A DNA stretch of 64,000 bases from Anaeromyxobacter sp. Fw109-5 (GTDB lineage Bacteria > Myxococcota > Myxococcia > Myxococcales > Anaeromyxobacteraceae), in NCBI RefSeq assembly GCF_000017505.1, contig NC_009675.1, positions 4,034,501 through 4,098,500 on the forward strand. Reading direction: 5' to 3'. Both the position numbers and the translations under genes were made by a program. Below the pieces are notes generated by a model, which searched no databases, had not been told where the DNA came from, and worked only from the letters and a program-made list of their open reading frames with translations. This document shows positions 1 to 64,000 of this stretch, piece after piece. Position 1 is the stretch's first letter. Each line of letters starts with the position of its first letter.

Positions 1-1057
1 CGGTGGAAGCCGCCGCGGTGCGCTCCTCCGCGCGGGTCGTGAGCTCGGCGACCTCGCGCCGGCGGCGGCGCAGCTCGCGCAGGGCGCCGCGGCGCGCGAC
101 CGCGGAGACCGCCCCCACCGCGACGCTCGCCGCGACCATCGCCGCGTGCGTGAGCACCGCCAGCGCCGCCGCGTCGTCCGGCGCCGCCCCCAGCCGGCGC
201 GCGCCCCACGCCGCGAGGCTCCAGTACACCCCGGTGCCGACCGGCAGGCCGGGCGTGAGCTGGCCGAAGGTGATCACGGCGACGAGCACCGCCCCGCCGG
301 CGATCCCCTCGTCGACGCCGAACGCGGCGAGCGGGATCGTGTACGCCGCGGCGGCGGTGAGCGCGGGCGCCACGGCGGCGAGGAGCGCGAGCCCGAGCCG
401 CCCCGGGCTCCCGACGCCCGCGAGCCCCGCGCCGAGCGCGCCCAGGGCCTCGCCGGCGCGCGGGAGCCGGCGCCCGAGCCGGGCGCCCGCGCGCGGGGCG
501 AGCAGCGCCGTCGCCGCCGCCGCGACGGCGAGGGCCGCGAAGACCGCGGCGCCGGCCATCACGGCGCGGCCGAGCCCCTCGATCCGCGGCAGCGCCCAGG
601 CGGCGCCCGCGCCCAGCACCACCACCGCGCCCATCTCGAGCAGCTTCGCGACGAGCTGCGACGAGAGCGCCGCCGCGAACGGCTCGCGCGAGCTGCGCGA
701 GAGCACGAAGGCGGCCGCGAGCGGCCCGAGCTTGCCGGGCACGGTGTTGTGGACGAGGGCCCCGAGCGCCGTGGCGTGGTACGCGTCCCGGTACCGCGGG
801 CGCGGCGGCGGGGCGACGAGCTTCCAGACGAGCGCGCGCCAGGCGAAGAGCGAGGCGGCGAGCGCGAGGAAGCCGGGCAGCCAGGCGGCGTGCTGTGGGA
901 GCTGGCGGACGAACGCGCCGAGGTCGAAGCGGGGGACGAACGTGGGCCCGCCGTGCCACTCGACGCGGAAGAACACGAGCGAGACGAGCAGCGCGCCGAG
1001 CAGCGCGCCGGCGACGCCCGCGACGGCGTGGCGCGGGCGGACGGATCGGCGCGCCAT
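1..1057 (-). CDS. UPF0104/AglD-type integral membrane protein (partial, C-terminus off the left edge)
   Basis: An open minus-strand frame begins at ATG 1057 (MARRSVRPRHAV) and runs off the left edge after about 352 codons. It is rich in hydrophobic helices separated by short basic loops. The segments ALVHNTVPGKLGPLAAAFVL and ITFGQLTPGLPVGTGVYW match the lysylphosphatidylglycerol-synthase transmembrane family (UPF0104), in which flippase or lipid-modifying roles are known or suspected. The C-terminus turns into an Arg/Glu-rich tail (ALRELRRRRREVAELT), a likely cytoplasmic coiled coil. It is divergent from the phospholipase-D-like gene, with 113 bp between them. Family membership is inferred from the helix pattern and motifs. 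The substrate is unknown. Confidence 0.7.
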   Translation of the reverse strand, partial: MARRSVRPRHAVAGVAGALLGALLVSLVFFRVEWHGGPTFVPRFDLGAFVRQLPQHAAWLPGFLALAASLFAWRALVWKLVAPPPRPRYRDAYHATALGALVHNTVPGKLGPLAAAFVLSRSSREPFAAALSSQLVAKLLEMGAVVVLGAGAAWALPRIEGLGRAVMAGAAVFAALAVAAAATALLAPRAGARLGRRLPRAGEALGALGAGLAGVGSPGRLGLALLAAVAPALTAAAAYTIPLAAFGVDEGIAGGAVLVAVITFGQLTPGLPVGTGVYWSLAAWGARRLGAAPDDAAALAVLTHAAMVAASVAVGAVSAVARRGALRELRRRRREVAELTTRAEERTAAAST

Positions 1058-1100
1058 GAGGTGAAGCTCGTCATCGCGCCGCGCCGGCACACCCACGCGC

Positions 1101-1126
1101 CGCGGACCCGGGGGGCTCGGTCCGCG
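1101..1126. promoter_or_regulatory. inverted repeat in a divergent intergenic region
   Basis: CGCGGACC at 1101-1108 is perfectly repeated in inverse orientation as GGTCCGCG at 1119-1126. It lies between the divergent UPF0104 and phospholipase-D-like genes. It could be an operator or an RNA hairpin; G-rich inverted repeats also arise by chance at this base composition. Confidence 0.25.
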
Positions 1127-1170
1127 CCCGGGACCGTGCCGCCGTCGCAGGGGGTGCAGAACGTACGATC

Positions 1171-2433
1171 GTGCGAACGCATCCCATCCTGGCCGGGCTC
1201 GCGCTCGGGACGGTGGGGGTGGCGGTCGGCGGTCACCTCACCCGCCGCCTCCGCCGTGCCCAGCTCTCGCGGCGCATGCTGCGGTACGCCGAGCAGGTCC
1301 CGCTGGACGTGCTGCTCGAGCGCGAGGTCGGCGTGCCGGTGCGGGGCGGCAACGCGATCGAGCTCATCGAGGACGGCGCCGTCTTCGACGCCCTCGAGGA
1401 GGAGATCCGCAACGCCCGCGAGCACATCCACGTCTGCGAGTTCATGTGGATGGGCAAGGGGAATCCGTCCGCCCGGATCGGGAAGGCGATCCTGGAGCGG
1501 CGCCGGGGGGTCACCTGCCGGATCGTGCTCGACTGGTTCGGCTCGAAGCGCTTCAGCGAGCCGCGCTTCGATCCCGAGCTCGAGCGGCGGCTCGTGGCGA
1601 GCGGCGTCGAGCTGCGGACCCACCTCCCCTGGCCCGATCCGTTCCGCCTCTCCCACCGGCGCATCTTCGTGTTCGACGGCCGGACCGCGCTCGTGGGCGG
1701 GTTCGGGATCTGGAAGAGCTGGCTGGGCGACGGGAACGGCCCCGACGAGTGGCGCGACACCTCGTGCCGCGTCCGCGGCCCGATCGTGTCCGACCTGCAG
1801 CGCGCGTTCGATCACAGCCTCCAGGCGGCGGGCGGCGAGCCGCTGCCGGGCTCGGCCTACCCGCGCCAGGGGCGCGCCGGCGACTGTCACGCCGCCGTGG
1901 TGGCGAGCACGCCCAAGTGGGCCCGCACCACCACCGCCGCGCGCATGTACTACGCCCTCATCGCCTCCGCGCGGAGGCGGCTGTACGTCGCGAACTCGTA
2001 CTTCGTGCCGGACCGCTCGCTGCAGCACGTCCTCGTCGCGCGCGCGAAGGCGGGCGTGGACGTGCGCGTGCTCGCGCCCGGGCCGCACCACGATCAGCCC
2101 CTGGTGCGCGCCGGGCAGCGGCGCACGTACTCGCGCCTGCTGCGCGGCGGCGTCCGGATCTGGGAGTACGGCGCGTCCATGATGCACGCGAAGACGCTCG
2201 TCGCCGACGACGTGGCGGTGATCGGGTCCACCAACATGGACTCGCAGAGCCTGTCGTTCCTGTGGGAGACGTCGGTCGTGTGCGACGCGCCGCCGATCGC
2301 GCGGCGGATCGTGGAGCGCTACGAGCTCGACCTCGAGCGCTCGAGCGAGATCCGGCTCGAGGCGTGGCGGCGGCGCCCGCTGCGGATGCAGCTCGGCGAG
2401 CAGGCCGCGGGGATCACCGAGCCGTGGCTGTGA
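1171..2433 (+). CDS. phospholipase D-fold protein, cardiolipin-synthase-like
   Basis: This is a 420-aa protein starting at GTG 1171, with an N-terminal hydrophobic anchor (residues 5-22) and two PLD half-domains. The second HKD motif is canonical: H339-A-K341 with D346, followed by GSTN. The first is H162-R-R164 with D169, so the catalytic lysine is replaced by arginine. Cardiolipin synthases transfer phosphatidyl groups at the inner membrane through the two HKD histidines. With a K-to-R change in one half, activity may be altered or the protein may be a different PLD-family transferase. A TACGAT box ends one base before the GTG, so translation might begin further downstream. No lipid-synthesis partner is adjacent. 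Confidence 0.75.
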   Translation: MRTHPILAGLALGTVGVAVGGHLTRRLRRAQLSRRMLRYAEQVPLDVLLEREVGVPVRGGNAIELIEDGAVFDALEEEIRNAREHIHVCEFMWMGKGNPSARIGKAILERRRGVTCRIVLDWFGSKRFSEPRFDPELERRLVASGVELRTHLPWPDPFRLSHRRIFVFDGRTALVGGFGIWKSWLGDGNGPDEWRDTSCRVRGPIVSDLQRAFDHSLQAAGGEPLPGSAYPRQGRAGDCHAAVVASTPKWARTTTAARMYYALIASARRRLYVANSYFVPDRSLQHVLVARAKAGVDVRVLAPGPHHDQPLVRAGQRRTYSRLLRGGVRIWEYGASMMHAKTLVADDVAVIGSTNMDSQSLSFLWETSVVCDAPPIARRIVERYELDLERSSEIRLEAWRRRPLRMQLGEQAAGITEPWL

Positions 2434-2502
2434 CCGGCCCAAAGCACGACGGCCGGCGCCGCGGGGTCGCGGCCCGGCCGTCGAGCGTCGCTTCGGGGCG
2501 GA

Positions 2503-2898
2503 CTAGCGCTTCGAGAACTGGAAGCGCTTGCGGGCGCCGGGGCGACCGTACTTCTTGCGCTCGACCGCGCGCGCGTCCCGGGTCATGAAGCCGGCCTTCT
2601 TGAGGATGGGCCGGTACTCCGGGTTGAGATCGCACAGCGCGCGGCTGATGCCGTGGCGGATCGCGCCGGCCTGGCCGGAGAGGCCGCCGCCGCGGGCGGT
2701 CACGAGCACGTCGAGCTTGCCCATCTGGTCGACGAGCTTCAGCGGCTCGACGAGGATCATCTTCGACGTCTCGCGGCCGAAGTACACGTCCATCGTGCGG
2801 CCGTTGATCGTGATGTTCCCGGTGCCGGGCACGAGCCGCACCCGGGCCACCGACTCCTTGCGGCGGCCGACCGAGATGTTCGCCTGAGTCGCCATCAT
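2503..2898 (-). CDS. rpsI: 30S ribosomal protein S9
   Basis: This 131-aa protein has S9 hallmarks: the early [12 protein letters not shown] segment, [20 protein letters not shown] in the middle, and the C-terminal [17 protein letters not shown] tail that reaches the ribosomal P site. Two consecutive ATG codons (2898, 2895) could start it; AAGGA lies about 6-9 nt upstream of them. It follows rplM by 9 bp, the universal rplM-rpsI order, and must be cotranscribed with it. Length and termini are normal for the family. Confidence 0.98.
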
Positions 2899-2907
2899 CG
2901 TCTTTCC

Positions 2908-3357
2908 TTACTGCGCGAGGGGGAGCGCCTCGGGCTTCTGCGCGGCGTGCGGGTGCTGGTCACCCGCGTAGATCTTCAGCTTCGTCATCATCTGCCGGCC
3001 GAGCGCGCTCCGCGGGAGCATGCGGCGAACGGCGTTCTCGAGGATGTCCTCGGGGTGACGCTGGCGGAGCTTGTTCATCGGCGTGAGCTTCTCGCCGCCC
3101 GGGTACATCGTGTGGGTGAAGAAGACCTTGTCCGTCTCCTTCTTGCCGGTGAAGCGGGCCTTGCCCGCGTTCACCACCACGACGAAGTCGCCGGTGTCGA
3201 GGGAGGGCGTGTAGAGCGGCTTGTGCTTGCCCTTGAGGATCGACGCGATGCGGGTCGCGAGGCGCCCGACCGTCTGGTCGTTCGCATCGACGAGCCACCA
3301 CCTGCGGCCCTTCAGGGCCTCGGCCTTCGTCGCGCTGTGGGTGGTGCCTTTGGCCAT
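2908..3357 (-). CDS. rplM: 50S ribosomal protein L13
   Basis: This 149-aa L13 contains the signature RWWLVDANDQTVGRLATRIA near the N-terminus and the KARFTGKKETDKVFFTHTMY and MLPRSALGRQMM segments. L13 is an early-assembling 23S rRNA-binding protein. The ATG at 3357 fits the usual L13 N-terminus, although a much longer open frame continues upstream in the same phase as a high-GC artefact. It is the first gene of the rplM-rpsI operon. A strong sigma70-type promoter lies 38-66 bp upstream of the start codon. Confidence 0.98.
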   Translation of the reverse strand: MAKGTTHSATKAEALKGRRWWLVDANDQTVGRLATRIASILKGKHKPLYTPSLDTGDFVVVVNAGKARFTGKKETDKVFFTHTMYPGGEKLTPMNKLRQRHPEDILENAVRRMLPRSALGRQMMTKLKIYAGDQHPHAAQKPEALPLAQ

Positions 3358-3394
3358 GGATGAACCTGGGGAAATCCCGAAATTGGAAACGCGC

Positions 3395-3423
3395 CTTTTA
3401 GAGGAGGGCCGCCCGGATGTCAA
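3395..3423 (-). promoter_or_regulatory. sigma70-type promoter of rplM-rpsI
   Basis: On the minus strand, TTGACA (3423-3418) is a perfect -35 box. It is followed by exactly 17 nt and then TAAAAG (3400-3395) as the -10 box. Transcription would start near 3388 and give a leader of about 30 nt before the rplM ATG at 3357. Such an A+T-rich match stands out in this G+C-rich DNA. Confidence 0.75.
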
Positions 3424-3582
3424 GGGCGAACCCGGCCGCCGAGAGAACCCGGGCGACGTCCTGAGGCCGGCGCAATCTAGCTCCTTCACGCCGCCCCCAC
3501 AAGAGGCGGCGCCCCTTCTCTCGACGGCCCTCCCGCAGGCCGAGCTTGCGCCGCCGTCGCGCGCGGTGTGAACTCGCCCGCG

Positions 3583-4548
3583 ATGCGCGCCGCGATCCCC
3601 CTCCTCCTCGCCCCGGCGCTGCTCTCCGCGGCGTGCGGCCACCGCCGCCCGAGGCCCGCCGCCGAGCTGGCCTGCCGCGCCGTGCGCGCCGACCCGGCGC
3701 GGCTGCGGGAGCACGTCGAGGCCCTGACGACGCGCTTCCAGCCGCGGAGCGCGGCGCACCCCGCGAACCTGGACCGCGCGGCGGCGTGGGTGGAGCAGGC
3801 CTTCCGCGCGGCGGGTGCCCAGGAGGTCGAGGCGCAGGTCTACCCCGCGTTCCGGGCGAGCTACCGGAACGTCATCGCCCGGTTCGGGCCGGACACCCCC
3901 GAGCGGCTCGTGCTGGGCGCGCACTACGACGCGGCGGGCGACGATCCCGGGGCGGACGACGACGCGAGCGGGGTGGCGGGCCTCGTCGAGATCGCCCGCA
4001 TGCTCGCGGCCCAGCCGCCTCCGCTCCGGGTCGAGCTCGCCGCCTACACCCTCGAGGAGCCGCCCGGCTTCGCGACCGAGGCCATGGGCAGCGTCGTGCA
4101 CGCCCGCTCGCTCAAGGAGGCGGACGTCCGGGTGCGGCTCATGATGTCGCTCGAGATGCTCGGCGCGTTCTCGGACGTCCCGGGGAGCCAGTCGGTCCCG
4201 GTCGGCATGAAGCGCGACGCCCTGCCGATCACCGGCGACTTCATCGCCATCGTCGGCCGGAGCGGCCACGCCGGCATGGTCTCCGAGATCGCCGCGGCCA
4301 TGCGCTACGCCTCGGCCGTGCCGGTCCAGACGCTCGTCGCCGCGCGCGACATGCCCGGAGTGGATCTCTCGGACCACCGCAGCTTCTGGGACCTCGACTA
4401 CCCGGCGGTGATGGTGACGGACACCGCGTTCTTCCGGAACCCGCGCTACCACACGCCGGAGGACACCCCGGACACCCTCGACTACCCGCGGATGGCGGAG
4501 GTGGTCGAGGGCGTGCATTGCGTGGTGCAGGCGGTGGCGAGGCGGTGA
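3583..4548 (+). CDS. M28-family metallopeptidase, predicted lipoprotein
   Basis: Starting at ATG 3583, this is a 321-aa protein with a lipoprotein signal ending in LLSAAC. M28 zinc-site motifs follow in order: LGAHYDA (first ligand His), ADDDASG (bridging Asp), TLEEPP (catalytic and ligand Glu), DHRSFWD and YHTPEDT (last His). M28 enzymes are di-zinc aminopeptidases or carboxypeptidases. This one would act in the periplasm or on the outer membrane on short peptides. An in-frame GTG at 3568 would add five residues ahead of the signal peptide and seems less likely. The gene is divergent from rplM, and nothing adjacent shares its role. Confidence 0.85.
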   Translation: MRAAIPLLLAPALLSAACGHRRPRPAAELACRAVRADPARLREHVEALTTRFQPRSAAHPANLDRAAAWVEQAFRAAGAQEVEAQVYPAFRASYRNVIARFGPDTPERLVLGAHYDAAGDDPGADDDASGVAGLVEIARMLAAQPPPLRVELAAYTLEEPPGFATEAMGSVVHARSLKEADVRVRLMMSLEMLGAFSDVPGSQSVPVGMKRDALPITGDFIAIVGRSGHAGMVSEIAAAMRYASAVPVQTLVAARDMPGVDLSDHRSFWDLDYPAVMVTDTAFFRNPRYHTPEDTPDTLDYPRMAEVVEGVHCVVQAVARR

Positions 4549-4582
4549 TACCCGAGGGGTCTGCCCCGTCTTGACGCAGCCG

Positions 4583-4819
4583 CTACCCGGCGCTGCGTCG
4601 CGCGGCGCGCCACGAACGCCACGACAACCAGGCGCCGGCGAGCAGACACAGGATCTCGACGGACGTCAGCGCGCTGATGACGCCGAAGCGCGTGAGGGGC
4701 GCGAAGACCGCGTCCCCGCCCGCTTCGCCCCGAGCCCGCCGGGGTGACAGGTCGAGAATGGCGAGCGCCGCCATGGCCGCGACGAGGAACAGGCCGACGA
4801 CGAGTCTCCTGCGCGCCAT
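4583..4819 (-). CDS. small two-helix membrane protein, hypothetical
   Basis: This 78-aa frame starts at ATG 4819, with GGAGG five bases upstream, which decides the start over longer alternatives. It encodes a basic N-terminus (MARRR), a first helix (LVVGLFLVAAMAALAIL), a polar stretch and a second helix (ISALTSVEILCLLAGAWL), ending in a basic tail. I do not recognise the family. It is convergent with the M28 peptidase 34 bp away. The ribosome-binding site and clean membrane topology support it; 4820-5049 next to it holds no gene I can see. Confidence 0.55.
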   Translation of the reverse strand: MARRRLVVGLFLVAAMAALAILDLSPRRARGEAGGDAVFAPLTRFGVISALTSVEILCLLAGAWLSWRSWRAARRSAG

Positions 4820-5049
4820 CACCGCCTCCGAAGGTCGCGGAGCGCGCGACGACCCGTCCATCCGGAATTGCGTCTACGCGCCAATTCACTGCTCGTGCAT
4901 GAGACGGATCGTGAGTCCCGGGCGCAACGCATCTCTTGGGGAGCCGCGCTGAATCGGTTCCCATCATTGCCGGCACGGTCCGCGGCTCTCGGGGCCGAGT
5001 TCCCGCGAACCGCTGTGGCGCAATGACGCGGCGAGCCGCTGGCCCTCCG

Positions 5050-7071
5050 CTAGGCCTTCCCGCCGCCGAGCCTGGCCCGCAGCGCCGCCATGACGCTCTC
5101 GGTCTGCGCCGCGACCTGCGCCGGCGAGGACGACAGCGCGTCGGGATCCACCTGCTCGTGCGCGTCCGGGGGCAGGTCGCCGAGGAAGCGCGACGGCGTG
5201 CGCGGCAGGAGCTTCCCGCGCTTCGTCCGCGTCGCCGCGCGGGTGAGGTAGAGCCGCTCTCGCGCGCGGGTGATGCCGACGTAGGCGAGCCGGCGCTCCT
5301 CGTCGAGATCGCGCGCCTCCCCCTGGATGCCGGCGCAGGGGAGCAGGTCCTCCTCCACCCCCACGAGGAAGACGACCGGGAACTCGAGCCCCTTCGCGGC
5401 GTGCAGGGTCATGAGCGTGATGCCGTCGTCCTTCGCGGGGTCCTCCTCCGAGCGCGAGTCGAGCGCGAGCCGCTGCAGCCACGTCGCGATCGACGGCCGC
5501 GCCGTGCGCTGCTCGTAGCCCTCGAGCGAGCGGAGGATCCCGTCGAGCGCGTCCACCTTGCGCTGCCCGGCCTCGAACGACTGCACGCTCGCGCGGGCGT
5601 GCCCGTACAGGTCCACCTCGGCGACGAGCGCGCGCGCCGCCTCCGCCACCCGCCCCTCCCCGAAGCGCGCCCGGTACCTCTCGATGAGCGCGACGAAGGC
5701 CGCCATCCGCTCGGGCGCGCCTTTGGGCAGCTCGGGGATCTCCGCGGCGCGGCCCAGCGCGTCGAACAGGTGGACGCCCCGCGCCACCGCCCACGCGTGC
5801 ACCCGCTCGAGCGACGCGTCCCCGATGCCCCGCGCCGGCACGTTCACGATGCGGGCGAGCGACACCTCGTCGTGCGGGGAGACGCAGACCTTCAGGTACG
5901 CGAGGAGGTCGCGCACCTCGGCGCGGTCGAAGAACGCGGGCCCGCCGTGCATGACGTACGGCATGGACGCCTCGCGCAGCGCCTCCTCGATGGGGCGCGA
6001 CTGCGCGTTCAGGCGGAACAGGATGGCGAAGTGGCTCCAGGGCCGGCCCTCCTGGCGGAGGCGCGAGAGCTCCTCGGCGACGAAGCGCGCCTCGTCCTCC
6101 TCCTGCGCCAGCGCGAGGACGCGCACCGGCTCGCCCGGACCCGCGGCGGTGAAGAGCCGCTTCGGCTTGCGCTCGGCGTTCTTCGCGATGACCGCGTTGG
6201 CGCAGTCGAGGATCCGCCCCGTGGAGCGGTAGTTCTGCTCGAGCCGGATCTCCCTCGCGCCCGGGAAGTGGCGCTCGAAGCGGAGGATGTTGCGCACCTC
6301 GGCGCCGCGCCAGCCGTAGATCGCCTGGTCGTCGTCGCCCACCGCGCACACGTTTCGCCGCTCGCCGGCGAGGTGCTTCAGGAGCTCGAGCTGCGCGACG
6401 TTCGTGTCCTGGTACTCGTCCACGAGCAGGTAGCGGAACCGGCGCTGGAGCCGCCGGCGCACCTCGGCGTCGCGGGCGAGCAGCTCGACGGGCTTCGCGA
6501 TGAGGTCGTCGAAGTCCACCGAGCGCTGCGCCCGGAGCGCCTGCTCGTAGCGCGGGTAGACCTCGCTCGCGACGAGGTCGTAGTCGTCCCCCTGCCCCTC
6601 GGCGCCCGGGACGATGCGCTTCTTGCCCGCGTTCTTCGCGCGAGAGACGAGGGCGAGGACGCGCTGCGCGTCGAAGGCGCGGTCGTCCACCTTCACCTCG
6701 CGCATGCAGCGCTTCACGAGCGCCGCCTGGTCGCCCGCGTCGCAGATCGCGAAGCGCTTCGGGAGGCCCGCGGCCTTGTGCTCCTCCTTGAGGAGCCACA
6801 GCCCGAAGGAGTGGAACGTCGAGACGAACACGTCCACGCCGGGGGGGCCGGCGAGCGCCGCGACGCGCTCGCGCATCTCGCCCGCGGCCTTGTTCGTGAA
6901 CGTGACGGCGAGGATCTGCTCCGGCTCGACCCCCTGCAGCAGCAGGTAGGCCACCCGGTGCGCGATGACGCGCGTCTTGCCCGAGCCGGCGCCCGCGAGG
7001 ACGAGGAGCGGCCCCTCCGTGGTGGTCACTGCCTCGCGCTGCGGTGGGTTGAGCGTCGAGAGGTCCAGCAT
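5050..7071 (-). CDS. Rep/UvrD/PcrA-type superfamily 1A DNA helicase
   Basis: This 673-aa protein starts at ATG 7071 (MLDLSTLNPPQ), with no clear Shine-Dalgarno sequence. It contains all SF1A helicase motifs: Q-motif LNPPQREAV, Walker A GAGSGKT at residues 27-33, VDEYQDTN, VGDDDQAIYGWRGA, RLEQNYRST, LMTLHAAKGLEFPVVFLVG and DEERRLAYVGITRA. These 3'-5' helicases unwind DNA in replication restart and repair. Motif wording and the length, the same as E. coli Rep, favour Rep, though UvrD and PcrA are close. A 60-codon upstream extension of the open frame is unlikely to be translated. The gene is divergent from the C69 peptidase. Confidence 0.92.
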   Translation of the reverse strand: MLDLSTLNPPQREAVTTTEGPLLVLAGAGSGKTRVIAHRVAYLLLQGVEPEQILAVTFTNKAAGEMRERVAALAGPPGVDVFVSTFHSFGLWLLKEEHKAAGLPKRFAICDAGDQAALVKRCMREVKVDDRAFDAQRVLALVSRAKNAGKKRIVPGAEGQGDDYDLVASEVYPRYEQALRAQRSVDFDDLIAKPVELLARDAEVRRRLQRRFRYLLVDEYQDTNVAQLELLKHLAGERRNVCAVGDDDQAIYGWRGAEVRNILRFERHFPGAREIRLEQNYRSTGRILDCANAVIAKNAERKPKRLFTAAGPGEPVRVLALAQEEDEARFVAEELSRLRQEGRPWSHFAILFRLNAQSRPIEEALREASMPYVMHGGPAFFDRAEVRDLLAYLKVCVSPHDEVSLARIVNVPARGIGDASLERVHAWAVARGVHLFDALGRAAEIPELPKGAPERMAAFVALIERYRARFGEGRVAEAARALVAEVDLYGHARASVQSFEAGQRKVDALDGILRSLEGYEQRTARPSIATWLQRLALDSRSEEDPAKDDGITLMTLHAAKGLEFPVVFLVGVEEDLLPCAGIQGEARDLDEERRLAYVGITRARERLYLTRAATRTKRGKLLPRTPSRFLGDLPPDAHEQVDPDALSSSPAQVAAQTESVMAALRARLGGGKA

Positions 7072-7258
7072 CGGAGCCGCGCGTTGTGACACGCGCACCG
7101 GCCACCCGGCAAGACTTGACTCGCCCGGACGTCCGCCCGGCGGGCTGGCGGCTCTCGTCGCCGACGCGCGCCGCAGGACCCTGAGGCGAAGTCGCGGACC
7201 TGCAGGTCCAGGTGACGTGAGGAGGGCACGGGCGCGCTTGCCGCGGGTCAATTCCGGT

Positions 7259-7264
7259 TATGCT
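7259..7264 (+). promoter_or_regulatory. -10 box (TATGCT) placed for a leaderless transcript
   Basis: TATGCT ends 8 nt before the ATG of the C69 peptidase gene, and no ribosome-binding site fits in between. TTGCCG lies 15 nt further upstream as a possible -35. The spacing predicts that transcription begins at or within a base or two of the start codon. Confidence 0.45.
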
Positions 7265-7272
7265 GCGCGCCC

Positions 7273-9054
7273 ATGATCCGTCGCTCGCTCGCCGTCCCGC
7301 TCGCCGCCCTCTTCGCGGCCAGCGCGCTCGCCGCCCGCCCCGCGCGCGCCTGCACGAACATCCTGGTCTCCCGCGGCGCCACCGCGGACGGCTCCACGCT
7401 CGTCACCTACGCCGCCGACTCGCACGACCTGTACGGCGAGCTGTACTACACCGCCGCCGCCCGCCACCCGGCCGGCGCCGCGCGCGAGGTCGTCGAGTGG
7501 GACACGGGCGACCGCCTCGGCCAGATCCGGCAGGCGGAGGTCACCTACAACGTCGTCGGCAACATGAACGAGCACCAGGTCGCGATCGGCGAGACCACCT
7601 TCGGCGGCCGCGACGAGCTCGTCGACCCGAAGGGCGGCATCGACTACGGCAGCCTCATGTACGTCGCGCTCGAGCGGGCGCGCACGGCGCGCGAGGCGAT
7701 CGAGGTCATGACCTCGCTCGTCGCCGAGTACGGCTACCGCAGCTCGGGCGAGTCCTTCTCGATCTCGGATCCGAAGGAGGTCTGGATCCTCGAGATGATC
7801 GGCAAGGGGCCGGGGCGGAAGGGCGCGGTGTGGGTCGCCCGGCGCGTGCCCGACGGCCACGTCTCGGCCCACGCGAACCACGCGCGCATCCGCCAGTTCC
7901 CGCGCAACGATCCGAAGAACACCCTCTACGCGAAGGACGTCGTCTCGTTCGCCCGCGAGAAGGGCTGGTTCACGGGCAAGGACGAGGACTTCAGCTTCTC
8001 CGACACCTACGCGCCCCTCACCGCCGGCGCCCTGCGCGCGTGCGAGGCGCGGGTGTGGAGCGTGTTCCGCCGGGTCGCCCCGTCGCTGAACCTCTCCGTC
8101 GAGCACGTGACGGGCGGCCCGAGCGCGCCGCGCCTGCCGCTGTGGGTGAAGCCCGACGCCAAGGTGTCGGTCCGTGGCGCGATGGAGCTCATGCGCGATC
8201 ACTTCGAGGGGACCCCGCTCGATCTCTCGCAGGGCGTGGGCGCCGGCCCGTTCGCGCTGCCCTACCGGTGGCGGCCGATGACCTGGAAGGTGGACGGGGC
8301 CGAGTACCTCCACGAGCGCGCCATCTCCACGCAGCAGACCGGCTTCTCGTTCGTGGCGCAGGCGCGCGAGTGGCTCCCGGGGCCGATCGGCGGCGTCCTC
8401 TGGTTCGGGCTCGACGACACCTACTCCACCGTCTACGTCCCCCAGTACTGCGGCAACCGCGCGGTCCCGCGGACGTTCGGCGTGGGCAGCGGCAACTTCC
8501 AGGAGTTCAGCTGGGACTCGGCGTTCTGGGTCTTCAACTTCGTCTCGAACTGGGCGTACGGGCGCTACAGCGACATGATCCAGGACGTCCAGAAGGTGCA
8601 GCGGGAGCTCGAGAGCGGGTTCCTCTCGCGGCAGGAGGACGTGGAGAAGGCCGCCCTCGCCCTCCACAAGACGTCCCCGGGGCTCGCGCGCGACTACCTC
8701 ACCCAGTACTCGGTCGAGCAGGGCGACCGCACCACCGCGCGCTGGCGCAGGCTGGGAGAGACGCTCATCGTGAAGTACCTGGACGGGAACGTGCGCGACG
8801 AGCACGGCAAGGTGAAGCATCCCGATTACCCGGAGGGCTGGCGGCGGCGGATCGCGCAGGACCGGGGGGAGCAGATCAAGGTGGTGAGGTTCCCGGGGGA
8901 GAAGGAGGAAGAGGAGCCGACCTCGACCCCGACCTCGACGGCGCCGGATCGGACGGCCGCTCATCCCGAGCGCAGCGACCCCGCGGCCGCGGCGGCGCGG
9001 AGTCGAGGGACGACCCCGACCCCGAGCGGATCTCCTGAGGCCGCTCGCCCGTGA
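7273..9054 (+). CDS. secreted C69-family (U34-type) dipeptidase-like protein
   Basis: This 593-aa protein has a signal peptide ending PARA just before C27. In C69 peptidases this cysteine becomes the N-terminal nucleophile after processing (CTNILVSRGATADGS). NMNEHQVAIGETTFGGR and the GSGNFQEFSWDSAFWVFN region are typical of the family, which cleaves dipeptides. The protein should be exported. The last 43 residues or so (PTSTPTSTAPDRTAAHPERS onward) do not belong to the family: the DNA there is a dispersed repeat with CCYCGA hexamers, so the original stop codon was probably displaced. It is divergent from the helicase gene and convergent with the pseudouridine synthase gene. Confidence 0.88.
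   Translation: MIRRSLAVPLAALFAASALAARPARACTNILVSRGATADGSTLVTYAADSHDLYGELYYTAAARHPAGAAREVVEWDTGDRLGQIRQAEVTYNVVGNMNEHQVAIGETTFGGRDELVDPKGGIDYGSLMYVALERARTAREAIEVMTSLVAEYGYRSSGESFSISDPKEVWILEMIGKGPGRKGAVWVARRVPDGHVSAHANHARIRQFPRNDPKNTLYAKDVVSFAREKGWFTGKDEDFSFSDTYAPLTAGALRACEARVWSVFRRVAPSLNLSVEHVTGGPSAPRLPLWVKPDAKVSVRGAMELMRDHFEGTPLDLSQGVGAGPFALPYRWRPMTWKVDGAEYLHERAISTQQTGFSFVAQAREWLPGPIGGVLWFGLDDTYSTVYVPQYCGNRAVPRTFGVGSGNFQEFSWDSAFWVFNFVSNWAYGRYSDMIQDVQKVQRELESGFLSRQEDVEKAALALHKTSPGLARDYLTQYSVEQGDRTTARWRRLGETLIVKYLDGNVRDEHGKVKHPDYPEGWRRRIAQDRGEQIKVVRFPGEKEEEEPTSTPTSTAPDRTAAHPERSDPAAAAARSRGTTPTPSGSPEAARP
8921..9031 (+). repeat. dispersed repeat with CCYCGA hexamers inside the 3' end of a coding gene
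   Basis: Short hexamer runs of the CCYCGA type (8921-8940 and about 9012-9031) flank a unit reading CATCCCGAGC...GCGGAGTCGAGGGA. The same unit, longer, occurs at 14913-15004. It is translated as the odd Pro/Ser/Thr/Ala-rich tail of the C69 peptidase, so it appears to have inserted into the gene's end. Confidence 0.6.
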
Positions 9055-9116
9055 GCGTGGCGACGCGGCGCCGGCCGCGGCGCGAAGTCGAAGGGGCCCG
9101 ACCGCGACCTCCCGAA

Positions 9117-9192
9117 CCGCTCGTGGTTCGACAGGCTCACCACGAGCGGCTGCTCGCTGCTTCCGCTCGCCCTGAGCCTGTCGAAGGGCGAG
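9117..9192. repeat. pair of opposed palindromic elements (core TGAGCCTGTCGAA)
   Basis: Two hairpins lie back to back. CCGCTCGTGG (9117-9126) pairs perfectly with CCACGAGCGG (9140-9149) around the loop TTCGACAGGCTCA. CTCGCCCT (9166-9173) pairs with AGGGCGAG (9185-9192) around GAGCCTGTCGA. The two loops are reverse complements, so these are inverted copies of one element with different arms. They lie between two convergent genes and could also act as a bidirectional terminator. Confidence 0.8.
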
Positions 9193-9203
9193 GCCGTGAG
9201 ACC

Positions 9204-10091
9204 CTAGCCGCCGCGCGCCAGCGCCTCGATCGCGCGCGCCAGGTCCTCCGGGAGCGGCGCGCGCACCTCCACCCGCGCCCCGTCGCTCGGGCGGGGGAAC
9301 GCGAGCCGCTCGGCGTGCAGCGCCTGGCGGGCGATGGCCTCCGACGCCACGCCGTACACCGCGTCGCCCAGCACGGGGAACCCCGCCTCCGCGAGCTGGA
9401 CGCGGATCTGGTGGGTGCGCCCGGTGTCGAGCACGACGCGGAGGAGCGCCGCGCCCGTGAGGCGCCGCTCGACCGCGAAGGTGAGGCGGGCGCGGCGGGG
9501 GGACGGGGCGCGGGTGGTGAAGCGTCGAGGGTCGGCGGCGCTGCGGCCGTACGGCGTGTCGAGCGCGCCGCGGTCCGGCGGCGCTCCGGCCGCGAGCACG
9601 AGATACTCCTTCTCGACCGCCCGGCCCTCGAACGCGGCGCGAAGCGCGGCGAGGGCGCGATCGTGGCGCGCGAGGAGAAGCGCCCCGGTCGTGTCGCGGT
9701 CGAGCCGGTGCGGCAGGCCCGGCGCCGCCCGACCGTCGACGTCGAAGGTCCCGATCCGGCTCGCCGCCCCGACGGCGGACGGCGCCCCCGGGCTGGAGGG
9801 CTCCACCGCGAGCCCCGCCGGCTTGGAGACGACGAGGCAGTCGGGATCGTCGTAGAGCACCGTCAGCGCCGGGCCCGAGGCGCGCTCGGCGCGCGGCGCC
9901 GGCCGCTCCACCTCGACCCGCTCCCCCCCGAAGAGCCGCCGCTGGATCGCGCAGGTCTTGCCGCGGATACGCGCCCTGCCCGCCTCGACGAGCGCGCGTG
10001 CCCGGTCGAGCGGGATCGCCAGCGCCCCGGCGAGCCACCGGTCGAGCCGCTCCCCCGCCGCCTCCCGCGGCACCTCCAGGATCTCCCGCAT
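9204..10091 (-). CDS. RluA-family pseudouridine synthase
   Basis: This 295-aa protein starts at ATG 10091 (MREILEVPREAAGERLDRWL). It has an N-terminal S4-like RNA-binding segment (residues 12-60) and the catalytic RluA domain. The HRLDRDTTG motif carries the catalytic aspartate, and LDTGRTHQIRVQLAEAGFPVLGDAVYG is the second family signature. RluA enzymes isomerise specific uridines in rRNA or tRNA; the target cannot be read from the sequence. The gene is divergent from the Cache-HAMP gene, and its 3' end abuts the palindromic repeats. An open frame extends well upstream but carries no family sequence there. Confidence 0.92.
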   Translation of the reverse strand: MREILEVPREAAGERLDRWLAGALAIPLDRARALVEAGRARIRGKTCAIQRRLFGGERVEVERPAPRAERASGPALTVLYDDPDCLVVSKPAGLAVEPSSPGAPSAVGAASRIGTFDVDGRAAPGLPHRLDRDTTGALLLARHDRALAALRAAFEGRAVEKEYLVLAAGAPPDRGALDTPYGRSAADPRRFTTRAPSPRRARLTFAVERRLTGAALLRVVLDTGRTHQIRVQLAEAGFPVLGDAVYGVASEAIARQALHAERLAFPRPSDGARVEVRAPLPEDLARAIEALARGG

Positions 10092-10233
10092 CGCGGGATC
10101 TTGCCACGCTCCGGCCTCGAGACGCCCGGCCCCTCCGGTGCGATCGACCCGGTACGCGTCCCCGCGGCTGGCGCGGCCGCTGTCCCGCGTTCGTGGTAGG
10201 GTCGCTCCGTCGCGGGGGCGTGACGGAGACCTG

Positions 10234-11418
10234 ATGCGAAGCCTGTCGGTCGAGGTGAAGCTGGCCCTCGCGCTCACCCTCGTCGCGCTCGGGGTGACCC
10301 TGGCCGGCGCCTGGCTCACCACGGCGTGGATCGAGCGGAACGTCGAGGCCGCCGCCGCGGTGTCGCTGCACCGCGCCTCCGAGGCGTTCGACGCGGAGGA
10401 GCACGCCCAGCTCGAGAAGCTCGCCGCGACGCTCGACGCGCTCCTGGGGAACCCGGAGCTGCGCGCCGCGTTCGTCGCGCGGGACCGCGAGCGGCTGCTC
10501 GCGGCGGCCACCCCGATCTTCGAGGTCATGCGCGAGCGGAACGGGATCACGCACTGGTACTTCCACCTCCCCGAGCCCGACGACGCCGTCTTCCTGCGAG
10601 TGCACCTCCCGGAGCTCCACGGGGATCACGTCGAGCGCGCGACGCTGCGGCGCGCCGAGGAGACGCGCGAGCTCGGGGCGGGGAAGGAGCTCGGCAAGAC
10701 CGCCTTCGCGCTGCGCGCGGTGCGCCCGTGGCTCGAGGATGGGAAGCCGATCGGCTACGTGGAGCTGGGCCAGGAGTTCGACCAGTTCCTCCGCCAGCTG
10801 AAGACGCGCACCGGCGACGACTACGGCCTGCTCGTGCAGAAGAGGTTCCTCGACGAGCGGGCCTGGGCGAGCGTCCTCGGGCCCCGCCAGAACACCTGGA
10901 ACGATCGCCCGGACGTCGTGGCGATCGACGCCGGCCCGTTCACCGAGGGGCTCGCCGACTTCGACGCCGACGTCGAGGCGCTCCCCGACGAAGGCCGGGT
11001 GCTCGGCCACGTCGAGCGGGGCGATCGGGCGCTGCTGCGCGGCATCGTGCCGCTGCGGGATGCGAGCGCGCGAAAGGTGGGCGGCCTCCTCGTGCTGCAC
11101 GACTTCACCCCGCAGCACGAGGCCCTCGAGGCAGGCGCCCTCCGGATGTACGCCGCGTTCCTGGCCGTGTCGCTCGCGGGCGCCGCCGCCTTCCTCGCGC
11201 TCGTGCACGCGCTCGTGTTCCGGCGGCTCGCGCTGCTCCGGCGCGGACTCGAGGCGCGCGCCGCCGGCCGGCCGCCGCCCGCACGCTCCGTTCGGCTCCG
11301 CCGCGCGGACGAGCTGGACTGGATCGAGGCGCTGTTCGAGCGGCTCGCCGGTCGGGGGAGCGGAAGCGAGACTTCCGGCGGTGAGCGGAACGCACCGGCG
11401 GCACCTCCGGAGCCCTGA
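10234..11418 (+). CDS. membrane sensor with periplasmic Cache-like domain and HAMP-like tail, no output domain
   Basis: This 394-aa protein starts at ATG 10234, behind GGAG. An N-terminal helix (residues 9-29) is followed by about 280 periplasmic residues with the ITHWYFHLPEPDDAVFLRVH pattern of double-Cache sensors. A second helix (AAFLAVSLAGAAAFLALVHALVF) and a HAMP-like stretch ending ADELDWIEALFERLAG follow. It then stops: there is no kinase, cyclase or MCP domain. It may signal by partnering with another protein, or it may be a C-terminally lost receptor. It lies upstream and co-directional with the cytochrome-barrel pair, so it could sense a ligand or redox cue for that cluster; this is inference. 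Confidence 0.7.
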   Translation: MRSLSVEVKLALALTLVALGVTLAGAWLTTAWIERNVEAAAAVSLHRASEAFDAEEHAQLEKLAATLDALLGNPELRAAFVARDRERLLAAATPIFEVMRERNGITHWYFHLPEPDDAVFLRVHLPELHGDHVERATLRRAEETRELGAGKELGKTAFALRAVRPWLEDGKPIGYVELGQEFDQFLRQLKTRTGDDYGLLVQKRFLDERAWASVLGPRQNTWNDRPDVVAIDAGPFTEGLADFDADVEALPDEGRVLGHVERGDRALLRGIVPLRDASARKVGGLLVLHDFTPQHEALEAGALRMYAAFLAVSLAGAAAFLALVHALVFRRLALLRRGLEARAAGRPPPARSVRLRRADELDWIEALFERLAGRGSGSETSGGERNAPAAPPEP

Positions 11419-11588
11419 AGAGCGCGAGGCCTCCCCGGTCCCGCAGGGGAGCGCGCCGGCGGGCGGGCGGGCGCGTCATCGCGTCACGCCCCGGCTCGAC
11501 ACGACCCGCGCTCACGCTGGGTGCCTACCATCGCGCCGATCCGGCGACGCGCGGCGGAGCGGGAGCGCGCCCCGGGAAGGAGCCGGCC

Positions 11589-12968
11589 ATGTTCACCCTC
11601 CGTCACGCCGCCAGCGCGGCCGCTGCCGTCGCGCTTTCGCTCGCTTCGCCCGCGCTCGCGGCCCAGCGCGCCTCCCCTCCCGGCAAGTCGGGCGACGACG
11701 CGCTCGGCTCGCGCAAGTACTCCGACTACGACAAGCCGCAGGCCTGCGCCGGCTGCCACGTGGACATCGCGCGCCAGCACGAGCAGGCGATGATGTCGCA
11801 GGCGTTCACGCACCACTGGGACGAGATCGAGTACTTCGAGCTCGCCGTGCCGCACGCCGAGAAGGTCGAGAAGGTGAAGGGGGTGAAGGCGGGCTGCAAC
11901 GGCTGCCACTCGCCGCTCGCGTTCCTCGCCGGCGACATCCCGCCCAGGCCGGTGGCGGCCGGCACGCGCGCGAACGAGGGCGTCTCGTGCGAGGTCTGCC
12001 ACACCATCGTCGACCGCGGCGGCGATCCATCGGTGAACTACAACTGGATCTCCGAGCCCGGCAAGACGAAGCAGGGGACGCGCGCGGGACTCCAGAGCCC
12101 CTACCACAAGACCCGCGAGAACCCGTTCCTCCGCACCGCCGAGTTCTGCGGCACCTGCCACAACGAGCAGGACCCGTGGGGCGTCTGGGTGAAGTCCACG
12201 CAGCTCGAGTGGAAGGAGAGCCCCCAGGCGAAGGCCGGCATCGTCTGCCAGGACTGCCACATGCCGCCCGCGCCCGGACGGAGCGCGCGGATGGGGAAGG
12301 AGCGCCCGGACATCCGCCAGCACCTCTTCCACGGCGCGCACGACGCCGGGAAGCTCGCGGGCGTCGCGGAGGTGCGCGTCCACCCCGAGGCGCGCGAGGT
12401 CGAGCCGGGCGATCCCATCCGCCTCACCGCGGTGGTGGTGAACGCCAAGGCGGGGCACAAGATCCCCTCCGGCTCCGCCGAGGAGCGGGTGCTCTGGCTC
12501 CACTTAGAGGCGAAGGACGCGTCCGGCAAGGTGTGGCCGCTGCGCGTCGACCGGAAGGGCTTCGCGGGCGAGGAGTACACCATCGCCGACCCGAGGGCGC
12601 TCGCCTACCAGGACATCGGGGACATCCGCGGGATCGCCGGCTTCCAGGGGTTGCCGCGGGACGGCCTCGTGCCCGGGGGCGACCGGATCTTCCGGCTGCC
12701 GTACCTCGACGAGAAGGGGCGGATGACCATCGCCCAGTGGAACACGGCGAGGCTCGGGACCGACTACCGGCTCGCGCCGCTGCAGGCGGTCTCGGAGACC
12801 TTCACCTGGTCGCCGCCCGACCTGCCCGAGGGACCGGTCACGGTGACCGCGACGGTCTGGTACTCGCGCCTCGTCTCGTCCGTCGCGGAGTTCCTGAAGG
12901 TCCCGCGCGAGGAGTACGAGCCGGTCCTCGTCTCCACCCACACCACCACCTTCACCGTCCTGCCCTGA
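11589..12968 (+). CDS. pentaheme c-type cytochrome, c554-like
   Basis: This 459-aa exported protein starts at ATG 11589, with AAGGAG upstream and a signal peptide ending ALAAQ. It has five CxxCH heme sites: CAGCH, CNGCH, CEVCH, CGTCH and CQDCH, all in the first 60%. The GCNGCHSPLAFL and GVSCEVCHTI context resembles the cytochrome c554 family. The last 180 residues or so lack hemes and look like a beta-sandwich (RLTAVVVNAKAGHKIPSGSAEERVLW). It is a periplasmic or outer-membrane electron carrier. The next gene starts 10 bp downstream and encodes a heme-bearing barrel, so the two probably form one electron-transfer unit. Confidence 0.88.
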   Translation: MFTLRHAASAAAAVALSLASPALAAQRASPPGKSGDDALGSRKYSDYDKPQACAGCHVDIARQHEQAMMSQAFTHHWDEIEYFELAVPHAEKVEKVKGVKAGCNGCHSPLAFLAGDIPPRPVAAGTRANEGVSCEVCHTIVDRGGDPSVNYNWISEPGKTKQGTRAGLQSPYHKTRENPFLRTAEFCGTCHNEQDPWGVWVKSTQLEWKESPQAKAGIVCQDCHMPPAPGRSARMGKERPDIRQHLFHGAHDAGKLAGVAEVRVHPEAREVEPGDPIRLTAVVVNAKAGHKIPSGSAEERVLWLHLEAKDASGKVWPLRVDRKGFAGEEYTIADPRALAYQDIGDIRGIAGFQGLPRDGLVPGGDRIFRLPYLDEKGRMTIAQWNTARLGTDYRLAPLQAVSETFTWSPPDLPEGPVTVTATVWYSRLVSSVAEFLKVPREEYEPVLVSTHTTTFTVLP

Positions 12969-12978
12969 GGAACCCGCC

Positions 12979-14136
12979 GTGATCCGACGCGTCCTGGCCC
13001 TCCTGCCGCTCGCCGCCGTCGCCGCAACGCTCGCCCTCCCCTCGCCCGCGGAGGCGATCCCGGCGTTCGCGCGCCGCTACCGCTTCTCGTGCACCACCTG
13101 CCACGCGCCGTTCCCGCGCCTGAAGCCGTACGGGGAGGAGTTCGCGGGGCGAGGTTTCGCGCTCGAGCCGGGCGGCGAGCCCGCCCGCGCGACGCTCGAC
13201 CTCGGCGACCCGCTGCTCGATCTGCCCCGCGAGTTCCCGCTCGCGCTGCGCTTCGACGCGTTCGGGACGGTGAACGACAGCTCGCCCGAGCTCGACTTCC
13301 AGACGCCCTGGATCTTGAAGCTCCTCGCCGGCGGGCGGATCGCGGACAAGGTCGGCTTCTACGCCTACTACATCCTCGAGCAGGGCGAGCCGGGCAAGAT
13401 CGAGGATGCGTACCTCCAGGTCTCGGACGTGTTCGGCCTCCCGGTGAACGTGCTGGCCGGGCAGTTCCAGGTGTCGGATCCCATCGCCAAGCGCGAGCTG
13501 CGGCTCGAGCGGCTGGACTACGAGATCCTGCGGACGCGCGTGGGCGACTCCGTCGTGGATCTCACCTACGACCGGGGCGTCGCGCTGACGACCGGCGTGG
13601 GACCGGTGAGCGCCTACGCCACGGTCACGAACGGGAACGGCATCGAGGGCGCGCAGGGCGGGCGCTTCGACACGGACTCGTACAAGAACGTGTCGCTCCA
13701 CCTCTCCGGCGACGTGGGCCCGGTGCGCCTGGGCGCGTTCGGCTACTGGGGGCGCGAGCGCCGCGACGGGGTGAACGACACGATGGTCTACTGGGGTCCG
13801 CAAGCGGCGATCACGCTCACCGAGATGCTCCACCTCTCGGCCGTGTACCTCGAGCGCTACGACTCGAACCCGCGCTTCGGCCCCGTCGACGAGGACCTCG
13901 TGACCCGCGGCGGTTTCGTCGAGGCGCTCTTCCTTCCTGCCGGCGCCGACGGACGCTGGGTGGTCGTGGCGCTCTACAACCTCGTCCGCTCGGACGACGA
14001 CGCGGCCGACGCCGAGTCCGCCGCGCTCTCGTTGCAGTGGCTGTTCCGGCGGAACGTGCGGCTCGCGGCCGAGGTCGACCACGACCTCGAGCGCGACGCC
14101 TGGAGCGGCAGCATCGGCACCAGCGCGGCCTTCTGA
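12979..14136 (+). CDS. outer-membrane beta-barrel with one N-terminal c-type heme site
   Basis: This 385-aa protein starts at GTG 12979, after a signal peptide ending AEA. A single heme motif C38-TTC-H42 lies right after the mature N-terminus (RYRFSCTTCHAPFPRLKPYG). The remainder is alternating amphipathic beta-strands ending in phenylalanine, the usual OMP terminus. A heme at the mouth of a porin would suit electron passage across the outer membrane. The preceding gene is a pentaheme cytochrome 10 bp upstream, and an ABC ATPase follows after 15 bp. The substrate is unknown; the conduit role is inference from the fusion and its partner. Confidence 0.8.
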   Translation: MIRRVLALLPLAAVAATLALPSPAEAIPAFARRYRFSCTTCHAPFPRLKPYGEEFAGRGFALEPGGEPARATLDLGDPLLDLPREFPLALRFDAFGTVNDSSPELDFQTPWILKLLAGGRIADKVGFYAYYILEQGEPGKIEDAYLQVSDVFGLPVNVLAGQFQVSDPIAKRELRLERLDYEILRTRVGDSVVDLTYDRGVALTTGVGPVSAYATVTNGNGIEGAQGGRFDTDSYKNVSLHLSGDVGPVRLGAFGYWGRERRDGVNDTMVYWGPQAAITLTEMLHLSAVYLERYDSNPRFGPVDEDLVTRGGFVEALFLPAGADGRWVVVALYNLVRSDDDAADAESAALSLQWLFRRNVRLAAEVDHDLERDAWSGSIGTSAAF

Positions 14137-14151
14137 CAATATAGGAGGGAC

Positions 14152-16014
<1,863 letters not shown>

Positions 16015-16046
16015 CTGGATTCCCTTCGACGGGGATCCGGGGCAGG

Positions 16047-16628
16047 ATGTCCCCGATGGCCGACGACCCGCGCCACCGCCCCCCGCTCGCCCCACCGCCC
16101 CCTCCCGAGCTCGCCCGGACGCCGGCCGTCCGCGAGATCCGGGGCTCGATGTTCATCGACACGGCCGCGGGCACGTTCCAGGACCTGCGGCCGCCCCCGC
16201 CCCCCGTCATGTCGCGGCGCGAGTTCGAGGCGGAGCTCCAGCGGCTGCTCCGCAGCTACGAGGGCGACGCGTCGAACCCCGGATCGATCCGCTGCGAGGG
16301 CTGCCGCCGCTGCGCGAGCTGCATGTTCTGCGTGGACTGCGAGGAGTGCTATCGCTGCACGCACTCGCGGGGCTGCAAGTCGTCCACCCACCTCACGCAC
16401 TGCGTGGACTGCGTGGGCTGCCACGACTGCGCCTACTGCGTGGCGAGCGAGAACTGCACGAGGTCGAGCTACCTCGTGCTCTCCCGGGCCTGCTCGGAGT
16501 GCACGTACTGCTTCGGCTGCGTGGGGCTCCAGAAGAAGGATTTCCACATCCTGAACGTGAAGTACACGCGCGCCGAGTACTTCCGGATCGTGAAGTCGCT
16601 CCAGGAGGAGCTCGGGCTCGGCGGGTAG
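16047..16628 (+). CDS. cysteine-ladder protein, hypothetical
   Basis: This 193-aa protein starts at ATG 16047 (a second ATG at 16056 is possible). Its first 80 residues are Pro/Arg-rich and low in structure. The C-terminal half has 19 cysteines, mostly in a running C-x2-C pattern (CEGCRRCASCMFCVDCEEC, then CVDCVGCHDCAYC, then CSECTYCFGC). No secretion signal is visible, so it is probably cytoplasmic and reducing. Metal or iron-sulfur binding is plausible, as is a Cys-stacked repeat solenoid. I do not recognise a characterised family. It sits between the ABC ATPase (32 bp) and the M23 peptidase (21 bp), all on one strand. Confidence 0.75.
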   Translation: MSPMADDPRHRPPLAPPPPPELARTPAVREIRGSMFIDTAAGTFQDLRPPPPPVMSRREFEAELQRLLRSYEGDASNPGSIRCEGCRRCASCMFCVDCEECYRCTHSRGCKSSTHLTHCVDCVGCHDCAYCVASENCTRSSYLVLSRACSECTYCFGCVGLQKKDFHILNVKYTRAEYFRIVKSLQEELGLGG

Positions 16629-16649
16629 CCGCCGCCCGCGCCCACCGAA

Positions 16650-17636
16650 ATGACGGCTCCCGCCCTCCTCGCGCTCGCGGTCGTCCTCGCCGCCCCTCCT
16701 CGCCTCCACGTGACGACGGCGCCCGCGGCCGCGCGCCCGGGAGACGCGGTCCTCGTGCGGGTGTCCGGCGCCGCGGCGGAGCCGCGCGGCGAGCTCGCCG
16801 GGCGACCGCTGGCCTTCTTCCGCGCGGGCCGCGAGTGGCGCGCGTTCGCCGCGCTGCCGACCGAGACGCCCGTCGGCCAGGTGCGCGCGACGGTCGAGGC
16901 CGGCCGCGCGCGGGCCGAGGGTGTCGTCGCGATCGTGGAGCCGGGCTGGCCGGCCCGGGCGATCGGCGGCGTGCCCGCCAAGTTCGTGAACCCGCCGCCC
17001 GACGTGACCGCGCGCATCGCCGCCGATCGCGCCGCCTTCGACGAGGCCTACGCGCGGCCGCCCGAGCCGCCGCGCTTCCGGCGCGCCTTCGCGTGGCCCA
17101 GGCGGGCGCGCGTGACCGGCCGCTTCGGCGACCAGCGCGTCTTCAACGGCGTGAAGCAGAGCGTCCACTACGGAACCGACGTGAGGGGGCCGGTCGGGGC
17201 GCCCATCCGCGCCGCGAACGACGGCCGCGTCGTGCTCGTCCGGGAGGCGTACCTGTCCGGACGGACGGTGGTGCTGTCCCACGGGGCGGGAGTCTTCACC
17301 GCGTACTTCCACCTCTCCCGCATCGACGTCCGCGCCGGCCAGACGGTCCGCCGCGGGGCGCAGATCGGCAGGCTCGGCGCCACCGGCCGCGCGAGCGGGC
17401 CGCACCTGCACTGGAGCGCGCGCGTCGGTGGCCTGTTCGTCGATCCCGAGTCGCTCCTCGCGATCGATCCCGCCAGGGGAAAGGCTCCGCCGCGCGCGCC
17501 GCGCCTGCCGCCGGCCGCGCCGCCGGCGCCCACCGTCGCCGGCGCGGGGCAGCCAGCTCCCGCTCCCGCCGCCGGCGCGCTCGAGGCGCCACCGCAGGGC
17601 GGGGACGCCGGCCCGGCCTCCCTCAGCGCGCCGTAG
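16650..17636 (+). CDS. M23-family metallopeptidase (LytM-like)
   Basis: This 328-aa protein has a short N-terminal hydrophobic signal and an Ig-like beta domain (residues 18-95). A LytM domain follows, with GVKQSVHYGTDVRGPVGAP (H-x3-D zinc ligands) and SGPHLHWSARV (HxH), so all zinc ligands are present. Such enzymes cut peptidoglycan cross-bridges in the periplasm, or activate amidases when degenerate. The last 55 residues are Pro/Ala-rich and disordered. The gene ends tail-to-tail with the inositol-monophosphatase gene, overlapping by 14 bp. Confidence 0.88.
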   Translation: MTAPALLALAVVLAAPPRLHVTTAPAAARPGDAVLVRVSGAAAEPRGELAGRPLAFFRAGREWRAFAALPTETPVGQVRATVEAGRARAEGVVAIVEPGWPARAIGGVPAKFVNPPPDVTARIAADRAAFDEAYARPPEPPRFRRAFAWPRRARVTGRFGDQRVFNGVKQSVHYGTDVRGPVGAPIRAANDGRVVLVREAYLSGRTVVLSHGAGVFTAYFHLSRIDVRAGQTVRRGAQIGRLGATGRASGPHLHWSARVGGLFVDPESLLAIDPARGKAPPRAPRLPPAAPPAPTVAGAGQPAPAPAAGALEAPPQGGDAGPASLSAP

Positions 17637-18414
17637 TCCCGATGACCTCGAGCATCGGCGGGTGGAGCCCCGGCGCCGCGGCGACGATGTCGCCGGTCTC
17701 GAGCATCCGGTCTCCCCCTCCCATGTCGGTGACGAGGGCGCCCGCCTCGCGCGCGAGGAGAATCCCCGGCGCGATGTCCCACGGCTTGAGGCGCTGCTCC
17801 CAGAACCCGTCGAACCGTCCCGCGGCCACGTAGGCGAGATCGAGGGCGGCCGAGCCGAAGCGGCGCACCGCGCGGGCCTTGCGGATGAACGCCCCGAACA
17901 GCCGCAGCGGGAACTCGTTGTGCTGGTGGATGTCGTACGGGAACCCGGTCACGAGCAGCGAGCCGACGAGCCTCGCGCACCCGGAGTGCCGCAGCCGCTC
18001 GTCCCCGAGGAACGCTCCCTCCCCCCGCGCCGCCATGAAGAGCTCGTCCCGGAGCGGGTCGTAGGTCGCGCCCGCCGCGAGGCCGCGCGCGTCGGCGACC
18101 GCGACGTTCACCGCGAAGTGCGGGACCCCGTGCGCGTAGTTCGTGGTGCCGTCGAGCGGGTCCACGAAGAAGCGCAGCTCCCCGACGCCTTCCCCGGACG
18201 CCCCCGACTCCTCGGCGAGGATCGCGGCGCCCGGGAGGCGGCCCCTCAGGAACCCCAGGACCGCGGCCTCGGCCGCGCGGTCCGCGTCGGTCACGAGATC
18301 GATACCGCCCTTCAGCTCGATGATGCGCTGAGTCTTCCACCGCTCGCGCAGCACCGCGCCGCCCCGGCGGGCCGCCTCGACGCAGATCTCCCTCAGCTCC
18401 GCCGCCTCCGCCAC
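17623..18414 (-). CDS. inositol-monophosphatase family phosphatase (SuhB/CysQ-like)
   Basis: The family motifs are complete: LVTDADRAAE, EES in the first metal site, DPLDGTTNYAHG and KPWDIAPGILLAREAGA. Members dephosphorylate inositol-1-phosphate, PAP or fructose-1,6-bisphosphate with Mg2+; the substrate is not evident here. I place the start at GTG 18414, because GGAGG lies five bases upstream and the next residues (VAEAAELREICVEAARRGG) begin the family fold, giving 263 aa. A longer open frame to 18528 adds Arg-rich sequence unlike the family. It is divergent from the outer-membrane gene at 18634. Confidence 0.88.
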   Translation of the reverse strand: MAEAAELREICVEAARRGGAVLRERWKTQRIIELKGGIDLVTDADRAAEAAVLGFLRGRLPGAAILAEESGASGEGVGELRFFVDPLDGTTNYAHGVPHFAVNVAVADARGLAAGATYDPLRDELFMAARGEGAFLGDERLRHSGCARLVGSLLVTGFPYDIHQHNEFPLRLFGAFIRKARAVRRFGSAALDLAYVAAGRFDGFWEQRLKPWDIAPGILLAREAGALVTDMGGGDRMLETGDIVAAAPGLHPPMLEVIGTTAR

Positions 18415-18574
18415 TTCCACCTCCGTGAGCCGCCGCAGCCCCGCGCCGCTCGGCCGGAGGACAGCATAGCCACATCGCCCGCGGCGCGCAGCCGCCGTGG
18501 GCGAGCCGCGCAGCGCCGCGGCGCCCACCTCCCCTCATCCCTTGGACGAGTGACGCGCGCCGCTTCACGTTTCG

Positions 18575-18603
18575 TTCACAAGTCACCCAACGTGCACTAC
18601 GCT
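18575..18603 (+). promoter_or_regulatory. candidate sigma70 promoter of the 18.6-22.3 kb surface-protein operon
   Basis: TTCACA (18575-18580), 17 nt, then TACGCT (18598-18603) lie 30 bp upstream of the ATG at 18634. The -35 matches 5 of 6 and the -10 only 3 of 6, so this is a moderate prediction. Confidence 0.4.
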
Positions 18604-18633
18604 CCCGCGAACTTCGATCTCCGGGTGGACCTC

Positions 18634-19434
18634 ATGATCGCACGACGTCTCGCAATCGCCCTCGCCACAGCCCTCGCGGCGTCCTCCGCCGCGCGCGCGC
18701 AGACCGCTCCGCCGCGCCGCGCTCCGGCCGCCGCCACGGCCGCGAAGAAGCCCGCTGCGAAGAAGGCTCCGGTCGCGCCCGCCACGCCGCCGGCACCGGC
18801 CACGCCCGAGAAGGCCCCCGCGGCGGCCACGGCGCCGGCGATCGCCGCGACGCCCGCCGCGCCGGAGCCGCCGCGCCCCACCTTCTCGCCGCTGCCCGCC
18901 GGCCGGACCCTCGCCGGCGAGGCCTGGCGCGGCACCCTGCTCGTCGGACCGGAGATCTACGACGGGGCGACCGCGCTCAAGCTGCGCGCCGATCTCGAGA
19001 CGGATCTCCTGCCGCTCGCGCCCAGGGCGATGCTCTCGGGCGTGGTCTGCCTCGGGTTCGCCCGCTGGAGCGAGGACGAGACGACGCCCTTGCTCGACGC
19101 GCAGGTCACCTCCGAGGCGAGCACGAACACCTTCGAGCTCGTGCCCTCGCTGAGGACGAGCGTCGGCGTCGGCAGGAAGGGGACCCTGCACGCGGACGCA
19201 GGCCTCGGCCTGTTCCACGCCCGCACCTCGGTCGAGACGAGCGCGCCCGGCCTGGGCTCCGTGAAGGGCTCCTCCTCCACGACCGGCGCGGTGCTGCGCT
19301 TCGGCGTCGGCGGCCAGCTCGACGTGAACCCCCGCCTCCGCCTCGCGGCGGAGGCCATCGGCCTCAACTTCCACCTCGCCGACGGGGGCGCGACCTCGGT
19401 CACGATCCTCGGCGGCGCCGCCTACCGCTTCTAG
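18634..19434 (+). CDS. outer-membrane beta-barrel protein with an Ala/Pro/Lys linker
   Basis: This 266-aa protein has a signal peptide ending AARAQ and an Ala/Pro/Lys-rich linker (residues 23-80) that could pass through or bind the cell wall. About 180 residues of alternating beta-strands follow, ending in AYRF, an outer-membrane-type terminus. Repeated glycine-aromatic strands (LHADAGLGLFHAR, LRFGVGGQLDVNPRLRL) suggest an eight-stranded OmpA/OmpX-size barrel. No enzyme motif is visible. It is the first of three co-directional surface genes with spacings of 15 and 12 bp. Confidence 0.7.
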   Translation: MIARRLAIALATALAASSAARAQTAPPRRAPAAATAAKKPAAKKAPVAPATPPAPATPEKAPAAATAPAIAATPAAPEPPRPTFSPLPAGRTLAGEAWRGTLLVGPEIYDGATALKLRADLETDLLPLAPRAMLSGVVCLGFARWSEDETTPLLDAQVTSEASTNTFELVPSLRTSVGVGRKGTLHADAGLGLFHARTSVETSAPGLGSVKGSSSTTGAVLRFGVGGQLDVNPRLRLAAEAIGLNFHLADGGATSVTILGGAAYRF

Positions 19435-19449
19435 GCTCCGGAGGACGTC

Positions 19450-20151
19450 GTGAACGGATCCCGCCTCGCCCTCGCCGTCGGCGTCGCCGCCGCGCTCGCC
19501 GCCGCACCCCGCGCTGGCGCGCAGCCTGCGCCCGCCGCCGTCCCACTCCCTCCACCGCCGCCGGGCACCGCGCTCGTGGCGCCCGCGCCGGCCTCCGCCT
19601 TCGGCGCGGGCTGGGTCGGCCTCGCCGCCGGCCCCTACGCCGCCTTCGACCGCGGCCGCTCGGTCGCGCTGGTCCTCGACTTCGGCATCGAGCGCGCACC
19701 GCTGGGCCGCTTCGACGCGGAGTGGCACCTGGCGGTGGTGGCCGTGAACCCGACCGAGGAGACCGGCCTCAGCAGGGTGCAGCCCTCGCCCGGCTACGGC
19801 GTGCCGGCCATGACCGTCCCCTCGGGCGTCGAGGACGCCAGCGCGGTCGTCGTCGAGGTCGTCCCGATGATGCGGCTGCGCTACCCCTTCGTGCCGGGCT
19901 TCGGGCTCGTGCTCGACGGCGGCCTCGGGGTGTGCCAGACGTTCGAGCGCTACGAGCGCGACGAGATGTTCGTCGGGCGCTCGGAGCGCACCAGGAACGT
20001 GACGGCGGTCGCGCTGCGCGCGGGCGTCGGCGTCGCGGTGGACTTCACGCCGCGGCTGCGGCTCCTGTTCGAGCCCATCGCCCTCTCGGCCCAGCTCGGC
20101 GCCGACTACTCCGGCTTCACTCCGCTGCTCGGCCTTTCCTACCGGCTGTAG
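19450..20151 (+). CDS. outer-membrane beta-barrel protein
   Basis: This 233-aa protein starts at GTG 19450, with GGAGG upstream in CCGGAGGACGTC. A signal peptide ending RAGAQ is followed by a Pro-rich spacer. Its barrel strands (GWVGLAAGPYAAFDRGRSVALVLDFGIE, PRLRLLFEPIALSAQLGADYSG) end in LSYRL, resembling the preceding gene product in plan but not in sequence. I do not recognise a named family. Its place between another barrel and a large lipoprotein suggests a shared surface assembly. Confidence 0.68.
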   Translation: MNGSRLALAVGVAAALAAAPRAGAQPAPAAVPLPPPPPGTALVAPAPASAFGAGWVGLAAGPYAAFDRGRSVALVLDFGIERAPLGRFDAEWHLAVVAVNPTEETGLSRVQPSPGYGVPAMTVPSGVEDASAVVVEVVPMMRLRYPFVPGFGLVLDGGLGVCQTFERYERDEMFVGRSERTRNVTAVALRAGVGVAVDFTPRLRLLFEPIALSAQLGADYSGFTPLLGLSYRL

Positions 20152-20163
20152 GGATCGCGTGCC

Positions 20164-22323
20164 ATGACCAGACGCCTCTTCGCCCTGACGCTCGTCTCGT
20201 CCCTCCTCTCCGCCTGCCAGCTCGGCGGCGGGACCGAGCAGTTCGTCCCGCCCGCCTCGTGCACGCCGATCCAGGGCGCGTGCGAGACCAACTCCGACTG
20301 CTGCTCGTACGGCTGCATGAGCGGGATCTGCACACCGAACCCGGTCCCCGGCGGGATCTGCCGGACCAGCGACGACTGCGGCGTCGTGATGGACGCGACG
20401 GGGTTCCACTACATGGGCTGCAAGTCCGGCGCGTGCACGACCGACGTGGTCTGCCGCGACGACGCGGACGTGTGCGACTCCGACAACGACTGCTGCAGCG
20501 GCAACTGCGTCGGCGCGTCCTGGGGCACGTCCGGCCAGTGCAAGCCGAACTCGGCGCCGGTCGTGGATCTCGGGGCGGACCGCGAGATCCCCTACAGCCG
20601 CACGGCGGCGCTCACCGCGACGGTCTCCGATCCCGACGCCACGGACACGCTCGTGTACGGGTGGACGCTCGTCGCCGCCCCGCCGGGCAGCACGGCCACG
20701 ATCTCGAACCCCACCGCGGCGAGCCCCACCTTCGTGCCGAACGTGCCGGGCGCGTACCACCTCCGGCTCGTGGTCACCGACGGCCCGACGACGCAGCGGA
20801 GCCGGCTCCAGGGCTCGGACGAGGTGACGCTCGTGGCCGTCAACCACCCGCCCCTCGCGGACCCGGGCGCGGGCTCGAGCCACGCCTCGCGGAACGTCCT
20901 CCAGCCGCTGGTCGCCCAGGTGTCGGACCCCGACCTCGACCCGCTGACCTGCACGTGGAAGATCTCGTCGCCCGGCCACGCGGAGGAGATCCGCCGCGGC
21001 CCGGAGGCGTGCGCGGGCACCTTCGCCTCCGACTTCACGCCTGACCTCGAGGAGACCTGGACGGCCACGCTCGTCGTCACCGACGGCGTGAACACCACCA
21101 CCGTCTCGGCCGCCTACGCGTGCGTGAACGACCCGCCGGTCGCGAGCGCCGGGCCCGCGCGCGCCGGGAACCTCGGCGGCGGTCCGGTCCCGATCCAGGG
21201 GAGCGCCACCGACGTCAACGGCGACACCGCCTTCGAGTACCTCTGGTCGTTCGACCAGGTGCCGGCGGGCAGCAAGGTCACCGACACGCCGCTGCCGGCG
21301 ACGGCGGCCGTGAGCTTCACGCCGGACGTGCTCGGGCAGTACGTCCTCCGCCTGCGGGTGAGCGACCGGCCGGGGTCGTACACGGAGAGCACGGTGGACG
21401 TGCAGGTGGACCGGAGGGTGATCGCCGTTCACGACGTGAGGGTCGCCGCCTACGCCAAGACGGCGAATCGGCTCGTCGTCGCCGGCCAGGACCCGGACGA
21501 CTCCACGAAGGGGCGCGTCTCGGTCCTCGATCCCGCGACCGGCAACGCCGTGGCCTACGCCCAGCTCTCCGGGGTGCCGACGTCGATCGACACCAACGCG
21601 GATGCGACGCTCATCGCCGCGGGAGGGCCCGCCGCGCTCTGGTGGGTGACGGTCTCGGGCACGACCGCCACGCCGAACGTGATCACCCAGGTGCCCTTCT
21701 CGATCAACGACGTCGTCGCCGTGGACGCCCGCCGCATCTTCCTGCTGCCCGCGACGAGCGGCTCGTACGTCTACGCGTTCGACACGCAGAACGCGGCGCA
21801 GGGGCCCGTGCAGACGGCCGCGCGCGGGACGAAGGCGTCGCTCGACCCGTCCACCCGCAACGCGCTGTTCGTCTGGGATCCGGGGTGGGGTGAGCTCAGG
21901 CGCTACGCCGTCAACTCCACCGGCCAGGGCTCCTCGAGCCTCGGCGCGACCAGCGTCTACGCCCCGACGAGCGGCGTCTCGGATCTGTGGGTCTCGCAGA
22001 ACGGCGACGCGCTGTTCCTCTCGTCGGGCGCGATCCGCTCCACCATGACCCTCGCGGCGCTCGCGGAGTCGCTGGGGTTCTCGCCCGGCCTGGTCGACTC
22101 CTCGGCGGACGGCCGGATCGTGGCGGTGGGCTCGGGAGCCAGCCAGCTGCGGCTCTTCTCGTCGGTCTACGCACCCGCTGGCACCGACCTCCTCCCGCTG
22201 TGGGGGTTCGACGGCAACCGGAACCAGACGACCGCCCGACACGCGTTCCTCTCGTCCGACGGGAACACGCGCTACGCGATCGTCTCCGCCGCGGGGCGGT
22301 ACGGCCTCGTGACGTTCCCCTGA
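20164..22323 (+). CDS. large surface lipoprotein: Cys-rich knots, PKD-like domains and a beta-propeller-like C-terminus
   Basis: This 719-aa protein has a lipoprotein signal with lipobox LLSAC (C18). Residues 33-132 hold three Cys-knot repeats of the C-x-SDCC-x-GxC type (CETNSDCCSYGCMSGIC, CDSDNDCCSGNC), common in myxobacterial lipoproteins. Residues 136-420 form three PKD/Ig-like domains (DPDATDTLVYGWTL, DPDLDPLTCTWKI, DVNGDTAFEYLWSF). The rest is beta-rich with propeller-like repeats (GRVSVLDPATGNAVAYAQ). It is probably an adhesion or binding protein on the cell surface. It is the last gene of the 18.6-22.3 kb set and is followed by a strong hairpin. Confidence 0.78.
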   Translation: MTRRLFALTLVSSLLSACQLGGGTEQFVPPASCTPIQGACETNSDCCSYGCMSGICTPNPVPGGICRTSDDCGVVMDATGFHYMGCKSGACTTDVVCRDDADVCDSDNDCCSGNCVGASWGTSGQCKPNSAPVVDLGADREIPYSRTAALTATVSDPDATDTLVYGWTLVAAPPGSTATISNPTAASPTFVPNVPGAYHLRLVVTDGPTTQRSRLQGSDEVTLVAVNHPPLADPGAGSSHASRNVLQPLVAQVSDPDLDPLTCTWKISSPGHAEEIRRGPEACAGTFASDFTPDLEETWTATLVVTDGVNTTTVSAAYACVNDPPVASAGPARAGNLGGGPVPIQGSATDVNGDTAFEYLWSFDQVPAGSKVTDTPLPATAAVSFTPDVLGQYVLRLRVSDRPGSYTESTVDVQVDRRVIAVHDVRVAAYAKTANRLVVAGQDPDDSTKGRVSVLDPATGNAVAYAQLSGVPTSIDTNADATLIAAGGPAALWWVTVSGTTATPNVITQVPFSINDVVAVDARRIFLLPATSGSYVYAFDTQNAAQGPVQTAARGTKASLDPSTRNALFVWDPGWGELRRYAVNSTGQGSSSLGATSVYAPTSGVSDLWVSQNGDALFLSSGAIRSTMTLAALAESLGFSPGLVDSSADGRIVAVGSGASQLRLFSSVYAPAGTDLLPLWGFDGNRNQTTARHAFLSSDGNTRYAIVSAAGRYGLVTFP

Positions 22324-22338
22324 CGGGCCCCCTCGGGA

Positions 22339-22370
22339 CCGCCTCCGCGCGCCGCCGCGCGCGGGGGCGG
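22339..22370 (+). terminator. GC-rich hairpin after the surface-protein operon
   Basis: CCGCCTCCGCGCG (22339-22351) pairs with CGCGCGGGGGCGG (22358-22370) over 13 positions, with one G-U pair and a 6-nt loop, 16 bp after the lipoprotein stop codon. There is no U-tract, so intrinsic termination is only likely. Confidence 0.45.
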
Positions 22371-22401
22371 AACCTGCCCGCCCCGCCGCGCCGCGCTGCG
22401 C

Positions 22402-22407
22402 TACACT
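22402..22407 (+). promoter_or_regulatory. -10 box (TACACT) placed for a leaderless transcript
   Basis: TACACT ends 7 nt before the ATG of the small membrane protein gene, with no Shine-Dalgarno sequence between. No convincing -35 is visible in the G+C-rich upstream sequence. Confidence 0.4.
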
Positions 22408-22414
22408 CCGCGGC

Positions 22415-22705
22415 ATGCTCAAGCTCCTCGCGGTCCTGCGCACGCTGTTCCTGATCTTCGTCATCGGGTACACGGTCCGTGCGATGACGTGGACGTTCGA
22501 CCTGCCCACGGACTCGGCCGAGGCCTACAACCTCTGCCGCACGGGGCTGTCGGGCCTGCGCAAGGCGGCCTGGATCGCCATCGGCTGGATCGCCTTCGAG
22601 ACCGCGATCGGCTGGTGGCTCGCGACCCGCGTGGCGCGCGCGAAGCTCCCCGCGGACGTGCCGAAGGGCGGCGAGCCGCCGTTCGCACCCCCCGGCCACC
22701 GCTGA
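22415..22705 (+). CDS. small two-helix membrane protein, hypothetical
   Basis: This 96-aa protein has a first helix (LLAVLRTLFLIFVIGYTVRAM), a polar loop with one cysteine, a second helix (AAWIAIGWIAFETAIGWWLA) and a Pro/Lys-rich cytoplasmic tail. I do not recognise the family. It lies 3 bp upstream of the HDAC-like gene and is surely cotranscribed with it, so a joint role is possible. The absence of a ribosome-binding site together with the close TACACT box suggests leaderless translation. Confidence 0.7.
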   Translation: MLKLLAVLRTLFLIFVIGYTVRAMTWTFDLPTDSAEAYNLCRTGLSGLRKAAWIAIGWIAFETAIGWWLATRVARAKLPADVPKGGEPPFAPPGHR

Positions 22706-22708
22706 CCC

Positions 22709-24478
22709 TTGCTGCGCGCCCGCACCCTGCTCTACCGGCTCCGCTCCTGGCTGCACCGCCGGGACGTGAGCGTCTGGTACGACCGGCGCTACCGGCTCCC
22801 GCTCTCCGGGCTGGAGGTGAGCGTGGGCATGGAGCCTCGCCGCGCGGACTTCGCCCTCTGGTGGCTGCGCGAGTGCGGCGCGGTGCCGACGAGGGCGATC
22901 CACTCGCCGCGGCGGATCGCCTACGACGACCTGGCGCGGGTCCACACGCCCGAGCTGCTCGAGTCGCTCGGGCGGCCGGAGAACGTCGCGCACATCTTCG
23001 CGGTCGACCCGTCCGACGTCCCGGTGGACGAGGTGATGACCACCATCCGGCTCGCCTGCGGCGCGACCCTCTCCGCGACCCGCGAGACGCTGCGGACGAA
23101 GCAGCCCGCGCTGAACCTGCTCGGCGGGTTCCACCACGCCTCCCCCGGCGCGGCCGGCGGCTTCTGCCCGGTGAACGACGTCGCCGTCGCGCTCGCGGCG
23201 GTGCGGGCCGAGGGGTTCACTGATCGCGTGGTCGTGCTCGACCTCGACGCCCACCCGCCGGACGGGATCGCCGCCTGCCTCGCCGGGGACGCGAAGACCT
23301 GGATCGGCTCGCTCTCCGGCTCGGACTGGGGGCCGCTCGCGGGCGTGGACGAGACGGTGCTGCCGGAGGGCACCGGCGACGCGGAGTACCTCGACGCGCT
23401 GGCCGCGCTCCTCGGCCGGATGCCGCGGCCGCAGCTCGCCTTCGTCCTCGCGGGCGGCGACGTGCTCGCCGGCGACCGCTTCGGGAAGCTCGGGCTCACG
23501 CTCGAGGGGGCCCGCGAGCGTGACCTCCTCGTCGCCGCGGAGCTCGAGGGCGTGCCGCAGGTCTGGCTGTCGGCCGGCGGCTACTCGAACCGAGCGTGGC
23601 GCGTGCTCGCCGGCACCGGCATGGCCCTCGCCGCGGGCTCGTCCGAGCTCATCCCGGCCGGCTACGATCCGCTCGACGCGCGCTTCACGGTGCTCTCCCG
23701 GGAGATGTCGTCCGTGGACCTCACCGAGACGGGCGAGCTCACCGCCGACGACCTGGAGGAGGCGCTCGGCATCCGCCCGCAGCGCCAGCGGCTGCTGCTC
23801 GGGTTCTACACCGCCTCGGGCATGGAGCACGCGCTCTACCGCTTCGGCGTCTTCGAGCAGCTCGAGCGCATGGGCTACCGGCACTTCCGCGTCGCGTTCG
23901 ACTCCGGTGGCCTCGGGGAGCGAGTCCGGGTGTACGGCGAGTGCGAGGCGCAGGAGCACCTGCTCATGGAGGTCGTCGTCGAGCGCCGGCGCGTCTTCGG
24001 GGTGGAGGTGCTGTACGTCCACTGGCTGTCCCTGCGGAACCCGCGCGCGCACTTCAGCGATCGCCGGCCGCGCCTCCCCGGCCAGGACGTCCCCGGCCTC
24101 GGCCTCGCGCGCGAGGCCGGCACCATGCTCGCGCGCATGGCGGTCCGGCTGGGGCTCGGCGGGGTCGTCTTCCGGCCCGCCTACTTCCACACCGCCTACG
24201 CCGCGCGCCAGGAGTTCGCCTTCATCGATCCCGAGCGCCAGGGCCGGTTCGAGGCGCTCGTCCGGGATCTCGCCCACGTGCCGCTGCTGGAGGCGACCAT
24301 CGCCGTCGCGGAGGGGCGCGTGCGGATGGACGGCGAGCCCTACACCTGGGAGGCCGACGAGATGGCGTACTGGCTGCGCGAGTCGCCGGCCGACGCGGGC
24401 GAGGTCGAGCGCGAGCGGGAGCGGGTCCGGTTCTCGCTCGTCGAGCGGCCCGCGGAGGGCCCGCCGACCGCGCCGTGA
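22709..24478 (+). CDS. histone-deacetylase-fold amidohydrolase with an extra C-terminal domain
   Basis: This is a 589-aa protein with TTG 22709 as the only start close to the upstream stop. Residues 20-320 form the HDAC/acetylpolyamine-amidohydrolase fold. Present are the paired H142-H143 (GGFHHASPGAAGGFCPVND), zinc ligands D180 and H182 (LDLDAHPPDG), D251 (LAGGDVLAGDRFG) and the catalytic-type tyrosine of SAGGYSNRAW. All catalytic residues seem intact. Bacterial members remove acetyl groups from polyamines, acetoin-pathway enzymes or other amines. About 250 further residues (from RQRLLLGFYTASGMEHALYR) form a domain I do not recognise. It is convergent with the TlpA-like gene. Confidence 0.85.
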   Translation: MLRARTLLYRLRSWLHRRDVSVWYDRRYRLPLSGLEVSVGMEPRRADFALWWLRECGAVPTRAIHSPRRIAYDDLARVHTPELLESLGRPENVAHIFAVDPSDVPVDEVMTTIRLACGATLSATRETLRTKQPALNLLGGFHHASPGAAGGFCPVNDVAVALAAVRAEGFTDRVVVLDLDAHPPDGIAACLAGDAKTWIGSLSGSDWGPLAGVDETVLPEGTGDAEYLDALAALLGRMPRPQLAFVLAGGDVLAGDRFGKLGLTLEGARERDLLVAAELEGVPQVWLSAGGYSNRAWRVLAGTGMALAAGSSELIPAGYDPLDARFTVLSREMSSVDLTETGELTADDLEEALGIRPQRQRLLLGFYTASGMEHALYRFGVFEQLERMGYRHFRVAFDSGGLGERVRVYGECEAQEHLLMEVVVERRRVFGVEVLYVHWLSLRNPRAHFSDRRPRLPGQDVPGLGLAREAGTMLARMAVRLGLGGVVFRPAYFHTAYAARQEFAFIDPERQGRFEALVRDLAHVPLLEATIAVAEGRVRMDGEPYTWEADEMAYWLRESPADAGEVERERERVRFSLVERPAEGPPTAP

Positions 24479-24498
24479 CGGCCCGCGCCCGGCAGGCG

Positions 24499-25005
24499 TC
24501 ACTCGGCGAGGAGCCTGCGCACCTCGTCCTCGAGCTTGCGGCCCTCGGCCGCGTCGTAGCCGAGGTGGACGGAGCGGACGACCCCGGCGCGGTCGACGAG
24601 GAGGGTCGTCGGCAGGCGGGTGATCTCGAAGCGCGCCGAGAGCTGCTCCCCCCCGCGATCCCACAGCACCGGGAACGAGACCGGGGTGTGGGCCAGGAAC
24701 GCCTCGACCATGGCGCGGTCCTCGTCGAACGCCACCCCGTACACCTCGAGCCCGCTCGGGCCGTGCTCGCGCGCGAGCCGGTCGAGGGCGGGGAGCTGCT
24801 CCCGGCAGGGGTCGCACCAGCTCGCCCAGAAGTCGATGACCCGCACCTTCCCGGCGGCGTCGGCCACCCGGACCTGGCGTCCGGAGAGGTCCTCCGCGAC
24901 GACCTCGGCGGGCCGACCGACGAGGGGCGAGGGGGCACGGACCGCGGGGCGGGCTCCGGCGCACGCGGCGGCGAGGAGTCCCAGGAGAACGAGAGCGCGG
25001 CGCAT
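24499..25005 (-). CDS. TlpA/ResA-like thioredoxin-fold lipoprotein
   Basis: This 168-aa protein starts at ATG 25005 (GTG 25011 is the alternative). Its lipobox LLAAAC places the lipid on C15. The fold has the redox motif W-C64-DP-C67 in DFWASWCDPCREQLP and the cis-proline loop RLPTTLLVDRAG. TlpA/ResA proteins reduce apo-cytochrome c or other periplasmic disulfides, which fits a genome rich in c-type hemes; here the partner is unknown. The gene is convergent with the HDAC-like gene. TATGAT lies 6 nt before the ATG, suggesting a leaderless transcript. Confidence 0.88.
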   Translation of the reverse strand: MRRALVLLGLLAAACAGARPAVRAPSPLVGRPAEVVAEDLSGRQVRVADAAGKVRVIDFWASWCDPCREQLPALDRLAREHGPSGLEVYGVAFDEDRAMVEAFLAHTPVSFPVLWDRGGEQLSARFEITRLPTTLLVDRAGVVRSVHLGYDAAEGRKLEDEVRRLLAE

Positions 25006-25011
25006 CGCCAC

Positions 25012-25017
25012 ATCATA
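25012..25017 (-). promoter_or_regulatory. -10 box (TATGAT) placed for a leaderless transcript
   Basis: On the minus strand TATGAT (25017-25012) is a near-consensus -10, 6 nt upstream of the ATG at 25005. It favours that start over GTG 25011. Confidence 0.45.
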
Positions 25018-25243
25018 ATCGGGGGCCGTCCCGGTGTGCCGGCTTCACCTTGCGTCCGGGATCCGATCGGGCGCGCGCACCGACGGGAAATCCCGTGCCC
25101 GGAACGGAGGTTTCCGGGGCGTAAATGATCTCAGACAAGATTGGTTCAGGCCTCCTGTGCCATCGTCCGCGCAACCCCGCGGCCGCCGGCCGGCCACCGC
25201 CGAGCCTCGCCGCGACGCACTCCACCCTCGAGGTGAGCTCCTG

Positions 25244-26575
25244 ATGCGCAACATCACACCAGTCATCGCCCTTGGGCTCGCGCTCCTAGCCGGCCCGGCG
25301 GTGCGAGCGGACACGATCGACGTGAGCTCGACCACCTTCCTCACGGTCGGCGAGCAGACGCGCGGCGGACGCGCCGGGGAGACCCCGGAGCTCGTCACCG
25401 TGGCCCCCCTGTACGAGATCCTCAACATCGCCGCGCGCGGCATCACGAACCCCATCGCGAACGACCTGCAGCTGGTCATCTCGACCTGGGGCTCCTACGA
25501 GCTCTCCGATCCGCGCTGGGACAACGGGACCAGCTCGGACGTCACGGGCGACGTCGTCACCGGCTACCTCTCCGGCCGCCTCCTCGGCGACGCCCTCACG
25601 CTGCGGCTCGGCCGCGCGCACGTGATGACCGGCGTCGCGCGCATGATCCAGCTCGACGGCGGCGAGGCCATCGTCGCGCTGCCGTTCGGGATCCGCCTCT
25701 CCGGCTACGCCGGCGTGCCCGTGTCCCAGCGCTTCTCCTCGCGCAGCGGCGTGCGCAGCTGGAACCCGGTGGCGGGCGACCTCGCGTACGGCGGACGCGC
25801 GGCCTGGTACCTCGCCATCCCCGGCTACTCCGGGCGCGGCCTCGACGTCGGCGCCTCGGCGAACTTCGTCGAGGACGGCGGCGACCCCGTCCGCCAGGAG
25901 GTGGGCGCGGACTTCCGGCTCCAGCCGTTCGCGAAGGTCCTCACCTTCTCCGGCTTCGCCGGCTTCAGCCTGTACGACGAGCGGTTCTCCGAGGGGAACC
26001 TGGCGGTGAGCTGGGCGGCGATGCCGCGGCTCCACGTCACCGCGGACTGGCGCTACACGGCGCCGGATCTGCTCCTCTCGCGCAGCTCGATCCTGTCGGT
26101 CTTCTCCGACGAGGACCGGAACGACTTCGGCGGCGGCGTGCGGTACGAGCTCACGAAGGAGCTCGAGCTCGGCGCCGACTACCACCTCGCCATCGAGCCC
26201 GGCGAGGACGGCGACTACTACGGCCACATCGCGGAGGGCAGCCTGGAGTGGGGCCGCGGCGCGACCCGCGCCGGCGGCGAGGTGTTCTTCCTCGACAACG
26301 AGGACAACGGCTACTTCGGAGGCCGCGTGTTCGGGCGCCAGGACTTCGGCCGCTTCTTCGCGACCGCGGACGTGCTCGCGCACCTCTTCCGCGACCAGAT
26401 CAACGGGGAGGACTACTCCCTCACCGGCACGCTCTCGGCCGGCGCCAAGCTCGCCAAGGGCTTCAGCGCCGTGGTGGCCGGGCGCGCCGGCATGACCCCC
26501 TTCCTGGAGCAGACGTACGACGTCATGGCGAAGCTCGTGTACAACCAGTCCTACAGCATCCGGGAGGTGCGCTAA
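25244..26575 (+). CDS. outer-membrane beta-barrel (porin) of a porin-cytochrome pair
   Basis: This 443-aa protein starts at ATG 25244, with a signal peptide ending AVRAD. The body is regular amphipathic beta-strands with YxxG and aromatic girdle residues (LEWGRGATRAGGEVFFLDNEDNG, LHVTADWRYTAPD), consistent with a large porin. An open frame continues 210 bp upstream but lacks a signal peptide. The stop codon overlaps the ATG of a 12-heme lipoprotein (TAATG), so the two are translationally coupled. This barrel plus multiheme-cytochrome arrangement is the plan of trans-outer-membrane electron conduits in metal-reducing bacteria. The barrel itself has no heme motif. Confidence 0.82.
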   Translation: MRNITPVIALGLALLAGPAVRADTIDVSSTTFLTVGEQTRGGRAGETPELVTVAPLYEILNIAARGITNPIANDLQLVISTWGSYELSDPRWDNGTSSDVTGDVVTGYLSGRLLGDALTLRLGRAHVMTGVARMIQLDGGEAIVALPFGIRLSGYAGVPVSQRFSSRSGVRSWNPVAGDLAYGGRAAWYLAIPGYSGRGLDVGASANFVEDGGDPVRQEVGADFRLQPFAKVLTFSGFAGFSLYDERFSEGNLAVSWAAMPRLHVTADWRYTAPDLLLSRSSILSVFSDEDRNDFGGGVRYELTKELELGADYHLAIEPGEDGDYYGHIAEGSLEWGRGATRAGGEVFFLDNEDNGYFGGRVFGRQDFGRFFATADVLAHLFRDQINGEDYSLTGTLSAGAKLAKGFSAVVAGRAGMTPFLEQTYDVMAKLVYNQSYSIREVR

Positions 26576-27618
26576 TGAACCGCACGCTCCCCCTCCTCCT
26601 CGCCGCGCTGGTCGTCGCGGGGTGTAGCGCCAAGGCCAAGAAGGTCGAGAAGGAGCAGCAGGCGCAGCGGCCCGAGCCGGAGTTCCCGCACTCGATCCAC
26701 GTGGATCAGGGCATCGAGTGCGCGGACTGCCACGCCGGGATCGACAAATCGACGTCGCTGTCGCAGCAGCACCTCCCCACGAGCGAGAAGTGCAGCGAGT
26801 GCCACGAGGGCTACGACGCCCCGAAGCCGGGGCCGCTCCCGCAGCGCATCAACTTCTCGCACGCGAAGCACCTCGGCCAGGCGGCGGTGAAGGGCAAGTG
26901 CGACACCTGCCACAAGAAGCTGCCCGAGATGGGCGAGCCGCGCTGGTCGATGCCCATGGACACGTGCACCGCGTGTCACAAGCACCAGGCCGACTTCAAC
27001 GAGGGCCGCTGCCGCCCCTGCCACGTGGACCTGAAGGGCTACTTCCCCGAGCGCGCCTACTCGCACCAGGGCGACTGGATCCGCCTGCACGGTCCCCTCG
27101 CGCGCCCCAGCGCCGAGAGCTGCGCGCAGTGCCACGACCAGCCCTACTGCGCCGAGTGCCACTCCGCGACCACCGCGGCGGCGCGCCCCTCCATCATTTT
27201 CCCGGAGGAGGTCGAGCGGGGCTTCATCCACCGCGGTGACTACGTCTCGCGCCACATGGTGGAGGCCGCGAGCGATCCGGCGAGCTGCCAGCGCTGCCAC
27301 GGGCGGAAGTACTGCGAGACCTGCCACGAGCAGCAGAACCTGCAGGGCGTCATCGGCGCCGGCCGGATCCCCGAGTCGCACGCGAAGCTCGGCTGGTCGA
27401 ACGACCGCGCGAGCGGGAACTTCCACGGCGACGCGGCCCGCCGCAACATCACGAGCTGCGCCGCGTGCCACGACCAGGGCGCGGACTCGCTCTGCGTGGC
27501 CTGCCACCAGGTCGGCGGCCCCGGCGGCAACCCGCACCCGAGCTCGTTCCGCAAGCGCCACGACGCCGGCGACATCCGCGACAACGCGATGTGCCGGAAC
27601 TGCCACACGGCCGGGTAG
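26575..27618 (+). CDS. dodecaheme c-type cytochrome lipoprotein
   Basis: This 347-aa protein has lipobox VVAGC (C17). Twelve CxxCH sites are seen in order: CADCH, CSECH, CDTCH, CTACH, CRPCH, CAQCH, CAECH, CQRCH, CETCH, CAACH, CVACH and CRNCH, about one heme per 28 residues. Extra histidines (FPHSIH, FSHAKH, YSHQGDW) could be distal ligands. The lipid anchor suggests placement on the outer membrane. Together with the coupled porin it would carry respiratory electrons to or across the outer membrane, as OmcB-type cytochromes do in Geobacter; the role here is inferred. A hairpin terminator follows. Confidence 0.92.
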   Translation: MNRTLPLLLAALVVAGCSAKAKKVEKEQQAQRPEPEFPHSIHVDQGIECADCHAGIDKSTSLSQQHLPTSEKCSECHEGYDAPKPGPLPQRINFSHAKHLGQAAVKGKCDTCHKKLPEMGEPRWSMPMDTCTACHKHQADFNEGRCRPCHVDLKGYFPERAYSHQGDWIRLHGPLARPSAESCAQCHDQPYCAECHSATTAAARPSIIFPEEVERGFIHRGDYVSRHMVEAASDPASCQRCHGRKYCETCHEQQNLQGVIGAGRIPESHAKLGWSNDRASGNFHGDAARRNITSCAACHDQGADSLCVACHQVGGPGGNPHPSSFRKRHDAGDIRDNAMCRNCHTAG

Positions 27619-27639
27619 CCCTCCGGACGCGCTGAAACC

Positions 27640-27674
27640 ACGAGGCCCGGTCGCGCGAGCGGCCGGGCCTTCGT
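27640..27674. terminator. bidirectional hairpin between the cytochrome and mpl genes
   Basis: ACGAGGCCCGGTCGC (27640-27654) pairs with GCGGCCGGGCCTTCGT (27659-27674) with one bulge and one mismatch around a GCGA tetraloop. It lies between convergent genes and could terminate both. Confidence 0.65.
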
Positions 27675-27696
27675 CCATCGTGGTCGCGCTCGGAAC

Positions 27697-27727
27697 CGCT
27701 CACCCTGAGCCTGTCGAAGGGTGAGCG
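27697..27727. repeat. palindromic element (core TGAGCCTGTCGAA), covariant copy
   Basis: CGCTCACCCT (27697-27706) pairs perfectly with AGGGTGAGCG (27718-27727) around GAGCCTGTCGA. Compared with the copy at 15279, one base pair in the stem is changed on both sides (G-C to A-T), a compensatory change that preserves the hairpin. Confidence 0.85.
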
Positions 27728-27750
27728 AGATCGCGGGGAACGCGCGCCCT

Positions 27751-29172
27751 TCAGTGAAGGGCGGACAGCAGCTTTCCCCAGATGCCGCCAAACGCCCCGT
27801 TCGACATCGCCACCACGACGTCTCCCGGGCGCGCCGTGGCGGCGATGGCCGGGACCATCTCCTCCACCGTCGCGAACGCGCGCGCCGGCGTGCCGGCCGC
27901 GGTGACGTCGCGGACCACCGCGTCCACGTCCAGCCGCTCGCTCTCGGGGACCCGATCCGTGGGGGCGGGGCGGAGCAGGAACACCTCCGCCGCGTCGCGC
28001 CACGTCGCGCCGGCCGCGTACTCGCGCTGGTGGAGGTTGCGGCGGCTGGTGTTGGAGCGCGGCTCGAAGGCGGCGAGGAGCCGCGCGCCGGGGTACGCGC
28101 CACGGATGGCGGCGAGCGTCTTCTGCACCGCGCGCGGGTGATGGGCGAAGTCGTCGATCACCGTCACCCCGCCCGCCTTTCCGCGCACCTCCTGGCGGCG
28201 CTTCACGCCGTGGAACGCGCCCAGCCCGGCGGCGATCTCGGCGGGCGAGAGCCCGAGGGCGCTCGCGGCGGCCGCGACGCCCAGCGCGTTCTCGACGTTG
28301 TGCGCCCCGCCGACCGGCAGCAGGACCTCGGCGAGCGCCTCGCCCCTGCGCGCCAGCGTGAAGCGGGCGCCCTCCGGGGAGAGCGCGAGCCCCCGCGCCT
28401 CCCAGTCCGCGCCCGGGCGGTCGACGGCGTAGGTCTCGACGCGGCAGCGGGCGCCGCGGGCGATGCGGAGCACGCTCTCGTAGCTCGCGCAGGCGGCGAG
28501 GAAGCCGTCCTCCGGCAGGATCCCCATGAACCGCTCGAACGCGCTCTCGTAGTGGGCCTCGTCGCGGTAGATGTCCGCGTGGTCGAGCTCGCAGCTCGTG
28601 AAGATCGCGGTGCGCGGGCGGTAGTGGAGGAACTTGGGCCCCTTGTCGAAGTACGCCGTGTCGTACTCGTCGCCCTCGACCGCGAAGTGCGGGCCTGCCC
28701 CGAGCCGGTAGTTGGAGTCGAAGTCGCGCGTGACGCCGCCGACGAGGAACGAAGGATCGCGGCCGGCGTGGTGGAGGAGGAAGCCCATCATCGCGGAGGT
28801 GGTGGTCTTCCCGTGCGTGCCGACCACCACCACCCCGTGCCTCGGCGCGATGAACGCCTCGCCGAGGGCCTGCGGGAACGAGACGTGGGGCAGCCCGCGC
28901 TCCCGCATCGCCGTCGCCTCCGGGTTCACGCTCCGGACGACGTTGCCGACGACGACGAGGTCGGGCCGGGCGCGATCGAGGTTCTCGGCCCGGTAGGGCG
29001 TCATCACCTCGATGCCCCAGCGCTCGAGCTGGGTGGACATGGGCGGGTAGACGTTCTCGTCGGAGCCCGTCACCGTGTGGCCGGCGGCCTTGAGCATCCC
29101 CGCGAACGAGCCCATGCCGGTGCCCGCGACGCCGATGAGGTGGATGCGCTTCACCTGGGACCAGTCGATCAC
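27751..29172 (-). CDS. mpl: UDP-N-acetylmuramate:L-alanyl-gamma-D-glutamyl-meso-diaminopimelate ligase
   Basis: This 473-aa Mur-ligase-family protein starts at GTG 29172, preceded by AAGGAG. It shows the N-terminal nucleotide-binding motif HLIGVAGTGMGSFAGMLKAAG, the ATP loop GTHGKTTT, EGDEYDTAYFDK, AFHGVKRRQEVRG, FEPRSNTSRR and the Mpl-type C-terminal SNGAFGGIWGKLL. Mpl attaches the recycled tripeptide L-Ala-gamma-D-Glu-mDap to UDP-MurNAc in the cytoplasm, so muropeptides released during growth re-enter wall synthesis. It is the third gene after ldcA and a serine hydrolase on the same strand, which fits a recycling operon. Confidence 0.95.
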   Translation of the reverse strand: MIDWSQVKRIHLIGVAGTGMGSFAGMLKAAGHTVTGSDENVYPPMSTQLERWGIEVMTPYRAENLDRARPDLVVVGNVVRSVNPEATAMRERGLPHVSFPQALGEAFIAPRHGVVVVGTHGKTTTSAMMGFLLHHAGRDPSFLVGGVTRDFDSNYRLGAGPHFAVEGDEYDTAYFDKGPKFLHYRPRTAIFTSCELDHADIYRDEAHYESAFERFMGILPEDGFLAACASYESVLRIARGARCRVETYAVDRPGADWEARGLALSPEGARFTLARRGEALAEVLLPVGGAHNVENALGVAAAASALGLSPAEIAAGLGAFHGVKRRQEVRGKAGGVTVIDDFAHHPRAVQKTLAAIRGAYPGARLLAAFEPRSNTSRRNLHQREYAAGATWRDAAEVFLLRPAPTDRVPESERLDVDAVVRDVTAAGTPARAFATVEEMVPAIAATARPGDVVVAMSNGAFGGIWGKLLSALH

Positions 29173-29257
29173 TGCGCTGCTCTCCTTGGTAACGAACGGC
29201 CGCTCGGCTCGGGGCTGGGCCGCCCGTCTCCGCGACGGGGGACGCCGAGCCGAGGGA

Positions 29258-30442
29258 CTACCCGATCCCCAGCCCGTCCGCCACCGCGTCATGGAACCGG
29301 CGGCGCAGCTCGCGGATTCGCGGCTTGTCCGATCTCCCGGAGGGGTGGACGTGGTTCGTGAGCAGGGCGCACACCACGCCGGCGTCGAGGTCGAGCCACA
29401 GCGAGCAGCCGGTGTAGCCGAGGTGGCCGAGGGCGCCGCGCGGGCCGCGGCCGAGGCGGCTGCCGACGGCGGGGGCGGCGCCGCTCGGCGTGTCCCATCC
29501 GAGGGCGCGGGCGCTGCCGGGGGTCGAGGCGTCGCGCCGGGCGAACTCCTCGGCCGCGGACGGCGGCACGAGCGCGCCGCTTGCGCCCTGGAGCGCCTCC
29601 AGCCACGCCTGACCGAGGGCGGCGACCTCCGCGGCCGTGGAGAACAGCCCCGCGTGTCCCCCGACCCCTCCCATCGCCCACGCGTTGTCGTCGTTCACGG
29701 CCCCGCGCACCAGCTCGCGCCGGGGGGCGCTCCAGCCGGCGGGGACGAAGGTCCGGCCGTCGGCCCAGGCGCGCCGTGAGGCCGCCGCCGCGTCGAGGTA
29801 CCCGGTGGAGGCGAGGCCGAGCGGGCCGAACACCCGCCGCTCGGCGAGCTCCGCGAGCGGCGCCCCCGCGATCGCCTCCACGAGCAGCCCGAGCGCGATG
29901 AAGCCGGGATCGCAGTAGCAGGCGCGGGTGCCGGGCGCCGCCTCGACGGGCTCCGCGAGGACCGCCTCGCGCACCAGCGCGCGGCCGCGCCGCGCGGCCT
30001 CGCCGAGCGACGCCGCCGGTGGCCGCTCGCCGGGGGGCAGGAATGCGCGGCCCGCGAGCGGATCCCGCGCCACGCGCTCGTAGTACGGCCTCCACTCCGG
30101 CAGCCCGCTCGCGTGCGCGAGCAGGTGCCTTGCGGTGACCGCCGCCTTGCCGCCTGCCTCGAACCCGGGGAGCAGCCGCGCGACCGGCGCATCCAGGGCG
30201 AGCTCGCCGGCGCCGGCGAGCTGCGCCGCGAGGGTCGCCGTCGCCATCACCTTCGTGAGCGACGCGACGTCGAAGAGATCGTCGCGGCGGAGGGGGCGCG
30301 CGACGGGCGAGTCGAGCTCTCCGTGGCAGCTCGCGTGGACGAGCCGGCCGCCGGCGAGCACCGCGGCCGAGAGCGCGCCCGCGACGCCTTCGCTCCGGCC
30401 CGCCTCGAGCACCCCCGCGACGGGCGCGAGGACCGGCGTCAC
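29258..30442 (-). CDS. serine hydrolase, beta-lactamase class C/AmpH-like
   Basis: This 394-aa protein starts at GTG 30442, overlapping the ldcA stop by 4 bp (GTGA). It has the class C/penicillin-binding serine motif S61-LT-K64 (FDVASLTKVMATATL), a Tyr at the second motif position (ACYCDPGFIALG) and the beta-lactamase-family segments LLAHASGLPEWRPYY and GHLGYTGCSLWLD. No clear signal peptide is seen, so it may be cytoplasmic. Relatives cleave D-Ala-containing peptides or esters. Between ldcA and mpl, a muropeptide or D-Ala peptide substrate is the best guess. Confidence 0.85.
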   Translation of the reverse strand: MTPVLAPVAGVLEAGRSEGVAGALSAAVLAGGRLVHASCHGELDSPVARPLRRDDLFDVASLTKVMATATLAAQLAGAGELALDAPVARLLPGFEAGGKAAVTARHLLAHASGLPEWRPYYERVARDPLAGRAFLPPGERPPAASLGEAARRGRALVREAVLAEPVEAAPGTRACYCDPGFIALGLLVEAIAGAPLAELAERRVFGPLGLASTGYLDAAAASRRAWADGRTFVPAGWSAPRRELVRGAVNDDNAWAMGGVGGHAGLFSTAAEVAALGQAWLEALQGASGALVPPSAAEEFARRDASTPGSARALGWDTPSGAAPAVGSRLGRGPRGALGHLGYTGCSLWLDLDAGVVCALLTNHVHPSGRSDKPRIRELRRRFHDAVADGLGIG

Positions 30443-31374
30443 GCGACCCCCCTCTCCCCCTCGGTCCACTCCTCGAACACCAGCCTCGGCGCGCCGCTCT
30501 CTCCGGGCCCGGGAGCGACGAGCGTGGCCCGCGCGCCGAGCGGCACGGCGAAGTTCGCGTCCTCGTGGCCGCAGGGCACGCCCTCGATGGCGGGCACGCC
30601 GAGCGCCAGGACCGCCTCGCGCACCACGTCGGCGCCGTGCGCGTTGGCGTCGTCGCAGCCGGTGAGCTGGCCGATGGCGACCCCGGCCAGCTCGCGCAGG
30701 GCGCCCGTGAGGGCGAGGTGCGTGAGGTACCGGTCCAGCCGGTACGGCTTCTCGCCCACGTCCTCGAGGAGGAGGATCGCGCCTGCGAGCCTCGGCGCGT
30801 ACGGCGTCCCGGCGAGGTGCGAGAGGAGCGTGAGCGAGCCGCCGAGGAGGGGTCCCGTGGCGCGGCCCGCACGGACGGTGGCTCGCCCGGCGAGCCCGGC
30901 CCCCGCGCGAGGCGCGCTCCCCCGCAGCAACGCCTCGAGGTGGACGAGGGCCTCCTCCGGCAGCCGCGAGAGCTGGGTGACGCCCGGCCCGTGCACCGTC
31001 GCGAGCCCGGCGCGGTTCAGGTGCGCGTGCAGCGCGGTGATGTCGGAGAAGCCGAGGAGCAGCTTCGGGCGGGCGAGGAGCGGGGCGGGATCGATCGCCG
31101 GGAGGAGCCGCATGGCGCCGTAACCGCCGCGCGCGCAGAAGATCGCCCGGGCCTCCACGTCGGCCACCGCCTCGCGCCACTCCGCGACGCGGCGGGCGTC
31201 GTCGCCGGCGAGGTAGCGCCAGCGCGCGGCCACGTCGTCGCGCATCCGCGGCTCGAGCCCGAGCCGCCGGGAGAGGACCGCCAGGCCGCGCTCGAACGGC
31301 TCGGGATCGAACGGGCTCGCGGGGGCGATGACGCGAACGACGTCCCCTGGGCGCAGCGCGGGCGGAAGGATCAC
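30439..31374 (-). CDS. ldcA: LD-carboxypeptidase (family S66)
   Basis: This 311-aa protein starts at GTG 31374. The S66 triad is intact: nucleophile S110 in LLLGFSDITALH, E204 in ILLLEDVGEKPYR and H270 in GVPCGHEDANFAVPLGA, which lines up with E. coli LdcA S106/E200/H270. LdcA removes the terminal D-Ala from murein tetrapeptides in the cytoplasm, giving the tripeptide that Mpl uses. It is first in the ldcA-hydrolase-mpl operon. TATCCT lies 7 nt before the GTG without a Shine-Dalgarno sequence, another leaderless arrangement. It is divergent from acs across 247 bp. Confidence 0.93.
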   Translation of the reverse strand: MILPPALRPGDVVRVIAPASPFDPEPFERGLAVLSRRLGLEPRMRDDVAARWRYLAGDDARRVAEWREAVADVEARAIFCARGGYGAMRLLPAIDPAPLLARPKLLLGFSDITALHAHLNRAGLATVHGPGVTQLSRLPEEALVHLEALLRGSAPRAGAGLAGRATVRAGRATGPLLGGSLTLLSHLAGTPYAPRLAGAILLLEDVGEKPYRLDRYLTHLALTGALRELAGVAIGQLTGCDDANAHGADVVREAVLALGVPAIEGVPCGHEDANFAVPLGARATLVAPGPGESGAPRLVFEEWTEGERGVA

Positions 31375-31381
31375 GGCGCGG

Positions 31382-31387
31382 AGGATA
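31382..31387 (-). promoter_or_regulatory. -10 box (TATCCT) placed for a leaderless transcript
   Basis: TATCCT on the minus strand (31387-31382) ends 7 nt before the ldcA GTG at 31374. No ribosome-binding site is present between them. Confidence 0.4.
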
Positions 31388-31621
31388 ACGCCCGCCGGCG
31401 CTCCGGTCGAGGCGTTGCGCCGCAGCGCGTCATGGAGGGCGAGGGCGGGCGCGAGGGCCGGAACGCGCGAGGTCCGTGATCGCCGCCCCACCCGGGAGCG
31501 GCTTTCGCTACCCTGCCCGTAGGATTCTTCTCCGCTACACCCATTGACGAACCCGCGCTCCGGCCCACCCCGCAGGGCCCGGGCGTCGAGGCCGGCGCCC
31601 ACGCCGGCAAGGAGCCGCATC

Positions 31622-33517
31622 ATGCCGAAGCCGCAGCAGCTCGAGGGCGAGGTGTTCCACCCGTCCTCGGAGATCGTCTCCCAGGCCCGCGTGAAGGACT
31701 GGGAGTCGCTCGCGCGCCGCGCCGACGAGGATCTCGAGGGCTTCTGGGCTGCGGAGGCCGAGGAGCTCGAGTGGTACCGCAAGTGGGACAAGGTGCTCGA
31801 CGCGTCGGAGAAGCCCTTCTTCAAGTGGTTCCAGGGCGCCCAGACGAACATCGTCCACAACTGCCTCGACCGGCACCAGCGCACCTGGCGGAAGAACAAG
31901 CTCTCGCTCGTGTGGGTCGGCGAGAAGGGCGAGGTCCGCACCTACTCGTACTTCGCGCTCAACCGGGACGTCTCGAAGTTCGCGAACGTGCTGAAGGCGA
32001 TGGGGGTGAGGAAGGGCGATCGCGTCACCATCTACATGCCCCGCATCCCCGAGATCGTGATCGCCATGCTGGCGACCGCCAAGATCGGCGCCATCCACTC
32101 GGTCGTGTACGGCGGGTTCTCCGTCGACGCGCTCCAGGGGCGCATCGAGGACTCGGAGTCGAAGGTCGTCCTGACCGCCGACGGCGGGTTCATGAACGGG
32201 AAGATCGTCGAGCTCAAGAAGACGGTGGACGACGCGGTCCGCCGCTGCCCGACCGTCGAGACCGTCATCGTGGTGCAGCGCACCGGCCACGAGGTCCGGA
32301 TGGAGCCCGGGCGCGACTACTGGTACCACGAGCTCATGAAGCTCCCCCTCGCGACGGGCCACTGCCCGACCGAGGTGATGGAGTCCTCCGATCCCCTCTA
32401 CGTGCTCTACACGTCCGGCACGACCGGCAAGCCCAAGGGGCTGGTGCACGGGCACGGCGGGTACATGGTCGGGATCTACTCCACGTTGAAGTACGTCTTC
32501 GACGTGAAGGACGAGGACCGCTACTGGTGCGCCGCCGATCCGGGCTGGGTGACCGGCCACAGCTACATCGTGTACGGACCCCTGCTCATGGGGGCGACGA
32601 CCTTCATCTACGAGGGCGCGCCGACCTACCCGTACCCGAACCGCTGGTGGTCGCTCGTCGAGAAGTACGGCATCACCATCCTCTACACGGCCCCGACCGC
32701 GATCCGCGGGCTCATGCGCTTCGGCGAGTCCTGGCCCAACCGCCACGACCTCTCCACGCTGCGGCTGCTCGGCTCGGTCGGAGAGCCCATCAACCCCGAG
32801 GCGTGGAAGTGGTACCACCGCGTCATCGGGAAGGGCCGCTGCCCGATCATGGACACCTGGTGGCAGACGGAGACCGGGATGTTCCAGATCACGCCCGTCC
32901 CGACCATGCCGCTCAAGCCGGGCTCGGCGGCTCGCCCGTTCTTCGGCCAGCACGCGGAGATCCTCGACGAGCAGGGCAAGCCCGTGCCCGACGGCGAGGA
33001 GGGCTACCTCGTCCTGGACCGGCCCTGGCCCGCCATGGCCACGACGATCTACCGGGACCCGGAGCGCTTCGTCCGCACGTACTGGAGCAGGTACCCCGGC
33101 AAGTACATGGCCGGCGACTCCGCGAAGCGCGACCGCGACGGCTACTACTGGGTCATCGGCCGCACCGACGACGTCATCAAGGTGTCCGGCTACCGGCTCG
33201 GCACCGCCGAGATCGAGAGCGCGCTGGTCTCCCACCCCGCCGTGGCGGAGGCGGCGGTCATCGGGCTACCGCACGAGGTGAAGGGGCAGGCGATCCACGC
33301 CTACTGCCTGCTCCGCCAGGGCTTCAAGGCGAGCCCCGAGCTCGAGGACGAGGTGAAGACCCACGTCGCGCAGCACCTCGGGCCCATCGTCCGACCGGAG
33401 AAGGTGAGCTTCGTCGACGTGCTGCCGAAGACCCGCTCCGGAAAGATCATGCGCCGGGTGCTGAAGGCGCGCGCGCAGGGGCTCCCCGAGGGCGACGTCT
33501 CGACCCTGGAGGAGTGA
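31622..33517 (+). CDS. acs: acetyl-CoA synthetase (AMP-forming)
   Basis: This 631-aa protein starts at ATG 31622, with AAGGAG upstream. It carries the adenylate-forming motifs YTSGTTGKPKGLVHGHGG (phosphate loop), LLGSVGEPINPEAWKWYH, DTWWQTETG (the Trp that limits the acyl pocket to acetate), GYYWVIGRTDDVIKVSGYRLG (hinge) and the C-terminal PKTRSGKIMRR, whose lysine is the usual regulatory acetylation site. It activates acetate to acetyl-CoA, supporting acetate as electron donor and carbon source. The length is slightly below the typical 650 aa. The next gene starts 26 bp downstream. Confidence 0.97.
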   Translation: MPKPQQLEGEVFHPSSEIVSQARVKDWESLARRADEDLEGFWAAEAEELEWYRKWDKVLDASEKPFFKWFQGAQTNIVHNCLDRHQRTWRKNKLSLVWVGEKGEVRTYSYFALNRDVSKFANVLKAMGVRKGDRVTIYMPRIPEIVIAMLATAKIGAIHSVVYGGFSVDALQGRIEDSESKVVLTADGGFMNGKIVELKKTVDDAVRRCPTVETVIVVQRTGHEVRMEPGRDYWYHELMKLPLATGHCPTEVMESSDPLYVLYTSGTTGKPKGLVHGHGGYMVGIYSTLKYVFDVKDEDRYWCAADPGWVTGHSYIVYGPLLMGATTFIYEGAPTYPYPNRWWSLVEKYGITILYTAPTAIRGLMRFGESWPNRHDLSTLRLLGSVGEPINPEAWKWYHRVIGKGRCPIMDTWWQTETGMFQITPVPTMPLKPGSAARPFFGQHAEILDEQGKPVPDGEEGYLVLDRPWPAMATTIYRDPERFVRTYWSRYPGKYMAGDSAKRDRDGYYWVIGRTDDVIKVSGYRLGTAEIESALVSHPAVAEAAVIGLPHEVKGQAIHAYCLLRQGFKASPELEDEVKTHVAQHLGPIVRPEKVSFVDVLPKTRSGKIMRRVLKARAQGLPEGDVSTLEE

Positions 33518-33543
33518 AGATTCGGAGGGCGCCCGGGGGGACG

Positions 33544-34800
33544 ATGCGGGATACTCGCGCCCCGATGTCCTTCCGCGCTCCGCTCTGGAAGAGACCGCGC
33601 GCGCAGCTGCTCGCGCTCACGGCGGTGATCTGGGCGCTGGTCGCCGCGATCTTCGTGATCGCCTGGCCGGTGCTCCTCCCGTTCGTCCTCGCCGCGCTCG
33701 CGGCCTACGTCATCGATCCCCTCATCTCGCGGCTCGCGCGCACCCGGGTCGGCGGGCACGCCGTCCCGCGCTGGGGCGCGGTGGTGGTCGTCTACCTCGG
33801 GATCGGCGCGCTCGCCTACCTCGCCGGCGTCTCGATCTTCCCGCAGATCTACCGCGAGGCGGTGCGCGGCCTGGTCGAGCTGCGCGACTTCCTGGCGAGC
33901 GTCACGCCCGAGAAGATCGACGCCTGGGCGCGCGCGATCGACGCGTTCCTGGAGCAGTACGGGATCCCCGTCGACGTGCTGCCGTACGAGGGGCCGCGCC
34001 AGGGGGCGCGCTTCTCGGTGGATCTCGCCGCCGGGATCGCGGCGGCGCTGCGCGACGCGAGCGAGAGCATGCGCGGACGGGTCGGGGACGTGGTCGCGTT
34101 CTCGCGCGCGATCCTCGCCGGCACGTTCCAGGCGATGTTCTTCAGCATCCTCCTGTTCATGCTGACGGCGTTCATCTCCATGGACGCGCCGCGCATCGTG
34201 CGGTTCTTCGAGACGCTCTTCCCCACCCAGGCGCGCGACGACTTCCGGCGGCTCCTGCACGGCATCGACTCCGGCCTCGCCGGGGTGGTGCGCGGGCAGC
34301 TCACCATCATGCTGGTGAACGGGGTGCTGACGCTCATCGGCCTCCTGGTCATCCAGGTGCCGTTCGCGTTCGCGCTCGGCGCGCTCGCCACCATCCTCTA
34401 CGTCGTCCCCATCTTCGGCACGATCCTCTCCTCCATCCCGATCGTGCTGCTCGCCCTCACCGCTGGGGGGCTCTCCAAGGCCCTCCTGGCGCTCGGGTGG
34501 ATCCTCGTCATCCACGCGCTCGAGGCGTACGTGCTGAACCCGAAGATCATGGGCGACGCCTCGAAGATCCACCCCGTCCTCATCGTGCTCGCGCTCGTCA
34601 TCGGCGAGCGCACCTGGGGGCTCGTCGGCGCCCTGCTCGCGGTTCCGGTGGCGAGCGTCGTCGTCGCGATCTTCCGGTTCCTGCACCGCAAGCTGGCGGA
34701 GCTCGACGAGCGCGCCGCCCAGCCGCCCATGGTGCCCGCAGCCCCCCCCACGCCGGACGTGGCGCCGCGCGCGCCGCGCACGAAAGGAAGCTCATCATGA
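33544..34800 (+). CDS. AI-2E-family (YdiK/TqsA-type) membrane transporter
   Basis: This 418-aa protein starts at ATG 33544, with GGGGGG upstream; ATG 33565 is an alternative. There are about seven to eight helices: a pair at the N-terminus (LLALTAVIWALVAAIFVIAWPVLLPF), one near 75-95, and a cluster after residue 190 ending in the conserved GALLAVPVASVVVAI. The segment VRGQLTIMLVNGVLTLIGL and YVVPIFGTILSSIP are family signatures. Members export autoinducer-2, ions or metabolites; the substrate here is unknown. The stop codon overlaps the next start (ATGA). Confidence 0.9.
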   Translation: MRDTRAPMSFRAPLWKRPRAQLLALTAVIWALVAAIFVIAWPVLLPFVLAALAAYVIDPLISRLARTRVGGHAVPRWGAVVVVYLGIGALAYLAGVSIFPQIYREAVRGLVELRDFLASVTPEKIDAWARAIDAFLEQYGIPVDVLPYEGPRQGARFSVDLAAGIAAALRDASESMRGRVGDVVAFSRAILAGTFQAMFFSILLFMLTAFISMDAPRIVRFFETLFPTQARDDFRRLLHGIDSGLAGVVRGQLTIMLVNGVLTLIGLLVIQVPFAFALGALATILYVVPIFGTILSSIPIVLLALTAGGLSKALLALGWILVIHALEAYVLNPKIMGDASKIHPVLIVLALVIGERTWGLVGALLAVPVASVVVAIFRFLHRKLAELDERAAQPPMVPAAPPTPDVAPRAPRTKGSSS

Positions 34801-35528
34801 GAAGGACCCTCGCCGTGCTCGCCGCCCTGGCCCTCGCGACGTCCGCGCACGCCCAGGGCGACAAGGCCGCCGCCCCCGAGAAGAAGCCCGCGCCGGCGCC
34901 CGCCCCGAAGAAGACGACCCCGGCCGACACCGAGAAGACGCTCTACTCGGTCGGCCTCGCGGTCGCGAACAGCCTCCAGGTCTTCTCCCTCACGCCCGCC
35001 GAGCTCGAGACCGTGATGCGCGGCATCCGCGACGGCGCCACCGGCAAGGCGAAGACGGAGCTCGATCCCCAGGCCAGCGCCGCGGTGAACGAGCTCGCGC
35101 GCGGGCGCATGGAGAAGGCGAACGCGGCCCAGTCCGCGAAGGAGAAGGAGTCCGGTCCGGCCTACCTCGCCAAGGCCGCCGGCGAGAAGGGCGCGACGAA
35201 GACCGCGTCGGGCGCGATCGTCATCCCCATCAAGCAGGGCACCGGCGCGACGCCGGCCGCCACCGACAAGGTCAAGGTCCACTACACCGGCACGCTCGTG
35301 AACGGGAAGGTCTTCGACAGCTCCGTGCAGCGCGGCCAGCCGGCGGAGTTCCCGCTCGGCGGCGTCATCAAGTGCTGGACGGAGGGGCTCCAGAAGCTGA
35401 AGGTCGGCGGGAAGGCCAAGCTCGTCTGCCCGTCCGACATCGCGTACGGACCGCAGGGTCGCCCGCCGGTCATCCCCGGCAACGCGGTCCTCACCTTCGA
35501 GGTCGAGCTGCTCGAGATCGTGAAGTAG
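34797..35528 (+). CDS. FKBP-type peptidyl-prolyl isomerase, exported (FkpA/Mip-like)
   Basis: This 243-aa protein starts at ATG 34797, with AAAGGAAG upstream. A signal peptide ends at AHAQ and is followed by a Lys/Pro/Ala linker. A helical FkpA-type dimerisation region follows (TLYSVGLAVANSLQVFSLTPAELETVM), then the FKBP domain from residue 140 (DKVKVHYTGTLVNGKVFDSS, IAYGPQGRPPVIPGNAVLTFEVELL). It should catalyse prolyl isomerisation or act as a chaperone for periplasmic and outer-membrane proteins. Start-stop overlap with the transporter indicates coupling, though no joint function is obvious. A hairpin follows the gene. Confidence 0.93.
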   Translation: MRRTLAVLAALALATSAHAQGDKAAAPEKKPAPAPAPKKTTPADTEKTLYSVGLAVANSLQVFSLTPAELETVMRGIRDGATGKAKTELDPQASAAVNELARGRMEKANAAQSAKEKESGPAYLAKAAGEKGATKTASGAIVIPIKQGTGATPAATDKVKVHYTGTLVNGKVFDSSVQRGQPAEFPLGGVIKCWTEGLQKLKVGGKAKLVCPSDIAYGPQGRPPVIPGNAVLTFEVELLEIVK

Positions 35529-35550
35529 CCTCCGCTCCGTCCGGCCTCCC

Positions 35551-35584
35551 GCGCCCGCGGTCCGCCACGCGCGGCCGCGGGCGC
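35551..35584 (+). terminator. hairpin after the FKBP gene
   Basis: GCGCCCGCGG (35551-35560) pairs perfectly with CCGCGGGCGC (35575-35584), 23 bp after the stop codon. There is no U-tract. Confidence 0.45.
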
Positions 35585-35654
35585 CGCCGTCTGCGGGCCG
35601 CCACCCCCGCGCGAGCGTCCCCGCCTCGCGGCGCCGCCGGTTAGAACAGCTCGC

Positions 35655-36305
35655 ATGCCCACGCCCGACGACCTGGTCCTCTACGCGAACGACACGTTCT
35701 CGAGCCCGTACGCCTTCTCCGCCTTCGTCACGCTGAAGGAGAAGGGGGTCCCGTTCCAGCTCGAGCTCCTCTCGCTCGAGCGCCGCGATCACGAGCGCGC
35801 GCCGTACGCAGAGAGCTCGATCACCGGGCGCGTGCCGGCCCTGCGCCACGGCGACTTCTGGCTCGCCGAGTCGTCGGCGATCGACGAGTACGTGGACGAG
35901 GTGTTCGGCCCCCCCGCGCACCCGCGCCTCTACCCGGAGGAGCCCCGCGCCCGGGCGCGCGTCCGCATGGTGCAGGCCGTCCTGCGCAGCGATTTCCTGC
36001 CGCTCCGCCAGGAGCGATCGACCTCCAGCTTCTTCTCGGGCGAGGCGGTGAAGCCGTTCACGCCGGAGGGGCGCGCCTCGGCGGAGCGCCTCGTCCGCAT
36101 CGCCGAGCGCGTGCTGCCGGCCGGCGCGTCGTTCGTCGCGGGGGCCTTCAGCCCCGCGGACCCGGACCTCGCCCTCATGCTCCAGCGGCTGGTGGCCAAC
36201 CGCGATCCCTGCCCCCAGCGGCTCGCCGACTACGCGCACGCGGTGTTCGCGCGCCCCTCCGTGCGTGCGTGGCTCGGGCACACCGGCTGGCGGGATCGGG
36301 CCTAG
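35655..36305 (+). CDS. yfcF: glutathione S-transferase, YfcF-like
   Basis: This 216-aa protein has an N-terminal thioredoxin-fold GST domain (VLYANDTFSSPYAFSAFVTLKEKG, GRVPALRHGDFWLAESSAIDEYVDE) and a helical C-terminal domain (RSDFLPLRQERSTSSFF, DPDLALMLQRLV). The wording follows E. coli YfcF along its whole length, including the SS-x-AI-x-EY glutathione-binding region. YfcF has GST and peroxidase activity linked to oxidative-stress tolerance. TAGAAC lies 7 nt before the ATG without a ribosome-binding site, so this gene may also be leaderless. It stands alone, with no partner gene. Confidence 0.85.
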   Translation: MPTPDDLVLYANDTFSSPYAFSAFVTLKEKGVPFQLELLSLERRDHERAPYAESSITGRVPALRHGDFWLAESSAIDEYVDEVFGPPAHPRLYPEEPRARARVRMVQAVLRSDFLPLRQERSTSSFFSGEAVKPFTPEGRASAERLVRIAERVLPAGASFVAGAFSPADPDLALMLQRLVANRDPCPQRLADYAHAVFARPSVRAWLGHTGWRDRA

Positions 36306-36403
36306 GGCGCCCTTCTGGCGGATCGCCGCGGGGGCCCCCGGGCCCCAACCGGCGCGCGTCCACCCGCGCGCCGCGAGGCGCATGATGCCCGGGGAGGCAA
36401 GCC

Positions 36404-36850
36404 ATGGCCGAAGATCCCCGCGGGTACGCCGCGCTCCTCGCCGCCTACCGCACCGCGATCCTCACGACGCGCGGCGCCGAGGACGGCCACCTGCACGCGC
36501 GGCCGATGGCCATGCGGCAGCAGGTGCGGGGCGAGGAGATCTGGTTCGCGACCTCGCTCGGCTCGAACAAGTGCAAGGACCTCGAGGCGGACCCTCAGTG
36601 CGCGCTCGCGTTCTTCGAGGCCGCCGACGGGACGACGGTCTCGGTCTCGGGGACGGGCGAGGTGCTGAAGGACAAGAAGCTCGCGCTCGAGCTGTGGGAT
36701 CCGTCGTGGGCGCGGTGGTTCCCGGAGGGACCGGAGGCGCGCGAGCTGGCGCTCCTGCGCGTGATCCCGGAGCACGTCGAGCGGCACGACGGCCGGACCG
36801 GCAAGCTCGAGGTGCTCTTCAGCCGCCCGCGGCGCCGTCGAGAGCGCTGA
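36404..36850 (+). CDS. pyridoxamine-5'-phosphate-oxidase-fold flavin-binding protein
   Basis: This 148-aa protein starts at ATG 36404, behind GGGGAGG. It has the split-barrel PNPOx fold of general-stress protein 26 relatives: TAILTTRG, HARPMAM, EIWFATSLGSNKCKDLEADPQCALAFFE and WARWFPEGPEA. Such proteins bind FMN or F420-like cofactors. The substrate is unknown. The C-terminus ends in an Arg run. It is convergent with the MCP-like gene 13 bp away. Confidence 0.85.
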   Translation: MAEDPRGYAALLAAYRTAILTTRGAEDGHLHARPMAMRQQVRGEEIWFATSLGSNKCKDLEADPQCALAFFEAADGTTVSVSGTGEVLKDKKLALELWDPSWARWFPEGPEARELALLRVIPEHVERHDGRTGKLEVLFSRPRRRRER

Positions 36851-36863
36851 CCAGCCCCGCGCG

Positions 36864-37973
36864 TCACGTCTTGGTGGCGGTCCTGAGGAAGCTCGCCAGC
36901 TCGTTCAGGGCGCGCGCCTCCCGGTCGACCTCGCGGGTCGAGGCCGCCGTCTCGTCCGTGGCGTGCGCGATCTCGGTCATCGACTTCAGCACCTGCTCGA
37001 TCGCGCCCTCCTGCTGCTGCGCCACGCGCGCGATCTCGCGCGCGGCCCGGGCGGACTCCTGCAGCGCCGTGGCGAGCCCGCGGATCGTCTCGCCGTTGCG
37101 GGTGGCCGTCCTGGCGCCGAGCTGGGCGTGGCCGATCCCCTCCTCCGCCGCGCCCATGGCCGCGAGCATGGCCCGGTGCACCTCCGTGAGGACCTGCCGG
37201 ACCCGGACGGCGGCGCCGCGCGTGTCCGAGCCCAGCCGCTGCAGCCCTCCGGCGATCTCGCCGAGCCCCTCCGCGCCGGGATCCGAGCGGCCGGCCAGCG
37301 AGGCGGCCTGCTCCGCGAGCTGCTCGGAGCGATCCGCGAGGCGGCGGATCAGATCGCCGAGGTCGTAGACGTCGCGCATCTGCGCGTCCACCGCCTCGAT
37401 GCGGCGCGACAGCCCGCGCACCTCCTCGGCGAGCCGCAGCAGCTCCGCGCCCGACGCCTCCGCCTGCTCGAGCCCCTGCGCGCTCTGGCGCTCCGCCTCC
37501 ATCGCCAGGCCGATCACCGTCTCCGCCGTGAGCGCGGCGGCGGCGGCGCCCTGCGCGAGCTGGTTCATCGTGAGGGTGGTCTGGCGCACGCTCCCGGCGC
37601 TCTCCGAGGTGGTCCGGGTGAACGCCGCGACGTTGCCCAGGAGCCCCTGCGCCGCGTGGGAGAGCTCCTTCGCCGTCCGGTCGAAGCTCTCGCGGCGGGC
37701 CTGCTCGAGCCGGACGATCTCGTCGCTCTGGCGCACGAGCTCCTCGCTCTGGCGGACGAGGTCGTCGTGCTGACGCTGGATGACCTTCCCGAGCGCGGCC
37801 AGGACGAACGGCGTCGTGTCCATGATCCAGAGGAGCGGCTGCTGCAGGTGCGTGCGGAGGAGCGCCCCCGGCGCGACGCTGCCGAGCTGGCGGAACGCCT
37901 CGATGATCGTCGCGACGACGGGCAGCCCCGCCCCGACGATCGCGCCGTAGACGTCGTAACGCAGCCTCTTCAT
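36864..37973 (-). CDS. MCP-like coiled-coil membrane protein lacking the chemotaxis tip
   Basis: This 369-aa protein has two N-terminal hydrophobic segments (about 11-27 and 47-64). A long heptad-rich helix follows (RQHDDLVRQSEELVRQSDEIVRLEQ), then MCP-type signalling-domain helices (SMTEIAHATDETAASTREVDREARALNELASFL). The conserved hairpin tip that binds CheW and CheA (E-x3-NxLALNAAIEAARAGE) is absent; instead the region reads RSEQLAEQAASLAGRSDP. There is no periplasmic sensor domain. It may be a scaffold or a decayed receptor rather than an active chemoreceptor. No che genes are nearby. Confidence 0.75.
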   Translation of the reverse strand: MKRLRYDVYGAIVGAGLPVVATIIEAFRQLGSVAPGALLRTHLQQPLLWIMDTTPFVLAALGKVIQRQHDDLVRQSEELVRQSDEIVRLEQARRESFDRTAKELSHAAQGLLGNVAAFTRTTSESAGSVRQTTLTMNQLAQGAAAAALTAETVIGLAMEAERQSAQGLEQAEASGAELLRLAEEVRGLSRRIEAVDAQMRDVYDLGDLIRRLADRSEQLAEQAASLAGRSDPGAEGLGEIAGGLQRLGSDTRGAAVRVRQVLTEVHRAMLAAMGAAEEGIGHAQLGARTATRNGETIRGLATALQESARAAREIARVAQQQEGAIEQVLKSMTEIAHATDETAASTREVDREARALNELASFLRTATKT

Positions 37974-38087
37974 GTCGGAGCGATCCCCCGGAGCCGAGTG
38001 CCGCCGGATTGTCCTTCAACCCTCCCCGGGCCGCCACCCTCGCGGCCTGGCCCGGAGTCACGCCGGGGACGCCTCCGCCGCGAGCGT

Positions 38088-38882
38088 CTAGAAGGCCACC
38101 TCGGCGATGAAGGAGAGCTTCGTGTCGGTCTCCACCTTCCCGGGCGCCGGCGCCGAGTCCCACGCGACGAGGTACGCGGCCCCGATCGTCAGCGCGGAGA
38201 CGAGCCTCGTCGTGAGCTTGGTCTGCGAGCGCGCGTTGTACCGCTCGTCGCCGAGGACGTTCGCGAGGACCTCCGCCTCCTCCACGAAGGTCGTGTCCTT
38301 CGAGAGGGCGAGCTGGAACGTGGCGCCGATGCGCGGCGCGAGGAGCTCCACGTCCTCCAGGTCCCCCACCGGCGCCGCGGCGGTCGCGTAGTACTGCCAG
38401 CGCGAGTCGTACGCGTAGCGGCCGCCCAGGTCGGTGCGGAGGAAGAGGTGACGGTCGCCCTCCTGCTTGCGGTCGATCCAGACCACGCTCGCGCCCGCGT
38501 CGCCGAAGGCGCGGTACTCGAGGCTCGCGACGTGATCCGTCTCCGCGCCCACGATCGTGAACACGGAGAGGTGCGGCGCGAGCTTGCGGTCGCCGCGGAG
38601 CTGGCCCGAGCTGGCGAGCGCCACGGTCTCGGACGGCGTCGAGCGGTCCGCCGGGCGCGTGCGGCCGTAGACGCTCGTCGTGCGCAGCGCCAGGATCCAC
38701 TTGGCCCACTCGCGCTGCACGGCCGCGGCGCCGTTCACGGTGGTGGTGCTCGTGTTCCCGGTGAGGTGGATGACCCCGGCGCCGGCCGTGCCGGACCACT
38801 CGGGCTTCACGGGGGCCGGCTCGGCCGCGGCGAGCGCGGGCGCGAGGAGGAGCGCGGGGAGGACGTGTCGGAGCGTGGACAT
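38088..38882 (-). CDS. DUF481-family outer-membrane protein
   Basis: This 264-aa protein starts at ATG 38882, with a signal peptide ending ALAAAEP. The barrel resembles DUF481 (YdiY-type): WSGTAGAGVIHLTGNTSTTTVNGAAAVQREW at the start, long antiparallel strands (RYAYDSRWQYYATAAAPVGDLEDVELLAPRIG), and the terminal sequence KLSFIAEVAF ending in Phe. The family is of unknown function and often salt- or acid-induced. It is divergent from the helicase gene across 155 bp. Confidence 0.85.
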   Translation of the reverse strand: MSTLRHVLPALLLAPALAAAEPAPVKPEWSGTAGAGVIHLTGNTSTTTVNGAAAVQREWAKWILALRTTSVYGRTRPADRSTPSETVALASSGQLRGDRKLAPHLSVFTIVGAETDHVASLEYRAFGDAGASVVWIDRKQEGDRHLFLRTDLGGRYAYDSRWQYYATAAAPVGDLEDVELLAPRIGATFQLALSKDTTFVEEAEVLANVLGDERYNARSQTKLTTRLVSALTIGAAYLVAWDSAPAPGKVETDTKLSFIAEVAF

Positions 38883-39037
38883 GCGCGGCAGTCTCGCCCA
38901 CGACTCCGTCACTCGCCACGAAACGGCGGCGCGCGTCCGCGACGGATCGCCTCGCCGCGCGTCCGGCCCCGGCGGCCCCCGGGTCGGCGGTGGGCCCCTG
39001 GCGTCGGGGGGCCGCGCGCGGTACGTACTCCCCGCTC

Positions 39038-41596
39038 ATGACCACCGCCGCCGCCCTCGGAGAGGCCCCGCTCGCCGCGCTCCTGCCCCCCCACGGCGAG
39101 ACGCTCGCCCCCGACGCCGTCCTCGATCGCTTCGTGGCCTGGGTCGGGGCCACCGGGCTGACGCTCTACCCGCACCAGGAGGAGGCGATCCTGCAGCTCC
39201 TGGACCGCCGCCACCTCGTGCTCAACACGCCGACCGGCTCGGGCAAGTCGCTCGTGGCGACGTTCCTTCACTTCCAGGCGATGGCGGAGGGGAAGCGCTC
39301 GTTCTACACGTGCCCGATCAAGGCGCTCGTCAACGAGAAGTTCTTCGATCTCTGCCGGCTCTTCGGCCCCGACAACGTGGGGATGATGACCGGCGACGCG
39401 GCGGTGAACCGCGACGCGCCCATCGTGTGCTGCACCGCCGAGATCCTCATGAACCTCGCGGTGCGCGAGGCGGCGCCGCGCGCGGACGCCGTGGTGATGG
39501 ACGAGTTCCACTACTACGGGGACCGGGAGCGCGGCGTGGCGTGGCAGGTGCCGCTGCTCGCCCTCGAGGACAGCCGCTTCCTGCTCATGTCGGCGACGCT
39601 CGGGGACACGCGGGCGATCGAGGAGTCGCTGCGGCAGGTGAGCGGGCGCGAGGTGGCGGCGGTGCGCCACGCGGCGCGCCCGGTGCCCCTGGAGTTCGAG
39701 TACCGGGAGACGCCGCTGCACGAGACGCTCGAGGCGCTCGTCACCGCCGTCCGCGCGCCCATCTACCTCGTCAACTTCACCCAGCGCGCCGCGGCCGAGC
39801 AGGCGCAGAACCTCATGAGCGCGAACTTCTCCTCGAAGGAGGAGAAGGGGCGCATCGCCGCGGCGCTGGAGGGCTTCCGGTTCGACTCCCCCTACGGCAA
39901 GGACCTGCAGCGCTTCCTGCGCCACGGCGTCGGGCTCCACCACGCCGGCCTCCTCCCCAAGTACCGGCTGCTCGTCGAGAAGCTCGCGCAGGGCGGTCTC
40001 CTCAAGGTGGTCTCGGGGACCGACACGCTCGGCATGGGCGTGAACATCCCCATCCGCACCGTCCTCTTCACCCAGCTCTGCAAGTTCGACGGCGAGAAGA
40101 CCGCCATCCTCTCGGCCCGCGACTTCCACCAGATCTCCGGGCGCGCGGGCCGCAAGGGCTTCGACGAGCGCGGGTACGTGGTCGCCCAGGCGCCGGAGCA
40201 CGTCATCGAGAACAAGCGGCTCGCCGAGAAGGCCGCCGCCGGCAAGAAGGTCGTGAAGAAGCAGCCTCCCACGAAGGGGTACGTCCACTTCGACCGGAGC
40301 ACCTTCGAGCGGCTCATCCAGAAGGAGCCCGAGCCGCTCGAGAGCCGCTTCGATCCCACCTTCGCCCTCCTCGTGAACCTGCTGCAGAGCGAGACCTCGC
40401 GAGTCGGCGGCGGGTACGGGCGGCTCGTCGAGCTCATCGCGCGCTCGCACGGGAACGACTACGTCCGCGCCAAGCACCGGCGCCTCGCGGCCCAGCGCTT
40501 CCGCACGCTCCGCGCCGCCGGCCTCCTCGAGGTGCGGCGCGTCGAGGGCTACCCCGGCGCCTACGTCCGGCCCTCGCGCGGCCTGCAGAAGGACTTCTCC
40601 CTCTTCCACACGCTCGCCCTCTACCTGCTCGACACCCTGCCGCGCATCCCGCCCGAGCGCGAGACGTACGCGCTCGACGTGCTCTCCATGGTCGAGTCGA
40701 TCCTGGAGGATCCGGACGTCATCCTCTGGAAGCAGCTCGACCGCGCCCGCGGCGAGGCGGTCGCCGAGATGAAGGCGAAGGGGATGGAGTACGACGAGCG
40801 GATGGCGGAGCTCGAGAAGGTCGAGTACCCGAAGCCGAACCGGGACTTCGTCTACGCCACGTTCAACGAGTTCGCCGCCAAGCACCCATGGGTCGGCCAG
40901 GAGAACATCCGCCCGAAGTCGATCGCGCGCGAGATGGTCGAGCGCTTCATGACGTTCGCGGACTACGTGCGCGAGTACGAGCTGCAGCGGTCGGAGGGGC
41001 TCCTGCTGCGCTACCTCTCCGAGACGTACAAGACGCTCGTGCAGACCGTCCCCGAGACCTACCGGGACGACGCGCTGCTGGACGTGATCGCCTTCCTGCG
41101 CGCGACGGTGCGCGGGGTCGACTCGTCGCTCATCGACGAGTGGGAGCGCATGCGCGACCCGGCGTACCAGGCGAGCGCGATCGACGCGCGCGCCGCCGTG
41201 GCGGAGACGCTGGGGCCGCCGCCGGTGTGGGCCGACCCGCGCGCCTTCGCGGCGCGGATCCGCAACGAGCTCCACGCGCTGCTCGTCGCGCTCGCGCGCA
41301 AGGATCTCGCCGCCGCGCTCGCCGCCCTGGCGCCGGGGGGCGAGTGGACTGCGGCGCGCCTCGAGGAGGCGATGGCCCCCTACTGGGCGGAGCACGGGCG
41401 CATCGACACGACGCCCGCCGCGCGCCGCCCTCACAACACGTTCGTGAAGGAGCTCGGGCCGCGCCGCTGGGAGGCGATCCAGCGGATCGTGGACGAGCAC
41501 GGCGAGGTCGACTGGATGATCCAGTGCGAGATCGACCTCACGGCGCCCCGCGACCCGGAGCTCCCGCTGCTCTCCCTGGTGCGCGTCGGGGCCTGA
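39038..41596 (+). CDS. SKI2-like DEAD/DEAH-box helicase with DUF3516-type C-terminus
   Basis: This 852-aa protein starts at ATG 39038. Helicase motifs are Walker A TPTGSGKS, PIKALVNEKF, TAEIL, the DEFHYYGDRERG box, LLMSATLGD, LVNFTQRAAAEQA, VVSGTDTLGMGVNIP and the QISGRAGRKG motif VI. The domain order resembles Ski2/Mtr4 RNA helicases. The C-terminal 400 residues match the DUF3516 type found with this family in bacteria (SRVGGGYGRLVELIARSHGNDY, RPKSIAREMVERFMTFADYVREYELQRSEG). RNA processing or decay is possible, but the bacterial branch is poorly characterised. It ends 3 bp from the convergent LolA-like gene. Confidence 0.9.
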   Translation: MTTAAALGEAPLAALLPPHGETLAPDAVLDRFVAWVGATGLTLYPHQEEAILQLLDRRHLVLNTPTGSGKSLVATFLHFQAMAEGKRSFYTCPIKALVNEKFFDLCRLFGPDNVGMMTGDAAVNRDAPIVCCTAEILMNLAVREAAPRADAVVMDEFHYYGDRERGVAWQVPLLALEDSRFLLMSATLGDTRAIEESLRQVSGREVAAVRHAARPVPLEFEYRETPLHETLEALVTAVRAPIYLVNFTQRAAAEQAQNLMSANFSSKEEKGRIAAALEGFRFDSPYGKDLQRFLRHGVGLHHAGLLPKYRLLVEKLAQGGLLKVVSGTDTLGMGVNIPIRTVLFTQLCKFDGEKTAILSARDFHQISGRAGRKGFDERGYVVAQAPEHVIENKRLAEKAAAGKKVVKKQPPTKGYVHFDRSTFERLIQKEPEPLESRFDPTFALLVNLLQSETSRVGGGYGRLVELIARSHGNDYVRAKHRRLAAQRFRTLRAAGLLEVRRVEGYPGAYVRPSRGLQKDFSLFHTLALYLLDTLPRIPPERETYALDVLSMVESILEDPDVILWKQLDRARGEAVAEMKAKGMEYDERMAELEKVEYPKPNRDFVYATFNEFAAKHPWVGQENIRPKSIAREMVERFMTFADYVREYELQRSEGLLLRYLSETYKTLVQTVPETYRDDALLDVIAFLRATVRGVDSSLIDEWERMRDPAYQASAIDARAAVAETLGPPPVWADPRAFAARIRNELHALLVALARKDLAAALAALAPGGEWTAARLEEAMAPYWAEHGRIDTTPAARRPHNTFVKELGPRRWEAIQRIVDEHGEVDWMIQCEIDLTAPRDPELPLLSLVRVGA

Positions 41597-41599
41597 TGC

Positions 41600-42427
41600 T
41601 CACGGCCGGAAGAGATCCGGCGGGAACGAGCCGGGGAAGTCGACGCTCGTGAGCACCGTCTCGCCGGTGTTCTTCCCGTTCGCCCAGTTCTCCTCGTGGA
41701 ACGGGACGAGCACGCCGTCCACGGTGCGGAAGTCCGAGTAGGTGGTGACGAACTCGACCGGCGCTGGTCCGGCGGCGCTCCCGCGAGAGCGCAGGATGCG
41801 GCCGCTGTCGGCCTCGATGGCCGCCTCGACGGTGACCCCCGGCGCGACCTCGAGCGCGAGCACCCGCAGCGTCCTGCCCCCGAGCGCGACCGTGCCGCGC
41901 GAGGTGACCTTGGCCCCCGGCGCGGCGAGCAGCGCGGGGAGATCCATGCGCGCCGCCTGCAGGATCATGGCGGCGAGGGGCGGCCCGGTCACCTCCTGCC
42001 CCTGCCGCCAGCCGCGCCCGCCGTCCAGCACGCGGATCTCGCCGTCCGGCGCGTCCGGGAACGCGACCTCGACCCGCAAGCGGCCGGGGCGGGCGTAGGC
42101 GCGGGCGAGGCGGCCGGGGCCTCCCGGGTGCAGGAGCGAGGTCACCGTGCCCTCGTGCACGCTCGCGGACGCGCGCCCGATCGCCGCGGCCCCGCCGTAC
42201 GCCTCGACGCAGCGCCGGATGAGCGCCGCGGTCTCGCGCTCTGCCGCGGCGGCGGCGCGGGGGTTCGGGGTGGGCGCAGCCTTCGCCGCCGGGGCGGAGG
42301 GAGCGGCGGCGAGGAGCACGGCGAGCGAGAGGGCGAGCAAGGGGGACCTCGGGACGGCGGGGCGGCGAGTGTCCCCCGCCCGGCGGAGCGGACGCAACGG
42401 GTGGCCGGCGGCGTGGACGAGGGCCAC
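41600..42427 (-). CDS. exported LolA-like (lipoprotein-sorting-fold) protein
   Basis: Up to 275 aa. A hydrophobic signal (SPLLALSLAVLLAAAPSAPA) is followed by a LolA/LolB-like beta fold: YGGAAAIGRASASVHEGTVTS, RPGRLRVEVAFPD and, near the end, TTYSDFRTVDGVLVPFHEENWANGKNTGE. Such proteins bind lipid or lipoprotein acyl chains in the periplasm. The start is uncertain: ATG 42427 would sit only 9 bp from the divergent SemiSWEET start and place the signal 30 residues in. TTG at 42397 or 42340 would leave room for promoters. Confidence 0.72.
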   Translation of the reverse strand: MALVHAAGHPLRPLRRAGDTRRPAVPRSPLLALSLAVLLAAAPSAPAAKAAPTPNPRAAAAAERETAALIRRCVEAYGGAAAIGRASASVHEGTVTSLLHPGGPGRLARAYARPGRLRVEVAFPDAPDGEIRVLDGGRGWRQGQEVTGPPLAAMILQAARMDLPALLAAPGAKVTSRGTVALGGRTLRVLALEVAPGVTVEAAIEADSGRILRSRGSAAGPAPVEFVTTYSDFRTVDGVLVPFHEENWANGKNTGETVLTSVDFPGSFPPDLFRP

Positions 42428-42436
42428 CCTTCACGG

Positions 42437-42742
42437 GTGACCGAGCTCCTCGGCTGGCTCAGCTCCGCGATCCTCGTCGCGACGATCCTGAAGCAGGTGC
42501 ACAAGCAGTGGCGGGAGGGGTCCAGCGAGGGCGTCTCGCGCTGGCTCTTCGCGGGCCAGATCGCGGCGTCGACCGGCTTCACGGTCTACAGCGCGCTGCT
42601 GGGGAACGCGGTGTTCGTGGTGACGAACGCGATCCTGCTCGCGAGCGCGGTGACCGGCCTCGTCATCGTCCTCCGGCACCGGCGTCGCGCGCGTCGGGCG
42701 GGTAGGTCACCTGCCGTCCGGAGATCCGCGCGAACGGCGTGA
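42437..42742 (+). CDS. SemiSWEET/PQ-loop small membrane transporter
   Basis: This 101-aa protein starts at GTG 42437. It has three helices: LLGWLSSAILVATILKQVHKQW, SRWLFAGQIAASTGFTVYSALLG and AVFVVTNAILLASAVTGLVIVL, separated by short loops, followed by an Arg-rich tail. The topology, WLSS start and VTN motif match SemiSWEETs, half-size sugar transporters that dimerise. In place of the usual Pro-Gln of the PQ-loop motif there is K-Q-V, so substrate and function may differ. Its last 80 bp overlap the 3' end of the convergent DUF488 gene. Confidence 0.72.
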   Translation: MTELLGWLSSAILVATILKQVHKQWREGSSEGVSRWLFAGQIAASTGFTVYSALLGNAVFVVTNAILLASAVTGLVIVLRHRRRARRAGRSPAVRRSARTA

Positions 42743-43256
42743 GCCGGTGCGGGCGGGTCCGGCCCCGGCCGACGATGTGCCGCACCACCACGCCGCGCGC
42801 GAGGAGGGCGTCGGCGATGAGGGAGCGGTGGCATCGCCACGGCACCGCCTCGGCGCACATGACCGCCACCGGCCCCTCGCGCGCCAGCGTGCGGAGCTGC
42901 ACGAGCCCCTCCTCGAACTCCGGCGTCGCCATGTGATCCGCGTAGCCCCGGAAGCTGGCGTTGCGCCACCCGCCGTTCGGCGAGTCCTTGCGGGCTCGCC
43001 GCAGGCCGCCGAGCGCCGGCAGGTGGACGTAGCCGATGCCGGCCGCCGCGAGGGCCCGCGCCAGCGCCTCGCCCTCGTACTGCGGGTTCGCGCGCGAGCG
43101 CGGGATCGTCCGGACGTCCGCGAGGGTCGCGACCCCCGCCCCCTCGAGCAGCTCCAGGAGCTCGGAGATCGGCCGCGTGGAGTGGCCGACGGCGAGGACC
43201 TGCGCCCTCCCCCAGCCTGGCGCCGCCCTCGGCCTCGCTTCCCGCTCCTCGGCCAT
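42663..43256 (-). CDS. DUF488-family protein
   Basis: This 197-aa protein starts at ATG 43256, with GAGG upstream. It has the family's sequence LAVGHSTRPISELLELLEGAGVATLADVRTIPRSRANPQY, YVHLPALGGLR and the Cys-containing signature MCAEAVPWRCHRSLIADALL near residue 150. DUF488 proteins are widespread with no firm biochemical role. The C-terminal 27 codons overlap the end of the SemiSWEET gene on the other strand. It is divergent from the HesB-like selenoprotein gene. Confidence 0.85.
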   Translation of the reverse strand: MAEEREARPRAAPGWGRAQVLAVGHSTRPISELLELLEGAGVATLADVRTIPRSRANPQYEGEALARALAAAGIGYVHLPALGGLRRARKDSPNGGWRNASFRGYADHMATPEFEEGLVQLRTLAREGPVAVMCAEAVPWRCHRSLIADALLARGVVVRHIVGRGRTRPHRLTPFARISGRQVTYPPDARDAGAGGR

Positions 43257-43352
43257 CTCGACCTCATTAGGCGCTGGCCGGCGCCGCGTTCCAGCCCGCG
43301 ACGGGTGCGTTCCACCTTCCCAGCGAGGCCCCCGCCGGCCTAAGCTCCGGAA

Positions 43353-43371
43353 CCCCTCCAGGCCGGAGGGG
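43353..43371 (+). promoter_or_regulatory. hairpin in the 5' leader of the selenoprotein gene
   Basis: CCCCTCC (43353-43359) and GGAGGGG (43365-43371) form a perfect 7-bp stem with a 5-nt loop, 14 bp before the ATG at 43386. The GGAGGGG arm is also the only Shine-Dalgarno-like sequence present, at unusually long spacing, so the hairpin could limit initiation. Confidence 0.35.
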
Positions 43372-43385
43372 CTCCCACCCCCGCG

Positions 43386-43706
43386 ATGACGACCGCCCCC
43401 GAGCCCACCATCGAGATCGACCCCCGCGCCCGCGAGACGCTCCTCGCGCTGGCAGGCACGGGCGAGCACGCGCATTACGTCCGGATCCACGTCGGGCGAG
43501 GCTGAGGTGGCTGGAGCTTCCAACTGTCTCTGGACGAGACGGCCGACCCGCAGCGGGACGTGGTGATCGAGGAGCACGGGGTACGGTTCCTGGCGGAGGT
43601 GCACCAGCGGCACCTCGTCGAAGGGCTCCGCATCGAGGTGCAGCGCGTCTTCGGCCGCGAGGGGCTCGTGGCGTACAGCCCGCGGCTCGAGCCGGGCGGT
43701 TGCTGA
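43386..43706 (+). CDS. HesB/IscA-like selenoprotein (in-frame TGA read as selenocysteine)
   Basis: Read straight through, this frame gives 106 residues: 39 codons, an in-frame TGA at 43503-43505 as residue 40, then 66 codons to TGC-TGA. The product matches the HesB/IscA fold: ITIDP-like start (IEIDPRARETLLALAG), VRIHVGRG-U-GGWSFQLSLDE, HGVRFLAEV and a C-terminal PGGC. The TGA replaces exactly the first conserved cysteine of the GGGC-(S/G)-G motif. Sixty of 66 codons after the TGA end in G or C, so coding selection continues past it. A suitable bSECIS hairpin follows the TGA. HesB-like proteins bind or deliver iron-sulfur clusters. A nonsense-mutated pseudogene is the alternative. Confidence 0.85.
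43503..43542 (+). promoter_or_regulatory. predicted bacterial SECIS element
   Basis: Downstream of the UGA (43503-43505), CUGUCUC (43524-43530) pairs with GAGACGG (43536-43542), seven pairs with one G-U. The apical loop UGGAC has a G among its first two bases. The loop begins 25 nt after the UGA, inside the 16-37 nt window accepted for bSECIS elements that recruit SelB. Confidence 0.7.
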
Positions 43707-43749
43707 CGGCAGGCGGGCGCCTCCTCGCGGGGTAACGAGAACCCCAGGA

Positions 43750-43780
43750 TTGACAAGGACCCAGCCGCGATCGATACGTT
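43750..43780 (+). promoter_or_regulatory. promoter with -35 TTGACA and -10 TACGTT, leaderless spacing
   Basis: TTGACA (43750-43755) is a perfect -35. TACGTT (43775-43780) lies 19 nt downstream and ends 7 nt before the ATG at 43788, so the transcript would have almost no leader. The 19-nt spacer is slightly long; GATACG at 17 nt is the alternative -10. Confidence 0.5.
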
Positions 43781-43787
43781 CCGGCCG

Positions 43788-44141
43788 ATGCTGGGCAAGC
43801 GCAACGAGCCGAAGCGGTGGCCGCGGGGTCAGAAGTTCACGCTCTCCCCGGAGGGCGCGGACGCCGAGGCCGCCTACCGGAACGTCGTCGCCGAGTCCCG
43901 CTCGAGCGGGCGCGCGGCGCTCGACGCCGCGCTGGCGGCCTGGGCCGGCCCGCACCGCGTGGCCCCGGCCGACGGGGTGGTCCTCTCGGAGCTGCGCGGC
44001 AAGCGGCTCGGCGTTCCGGACCTGGTGCGCGAGCTGGAGGCCGCCGGCATCGCCGCGGACGAGGTGCGCGCCTCGCTCGAGCGGCTCGTCGCCGCGGGCG
44101 TCGTCGCGCCCATTCCGCTCGCGTCGCAGCTCGGGAACTAG
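43788..44141 (+). CDS. hypothetical protein, 117 aa
   Basis: This small soluble protein starts at ATG 43788. It begins basic (MLGKRNEPKRWPRGQKFTLS) and continues with three predicted helices (ADAEAAYRNVVAESR, GRAALDAALAAWAG, VPDLVRELEAAGIAADEVRASLERLVAAGVV). The last part resembles a winged-helix DNA-binding unit. I do not recognise a named family and see no catalytic motif. A good promoter directly precedes it. It is convergent with the release-factor-like gene 24 bp away. Confidence 0.7.
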   Translation: MLGKRNEPKRWPRGQKFTLSPEGADAEAAYRNVVAESRSSGRAALDAALAAWAGPHRVAPADGVVLSELRGKRLGVPDLVRELEAAGIAADEVRASLERLVAAGVVAPIPLASQLGN

Positions 44142-44165
44142 GGACGGCCCTCGAGCCGCCGACCC

Positions 44166-44534
44166 CTACTCCCAGCCGCGCCGCCCCGCCTTCTTCTCCC
44201 CGCGTCGCTTCTTCGCCGCGATGCGGCGCTCCTGCGAGCCGCGCGTCGGCCGGGTGGGCCGCCTCGCCTTCGGGCGGTGCGCGAGCGGGCCGAGCCGCTC
44301 GCGCAGGCGCGCCAGCGCCGCCTCCCGGTTCTGGAGCTGGCTGCGCCGCTCGGTGGCGGTGACGGTCACGCCGGTGGGGCGGTGGACGAGCCGGACCGCG
44401 CTCTCCGTCTTGTTCCGGTGCTGCCCGCCCGGTCCGCCCCCCACGAAGAACGTCTCCTCGCACTCGGCGAGGAGCGCCGCCTCGGGGAGCGCGAGCGCGC
44501 GGCGCGCGGCGGCGCGGAGCTCTTCCGTGATCAC
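44166..44534 (-). CDS. release-factor-like peptidyl-tRNA hydrolase (GGQ domain only, ArfB/PrfH type)
   Basis: This 122-aa protein starts at GTG 44534, with GAGGA upstream. It contains the RF catalytic loop GGGPGGQHRNKTESAVRLVH (GGQ at residues 36-38) and QLQNREAALARLRERL, followed by a very basic tail (RRIAAKKRRGEKKAGRRG). There is no codon-recognition domain. Such proteins release peptides from stalled ribosomes, and a basic tail inserts into the mRNA channel in ArfB. The motif wording is nearer to RF-like proteins than to E. coli ArfB, so the exact subtype is open. Confidence 0.85.
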   Translation of the reverse strand: MITEELRAAARRALALPEAALLAECEETFFVGGGPGGQHRNKTESAVRLVHRPTGVTVTATERRSQLQNREAALARLRERLGPLAHRPKARRPTRPTRGSQERRIAAKKRRGEKKAGRRGWE

Positions 44535-44716
44535 CCGGTCCTCGAGAGTCGCATGAGGCCGGGAGAGTAACGCGGCCGGCCGCAGGCGCGGAGCCGGGTC
44601 GGGCGAGGTGCGCGCCCGCCCCGCGCCAGCCCCGCTCCGCCCACCCGCCCGGCCAGGCGAGCGGGCGCTACATTGACCGGACGCCGGCCAGCCGTGATGA
44701 TTCGCCGCACCCGAAC

Positions 44717-46303
44717 ATGGCCGTCGCCCACCACCACAAGGTCGCCGCTACCGTCGTCGCGCTCGTCGCCACGACCGCCGCGCTGATGCTCTACAAGGTC
44801 CACGCGCTCGGGTACTCGCTCGCGGACATCCTGCCGGTCCGGCAGTACGAGGTCACCTACGCGCTCCGGCTCGACGGACACGGCGGCGACGTCCGCGTGC
44901 GGACCTTCCTGCCCGCGAGCGACGCGCGCCAGACGATCTCCGACGAGCGCACCGAGTCGGCGGGGTTCCACCTGTCGCAGGTGCTCGACGGCCCGAACCG
45001 GGTGGCGACCTGGGTCGGCGCGCAGATCCCGGACGGCGCCGAGATCCGGCACACCGTGCGGATCGTCCCGCGGCGGGTCGCCTACGCGATCCCCGCCGAT
45101 CTCCCGGTGCCCACCTCCTACCCGGCTTCGACGGCGCCGGCGCTCCGGCCGGAGAAGGAGATCCAGGTCGACGCGCCCGAGATCGCGGCCGCCCTCGCGA
45201 GCATCGGGGCGGACCGCGGGAGCGTCATGGAGCGGCTGCGGCGAATCCATGACTACACCCATGGGCTGACGACGCGGCCGTTCAAGGGAACCACCGACGC
45301 GCTCACCGCGCTGCGCCTCGGCGAGGCGAGCTGCAACGGGAAGAGCCGCCTCTTCGTGGCGCTCGCGCGCGCGACCGGCATCCCGGCGCGCCTCGTGGGC
45401 GGCCTCATCCTCGAGACCGGCTCGAAGCGCACCTCTCACCAGTGGGTCGAGGCCTACGTGTCCGGCCACTGGATCCCGTTCTGCCCCACGAACGATCACT
45501 TCGGCGAGCTCCCCGAGCGCTACCTCTCCCTCTACTACGGCGACGAGGTCCTGTTCCGGCACACGGCCGACGTGAACTTCGACTACCGGTTCGACGCCCG
45601 CTCGCAGCTCGTCCCCTCGCCCCGCGCCAAGGCGTCCTTCACGTTCCTCGACGTGTGGGGCCTGTTCGATCGCCTGAAGCTGCCCTTCAGCCTGCTGCGG
45701 ACGATCCTGATGCTCCCCATCGGCGCGCTCCTCACGGTACTCTTCCGGAACGTCGTCGGCATGCCGACGTTCGGCACGTTCCTGCCCGCGCTGCTCGCCG
45801 CCGCGGCGGGCGAGACCGGCGCCGGGTTCGGCGTCCTCGCGGTGCTCATCGTGGTCGCGGCGGTCGCGACCGCTCGCTGGGCCGTGTCGCGGCTCGAGCT
45901 CCTCCACTCGCCCACGCTCGCGATCCTGCTCTGCGCGGTGGTCGTCACCCTCGTCGGCACCTCGATGCTCGCCGAGCGGCTCGGGATCTCCGGGCTCACC
46001 CACGTGACGCTGTTCCCGCTCGCGGTGCTCGCCATCTGCGCCGAGCGCTTCTACCTCTCGCTCACCGAGCACGGGGCGCGCGCGGCCGGCAAGGAGCTCG
46101 CGGGCACGCTCGTCGTGATGCTCGCCTGCTACGTGGTGATGAACTCGCTCGCGCTGCAGGTGCTCGTCATCGGGTTCCCCGAGGTGCTGCTGCTCGCGGT
46201 CGCCGCGAACGTGTACCTCGGGCGCTGGGTGGGGATGCGGCTCAGCGAGTACCGGCGGTTCCGCGGGCTGCTCGGGGCCGCCTCGCCCGGAGGCTCGCCG
46301 TGA
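44717..46303 (+). CDS. transglutaminase-like protein with seven-helix membrane domain
   Basis: This 528-aa protein has one N-terminal helix (residues 9-30), a periplasmic domain to about 310 and then seven helices. The periplasmic part contains a transglutaminase-like core: C206 in GEASCNGKSRLFVALARATGIPARLVGG and H241 in SHQWVEAY. The Asp of the usual WxxxDPT third motif is Cys here (HWIPFC256PTND), so the classic triad is incomplete. This architecture (transglut plus 7TM) is known beside RimK-like ATP-grasp enzymes in other proteobacteria, with unknown function. The GTG of the next gene overlaps its stop. It heads a five-gene envelope set. Confidence 0.82.
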   Translation: MAVAHHHKVAATVVALVATTAALMLYKVHALGYSLADILPVRQYEVTYALRLDGHGGDVRVRTFLPASDARQTISDERTESAGFHLSQVLDGPNRVATWVGAQIPDGAEIRHTVRIVPRRVAYAIPADLPVPTSYPASTAPALRPEKEIQVDAPEIAAALASIGADRGSVMERLRRIHDYTHGLTTRPFKGTTDALTALRLGEASCNGKSRLFVALARATGIPARLVGGLILETGSKRTSHQWVEAYVSGHWIPFCPTNDHFGELPERYLSLYYGDEVLFRHTADVNFDYRFDARSQLVPSPRAKASFTFLDVWGLFDRLKLPFSLLRTILMLPIGALLTVLFRNVVGMPTFGTFLPALLAAAAGETGAGFGVLAVLIVVAAVATARWAVSRLELLHSPTLAILLCAVVVTLVGTSMLAERLGISGLTHVTLFPLAVLAICAERFYLSLTEHGARAAGKELAGTLVVMLACYVVMNSLALQVLVIGFPEVLLLAVAANVYLGRWVGMRLSEYRRFRGLLGAASPGGSP

Positions 46304-47274
46304 GCCTCTTCGCCGCCGCGCGCGGCCGCGTCCGCGCGCTCCTCGCGCGGCGCGAGGCGATCTACGGCATCAACCGCCGCAACCTCGTCCTCGTGTACCC
46401 CAACAACCACCGGCGCGATTACCCGCTCGCGGACGACAAGCTCCTCGCGAAGCAGCGGTTCGCGGAGGCGGGGGTGCCGGTCCCGGAGACGCTCGCGGTG
46501 TGCGACGGGCTCTTCGCCGTGCCCGGCGTCGTCGAGGCGCTGCGCGGACGGTCGCGCTTCGTCGTGAAGCCGGCGAACGGCTCGGGGGGCGGCGGGATCC
46601 TCGTCGCGGGGGAGTGGCTCCCGGACGCCGGCGGCTGGCGCCGCGCGGGCGGCGCCCTCCTCACCCCGCGCGAGCTCTCTCGCCACCTCGCGGACGTGGT
46701 CTTCGGGGTCCACTCGAACCAGCTCGAGGACCGCGCCTTCGTGGAGCGCCGCGTCGAGCCGCACGCCGTGTTCGCGGCGCTGTGGGCCGACGGGCTCTGT
46801 GACGTGCGCGTCATCACCCTGCGCGGCGAGCCGGTGCTCTCGATGATCCGCGTCCCCACCGCCGAGTCGGGCGGGCGCGCGAACCTGCACCAGGGCGGCC
46901 TCGGGATCGCGGTGGACCTCGCCACCGGCGAGACCTCCCGCGCGCTCCACCACGGCCGCGCCGTGGAGCGCCACCCGGAGTCCGGCGCGCCGCTCGTCGG
47001 GCTCGCCCTGCCCCGCTGGCCCGAGATCCTCGACGTGGCGCGCCGGGCCGCCCGCGCGGTGCCGCTCGGCTACCTCGGCGTGGACGTGGTGGTCGACCGC
47101 GAGCGCGGGCCGCTCGTCCTCGAGATCAACGCGCGCCCCGGCCTCGAGATCCAGAACGTCACCGGCCGCGCGCTCGGGGACGCGCTCGCGGCGCTGGAGC
47201 ACGCGCCCGCCGGGCTCACGGAGGCGCGGGCGCCGATCGTGCGCGCTGGCGGCGCGCAAGGGAGCGCCGCATGA
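46300..47274 (+). CDS. alpha-L-glutamate-ligase-like protein (RimK-related ATP-grasp)
   Basis: This 324-aa protein starts at GTG 46300, with GGAGG 6 nt upstream. ATP-grasp features are YPLADDKLLAKQRFAEAGVPVPETLAV, the glycine loop RFVVKPANGSGGGGI, VEPHAVFAALWADGLCDVRVITLRGEPVLSMIRVP and the metal-binding LGVDVVVDRERGPLVLEINARPGLEIQN. RimK relatives add glutamate or similar amino acids to proteins or small molecules using ATP. The substrate of this subfamily is unknown. Overlaps of 4 bp with both neighbours (GTGA upstream, ATGA downstream) make coordinated production with the transglutaminase-7TM and TPR proteins very likely. Confidence 0.88.
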   Translation: MSLFAAARGRVRALLARREAIYGINRRNLVLVYPNNHRRDYPLADDKLLAKQRFAEAGVPVPETLAVCDGLFAVPGVVEALRGRSRFVVKPANGSGGGGILVAGEWLPDAGGWRRAGGALLTPRELSRHLADVVFGVHSNQLEDRAFVERRVEPHAVFAALWADGLCDVRVITLRGEPVLSMIRVPTAESGGRANLHQGGLGIAVDLATGETSRALHHGRAVERHPESGAPLVGLALPRWPEILDVARRAARAVPLGYLGVDVVVDRERGPLVLEINARPGLEIQNVTGRALGDALAALEHAPAGLTEARAPIVRAGGAQGSAA

Positions 47275-49175
47275 ACCCGCTCGTCCTCGACCGCCTCTGG
47301 CCCATGCTCGTGTTCCTCGGCCTGCTGCTCGCGGGGGCGCTCGCGCTCGAGACCTTCGCCGCGCGGCGCGGCAACGACCCGCTCGTCATCTCCATCGCGG
47401 GGGACGAGGTGACGCTGGACGACGACGACGCGTCGGCCTCCGCGGCGACGGCCGCGGATGCGCCGGTCTCGGACGCGCACGCGCGCGCGCGGCGCGCGGC
47501 CCGCCGGGGCGAGCAGGCGGAGGCGCTGAAGCTCTACGAGGCCGCGCTCGCCGCGAGCCCCGGGGCCGCCGTCCTCGAGGAGGAGCTCGGCGCCGTGCTC
47601 CTCGCCGCGGGCGACGCGGCCAAGGCGCTCCCGCACCTGGAGCGCGCGGAGCAGCTCGACCCCGGCGCGCAGCGCGCGCTCCGCGTCGGGCTCGCCCGCG
47701 CGCGCCTCGGCGACCTGGAGGGCGCCGAGCGCGACCTCCGCCGCTCGCTGGAGCGCCGGCCCACCGGCGACGCTCGCGTCGCGCTCGGGAACGTGCTCCG
47801 GCGCCGCGGCGATCCGGTCTCGGCCATCGCGCTGCTGGAGCCGGCGGTCGCCTCCGGATCGAACGAGGATCGCGCCAGGGCGCTCGTCGCGCTCGGCGCG
47901 GCCGAGCTCGCCGCCGGGCGGCGCGAGTACGCGGAGCTCCGCTTCTCGAAGGCCGTCGAGTACGCGCCCGCGCGCGTGGAGATCCTGCTCGGCGTGGCGC
48001 GCGCCTGGCTCGCCACGGGCACCGCTCCCGACGTGCGCCGCGCGGTGCAGGTGCTCCTCAGGGCCGCGGACCTGGCGCCGGACGTCGCCGCGGTCCACGC
48101 GCTGCTCGGGCGCGCCCACGAGCGTGCGGACGAGCCGGGCGCGGCGCTCGAGGACTACGATCGCACCCTGCGTCTCGACCCCACCCACCGGTACGCGCGG
48201 CGCCGCCTGCTGCGGCTCGCGCTCCAGGCGCGAGACTTCGCCCGTGCGCGCCACGAGGCGGACCGGCTCGTCGCCGACCGGGCGGAGGAGCCGGAGCACC
48301 ACTTCCTCGTGGCGCTCGTCGCCGATCGCGACGACCGCGACGACGACGCGCGGCGGGCGTACCGGAAGGCGATCGCGGTCGCCAGGGGCGACTACCCCGA
48401 GGCGTACCTGAACCTCGGCGCGCTCGAGAAGCGCGCGGGCGACGTCGCGGCCGCGCGCGCGGCGTACGGCGAGGCGCTGCGCCTGCGGCCCGATTACGGG
48501 GCCGCCTGGCTGAACCTCGGCAAGCTCGAGGAGGCGGGCGGCGACCCGGGCGCGGCCGAGGCGGCGTACCGCAAGGCCCTCGCGCTCGACGCGAAGTACG
48601 CCGCCGCCTGGCTCGCGCTCGGGCAGCTCCAGTCCGCCGCGGGGAGGTTCGAGGAGGCGCGGTCGTCGCTCGGACGCGCCCTCGTGGCCCGCCCGGGCTA
48701 CGACGCCGCCCAGCTCTCGCTGGGCGTCGCCGCCGCGCGCGCCGGCCGTCCCGACGAGGCCATCGCCGCGTACCAGGCGCTCCTCGCCCGCTCGCCGCGG
48801 AACGTCTCCGCCTGGTACGACCTCGCCCTGGTGCTCGAGGCGGTCTCCCGGCGCGACGAGGCGCGCGCCGCCCTCGCGCGCGCGCTCGCGATCGACCCCG
48901 GCCACGCACCCTCGCTGCGCACCGTCGCCCAGCTCCACCTCGACTCTGGCCGGCTGGCGGAGGCTCGCAAGGCGTTCGAGGAGCTCCTCGATCTCGTCCC
49001 GGGAGATCTGGAAGGCCGCGCCGCGCTCGCGGAGATCTCCGCCCGCGAGGGGAACCGCGCCGCCTGCGACGCAGCCGCGCGCCGCCTCCTCGCCGAGGCC
49101 CCCCAGGACCCGCGCGTCCAGACCCTGCCCGCGCGGTGCGCCGGCCCCCCCGCGCGCACCGTCTCCGCGCCCTAG
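47271..49175 (+). CDS. membrane-anchored tetratricopeptide-repeat protein
   Basis: This 634-aa protein starts at ATG 47271, overlapping the previous stop. One N-terminal helix (LWPMLVFLGLLLAGALALETF) is followed by an acidic linker (VTLDDDDASAS). About fifteen TPR units of 34 residues fill the rest; clear units include YPEAYLNLGALEKRAGDVAAARAAYGEAL and YGAAWLNLGKLEEAGGDPGAAEAAY. The repeats should lie in the periplasm and assemble other proteins. It is the third gene of the transglutaminase/ATP-grasp operon and the likely scaffold for the lipoprotein and barrel encoded next. Confidence 0.85.
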   Translation: MNPLVLDRLWPMLVFLGLLLAGALALETFAARRGNDPLVISIAGDEVTLDDDDASASAATAADAPVSDAHARARRAARRGEQAEALKLYEAALAASPGAAVLEEELGAVLLAAGDAAKALPHLERAEQLDPGAQRALRVGLARARLGDLEGAERDLRRSLERRPTGDARVALGNVLRRRGDPVSAIALLEPAVASGSNEDRARALVALGAAELAAGRREYAELRFSKAVEYAPARVEILLGVARAWLATGTAPDVRRAVQVLLRAADLAPDVAAVHALLGRAHERADEPGAALEDYDRTLRLDPTHRYARRRLLRLALQARDFARARHEADRLVADRAEEPEHHFLVALVADRDDRDDDARRAYRKAIAVARGDYPEAYLNLGALEKRAGDVAAARAAYGEALRLRPDYGAAWLNLGKLEEAGGDPGAAEAAYRKALALDAKYAAAWLALGQLQSAAGRFEEARSSLGRALVARPGYDAAQLSLGVAAARAGRPDEAIAAYQALLARSPRNVSAWYDLALVLEAVSRRDEARAALARALAIDPGHAPSLRTVAQLHLDSGRLAEARKAFEELLDLVPGDLEGRAALAEISAREGNRAACDAAARRLLAEAPQDPRVQTLPARCAGPPARTVSAP

Positions 49176-49192
49176 CCTCGAAGGAACCCTCG

Positions 49193-50392
49193 GTGCTCAA
49201 GCGTCGCCTCTTCACGGTCCCCCGCCTCGTCGTCCTGGCCGTCCTCGCGCTCGCGTGCGGCGGCGGGCAGAAGGGCCCGAGCGCGCCGGGCGTCCCGATC
49301 GATCTGAGCCGCCCGGACGACGCGCTCTTCGCCGAGGGCCTCGCGCTCTACGACGCCGCCAACGCCTCGGCGTCCGAAGCGCGCAGGCTCGGCGCGACGG
49401 ATCTGGCCGCCAGCGCGGCGAAGGAAGCCCAGGCGCTGCAGGGCTACGCGGAGGCGCGGGCGAAATTCGACGCCCTGCCGGTCCGGTTCCCAACCTCCAT
49501 TCGGCTCGACAACGCCGCCTACCTCGCCGGCCGCTGCAGCTACGAGCGCGGGACGATCGGGGGCGATCCGCTGGAGTTCCAGGACGGCGCGCTCCGGCTC
49601 GACGCGATGCAGGTCGCGTTCCCCACCTCGCCGTTCATCGACAACGCCGCCTACTTCGCCGGGCGCGCCCGCTTCCAGCTCGGAGACTACGAGGCCGCGC
49701 GCCTTCAGTTCCAGCGCTCGCTCGCGGCGGCTCCGACCGGACCGTACGCGGACAACGCGCAGTACTTCCTCGGCCGCAGCGACTTCGAGCTGGGGCTCGC
49801 GCTCGCGGGTGCGGGGGACGGCCTCGGCGCCCATGCGAAGCTCGACCTCGCCGAGGCGGAGCTGCCGGCGGTCCCGACCACGAGCGCGTTCTACGACAAC
49901 GCGCAGTACTACCTCGGGCGGAGCTACTTCGAGGAGCCGGTGAACGCGACGGCCACGTTCACCTTGCTCTCCCCGGCGGAGTCGGCCGCGCGCAAGGCCA
50001 ACCTCGAGGCGGCGATCTCTGCCTTCGGGCGCACGCTCGCGGTGCCGGCCGCGACGCACGCGGACTCGGCCCGCTTCTGGCTCGGCCGCGCGCGCTACGC
50101 GCACGCGTTCTACGCGACCGCCGGGCTCGACCCGGCGGACCTCGCCGCGGCGGCGGCCGCGTTCCGGGCCGTCCCGGCGACGAGCACCTACGCGGACAAC
50201 GCGCTCCACTACCTCGCTCGGACGTACGTGAACTCGAGCTGGCGGTACTGCACCACGCCGCACCCGACCGATCCCGCACCCGCCTCGGCCTGCGCCGCCT
50301 ACGCGGCGCTCGCCGCCGGCTTTCCCTCGAGCAGCTACGTGGCGTCGACGGCGGAGTACCTCGCCGCCCAGACCTGCACGTGCACCTTCTGA
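49193..50392 (+). CDS. lipoprotein with six DNAxYxxGR tetratricopeptide-like repeats
   Basis: This 399-aa protein starts at GTG 49193, with AAGGA upstream and a lipobox in VLALAC. Six repeats share a core: LDNAAYLAGRCSYE, IDNAAYFAGRARFQLGDY, ADNAQYFLGRSDFE, YDNAQYYLGRSYFE, ADSARFWLGRARYA and ADNALHYLARTYVN. Spacing is 40-70 residues, as in BamD/YbgF-type solenoids. It probably binds an outer-membrane partner from the periplasmic side, and the barrel gene starts 13 bp downstream. The C-terminus is Cys-rich (CTTPHP, TCTCTF). I do not recognise a characterised family. Confidence 0.78.
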   Translation: MLKRRLFTVPRLVVLAVLALACGGGQKGPSAPGVPIDLSRPDDALFAEGLALYDAANASASEARRLGATDLAASAAKEAQALQGYAEARAKFDALPVRFPTSIRLDNAAYLAGRCSYERGTIGGDPLEFQDGALRLDAMQVAFPTSPFIDNAAYFAGRARFQLGDYEAARLQFQRSLAAAPTGPYADNAQYFLGRSDFELGLALAGAGDGLGAHAKLDLAEAELPAVPTTSAFYDNAQYYLGRSYFEEPVNATATFTLLSPAESAARKANLEAAISAFGRTLAVPAATHADSARFWLGRARYAHAFYATAGLDPADLAAAAAAFRAVPATSTYADNALHYLARTYVNSSWRYCTTPHPTDPAPASACAAYAALAAGFPSSSYVASTAEYLAAQTCTCTF

Positions 50393-50405
50393 CAAGGACC
50401 CCCCG

Positions 50406-51599
50406 ATGATCCGCACCCTCGCCCCCGTCACAGCCCTCGCGCTGCTCCTGTCGGCCTCGCCCGCGCGCGCCGCCGACGAGGCCCCCAGGTGGACCCTCGA
50501 CGCCCGCGCCGGCCTGTACGCGGGCGCCTTCGATGGGTGGAGCGTCCGGCGCGACTCGGGCACGCTCCTCCTCGCCGAGGGGGCGCTCACGCCCGAGCTC
50601 GAGAGCGGCCGCTTCCAGCTCGAGCTGCCCGTCCGCTTCGCGCACCGGCAGACCTTCGGCGCGACGCTCCCCGAGACCACCGGCTCGGTCGGGGTCGAGC
50701 CCGCGTACCGCGTCCTGCGGCGGCTCAAGCTCGGGGCGGAGGCCGGCGTCGGGGGCGCGTGGCGCCCGGGGTGGGACGACCTGTACCAGCGCGACGCGCT
50801 CGGCGAGATGCCGGGGACGGACCGCTACGGCTACTTCAGCTGGCGCGCCGGCGTGAGCCTGTACGCGATCCCGGCGCCGCACCAGCACCTCAGGATCAAG
50901 TACCGCTACGTCTCGTACTCCTACGTCGAGGACCCCGCCTTCGATCCGGCGGCCCCCATGCACCTCACGCCGCGTGACAACGGGCAGCAGCAGCTCGAGG
51001 CGTCGTGGCGGATCCTGGGCGAGCGCTACGCGACGGCGTTCCGGGTGGACTACGTCCACCGGCAGGACTTCACGCTCCTCGCGCGCGACGCGGGGACCGG
51101 CGCGACGAGCGGGAACCCGGAGCAGCAGCTCGACTCGGTGGAGCCGTCCGTGGAGATCGAGCTCGCGAGGCTGGGCGGCGCCGTGGACGTCTCGCTCCGC
51201 TACGGCTACGAGGTGCAGCGCGACGCGTTCCAGGGCTACTACTCCTACCAGGGGCAGCACCCTCGCCTCATCGTGAAGTCTCCCCTCACGGATCGCCTCG
51301 AGGCAGCGCTCCGCGCGGAGGCGTGGCTCCGCGCCTACGGGGCGGACTCGAAGGCGAACACGTCGGACGGGGCGCGGCTCTTCGACCGCCGCTTCGCCCT
51401 CGGGGGCGAGCTCCGCTACGCGCTCGGCGGCGGGCTCGCGGCGCGCGCCGAGGCGGAGTGGGTGACGCGTGACACGAACTATCCGGATTACGTCCCCGGC
51501 GTCTACCCCGCCGGCCGCTACTACGACGTCCGCTGGAGCTACGACAACGCGCGCGTCATCGCCGGCCTCGAGTGGCGCAGGCCGCGCGCGAGCCGCTGA
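50406..51599 (+). CDS. outer-membrane beta-barrel protein
   Basis: This 397-aa protein has a signal peptide ending ARAAD. The sequence is a succession of amphipathic strands with aromatic belts (HLRIKYRYVSYSYVED, AVDVSLRYGYEVQRDAFQGYYSYQGQ, YYDVRWSYDNARVIAGLEW), large enough for a 16-18-strand barrel. It ends WRRPRASR rather than in Phe. No heme or enzyme motif is seen. It is the last gene of the 44.7-51.6 kb operon and would supply its outer-membrane channel or anchor. Confidence 0.75.
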   Translation: MIRTLAPVTALALLLSASPARAADEAPRWTLDARAGLYAGAFDGWSVRRDSGTLLLAEGALTPELESGRFQLELPVRFAHRQTFGATLPETTGSVGVEPAYRVLRRLKLGAEAGVGGAWRPGWDDLYQRDALGEMPGTDRYGYFSWRAGVSLYAIPAPHQHLRIKYRYVSYSYVEDPAFDPAAPMHLTPRDNGQQQLEASWRILGERYATAFRVDYVHRQDFTLLARDAGTGATSGNPEQQLDSVEPSVEIELARLGGAVDVSLRYGYEVQRDAFQGYYSYQGQHPRLIVKSPLTDRLEAALRAEAWLRAYGADSKANTSDGARLFDRRFALGGELRYALGGGLAARAEAEWVTRDTNYPDYVPGVYPAGRYYDVRWSYDNARVIAGLEWRRPRASR

Positions 51600-51648
51600 G
51601 GGACCGTCGCCGCCGTCGCTGGCGCTGGCGCGCGGCGGGGCCCGCGGC

Positions 51649-51654
51649 TAGGCT
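51649..51654 (+). promoter_or_regulatory. -10 box (TAGGCT) placed for a leaderless transcript
   Basis: TAGGCT ends 6 nt before the GTG at 51661. No Shine-Dalgarno sequence lies between them, and the sequence upstream is almost pure G+C. Confidence 0.35.
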
Positions 51655-51660
51655 CCGCGC

Positions 51661-52419
51661 GTGTCCCGCCGCGGCGTCCGCGTCTCCGATCCCTCCCGCT
51701 GGGTCTTCAACCGGCTCGTCGAGGACTACCGCCTGCGACCCGGCTACCCCGGGCCGCTCGTGGCGCGCCTCCTCGCGCTCGCGGGGGGCCCCGGCGCGCG
51801 CGTCGCGGAGCTCGGCGCGGGCACCGGCCTCCTCGCGCTGCCCCTGGCGGCCGCGGGCGCCGAGGTGACGGCGGTCGAGCCCGCGCGGGCCATGCTGGAC
51901 GCGCTGGCCGCGGAGGCCGCGCCGGGCGTGACGCCGGTGCACGCGGCCGGGGAGGACACCGGGCTCCCGGCGGGGTCCTTCGAGCTCGTGGTCCTCGCGG
52001 ACGCGCTGCAGTGGGTCGATCCGGAGCGCGGCGGGCGCGAGGCGAGGCGGCTGCTCGCGCCCGCGGGCGGGCTCGCCGTGGTGACGCCCCACCTCGCGGA
52101 GACCCCGTTCCTCTCGGCCCTGCGGGAGCGGATCGCCGCCGCGAACGTGAAGGCGCGCCCCGCCGCCCCGCCGCTCGCGCTCCTCTTCTCCGTGGCCGGG
52201 CTGCCCGCGCCGGTGGAGGAGCGCTTCGAGGCCGAGGAGCTCCTCCCGCCGGACCGGCTCGACGCGGTGCTCCGCTCGCTCTCGTACGTGGGGCCGGCGC
52301 TCGGCCCCGGCGCCCTCGAAGCCGTCCTCTTGGATGCGCGGGCGCTCGCGGAGGCCCACGGCGGCGCCGTCTGGCGGCGGGAGATCGTGCTCGCCTGGGC
52401 GCGCGCGCCCGCCGGCTGA
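51661..52419 (+). CDS. class I SAM-dependent methyltransferase
   Basis: This 252-aa protein starts at GTG 51661. Motif I is RVAELGAGTGLLALPLAAAGAEVTAVEPA, with the acidic ribose-binding Glu at the end of strand 2. Motif IV-like FELVVLADALQWVDPERGGREARRLLAPAGG follows, with the Q-W-x-D context typical of small-molecule methyltransferases related to UbiE/BioC. The N-terminus (FNRLVEDYRLRPGYPGPLVARLL) is the usual substrate cap. The substrate is not evident. The gene stands alone after the envelope operon. Confidence 0.85.
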   Translation: MSRRGVRVSDPSRWVFNRLVEDYRLRPGYPGPLVARLLALAGGPGARVAELGAGTGLLALPLAAAGAEVTAVEPARAMLDALAAEAAPGVTPVHAAGEDTGLPAGSFELVVLADALQWVDPERGGREARRLLAPAGGLAVVTPHLAETPFLSALRERIAAANVKARPAAPPLALLFSVAGLPAPVEERFEAEELLPPDRLDAVLRSLSYVGPALGPGALEAVLLDARALAEAHGGAVWRREIVLAWARAPAG

Positions 52420-52441
52420 CAGCGTCGCTCGCTCGGGTGAG

Positions 52442-52480
52442 CAGTCGAAGGACCGCGACCGCGACCCCGACGACCCGACC
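52442..52480 (+). repeat. degenerate dispersed repeat with GACC-rich hexamers
   Basis: The run CAGTCGAAGGACC followed by CGCGACCGCGACCCCGACGACC repeats the junction seen at 14994-15016 (GAGTCGAGGGACC then CCGACCTCGACC). It is a short, decayed copy of the composite repeat. Confidence 0.5.
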
Positions 52481-52709
52481 TCATCATCCATCACGAGTCG
52501 GCGACGGTTCTGCCGGAAACGGCTGTATCCGCCAGGCGGCGGTCCCGAGCTGGCTCGAGACGAGGGGGACCGGCCGGAGCGCTACCGAGGACCGGAACGT
52601 CGCCGCGCGATCGGCTAACAAGAAACCCGAGGGCGAGACGCGGCACGGGCGTGCTTCGCCCGAACGAGAACGAGATCACGTCTCCGATTGACAGGCCGTT
52701 TCATCCTAG

Positions 52710-52901
52710 TGGCGGTTCGAGTCCGGCGAGCGCTGCGACTGCCGGCGGCGGCTCGAGTACGACCACCTCGAGCCCCTCGCGCTGGGCGGGGCGTCCACGA
52801 TGGACAACGTCCGGCTGGCCTGCCGTCCCCACAATTTGCTCTCGGCCCGGCAGGTCTTTGGAGATGCGGTGATGGACCGCTACTGCGCCGTCGGCGGTTG
52901 A
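52710..52901 (+). pseudogene. remnant of an HNH endonuclease
   Basis: After a TAG at 52707, 63 codons are open to the TGA at 52899-52901. They encode ERCDCRRRLEYDHLEPLALGG, then TMDNVRLACRPHNLLSARQVFG. The D-H, then N, then H-N order is the C-terminal half of HNH nucleases of the DUF222/HNH type common in G+C-rich bacteria. There is no start codon, the first zinc-binding Cys pair is incomplete and the normal N-terminal several hundred residues are missing. It is a degraded copy. Confidence 0.75.
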
Positions 52902-53245
52902 CGTCGGAGCAGAACGTGCATTTCTCGCGGTAGCCTTCCTGCCTCATCCGCGTGACCAGCCTGCTCGAGGGCGACTGGATGGCGAGCTGCGCGCGCACGC
53001 CCGCGCGCCGCCTCCCGTACGGGCTTCTGGTGAGCCGATCGCGCCGCACCGGTACCGGTATTCGGCGCCGGTCCGGCCCTGCCCCCTCCTCTCGAGCCAA
53101 CCTCGGCGACGTGCACGAGGCGGAGACGGACCGCCGCCGCGGATCCGGCCGCCGGACCTGAGAGAAATGATCAGACCCCGACCCGCGTCGTCGCATCCCC
53201 TCGGCTCCTCGGCCCCGCCCTCCGCGGGCACCATCGGGAGCCTGG

Positions 53246-54412
53246 TCACCCCCCGAGCCGCGGGTGCTCCGCGCGCCAGCGCTGGACCGCGTCGAGCCGC
53301 TCCGCGCGCTCGGCGGCGAGGTGCCGCCGCACGGCCGCGTCCAGCCGCGCGTCGAGGTGGAGGTGCGCGCTCCAGGTCTCCGACGGCTCGAACCCGCGCG
53401 AGAGCTTGTGCTCGCCGCCTGCGCCGCCCTCGAACACCTGCTTCCCGCGCCGGATGCACTCGTCGATGGAGTGGTAGAGCGCGACGTTGAAGTGGAGGAA
53501 CGGGTGATCCTCCACGCACCCCCAGTACCGGCCATAGAGGCGGTCGGGACCGGCGAGGTTGAAGGCCATCGCCACGAGCCTCCCCTCGCGGCGCGCCTCG
53601 ACCACCTCGACCGCGTCCGGCAGCCAGGCGATGGCCCGCTGGTAGAACCCGAGGTTCACCCAGCGCATCCCCCACACCATGCGATCGGTCGACGCGCGGT
53701 GGAGGCGATGGCAGCCTCGCGCCCACCCCTCGGGATCGCGCGCCAGCTCGTCTCCGCGGACGGTGCGGATGGCGATGCCCTGGAGCGCCGGCGCGGCGCG
53801 CTCGCGGCGCATCGCGGTCCGGCGCTTCGAGGGGAAGCGCGCGAGGAACTCCTCCGGCGACCGGTAGCCCTCGTTCCGCCAGTGGTACTGGAAGTCCACC
53901 CGCGGCGCGAGCCCCGCCCCCTCCAGCTCGCGCGCCTCCTCCGCGTCCGCGAAGAGCACGTGGAGCCCTCGCGCACCCTCGTCCTCCGCCACCTGCCGCG
54001 CGCCCGCGAGCAGGGTGGCGACCAGCGCGCGCCGGTCCTCGCCGGGCGCGACGAGGACGCGCCGGCCGGTCGCCGGGGTGAAGGGGACCGCGAGGACGAG
54101 CTTCGGGTAGTACGGGATCCCCGCGCGCTCGGCCGCCGCCGCCCACTCCCAGTCCCGGGAAAAGTCTCCGTCCGAGCCGTCCTTCAGGTAGGCGGGCGCG
54201 GCCGCGACGAGGGCCCCGCCCCGGCGCAGCGCGAGGTGGCGCGGACGCCACCCCGAGCGCGGCGCGGCCGACCCGCTCTCCTCCAGCGCCCGCAGGAACG
54301 CGTGGCGCACGAACGGGCTCGCTCGGGCCGGCTCGTGCGCGAGGAGCGCGTCCCACTCCTCGGCCCGGAGCTCCGAGATCGAGGCGTGCGCGGTGAGGGA
54401 GAACCCGGTCAC
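53246..54412 (-). CDS. GNAT-fold acyltransferase of the peptidoglycan-biosynthesis/FemAB-like DUF482 family
   Basis: This 388-aa protein starts at GTG 54412. Family segments are SPFVRHAFLRALEESGSA, PAYLKDGSDGDFSRDWEWA, YYPKLVLAVPFTPATGRRVL, FQYHWRNEGYRSPEEFLARFPSKRRTAMRRER, and LYGRYWGCVEDHPFLHFNVALYHSIDECIRRG. The family (PF04339) has two GNAT-like halves and is often annotated as peptidoglycan biosynthesis or recognition, without firm substrate evidence. TATAAA lies 8 nt before the GTG, suggesting a leaderless mRNA. It is divergent from the tyrosine-degradation operon. Confidence 0.85.
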   Translation of the reverse strand: MTGFSLTAHASISELRAEEWDALLAHEPARASPFVRHAFLRALEESGSAAPRSGWRPRHLALRRGGALVAAAPAYLKDGSDGDFSRDWEWAAAAERAGIPYYPKLVLAVPFTPATGRRVLVAPGEDRRALVATLLAGARQVAEDEGARGLHVLFADAEEARELEGAGLAPRVDFQYHWRNEGYRSPEEFLARFPSKRRTAMRRERAAPALQGIAIRTVRGDELARDPEGWARGCHRLHRASTDRMVWGMRWVNLGFYQRAIAWLPDAVEVVEARREGRLVAMAFNLAGPDRLYGRYWGCVEDHPFLHFNVALYHSIDECIRRGKQVFEGGAGGEHKLSRGFEPSETWSAHLHLDARLDAAVRRHLAAERAERLDAVQRWRAEHPRLGG

Positions 54413-54420
54413 GGGCGGTC

Positions 54421-54426
54421 TTTATA
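54421..54426 (-). promoter_or_regulatory. -10 box (TATAAA) placed for a leaderless transcript
   Basis: TATAAA on the minus strand (54426-54421) lies 8 nt upstream of the GTG at 54412. It is one of the best -10 matches in the window and there is no ribosome-binding site after it. Confidence 0.5.
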
Positions 54427-54537
54427 GCGCCGGCCCACGCCCCTGCCGCAACGCGGCACGGCCGCCCCTCGACCTCACCGGGACGCCCCGCGCACCTCGC
54501 GTCGGCGAAGGGACGCCATTACTACCTTCGCCCCAGG

Positions 54538-55508
<971 letters not shown>

Positions 55509-55512
<4 letters not shown>

Positions 55513-56167
55513 TGCGGCTCTACTCCTACTGGCGGTCCTCCTCGGCCTGGCGCGTCCGCATCGGCCTCGCGCTGAAGGGCCTGCCCTACGAGTACGCGGC
55601 GGTGAACCTCCTCGCCCAGGAGCAGTTCGACGCGGCGTACCAGGCCCGCAACCCGATGGCGCAGGTGCCGGTGCTGGAGGTCTCGGAGCACGGCTACACG
55701 GTGCGCCTCGCGCAGTCGATGGCCATCCTGGAGTGGCTCGACGAGCGACATCCGCAGTCCCCGCTCCTGCCGCGGGATCTCGACGGCCGCGCCCGGGTGC
55801 GCATGCTCGCCGAGCACGTGAACTCGGGGATCCAGCCCCTCCAGAACGCGATCGTGCTCCGCACGCTCCGCGGGAAGCTGCCCGGCTACGACCAGGAGTG
55901 GGCGGGGCTCTGGATCCGCCGGGGGCTCGACGCGCTCGAGCGCACCCTGCAGGACGACGAGACGGGCCGCTTCTGCCACGGGGACGCGCCCGGGCTCGCC
56001 GACTGCTACGTGGTGCCCCAGCTCTACAACGCGCGCCGCTTCGGCCTGGACGTGTCCCCGTACCCCACGCTCCTGCGCATCGAGGAGGCCTGCGCCGCGC
56101 TCCCGGCCTTCCACGCCGCCCACCCCGACCAGCAGCCGGACGCACCGCCGGCGGACCGGAGGACACC

Positions 56168-56171
<4 letters not shown>
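55509..56171 (+). CDS. maiA: maleylacetoacetate isomerase
   Basis: This 220-aa zeta-class GST starts at ATG 55509, overlapping the previous stop. The zeta hallmark SYWRSSSAWRVRIGLALKGLPYEY, with the serine-rich catalytic SSS-x-x-R loop, is present, followed by NPMAQVPVLEV, QSMAILEWLDERHP and the C-terminal CHGDAPGLADCYVVPQLYNARRF. It isomerises maleylacetoacetate to fumarylacetoacetate with glutathione as cofactor. It sits between fumarylacetoacetase and hppD in the tyrosine operon, with 4-bp overlaps on both sides. Confidence 0.95.
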
Positions 56172-57343
<1,172 letters not shown>

Positions 57344-57345
57344 CC

Positions 57346-58503
57346 ATGCTCGACCGGATCGTGCAGGGCGCGGTCCCGCGGAAGCACCACATCGCCTTCC
57401 GCGATCCCGACGGGCGCCTCCTGCACGAGGAGGCCTTCACGCGCGCCGGGTTCGACGGTGCGTACACCCTCGCCTACCACCGGCACCGGCCCCACGCGAC
57501 GCACGCCGCCGAGGTCCGTCACGGCTGGACGCTGCCGCGGGCGGCGCCGCCGCGCGGTCTCCTGAAGCGCCACTACCGCACGCAGGAGCTCCCCCTGCCC
57601 GCGGGGCCGGCGGTGGACGCGCGCGTCCCGCTCCTCTTCAACGCGGACGTGGTCGTCGGCCTCGCCACGCCGAGCGCGGAGGATCCGGTCTACCTCTCGA
57701 ACGGCGACGGCGACGACCTCTTCTTCGTCCTCGAGGGAGGCGGGCTCTTGCGCACGCCGCTCGGCGACCTGCGCTTCGCGCAGGACGACTACGTCTACGT
57801 GCCGAAGGGGCTCCTCCACCGCTTCGTGCCGGGCGCGGGTCCGCAGCGCTGGCTCTCCCTCGAGTTCCCGGGCGGCCTCCACCTGCCCTCCCAGTGGCGC
57901 AACGAGACCGGCCAGCTCCGCATGGACGCGCCCTACTCCCACCGCGACTTCCGCCGCGTCGAGTGGACGGGCCCGCTCGACGAGGGGATCCGCGAGCTCC
58001 TCGTCAAGCGCGCCGGGGCTTTCCACGCCTTCCGCTACGACGAGTCGCCGCTCGACGTGGTGGGCTGGGACGGCGCCGTGTACCCGTTCGCCTTTCCCAT
58101 CCTGAACTTCCAGCCGCGCGCCGGGCTCGTGCACCTGCCGCCCACCTGGCACGGCACCTTCGCCGCCCGCGGCGCGCTGGTGTGCTCGTTCGTCCCGCGC
58201 GTGGTGGACTTCCACCCCGAGGCGATCCCCTGCCCCTACCCGCACGCCTCGCCGGACGTGGACGAGATCCTGTTCTACGTCCGCGGGGAGTTCACCTCCC
58301 GGCGCGGCGTGGGCCCCGGCTCGATCTCGCACCACCCCGCGGGCGTGATGCACGGGCCGCACCCGGGCGCCTACGAGGGCTCGATCGGCGCCCGCACCAC
58401 GAGCGAGCTCGCGGTCATGCTCGACTGCTACCTCCCGCTCGCCGCGACCCCCGCCGCGCTGGGGATCGAGGACCCCGGCTACCAGGAGAGCTTCGTGCGC
58501 TGA
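57346..58503 (+). CDS. hmgA: homogentisate 1,2-dioxygenase
   Basis: This 385-aa cupin-fold protein starts at ATG 57346. It has GDGDDLFFVLEGGGLLRTPLGDLRF, DYVYVPKGLLHRF, and the iron-site segments SPDVDEILFYVRGEFTSRRG and GSISHHPAGVMHGPHPGAYEGSIG. It opens the homogentisate ring to maleylacetoacetate, the substrate of maiA. It is about 50 residues shorter than human and Pseudomonas enzymes, as in other short bacterial forms. Its last 89 bp overlap the 3' end of a convergent hypothetical gene. Confidence 0.95.
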   Translation: MLDRIVQGAVPRKHHIAFRDPDGRLLHEEAFTRAGFDGAYTLAYHRHRPHATHAAEVRHGWTLPRAAPPRGLLKRHYRTQELPLPAGPAVDARVPLLFNADVVVGLATPSAEDPVYLSNGDGDDLFFVLEGGGLLRTPLGDLRFAQDDYVYVPKGLLHRFVPGAGPQRWLSLEFPGGLHLPSQWRNETGQLRMDAPYSHRDFRRVEWTGPLDEGIRELLVKRAGAFHAFRYDESPLDVVGWDGAVYPFAFPILNFQPRAGLVHLPPTWHGTFAARGALVCSFVPRVVDFHPEAIPCPYPHASPDVDEILFYVRGEFTSRRGVGPGSISHHPAGVMHGPHPGAYEGSIGARTTSELAVMLDCYLPLAATPAALGIEDPGYQESFVR

Positions 58504-59200
58504 GCGCGGCCTCAGCGCCCTTCGACGCGGCCCCCTTGGAGCGAGGCTTCGCCGGGGACGCGCGGCGCGCCGGGCGCGGGGCGGCCTCGAGCTCCTCGAC
58601 CTCCTCCTCCTGCCCGATCGCGAGCTGCTCGCCCTCGCTCTCCTCCGCCTCCTCGCTGGCCCCGGGCGCCGGCGCGGGCGGCGCCCCCCGCGCCAGCTCG
58701 AGGAGCCGCTCGGTGGAGATGGGGATCTTGAGCCCGCGCCCGCCGTTCTCGAGGAACAGCCGCAAGCCGTACTCGTAGTGACGCTTCACCGCGTTCAGGA
58801 TGGACTCGTAGATCGGCTGGAGGTGCTCGGGCGTGGGCGCCGCGACCTCGAAGTCCTCGAAGCCGAACAGGCTCACGATGTAGCGGGTGTCGAGCTTCTT
58901 GAAGCGGAGGCGGAGGAGGATGGAGTCGCGGGCGCGCGGCTCCTCGATGGCGAGGCGCAGGCCCACGTGCCAGAAGGCGTCGGGGTCGAGGTGCATGGCG
59001 TCCTCGATCCGGTGCGTCGGCGCGGCCGGCGCGTCGCCGGGGAGCGGCTCGTAGGTGACGAGCTCGCGCGGCCAGCCGGCGTGGTCGATGAGCCCGCGCG
59101 ACAGCGTCGCGGCGAACAGGACGCACTCGGAGCGGTACGCCGCGAACTGCGAGCGCGCGTCCTCGAGCGTCTGGCAAAGCTGCTGGTAGCGGCTGATCAC
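58415..59200 (-). CDS. hypothetical protein with a basic/acidic low-complexity tail
   Basis: This 261-aa protein starts at GTG 59200, preceded by GAGGGGG. The first 170 residues look folded (SRYQQLCQTLEDARSQFAAYRSECVLFAATLSRGLIDHAGWP, DPDAFWHVGLRLAIEEPRARDSILLRLRFKKLDTRYIVSLFGFEDFEV). They are followed by an acidic stretch (EEAEESEGEQLAIGQEEEVEELE) and an Arg/Ser/Pro tail that is encoded opposite the hmgA 3' end. I do not recognise the family. The clean ribosome-binding site and ordered N-terminus support it; the exact end is forced by the only stop codon available. Confidence 0.72.
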   Translation of the reverse strand: MISRYQQLCQTLEDARSQFAAYRSECVLFAATLSRGLIDHAGWPRELVTYEPLPGDAPAAPTHRIEDAMHLDPDAFWHVGLRLAIEEPRARDSILLRLRFKKLDTRYIVSLFGFEDFEVAAPTPEHLQPIYESILNAVKRHYEYGLRLFLENGGRGLKIPISTERLLELARGAPPAPAPGASEEAEESEGEQLAIGQEEEVEELEAAPRPARRASPAKPRSKGAASKGAEAALSARSSPGSRGPRSPARRGSRRAGGSSRA

Positions 59201-59342
59201 GGCAGTTCCCCCTCCGCAGCGAGCATCCCGCATCGGCGCCGGCATCTCCCGCGCCGTCCGGGGCGTGTAGCACGGGGTCGGAGGCGCCGCCGCGTCACGA
59301 GCGGGCGAGCGCCTCCCCGAACCTGAGAAGGGCGGAGGCGCG

Positions 59343-59348
59343 TATATT
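59343..59348 (+). promoter_or_regulatory. -10 box (TATATT) of alr, leaderless spacing
   Basis: TATATT ends 8 nt before the alr ATG at 59357. The surrounding TATATTGCCGCCTCATG is nearly repeated before the gene at 61169 (TATATTGCCGCTCATG). No Shine-Dalgarno sequence is present in either. Confidence 0.5.
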
Positions 59349-59356
59349 GCCGCCTC

Positions 59357-60538
59357 ATGGTCACGGACCCTTCCCAGTGGGGCGGCCGGCCGGTCTGGGC
59401 GGAGATCGACCTGGACGCCCTCGCCCACAACGTCCGCCTGCTCGCCGCCCGCGCCGCGCCCTCCAAGCTGTACGCGGTGGTGAAGGCGAACGCCTACGGG
59501 CACGGCGCGATCGCGGTGGGCCGGGCGGCCCTCGCCGCGGGCGCCTCAGCGCTCGCCGTCGTCTGCGTGGACGAGGCGGAGGAGCTCCGCCGCGGCGGGG
59601 TGGACGCCCCCATCCTGGTCATCGGGTACACGCCGCCCGCGGACGCCGCGCGGGTGGTGGCGCTCGACCTCCGGCCGACCGTGGCCTCCGCCGACGTCGC
59701 CGAGGCGCTGGCCGTCGCCGCCAAGCGGCGGGGCGTCCCGGTCGCGGTGCACCTCGAGCTCGAGACCGGCCTCAACCGGCATGGCCTCACGCCGGACGCG
59801 CTCGTGGCGCTGGCGACGCGCCTGCGCGCCATGCCCGAGCTGCGGGTGGAGGGCCTCTTCACGCACTTCGCCGCCGCCGAGGAGGGCGATCAGCGCTTCA
59901 CGCGCCGCCAGTTCGACGTCCTGCGCGACGTCTCCGCGAGGCTCTCCTGGATCCCGGAGCGCCACTGCGCCGCGTCGGCGAGCCTGCTGCTCGACCACGA
60001 GATGGCGCTCGAGGTGGTGCGGGCCGGCCTGTCGATGTACGGCTACCGCCCCGCCCCGTGGTGCGGCACCGACGCGGACCTGCGCCCGGTGCTCTCGCTG
60101 CGCGCCCGGGTGGCGCGCGTCCTCGAGGTCGAGCGCGGCGCGACCGTCGGCTACGGGCGGACCTGGGCGGCGGCGCGACCTTCGCGCGTGGCCCTCGTCA
60201 TGTGCGGCTACGCCGACGGCTACCGCCGCTCCCTCGGGAACCGCGCCCACCTGCTCGTGCGCGGCCGCCGCGCGCCGGTCGTCGGCCGCGTCGCCATGGA
60301 CATGTGCATGGTGGACGTGACCGCCGTCCCCGAGGTGCGCGCGGGCGACGTCGCGACGCTCCTCGGGCGGGACGGCGAGGAGCGCGTGGACGCGGACGAG
60401 CTGGCGTCGCTCGCCGACACCATCTCGTGGGAGATCCTCGCCGGCATCACCGCGCGCGTGCCGCGGCTCTACCTGCGCGGCGGCGTGGTGGAGTCGGTCT
60501 CCACGCTCGCCGAGCGCGTGCCGCTCGCGCCGGGGTAG
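59357..60538 (+). CDS. alr: alanine racemase
   Basis: This 393-aa PLP enzyme starts at ATG 59357. The cofactor lysine is K43 in YAVVKANAYGHG, the second catalytic base is the Tyr of TVGYGRTW, and LETGLNRHG, HCAASASLLLDHEMALEVVRAGLSMYGY and VGRVAMDMCMVDVT are further signatures. It interconverts L- and D-alanine, supplying D-Ala for peptidoglycan. Length and motifs are normal. The gene appears monocistronic and is convergent with the CBS-domain gene 14 bp away. Confidence 0.96.
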   Translation: MVTDPSQWGGRPVWAEIDLDALAHNVRLLAARAAPSKLYAVVKANAYGHGAIAVGRAALAAGASALAVVCVDEAEELRRGGVDAPILVIGYTPPADAARVVALDLRPTVASADVAEALAVAAKRRGVPVAVHLELETGLNRHGLTPDALVALATRLRAMPELRVEGLFTHFAAAEEGDQRFTRRQFDVLRDVSARLSWIPERHCAASASLLLDHEMALEVVRAGLSMYGYRPAPWCGTDADLRPVLSLRARVARVLEVERGATVGYGRTWAAARPSRVALVMCGYADGYRRSLGNRAHLLVRGRRAPVVGRVAMDMCMVDVTAVPEVRAGDVATLLGRDGEERVDADELASLADTISWEILAGITARVPRLYLRGGVVESVSTLAERVPLAPG

Positions 60539-60552
60539 GCGGCGGCGTGCCG

Positions 60553-60981
60553 CTACGGGTGGATCTCCCGCTCGGAGATCTGCCGCATCGTCTCGGCGGC
60601 GCGCCGATCGTCCTCCTCCTCGACCACGTCGGAGAGGCTGATGACGCCCACCAGCCGGCCGTCCTCGTCCACGATCATCATCCGCGACTTCCGGTAGCGC
60701 GCCATGAGCTCCTCGGCGGCCTCGATGGGATCGCTCTCCCGGCAGGTGATGATCTCCCGCGTCATCACCGCTCCCGTGCGCGTCTCGCTGGCGCGGCGGT
60801 CCTCGCCGCACACCCGCAGGGCGATGTCACGGTCCGTCAGGGCGCCCAGCGGGTGCCCGTCGGCGTCGCAGATGGGGACGAAGCCGATGTTCACCTCGCG
60901 CATGCGAAGCGCGACGGCGAGGACGGAGTCGGTCTCGCGGAACGTCTCGACCTCGCTCTTCATGACCTCCCGGCACAGCAT
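60553..60981 (-). CDS. tandem CBS-domain protein
   Basis: This 142-aa protein starts at ATG 60981, with GGAGGT 6 nt upstream. It consists of two CBS motifs only: VMKSEVETFRETDSVLAVALRMREVNIGFVPICDADGHPLGALTDRDI and VMTREIITCRESDPIEAAEELMARYRKSRMMIVDEDGRLVGVISLSDV. Stand-alone CBS pairs bind adenosine nucleotides such as AMP or ATP and regulate partners. No target enzyme is adjacent. Confidence 0.93.
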   Translation of the reverse strand: MLCREVMKSEVETFRETDSVLAVALRMREVNIGFVPICDADGHPLGALTDRDIALRVCGEDRRASETRTGAVMTREIITCRESDPIEAAEELMARYRKSRMMIVDEDGRLVGVISLSDVVEEEDDRRAAETMRQISEREIHP

Positions 60982-61155
60982 GGGGCACCTCCATGTGCTG
61001 GCGGACTGGACCGGCGTCTCGCACCGTGGATAAACCCCGGCACGAGCCGGTGGCGCGCCCGCGCGGGGGGAACCCGGCATGGGCCGCCGCGGGGGCCTGG
61101 ACGCCTCCCGGACAGGCACGGCGGCGAGCGCGCCGTCCGGCGCCCCGGACGGCGC

Positions 61156-61161
61156 TATATT
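61156..61161 (+). promoter_or_regulatory. -10 box (TATATT), leaderless spacing
   Basis: TATATT ends 7 nt before the ATG at 61169, with no ribosome-binding site. It has the same local sequence as in front of alr. Confidence 0.5.
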
Positions 61162-61168
61162 GCCGCTC

Positions 61169-61555
61169 ATGCCCGTGACCGTGGAGACCGGCACCACCCT
61201 GGCCTTCGACCGCTTCTGGCGCTGGCTCAAGCGCCACCCGAACTGCATCCTGCGCGCCGGGACCTCCGACGCCTTCCTCTACGACGACGAGGATCTCCAC
61301 TGGCACCTCGAGGAGGACGAGGAGCGCACGCCCACCGTCCAGGTCCTGCGCGGCAAGCAGCTCCTGGGCGAGATCGTGATCGAGGCCCGCGAGGTCATGT
61401 TCGTCCAGGCCATGCCCGATCCCGACGGCGAGCAGGGCCAGTTCCTGTTCGAGCTCGTGGGGGGCTCCGGCGACGAGCCTTACGCCGTGTACCACGTGGT
61501 GGTCGCGCACGGCTTCGACGAGGAGGCCCAGCACCGGCCGCAGCTGAAGCAGTGA
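61169..61555 (+). CDS. hypothetical protein, 128 aa
   Basis: This acidic soluble protein starts at ATG 61169. FDRFWRWLKRHPNCILRAGTSDAFLYDDEDLHWHLEEDEERTPTVQVLRGKQLLGEIVIEAREV suggests an alpha-beta fold with aromatic clusters. I do not recognise a named family. It has no signal or membrane segment and is convergent with the next gene, ending 1 bp away. Confidence 0.75.
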   Translation: MPVTVETGTTLAFDRFWRWLKRHPNCILRAGTSDAFLYDDEDLHWHLEEDEERTPTVQVLRGKQLLGEIVIEAREVMFVQAMPDPDGEQGQFLFELVGGSGDEPYAVYHVVVAHGFDEEAQHRPQLKQ

Positions 61556-61556
61556 A

Positions 61557-62039
61557 TCACGCCCTGGGCGTCAGGGGCTCGCGCCAGCCCGCGAGCACGT
61601 CGCGCACCCGCTCGTAGCCGTCGAGCTCGCGCGGGACGACGATCCCGCGGCCGTCGCGTGCGCGCACCGCCAGCCCGGCGGGGAGCTCCTCGATCGCGGT
61701 CACGTCGGCGCGGAGGATCCGCACCGGAGGGAAGCCGAACACCATCCGCCCGATCGCGTCCTCCTCGAGGGCGATCTCGAACGACGTCCACCGGGCCCGG
61801 AAGCGCCTCATGCGTCGCACGTACGAGAAGGCCGCGAGGACGAGCAGGAGCGCGAACGGGATCACGAGCGCGTCGAGGCCGCGGCCGCTCTCGCGCATCC
61901 CCGCGGCGTAGGCGGCGAGCACGAGCAGCACGACGGCGACGAACGTCGCGGCGAAGCGGCGATTCATCCTGCGGGCGGTGGCGCGCGACGCGTCCGGCCG
62001 GAGCCGGAAGCGGGTCACGATGCGGTGCTCCATCTCCAT
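61557..62039 (-). CDS. membrane protein with two helices and a PH-like C-terminal domain, hypothetical
   Basis: This 160-aa protein starts at ATG 62039 (or ATG 62033). A basic N-terminus is followed by two helices (FAATFVAVVLLVLAAYAAGM and LDALVIPFALLLVLAAFSYV) and a soluble part (SFEIALEEDAIGRMVFGFPPVRILRADVTAIEELPAGLAVRARDGRGIVVPRELDGYERVRDVL). The last part resembles the bacterial PH-like/YcxB-type fold of small membrane proteins. No function can be given. TAGCAT lies 10 nt before the ATG. Confidence 0.72.
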   Translation of the reverse strand: MEMEHRIVTRFRLRPDASRATARRMNRRFAATFVAVVLLVLAAYAAGMRESGRGLDALVIPFALLLVLAAFSYVRRMRRFRARWTSFEIALEEDAIGRMVFGFPPVRILRADVTAIEELPAGLAVRARDGRGIVVPRELDGYERVRDVLAGWREPLTPRA

Positions 62040-62212
62040 TCGGGGGCGCATGCTACGTCCCGCGCGCGACGAACGCCACCGGTCCCGTGCTGCCGGAACG
62101 GCGCCCGACCGCCCGCCGCCGCCCCCCGCGGGCGGGATCCCGGCAGGAAGGCGCGGCGGGTTGCCGCGCCGCTTACGTGGCACGCGGAGCACCGCAGACA
62201 AGGAGGAGCGAC

Positions 62213-62584
62213 ATGCTGGGGAATCGTCACTTCACGGCCATGTTGCCGGTCACCGACGTCGCCCGCGCCCGGAAGTTCTACGAGGAGAAGCTGGGGCTGC
62301 ACGCGACCCGGACGCTGGACAACGGGGACGTGCTGTTCCAGGGAGACGGCGGTGAGTTCGCGCTCTATCCGCGGGAGGCGCCGCCGAAGTCGGATCACAC
62401 CGCGATGTCGTGGGAGGTGCCCGACGTTCGCGCCGAGGTGAAGGACCTGCGGGCGCGCGGCGTGCAGTTCGAGGAGTACCCGCAGCTGAAGACGAAGGAG
62501 GGCGTCGCCGAGGTCGGCAACGAGACCTGCGCCTGGTTCAAGGACCCGGACGGCAACATCCTCTGCATCCACCACCACGCGTGA
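62213..62584 (+). CDS. glyoxalase/VOC-fold protein
   Basis: This 123-aa protein starts at ATG 62213, with AAGGAGG just upstream, one of the clearest ribosome-binding sites in the window. It has one VOC fold: TAMLPVTDVARARKFYEEKLGL, DNGDVLFQGDGGEFALYPRE, AMSWEVPDVRAEVKDLRARGV and the ending TCAWFKDPDGNILCIHHH. VOC proteins bind metals and act as dimers in dioxygenase, lyase or resistance roles; the substrate is unknown. It stands alone. Confidence 0.88.
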   Translation: MLGNRHFTAMLPVTDVARARKFYEEKLGLHATRTLDNGDVLFQGDGGEFALYPREAPPKSDHTAMSWEVPDVRAEVKDLRARGVQFEEYPQLKTKEGVAEVGNETCAWFKDPDGNILCIHHHA

Positions 62585-62694
62585 GCGCCCTTTGGACGGC
62601 TCGCGCCGAGGCCCGGGAAGGCCGCGCGCCGGGCCGTCCGCCGCGCTAGGCACGCCGGCGGGCTCCGGCTCCGGCTCCGGACCCGCGCTCGCGC

Positions 62695-64000
62695 GTGCTG
62701 ACCTGGGACGTCATCGTCGTCGGCGGAGGCCACAACGGCCTCGTCCTCGCGGCGTACCTCGCCCGCGCGGGCGAGCGCGTCCTGGTGCTCGAGGCGCGCG
62801 ACCGCGTGGGCGGCGCCTGCACCACCGAGGAGACCTGGGCGGGCTTCAAGGTGTCCACCGCGGCGTACGTGGTGAGCCTCTTCCGTCCGGAGATCGTGCG
62901 CGACCTGGAGCTGGCCCGGCACGGCTACGCGGTGCTGCGCCGCGACCCGTCCTCGTTCACGCCGCTCCCGGACGGCCGCTCGCTGACGCTCGGGCCGGAC
63001 CTGGCGCGCAACCAGCGCGAGGTGGCGCGGTTCTCGGAGCGCGACGCGGCCCGGCTGCCCGGCTACGAGGCCCAGCTCGAGCGGATCGCGCGCGCCATCG
63101 AGCCTTCGCTCCTGGAGACGCCGCCCGATCCGTTCTCGGGGCGGCCGCGCGAGCTCCTGCGCCTCGCGCGGATGGGCGCGCGCCTCCTGCGGCTCGGCGC
63201 GGACGGCCCCGCGGCGGTGGAGATCCTCACCGGCGCCGCTCGCGACGTGCTCGACCGCTGGTTCGAGTCGGACGCCCTCAAGGCGACGCTCGCCACCGAC
63301 GCCATCATCGGCGCCTGGGCCTCGCCGTCGACGCCGGGCACCGCCTACGTGCTCTTCCACCACGTGATGGGCGAGGTGGACGGCGCGCGCGGCGTCTGGG
63401 GCTACGTCCGCGGCGGCATGGGCGCCCTCCCGGAGGCGATCGCCGCCGCGGCCCGAGCGGCGGGCGCGGAGATCCGGACCGGCGCGCGCGTCGCGCGCAT
63501 CCAGGTGCGCGGCGACGCCGCCGAGGGCGTGGTGCTCGAGGACGGGACCGAGCTCTACGCCAAGCGGATCGCCTCCAGCGCGGACGCCACCCGGACGCTC
63601 CTCGGGCTGGTGGGGGAGGAACACCTGCCGCCGGAGGTGGCCGAGCGGGCGCGCCGCATCGACTACGCGAGCGGGTCGGTGAAGATCAACGTCGCCCTGT
63701 CCGCGCTGCCTCGCTTCCGCGCGGTGCCCGGAGGCGGCGCGGGGCCAGGGCCGGAGCACCGCGGCACCATCCACGTCGCGCCGTCGCTCGACTACCTCGA
63801 GCGCGCCTTCGACGACGCGCGCGCGGGGCTGCCGTCGCGCGCGCCGGTGCTCGAGTGCACCCTGCCCTCCGTGGTGGACGAGAGCGTCGCGCCGGCCGGC
63901 AAGCACCTCATGTCGATGTTCGTGCAGTACGCGCCCTTCCGGCTCGCGCAGGGGAGCTGGGACGAGGAGCGCGACCGCTTCGCGGACCGCTGCTTCGCGG
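62695..64000 (+). CDS. FAD-dependent amine-oxidase-like oxidoreductase, CrtO/phytoene-desaturase family (partial)
   Basis: The frame starts at GTG 62695 and runs off the right edge after 435 codons. The FAD-binding Rossmann motif is at the N-terminus (DVIVVGGGHNGLVLAAYLARAGERVLVLEARDRVGGACTTEE). Further signatures are GYVRGGMGALPEAIAAAARAAGAEIRTGARVARIQV, EGVVLEDGTELYAKRIASSADATRTLL and GKHLMSMFVQYAPF. This pattern fits the CrtO carotene ketolase and PYROXD2-type branch. The substrate may be a carotenoid; the missing end and unseen neighbours leave this open. The start has no clear ribosome-binding site. Confidence 0.85.
   Translation, partial: MLTWDVIVVGGGHNGLVLAAYLARAGERVLVLEARDRVGGACTTEETWAGFKVSTAAYVVSLFRPEIVRDLELARHGYAVLRRDPSSFTPLPDGRSLTLGPDLARNQREVARFSERDAARLPGYEAQLERIARAIEPSLLETPPDPFSGRPRELLRLARMGARLLRLGADGPAAVEILTGAARDVLDRWFESDALKATLATDAIIGAWASPSTPGTAYVLFHHVMGEVDGARGVWGYVRGGMGALPEAIAAAARAAGAEIRTGARVARIQVRGDAAEGVVLEDGTELYAKRIASSADATRTLLGLVGEEHLPPEVAERARRIDYASGSVKINVALSALPRFRAVPGGGAGPGPEHRGTIHVAPSLDYLERAFDDARAGLPSRAPVLECTLPSVVDESVAPAGKHLMSMFVQYAPFRLAQGSWDEERDRFADRCFA

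Follow-up and report, generated by a model that had tools for sequence, protein, structure and literature searches.

An IscA/HesB gene with an in-frame UGA, located in the window (the whole 64,000-nucleotide stretch of Anaeromyxobacter sp. Fw109-5 DNA analysed here), is almost certainly a selenoprotein gene, its UGA being decoded as selenocysteine (Sec) within a protein of the IscA fold (Table 1). Sequence comparison places the predicted product in a new and divergent clade, an overlooked branch within a selenoprotein family that is already known. The frame comprises 39 codons, the in-frame TGA and 66 further codons before the stop, giving a read-through product of 106 residues with Sec as residue 40 and Cys as its C-terminal residue. 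The boundaries and codon counts given in a preliminary description proved exact, and its figure of 60 G- or C-ending codons among the 66 that follow the TGA was reproduced on recounting. The read-through frame matched the Pfam family Fe-S_biosyn (PF01521) (E-value 6.5e-7; 30 bits, gathering score 26.3). Together with the IscA fold described below, this match makes the product a member of this family of the A-type fold. Because of this match, and because the same TGA recurs in each of the clade's 12 members, at identities as low as 41%, the observation is far beyond chance.

Table 1. Features of the predicted selenoprotein gene, in window coordinates
Feature	Position	Strand	Basis
Predicted selenoprotein gene; 106-aa IscA/HesB-fold protein with Sec40 and Cys106, stop TGA	43386..43706	+	Frame, Pfam, orthologues, structure model
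Predicted Sec-encoding UGA, at first conserved Cys of IscA/HesB	43503..43505	+	Alignment, orthologues
Predicted bacterial SECIS core; stem of 7 bp (43524-43530 pairing with 43536-43542), loop UGGAC at 43531-43535	43524..43542	+	Comparison; published model (PMC13188914)
Codon of C-terminal Cys106, abutting the stop; kept in 11/11 complete members	43701..43703	+	Orthologue alignment
True stop; TGA in window gene, TAG in two orthologues; conservation ends there	43704..43706	+	Orthologue alignment

The clade was assembled from a search of 195 Myxococcota genomes and consists of the window gene and 11 orthologues with 41–87% identity to the window protein, its members belonging to Anaeromyxobacteraceae and to one other family in its order. 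The closest named matches of the gene were those of Anaeromyxobacter terrae (86%) and A. soli (79%), and the family placement of the window is taken from the named matches. The TGA occupied the identical codon and alignment column in every member, with none of the 12 carrying Cys there. Sixteen of the 22 invariant alignment columns were located after the TGA column. A high non-synonymous rate after the TGA in relatives had been named beforehand as a result that would speak against a selenoprotein; the protein was found to be conserved in this part, mostly better than before the TGA. The non-synonymous difference was lower after the TGA in seven of the nine pairs compared, for instance 0.098 against 0.156 for L018/L020 and 0.237 against 0.403 for L018/L021. 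A nonsense mutation in an IscA-like gene would likewise leave a lone in-frame TGA, but such a pseudogene is exceedingly improbable and is already contradicted by the comparative data, namely the TGA codon shared by the 12 divergent members, the conservation of the protein beyond it and the lack of a Cys version.

Long antisense ORFs overlap the gene, and it could be supposed that the conserved sequence represents an antisense gene or that only a truncated product of 39 amino acids is made. This is also very improbable, as the antisense ORF 43475-43804 had no Pfam match, the long antisense ORF matched DUF488 at its far end only, and amino acid conservation on either side of the TGA, like the third-position GC pattern, agrees with the plus frame. 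An antisense gene across the locus was rejected on the Pfam results.

The C-terminal Cys, remarked upon in the preliminary description, was conserved throughout the 11 complete members of the clade, all of which terminate with a Cys codon and a true stop (TGA in nine, TAG in L024 and L032), with no similarity among the orthologues past this stop. These features together indicate that the terminal TGA is a stop and that the internal TGA is not. In the window the frame does stay open past the terminal TGA, as might be expected if this codon were also read to give a second Sec after Cys106, but this is again exceedingly improbable given the complete divergence of the sequences beyond it, and it was rejected on account of the TAG found there in two orthologues.

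The gene is absent from G004, a near-complete genome of the genus, and a search for relatives among plasmids was empty. Searches of three further phyla, thinly sampled with 2, 5, and 80 genomes, yielded nothing other than Cys proteins or representatives of the known Sec type, and the clade is known only from Myxococcota, other phyla being thinly sampled. It should also be noted that unusually many T-ending codons (CGT/CAT, GGT) lie just 5′ of the UGA, at 43497-43502 and at the same codons in GC-rich orthologues, which may reflect selection on the UGA context.

The host genome (5.28 Mb, single contig) carries a complete Sec system. The search for selA, selB, selC, and selD proposed in the preliminary description returned the full set: both selA and selB were found, the tRNA-Sec gene (selC) was detected with 75 bits and predicted by ARAGORN as tRNA-SeC(tca), and selD contains an in-frame TGA and reads SHGAGUACK. 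This selD (G000:C1:4028582-4029508, minus strand) is located approximately 5 kb before the start of the window and is by its sequence itself a selenoprotein gene.

Downstream of the UGA, a hairpin with the stem CUGUCUC/GAGACGG and a UGGAC loop is predicted. The hairpin had been described as having a seven-pair stem and as lying 25 nt downstream; stem and loop were as described, with the 25 nt being the distance to the start of the loop and the stem beginning 18 nt after the UGA. Published rules for bacterial SECIS elements give a loop of 3–9 nt, a stem of 4–16 bp, a G in the first two loop positions, a distance of 16–37 nt from the UGA and a minimum free energy (MFE) of ≤ −7.5 (PMC13188914). 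The hairpin agrees with each of these, with a loop of 5 nt, a stem of 7 bp, G as the second loop nucleotide, a distance of 25 nt and −8.3 kcal/mol for the 19-nt core. The MFE fold of a 48-nt stretch of the window sequence alone was a different structure which was not significant against shuffles (z −0.77), and Rfam gave no match on the window. The support for the predicted hairpin is comparative, and folding of the single sequence alone would not reveal it.

Pairing of the stem was 98.6% across the clade, with one G-A mismatch in L025. Over 21 sequences pairing was 93.2% with 14 double changes, which was reached by none of 500 shuffles, a strong result, yet no formal probability as the shuffle test ignores relatedness. 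The other TGA-containing HesB genes (11 found), which enter into this count of double changes, showed the same hairpin at the same distance from the UGA. The hairpin is conserved at the level of the RNA. A stem codon of the form NCT ended in T in all 12 genes of the clade, which have a third-position GC of 83–100%; TCT makes up 2.2% of the Ser codons in the window genes. Three species have A-U in the stem where most others have U-A, and this swap accounts for the double amino acid change Ser/Thr to Thr/Ser (LSLDET to LTLDES), a clear-cut example of paired amino acid changes that accompany an RNA structure within a coding sequence. The SECIS check that had been advised for the stretch after the UGA was made by comparison of relatives, which supported the element. 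An upstream helix (alignment columns 4–9 with 14–19) was paired to only 83%, and we do not include it in the proposed SECIS.

The assignment of the UGA to the first conserved HesB/IscA Cys held, as in the alignment profile residue 40 coincides with the Cys of the conserved GCSG motif in E. coli IscA and in its Aquifex and Haemophilus relatives. A conserved in-frame UGA aligned with the Cys of homologues, as expected of a bacterial selenoprotein, is hence present. The working selenoprotein proposed earlier is supported by these comparisons, having survived all of the refuting outcomes set beforehand. The AlphaFold2 model of the product (pLDDT 84) had E. coli IscA as its best match (Foldseek 3e-6), with the IscA structures 1s98 and 1r94 as the top structural matches (Z 13.6 and 13.3 over 96 residues).

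The literature on HesB-like selenoproteins goes back to at least 2005–2006 (PMC1242214; PMC1794560; PMC1914089), and such proteins are common, a 2016 survey counting 90 of them in 86 organisms (PMC5029168). Among the closest known systems is the NCBIfam family IscA_HesB_Se (NF038090) of bacterial HesB-like selenoproteins, e.g., Desulfovibrio vulgaris DVU_1382 (PMC1914089). The members of NF038090 that were found resemble the window gene in having Sec at the same codon, a hairpin core loop of UGGAY, the 25-nt spacing and an IscA-type sequence. They differ in reading GUGGP...LALDEP where the window protein reads GUGGxS...LSLDETA, and most of them have a CxC or CC tail in place of the single terminal Cys. 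Against this model the window protein scored 21–22 bits with a cut-off of 85, which was passed by three of the five TGA-containing relatives tested (101–115 bits). TIGR01911 (HesB_rel_seleno, UxGP motif) is likewise a HesB-like selenoprotein family with Sec at the same site; here the window protein scored 13.7 bits against a cut-off of 66.35 and has UGGW for UxGP, the Pro after UGG being missing in 11 of the 12 clade members and present in L033. The IscA/SufA/ErpA carriers (TIGR00049, PF01521) have the fold and the position of the first Cys in common with the window protein, which differs in having Sec for Cys and in lacking the CGCG tail. It fell under the TIGR00049 cut-off (33 against 58.8 bits), and of the three conserved Cys of such carriers, including a C-terminal CxC, it has only Sec40 and one terminal Cys in their stead.

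In a phylogenetic tree the window clade formed its own supported branch (97/91) adjoining the known Sec type (98/83), and both Sec groups fell on one side of a branch separating them from the sampled Cys carriers (98/98). The 11 rows of the known Sec type were chosen for having a TGA, no Cys versions of this family being included, and the relative age of Sec and Cys can therefore not be read from the tree. The shared position of the UGA and the SECIS argues for one origin of Sec in the window clade and the known Sec type, with the Cys members of the latter lying outside the sample. No naming of the window clade was found in the literature searched, supplements and most subscription papers being outside the search.

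With regard to function, the UGA is almost certainly translated as Sec by means of tRNA-Sec and SelB, with the hairpin immediately downstream. The resulting protein has the IscA fold, Sec in place of the first ligand Cys, and a single C-terminal Cys where a CxC(G) pair is usual. For the metal role the confidence is lower: Sec40 and Cys106 of the flexible tail, probably within a dimer, could bind iron, an Fe-S cluster or another soft metal, a function we infer with confidence about evenly poised. The genome has two ordinary Cys-type Fe-S_biosyn genes elsewhere, so the selenoprotein is probably accessory to the Cys-type carriers and would act beside them as a selenium-dependent carrier. It may further be proposed, tentatively and leaning a little towards doubt, that the clade represents a Sec-only branch of the A-type carriers. 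In this branch the three-Cys site would have given way to a selenolate and a C-terminal thiolate, which form a Se-ligated carrier of iron or Fe-S for which the sampled Myxococcota show no Cys version.

Alternatively, Sec40 and Cys106 of the same selenoprotein could form a selenylsulfide, the protein acting as a thiol/selenol oxidoreductase with no metal site. This possibility, which is decidedly on the doubtful side, concerns the inferred function only and not the decoding of Sec. The only conserved Se/S residues are Sec40 and the terminal Cys (11/11 complete members) and the CxCG pair found in ordinary A-type carriers is missing, both of which would suit a redox pair; the fold, however, is that of IscA and not thioredoxin-type, the protein has no UxxC or CxxU motif, and most relatives in the same Sec group keep several C-terminal Cys, suited to metal binding. 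Residues 104–106 of the model had a pLDDT below 50, and with the C-terminal tail so poorly modelled any proximity of Sec40 and Cys106 is putative. Either metal binding or a selenylsulfide is compatible with the sequence. Against the inferred carrier role, the HesB-like selenoprotein of M. maripaludis is of unclear function and its mutant fixed nitrogen normally (PMC11097638). The conserved two-residue site of Sec and terminal Cys makes the role of HesB-like selenoproteins easier to test.

The gene also adds a selenoprotein missing from the published list for the genus, a 2006 survey having reported 11 selenoproteins of A. dehalogenans with no HesB-like protein among them (PMC1794560). It defines a clade which curated models score well under their cut-offs and which gene finders may split or miss. 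No Fe-S gene was recognised adjoining it in the neighbourhood, which is a further point against the carrier role. Upstream and divergent lies a DUF488 gene (42663-43166, minus strand), which is kept in two other Anaeromyxobacter loci. A small gene follows (43788-44141, plus strand), having a weak PaaX-like match below the cut-off and no firm family, and this gene is kept beside the selenoprotein gene in five other genomes.

Follow-up and report, generated by a model that had tools for sequence, protein, structure and literature searches.

A conserved five-gene envelope operon of Anaeromyxobacter with a Cys-His transglutaminase-like domain, a variant of the RloABC arrangement

What does a membrane-bound transglutaminase-like protein do beside an amino-acid ligase when the genes that follow encode a tetratricopeptide (TPR) protein, a lipoprotein, and an outer-membrane barrel? 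This question is raised by five genes in a window of 64,000 nucleotides—the whole stretch of DNA analyzed here—from Anaeromyxobacter sp. Fw109-5, whose genome is a single contig of 5.28 Mb. The earlier note on this DNA regarded the transglutaminase and ATP-grasp families as lacking an assigned function, which is outdated: for the rlo operon of Pseudomonas aeruginosa, both phenotypes and a peptidase that cleaves polyglutamate have been described (PMC12239564). There, the secreted aspartic peptidase RloA cleaves chains of eight or more Glu, RloB and RloC influence osmotic tolerance, biofilm, and antibiotic resistance, and rlo mutants show cell-shape and hypo-osmotic defects (PMC12239564). Mutants of rloA are rescued by loss of rloB or rloC (PMC12239564), which suggests that RloBC make what RloA removes. 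The operon described here makes it testable whether, and where, systems resembling RloB/RloC send their product.

Operon layout and conservation

All five genes lie on the + strand between 44717 and 51599, and their spacing is the one that the earlier note had read from the sequence: 4-bp overlaps between genes 1 and 2 (46300–46303) and genes 2 and 3 (47271–47274), a gap of 17 bp between genes 3 and 4, and one of 13 bp between genes 4 and 5. The features are as follows.

44717–46303, + strand: gene 1, with an N-terminal transmembrane helix, a periplasmic transglutaminase/papain-like domain, and a 7TM domain (PF01841 and PF14402)
44837–45616, + strand: periplasmic transglutaminase-fold domain of gene 1, residues 41–300; closest solved structure 3isr
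45332–45334, + strand: codon of the predicted nucleophile Cys206 of gene 1, which pairs with the 3isr Cys in the alignment and does not vary in the main Cys-His clade
45437–45439, + strand: codon of His241 of gene 1, which pairs with the 3isr His in the alignment and likewise does not vary in that clade
45482–45493, + strand: codons 256–259 of gene 1, with Cys256 and Asn259, from the alignment
45686–46222, + strand: 7TM domain of gene 1, with short, possibly re-entrant helices (Pfam and structure model)
46300–47274, + strand: gene 2, RloC-type ATP-grasp ligase (PF14397), catalytic residues intact
47271–49175, + strand: gene 3, TPR protein (TPR match) with an N-terminal membrane segment, predicted to be periplasmic
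49193–50392, + strand: gene 4, GTG start, lipoprotein (lipobox) with repeats of the DNA.YY.GR type
50406–51599, + strand: gene 5, 16-strand outer-membrane barrel with a signal peptide (structure model)
53246–54412, − strand: FemAB-like gene (PF04339, 449 bits), adjoining the module in all Anaeromyxobacter loci that reach that far

In Pfam, gene 1 scores 144 bits on PF14402 (cut-off 25) and 63 bits on PF01841 (cut-off 23), and gene 2 scores 199 bits on PF14397 (cut-off 31.4); on TIGR02291, gene 2 reaches 262 bits, under the cut-off of 314. Gene 4 has a weak YfiO/TPR match and the lipobox LALAC, and the OMP_b-brl match of gene 5 is weak and under its cut-off. Nearly all aligned relatives of gene 4 carry a conserved C-terminal Cys, most of them with a second Cys about 40 residues earlier, which suggests a disulfide in this lipoprotein family. 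The FemAB-like gene (53246) and a methyltransferase (51661) were rejected as further operon members, as both adjoin the module in Anaeromyxobacter and not in Myxococcaceae.

Eighty loci came out of a search through 84,980 species genomes. The order of genes 1–5 is kept within the genus (L016–L019), in one further family with two loci, titled Myxococcaceae (L032) and Archangium (L033), and in another three Myxococcota families, including L034, with two lipoproteins in L036 and L040. Outside the genus, identity across these order-conserving loci (L032, L033, L034, L036, and L040) is 28–74%. A chance arrangement is disfavored because the same order recurs in several Myxococcota families; homology and conservation of the operon are held with high confidence. 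Among the 27 loci nearest to the window, the TPR gene is present in nearly all, and lipoprotein and barrel are often next to it where the contig extends. The lipoprotein is the least fixed component: it is absent from the operon of A. oryzisoli (L015) and doubled in several loci. Only genes 1–3 are found in genome G163 (L038), with no adjoining lipoprotein or barrel. In one genome (G182), a dead-type transglutaminase/ATP-grasp pair, as defined below (L039), occurs together with a Cys-His-type operon with TPR protein, two lipoproteins, and barrel (L040).

The barrel follows the transglutaminase closely. When 195 Myxococcota genomes were searched with a profile, its family was matched in 13, each of which carries PF14402 of the Cys-His type, and it had no match in the 175 Myxococcota genomes without PF14402. 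The central claim of the earlier note—a link of the pair to a specific TPR protein, lipoprotein, and barrel—is thus borne out by the conserved order and by a barrel that never occurs without this transglutaminase among the 195 genomes. The comparison of gene order across Myxococcota, proposed there as a check, likewise went in favor of the operon, as the arrangement recurs in several families.

Farther away, a TPR gene and a barrel-like gene adjoin the pair in Chromatiales (L063), Poribacteria (L065), Binatota (L068), Bacteroidota (L067), and Maricaulaceae (L069/L070), and Saprospiraceae loci hold the pair and a barrel-like gene with no adjoining TPR or lipoprotein gene. The barrels of L065 and L068 match the profile of the window barrel with hhalign probabilities of 94–96. 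The genes of L067, L069, L072, and L076 showed no profile link to it and are termed no more than "barrel-like."

The cysteine site, the ligase, and the missing peptidase

The relatives that have been studied, P. aeruginosa RloB and Shewanella vesiculosa HM2192, have been termed inactive transglutaminases (PMC12239564, PMC12096838). In the alignment of the 80 loci, Cys and His are kept in 37 (Cys-His type) and missing as a pair in 43 (dead type). A tree built on the 7TM part alone—leaving out the Cys/His trait columns—unites 35 sequences, window and loci together, in a main Cys-His clade (SH-aLRT 99), with A. terrae and A. soli as the nearest named relatives of the window. The other four Cys-His members, all from Omnitrophota, branch amid the dead type. 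Cys206 and His241 are present in 35/35 sequences of the main clade and Asn259 in 97%, and the dead-type columns at Cys206 and His241 hold mixed residues (commonest E at 22% and V at 28%, respectively). Hence, the label "inactive transglutaminase" is unsuited to the whole clade.

The structure model of gene 1 (pLDDT 93) is consistent with a working site. Its periplasmic domain matches 3isr, a solved cysteine-protease-like protein, with a VIA Z of 24.7 over 251 aligned residues at an rmsd of 2.8—the top structural match by a wide margin—and Cys206, at a helix start, and His241, at a strand start, pair with its Cys and its His in the alignment. The fold also resembles the endo-isopeptidases PeiW/PeiP and the protease LapG. 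At the third catalytic position, usually Asp and indeed Asp in many relatives, Anaeromyxobacter and Myxococcaceae have Cys256, and Asp, Cys, or Gly occurs elsewhere; Asn259, close to Cys256, is conserved in the clade. Judged from these alignments, the cysteine site probably works, and because the third residue varies among Cys, Asp, and Gly, activity of the domain is graded likely at most. The substitution C206A offers a single point mutation to probe the role of the domain. For the 7TM domain, a weak structural resemblance to NqrD/RnfE was found (Z about 8), and kinship was rejected since such a score is too weak for a helical bundle.

The ligase shows no comparable split between the types. 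Residues K47, K90, E149, D262, E275, N277, R279, N25/N28, and H197 of gene 2 are common to both almost without exception, so its chemistry is probably as in RloC. Moreover, transglutaminase-7TM and ATP-grasp parts form a single polypeptide in three Pseudomonadota—the alphaproteobacteria Oceanicaulis (L069:983–3421) and Maricaulis (L070:1709–4147), and a Neptunomonas (L071:926–3349). Shared residues and fusions together imply that genes 1 and 2 work as a unit, and most likely this unit makes the same product class in both types.

The types do differ in their company. An RloA-like gene lies near 29/43 dead-type versus 0/37 Cys-His loci (Fisher p 1.6e-11, a significance inflated by kinship), as found by a regular expression rather than a profile; one further dead-type locus with RloA (L101) was recognized by eye. 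The Pfam family of RloA, PF05618, is absent from the whole window genome; among the 16 Myxococcota genomes that carry a Cys-His-type protein, two have it, on other contigs. The Omnitrophota loci, Cys-His members amid the dead type, are also without RloA and provide a second case. Because the Cys-His type amounts to about one clade plus these Omnitrophota, the mutual exclusion rests on few independent events, and whether the Cys-His domain functionally replaces RloA is an evenly balanced call.

In three places, a gene for a second, secreted transglutaminase-like protein follows a dead-type pair without RloA (L012:6668–7555, L013:7784–8701, and L079:10290–11438). A role as active enzyme in trans was rejected for these proteins, whose catalytic Cys is missing.

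Relation to known systems

By sequence comparison, genes 1 and 2 form a sister type to RloB/RloC of Pseudomonas: a 7TM-transglutaminase (PF14402) adjoins a PF14397 ATP-grasp ligase with the same catalytic residues. Here, however, the Cys-His pair is intact, RloA is absent, three further envelope genes are attached, and gene 1 scores 135.6 bits on the RloB model NF052267, whose cut-off is 900. The operon is hence a variant and not a member of RloABC, since the inactive domain, RloA, and the RloB model score are all wanting.

Other systems share the plan rather than the parts. Synthase-dependent exopolysaccharide export—alginate with AlgK/AlgE, PNAG with PgaA, cellulose with BcsC—combines an inner-membrane producer, periplasmic TPR parts, and an outer-membrane barrel of 16 to 18 strands, as the operon appears to do. 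The operon, in contrast, has an amino-acid ligase and a barrel lumen without charge bias, and a profile search found no glycosyltransferase synthase among its five genes. CapBCAD/Pgs, the Gram-positive poly-gamma-glutamate capsule system, likewise has an ATP-driven amide ligase, a membrane partner, and an extracytoplasmic cutting or attaching enzyme; its ligase is of the Mur type, whereas that of the operon is ATP-grasp, the proteins are unrelated, and an outer-membrane path is added here. RimK/RimB, which glutamylates S6, shares a ligase of the ATP-grasp superfamily, but gene 2 scores 57.3 bits on TIGR00768 against a cut-off of 143.4, and partners and location differ. The open-access literature searched holds no description of the five-gene form, and parts of this neighborhood are possibly mentioned in Iyer et al. 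2009, a work that the literature cites for these amidoligase families.

A possible route across the envelope and its alternatives

The reading we prefer, tentatively and at somewhat less than even confidence, is that the ligase product is processed by gene 1 and delivered to or through the outer membrane by genes 3–5. In the cytoplasm, the gene 2 ligase with its RloC catalytic set would link amino acids—probably glutamate or another acidic one—to one another in a chain or to an acceptor, and the 7TM protein would carry this possibly glutamyl product into the periplasm. There, the intact Cys-His domain may cut, release, or transfer it, standing in for the missing RloA. From there, the TPR protein in the inner membrane, together with the TPR-like lipoprotein and the barrel, would form a path to, or through, the outer membrane. 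In RloABC, by comparison, the product would remain periplasmic and be removed by RloA. Export through the barrel itself is a doubtful step. The fullest version is rather unlikely: a Gram-negative trans-envelope export line, in which an amino-acid polymer or conjugate from an RloC-type ligase is freed by the Cys-His domain and leaves via its own barrel, with RloABC keeping the same product periplasmic for destruction by RloA. Nevertheless, the combination of a preserved cysteine site, the absence of RloA, and a barrel of its own points to a product that leaves the cell and can be sought in its surroundings.

No polymer would need to be exported if the ligase/7TM pair tagged an envelope protein—lipoprotein, TPR protein, or barrel—and the Cys-His domain trimmed the tag, much as RimK tags ribosomal protein S6 with amino acids. 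Gene 2 belongs to the RimK superfamily, candidate substrates lie in the same operon, the co-occurrence of the barrel is strict, and the lipoprotein has its conserved C-terminal Cys. Yet the ligase is cytoplasmic and the supposed substrates are exported, the same ligase occurs with RloA and without any of the three proteins, and the Saprospiraceae loci have neither TPR nor lipoprotein gene adjoining, so that we consider this explanation unlikely.

Alternatively, the ligase might supply a building block for remodeling of peptidoglycan or a surface polymer, with the Cys-His domain acting on peptidoglycan peptides or attaching the polymer, and TPR protein, lipoprotein, and barrel tethering the outer membrane to the wall. 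This would agree with the cell-shape and hypo-osmotic defects of Pseudomonas rlo mutants (PMC12239564) and with the similarity to PeiW/PeiP and LapG. Fold resemblance does not give the substrate, however, and a Pfam search found no peptidoglycan-binding domain in the five proteins, which leaves this explanation quite unlikely. In a third alternative, the Cys-His domain would bind a ligand without catalysis, as a sensor by which the operon governs envelope permeability via the barrel. This would suit the variable third residue and the dead relatives that still function in Pseudomonas (PMC12239564), but it is improbable given invariant Cys and His, with Asn259 at 97%, in a clade across several phyla with the rest of the domain mostly diverged.

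For the preferred delivery across the outer membrane, the barrel model gives a mixed picture. Its 16 strands form a fold found in ordinary porins and export barrels alike. A positively charged lumen as in AlgE is expected for an acidic polymer; such a basic lumen was not found for gene 5, whose lumen charge is balanced (24 K/R and 23 D/E, approximate numbers as strand faces were set by parity), which speaks against a simple channel for an acidic polymer. Further points against the preferred reading are Cys256 at the third catalytic position in Anaeromyxobacter, the G163 locus without lipoprotein and barrel, the missing lipoprotein of A. oryzisoli, and the PF05618 genes of two Cys-His-type Myxococcota genomes. 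Anaeromyxobacter, the genus of the window, also lacks the polybasic tails seen in relatives: in seven loci (L032, L033, L040, L051, L053, L055, and L064), long Lys/Arg runs such as KRKKKKKKRKKK lie between signal peptide and barrel. A filter for polybasic tails, applied to 241 called neighboring proteins, was passed by barrel genes only, and in these seven relatives the basic N-terminal tails weakly favor an acidic partner.
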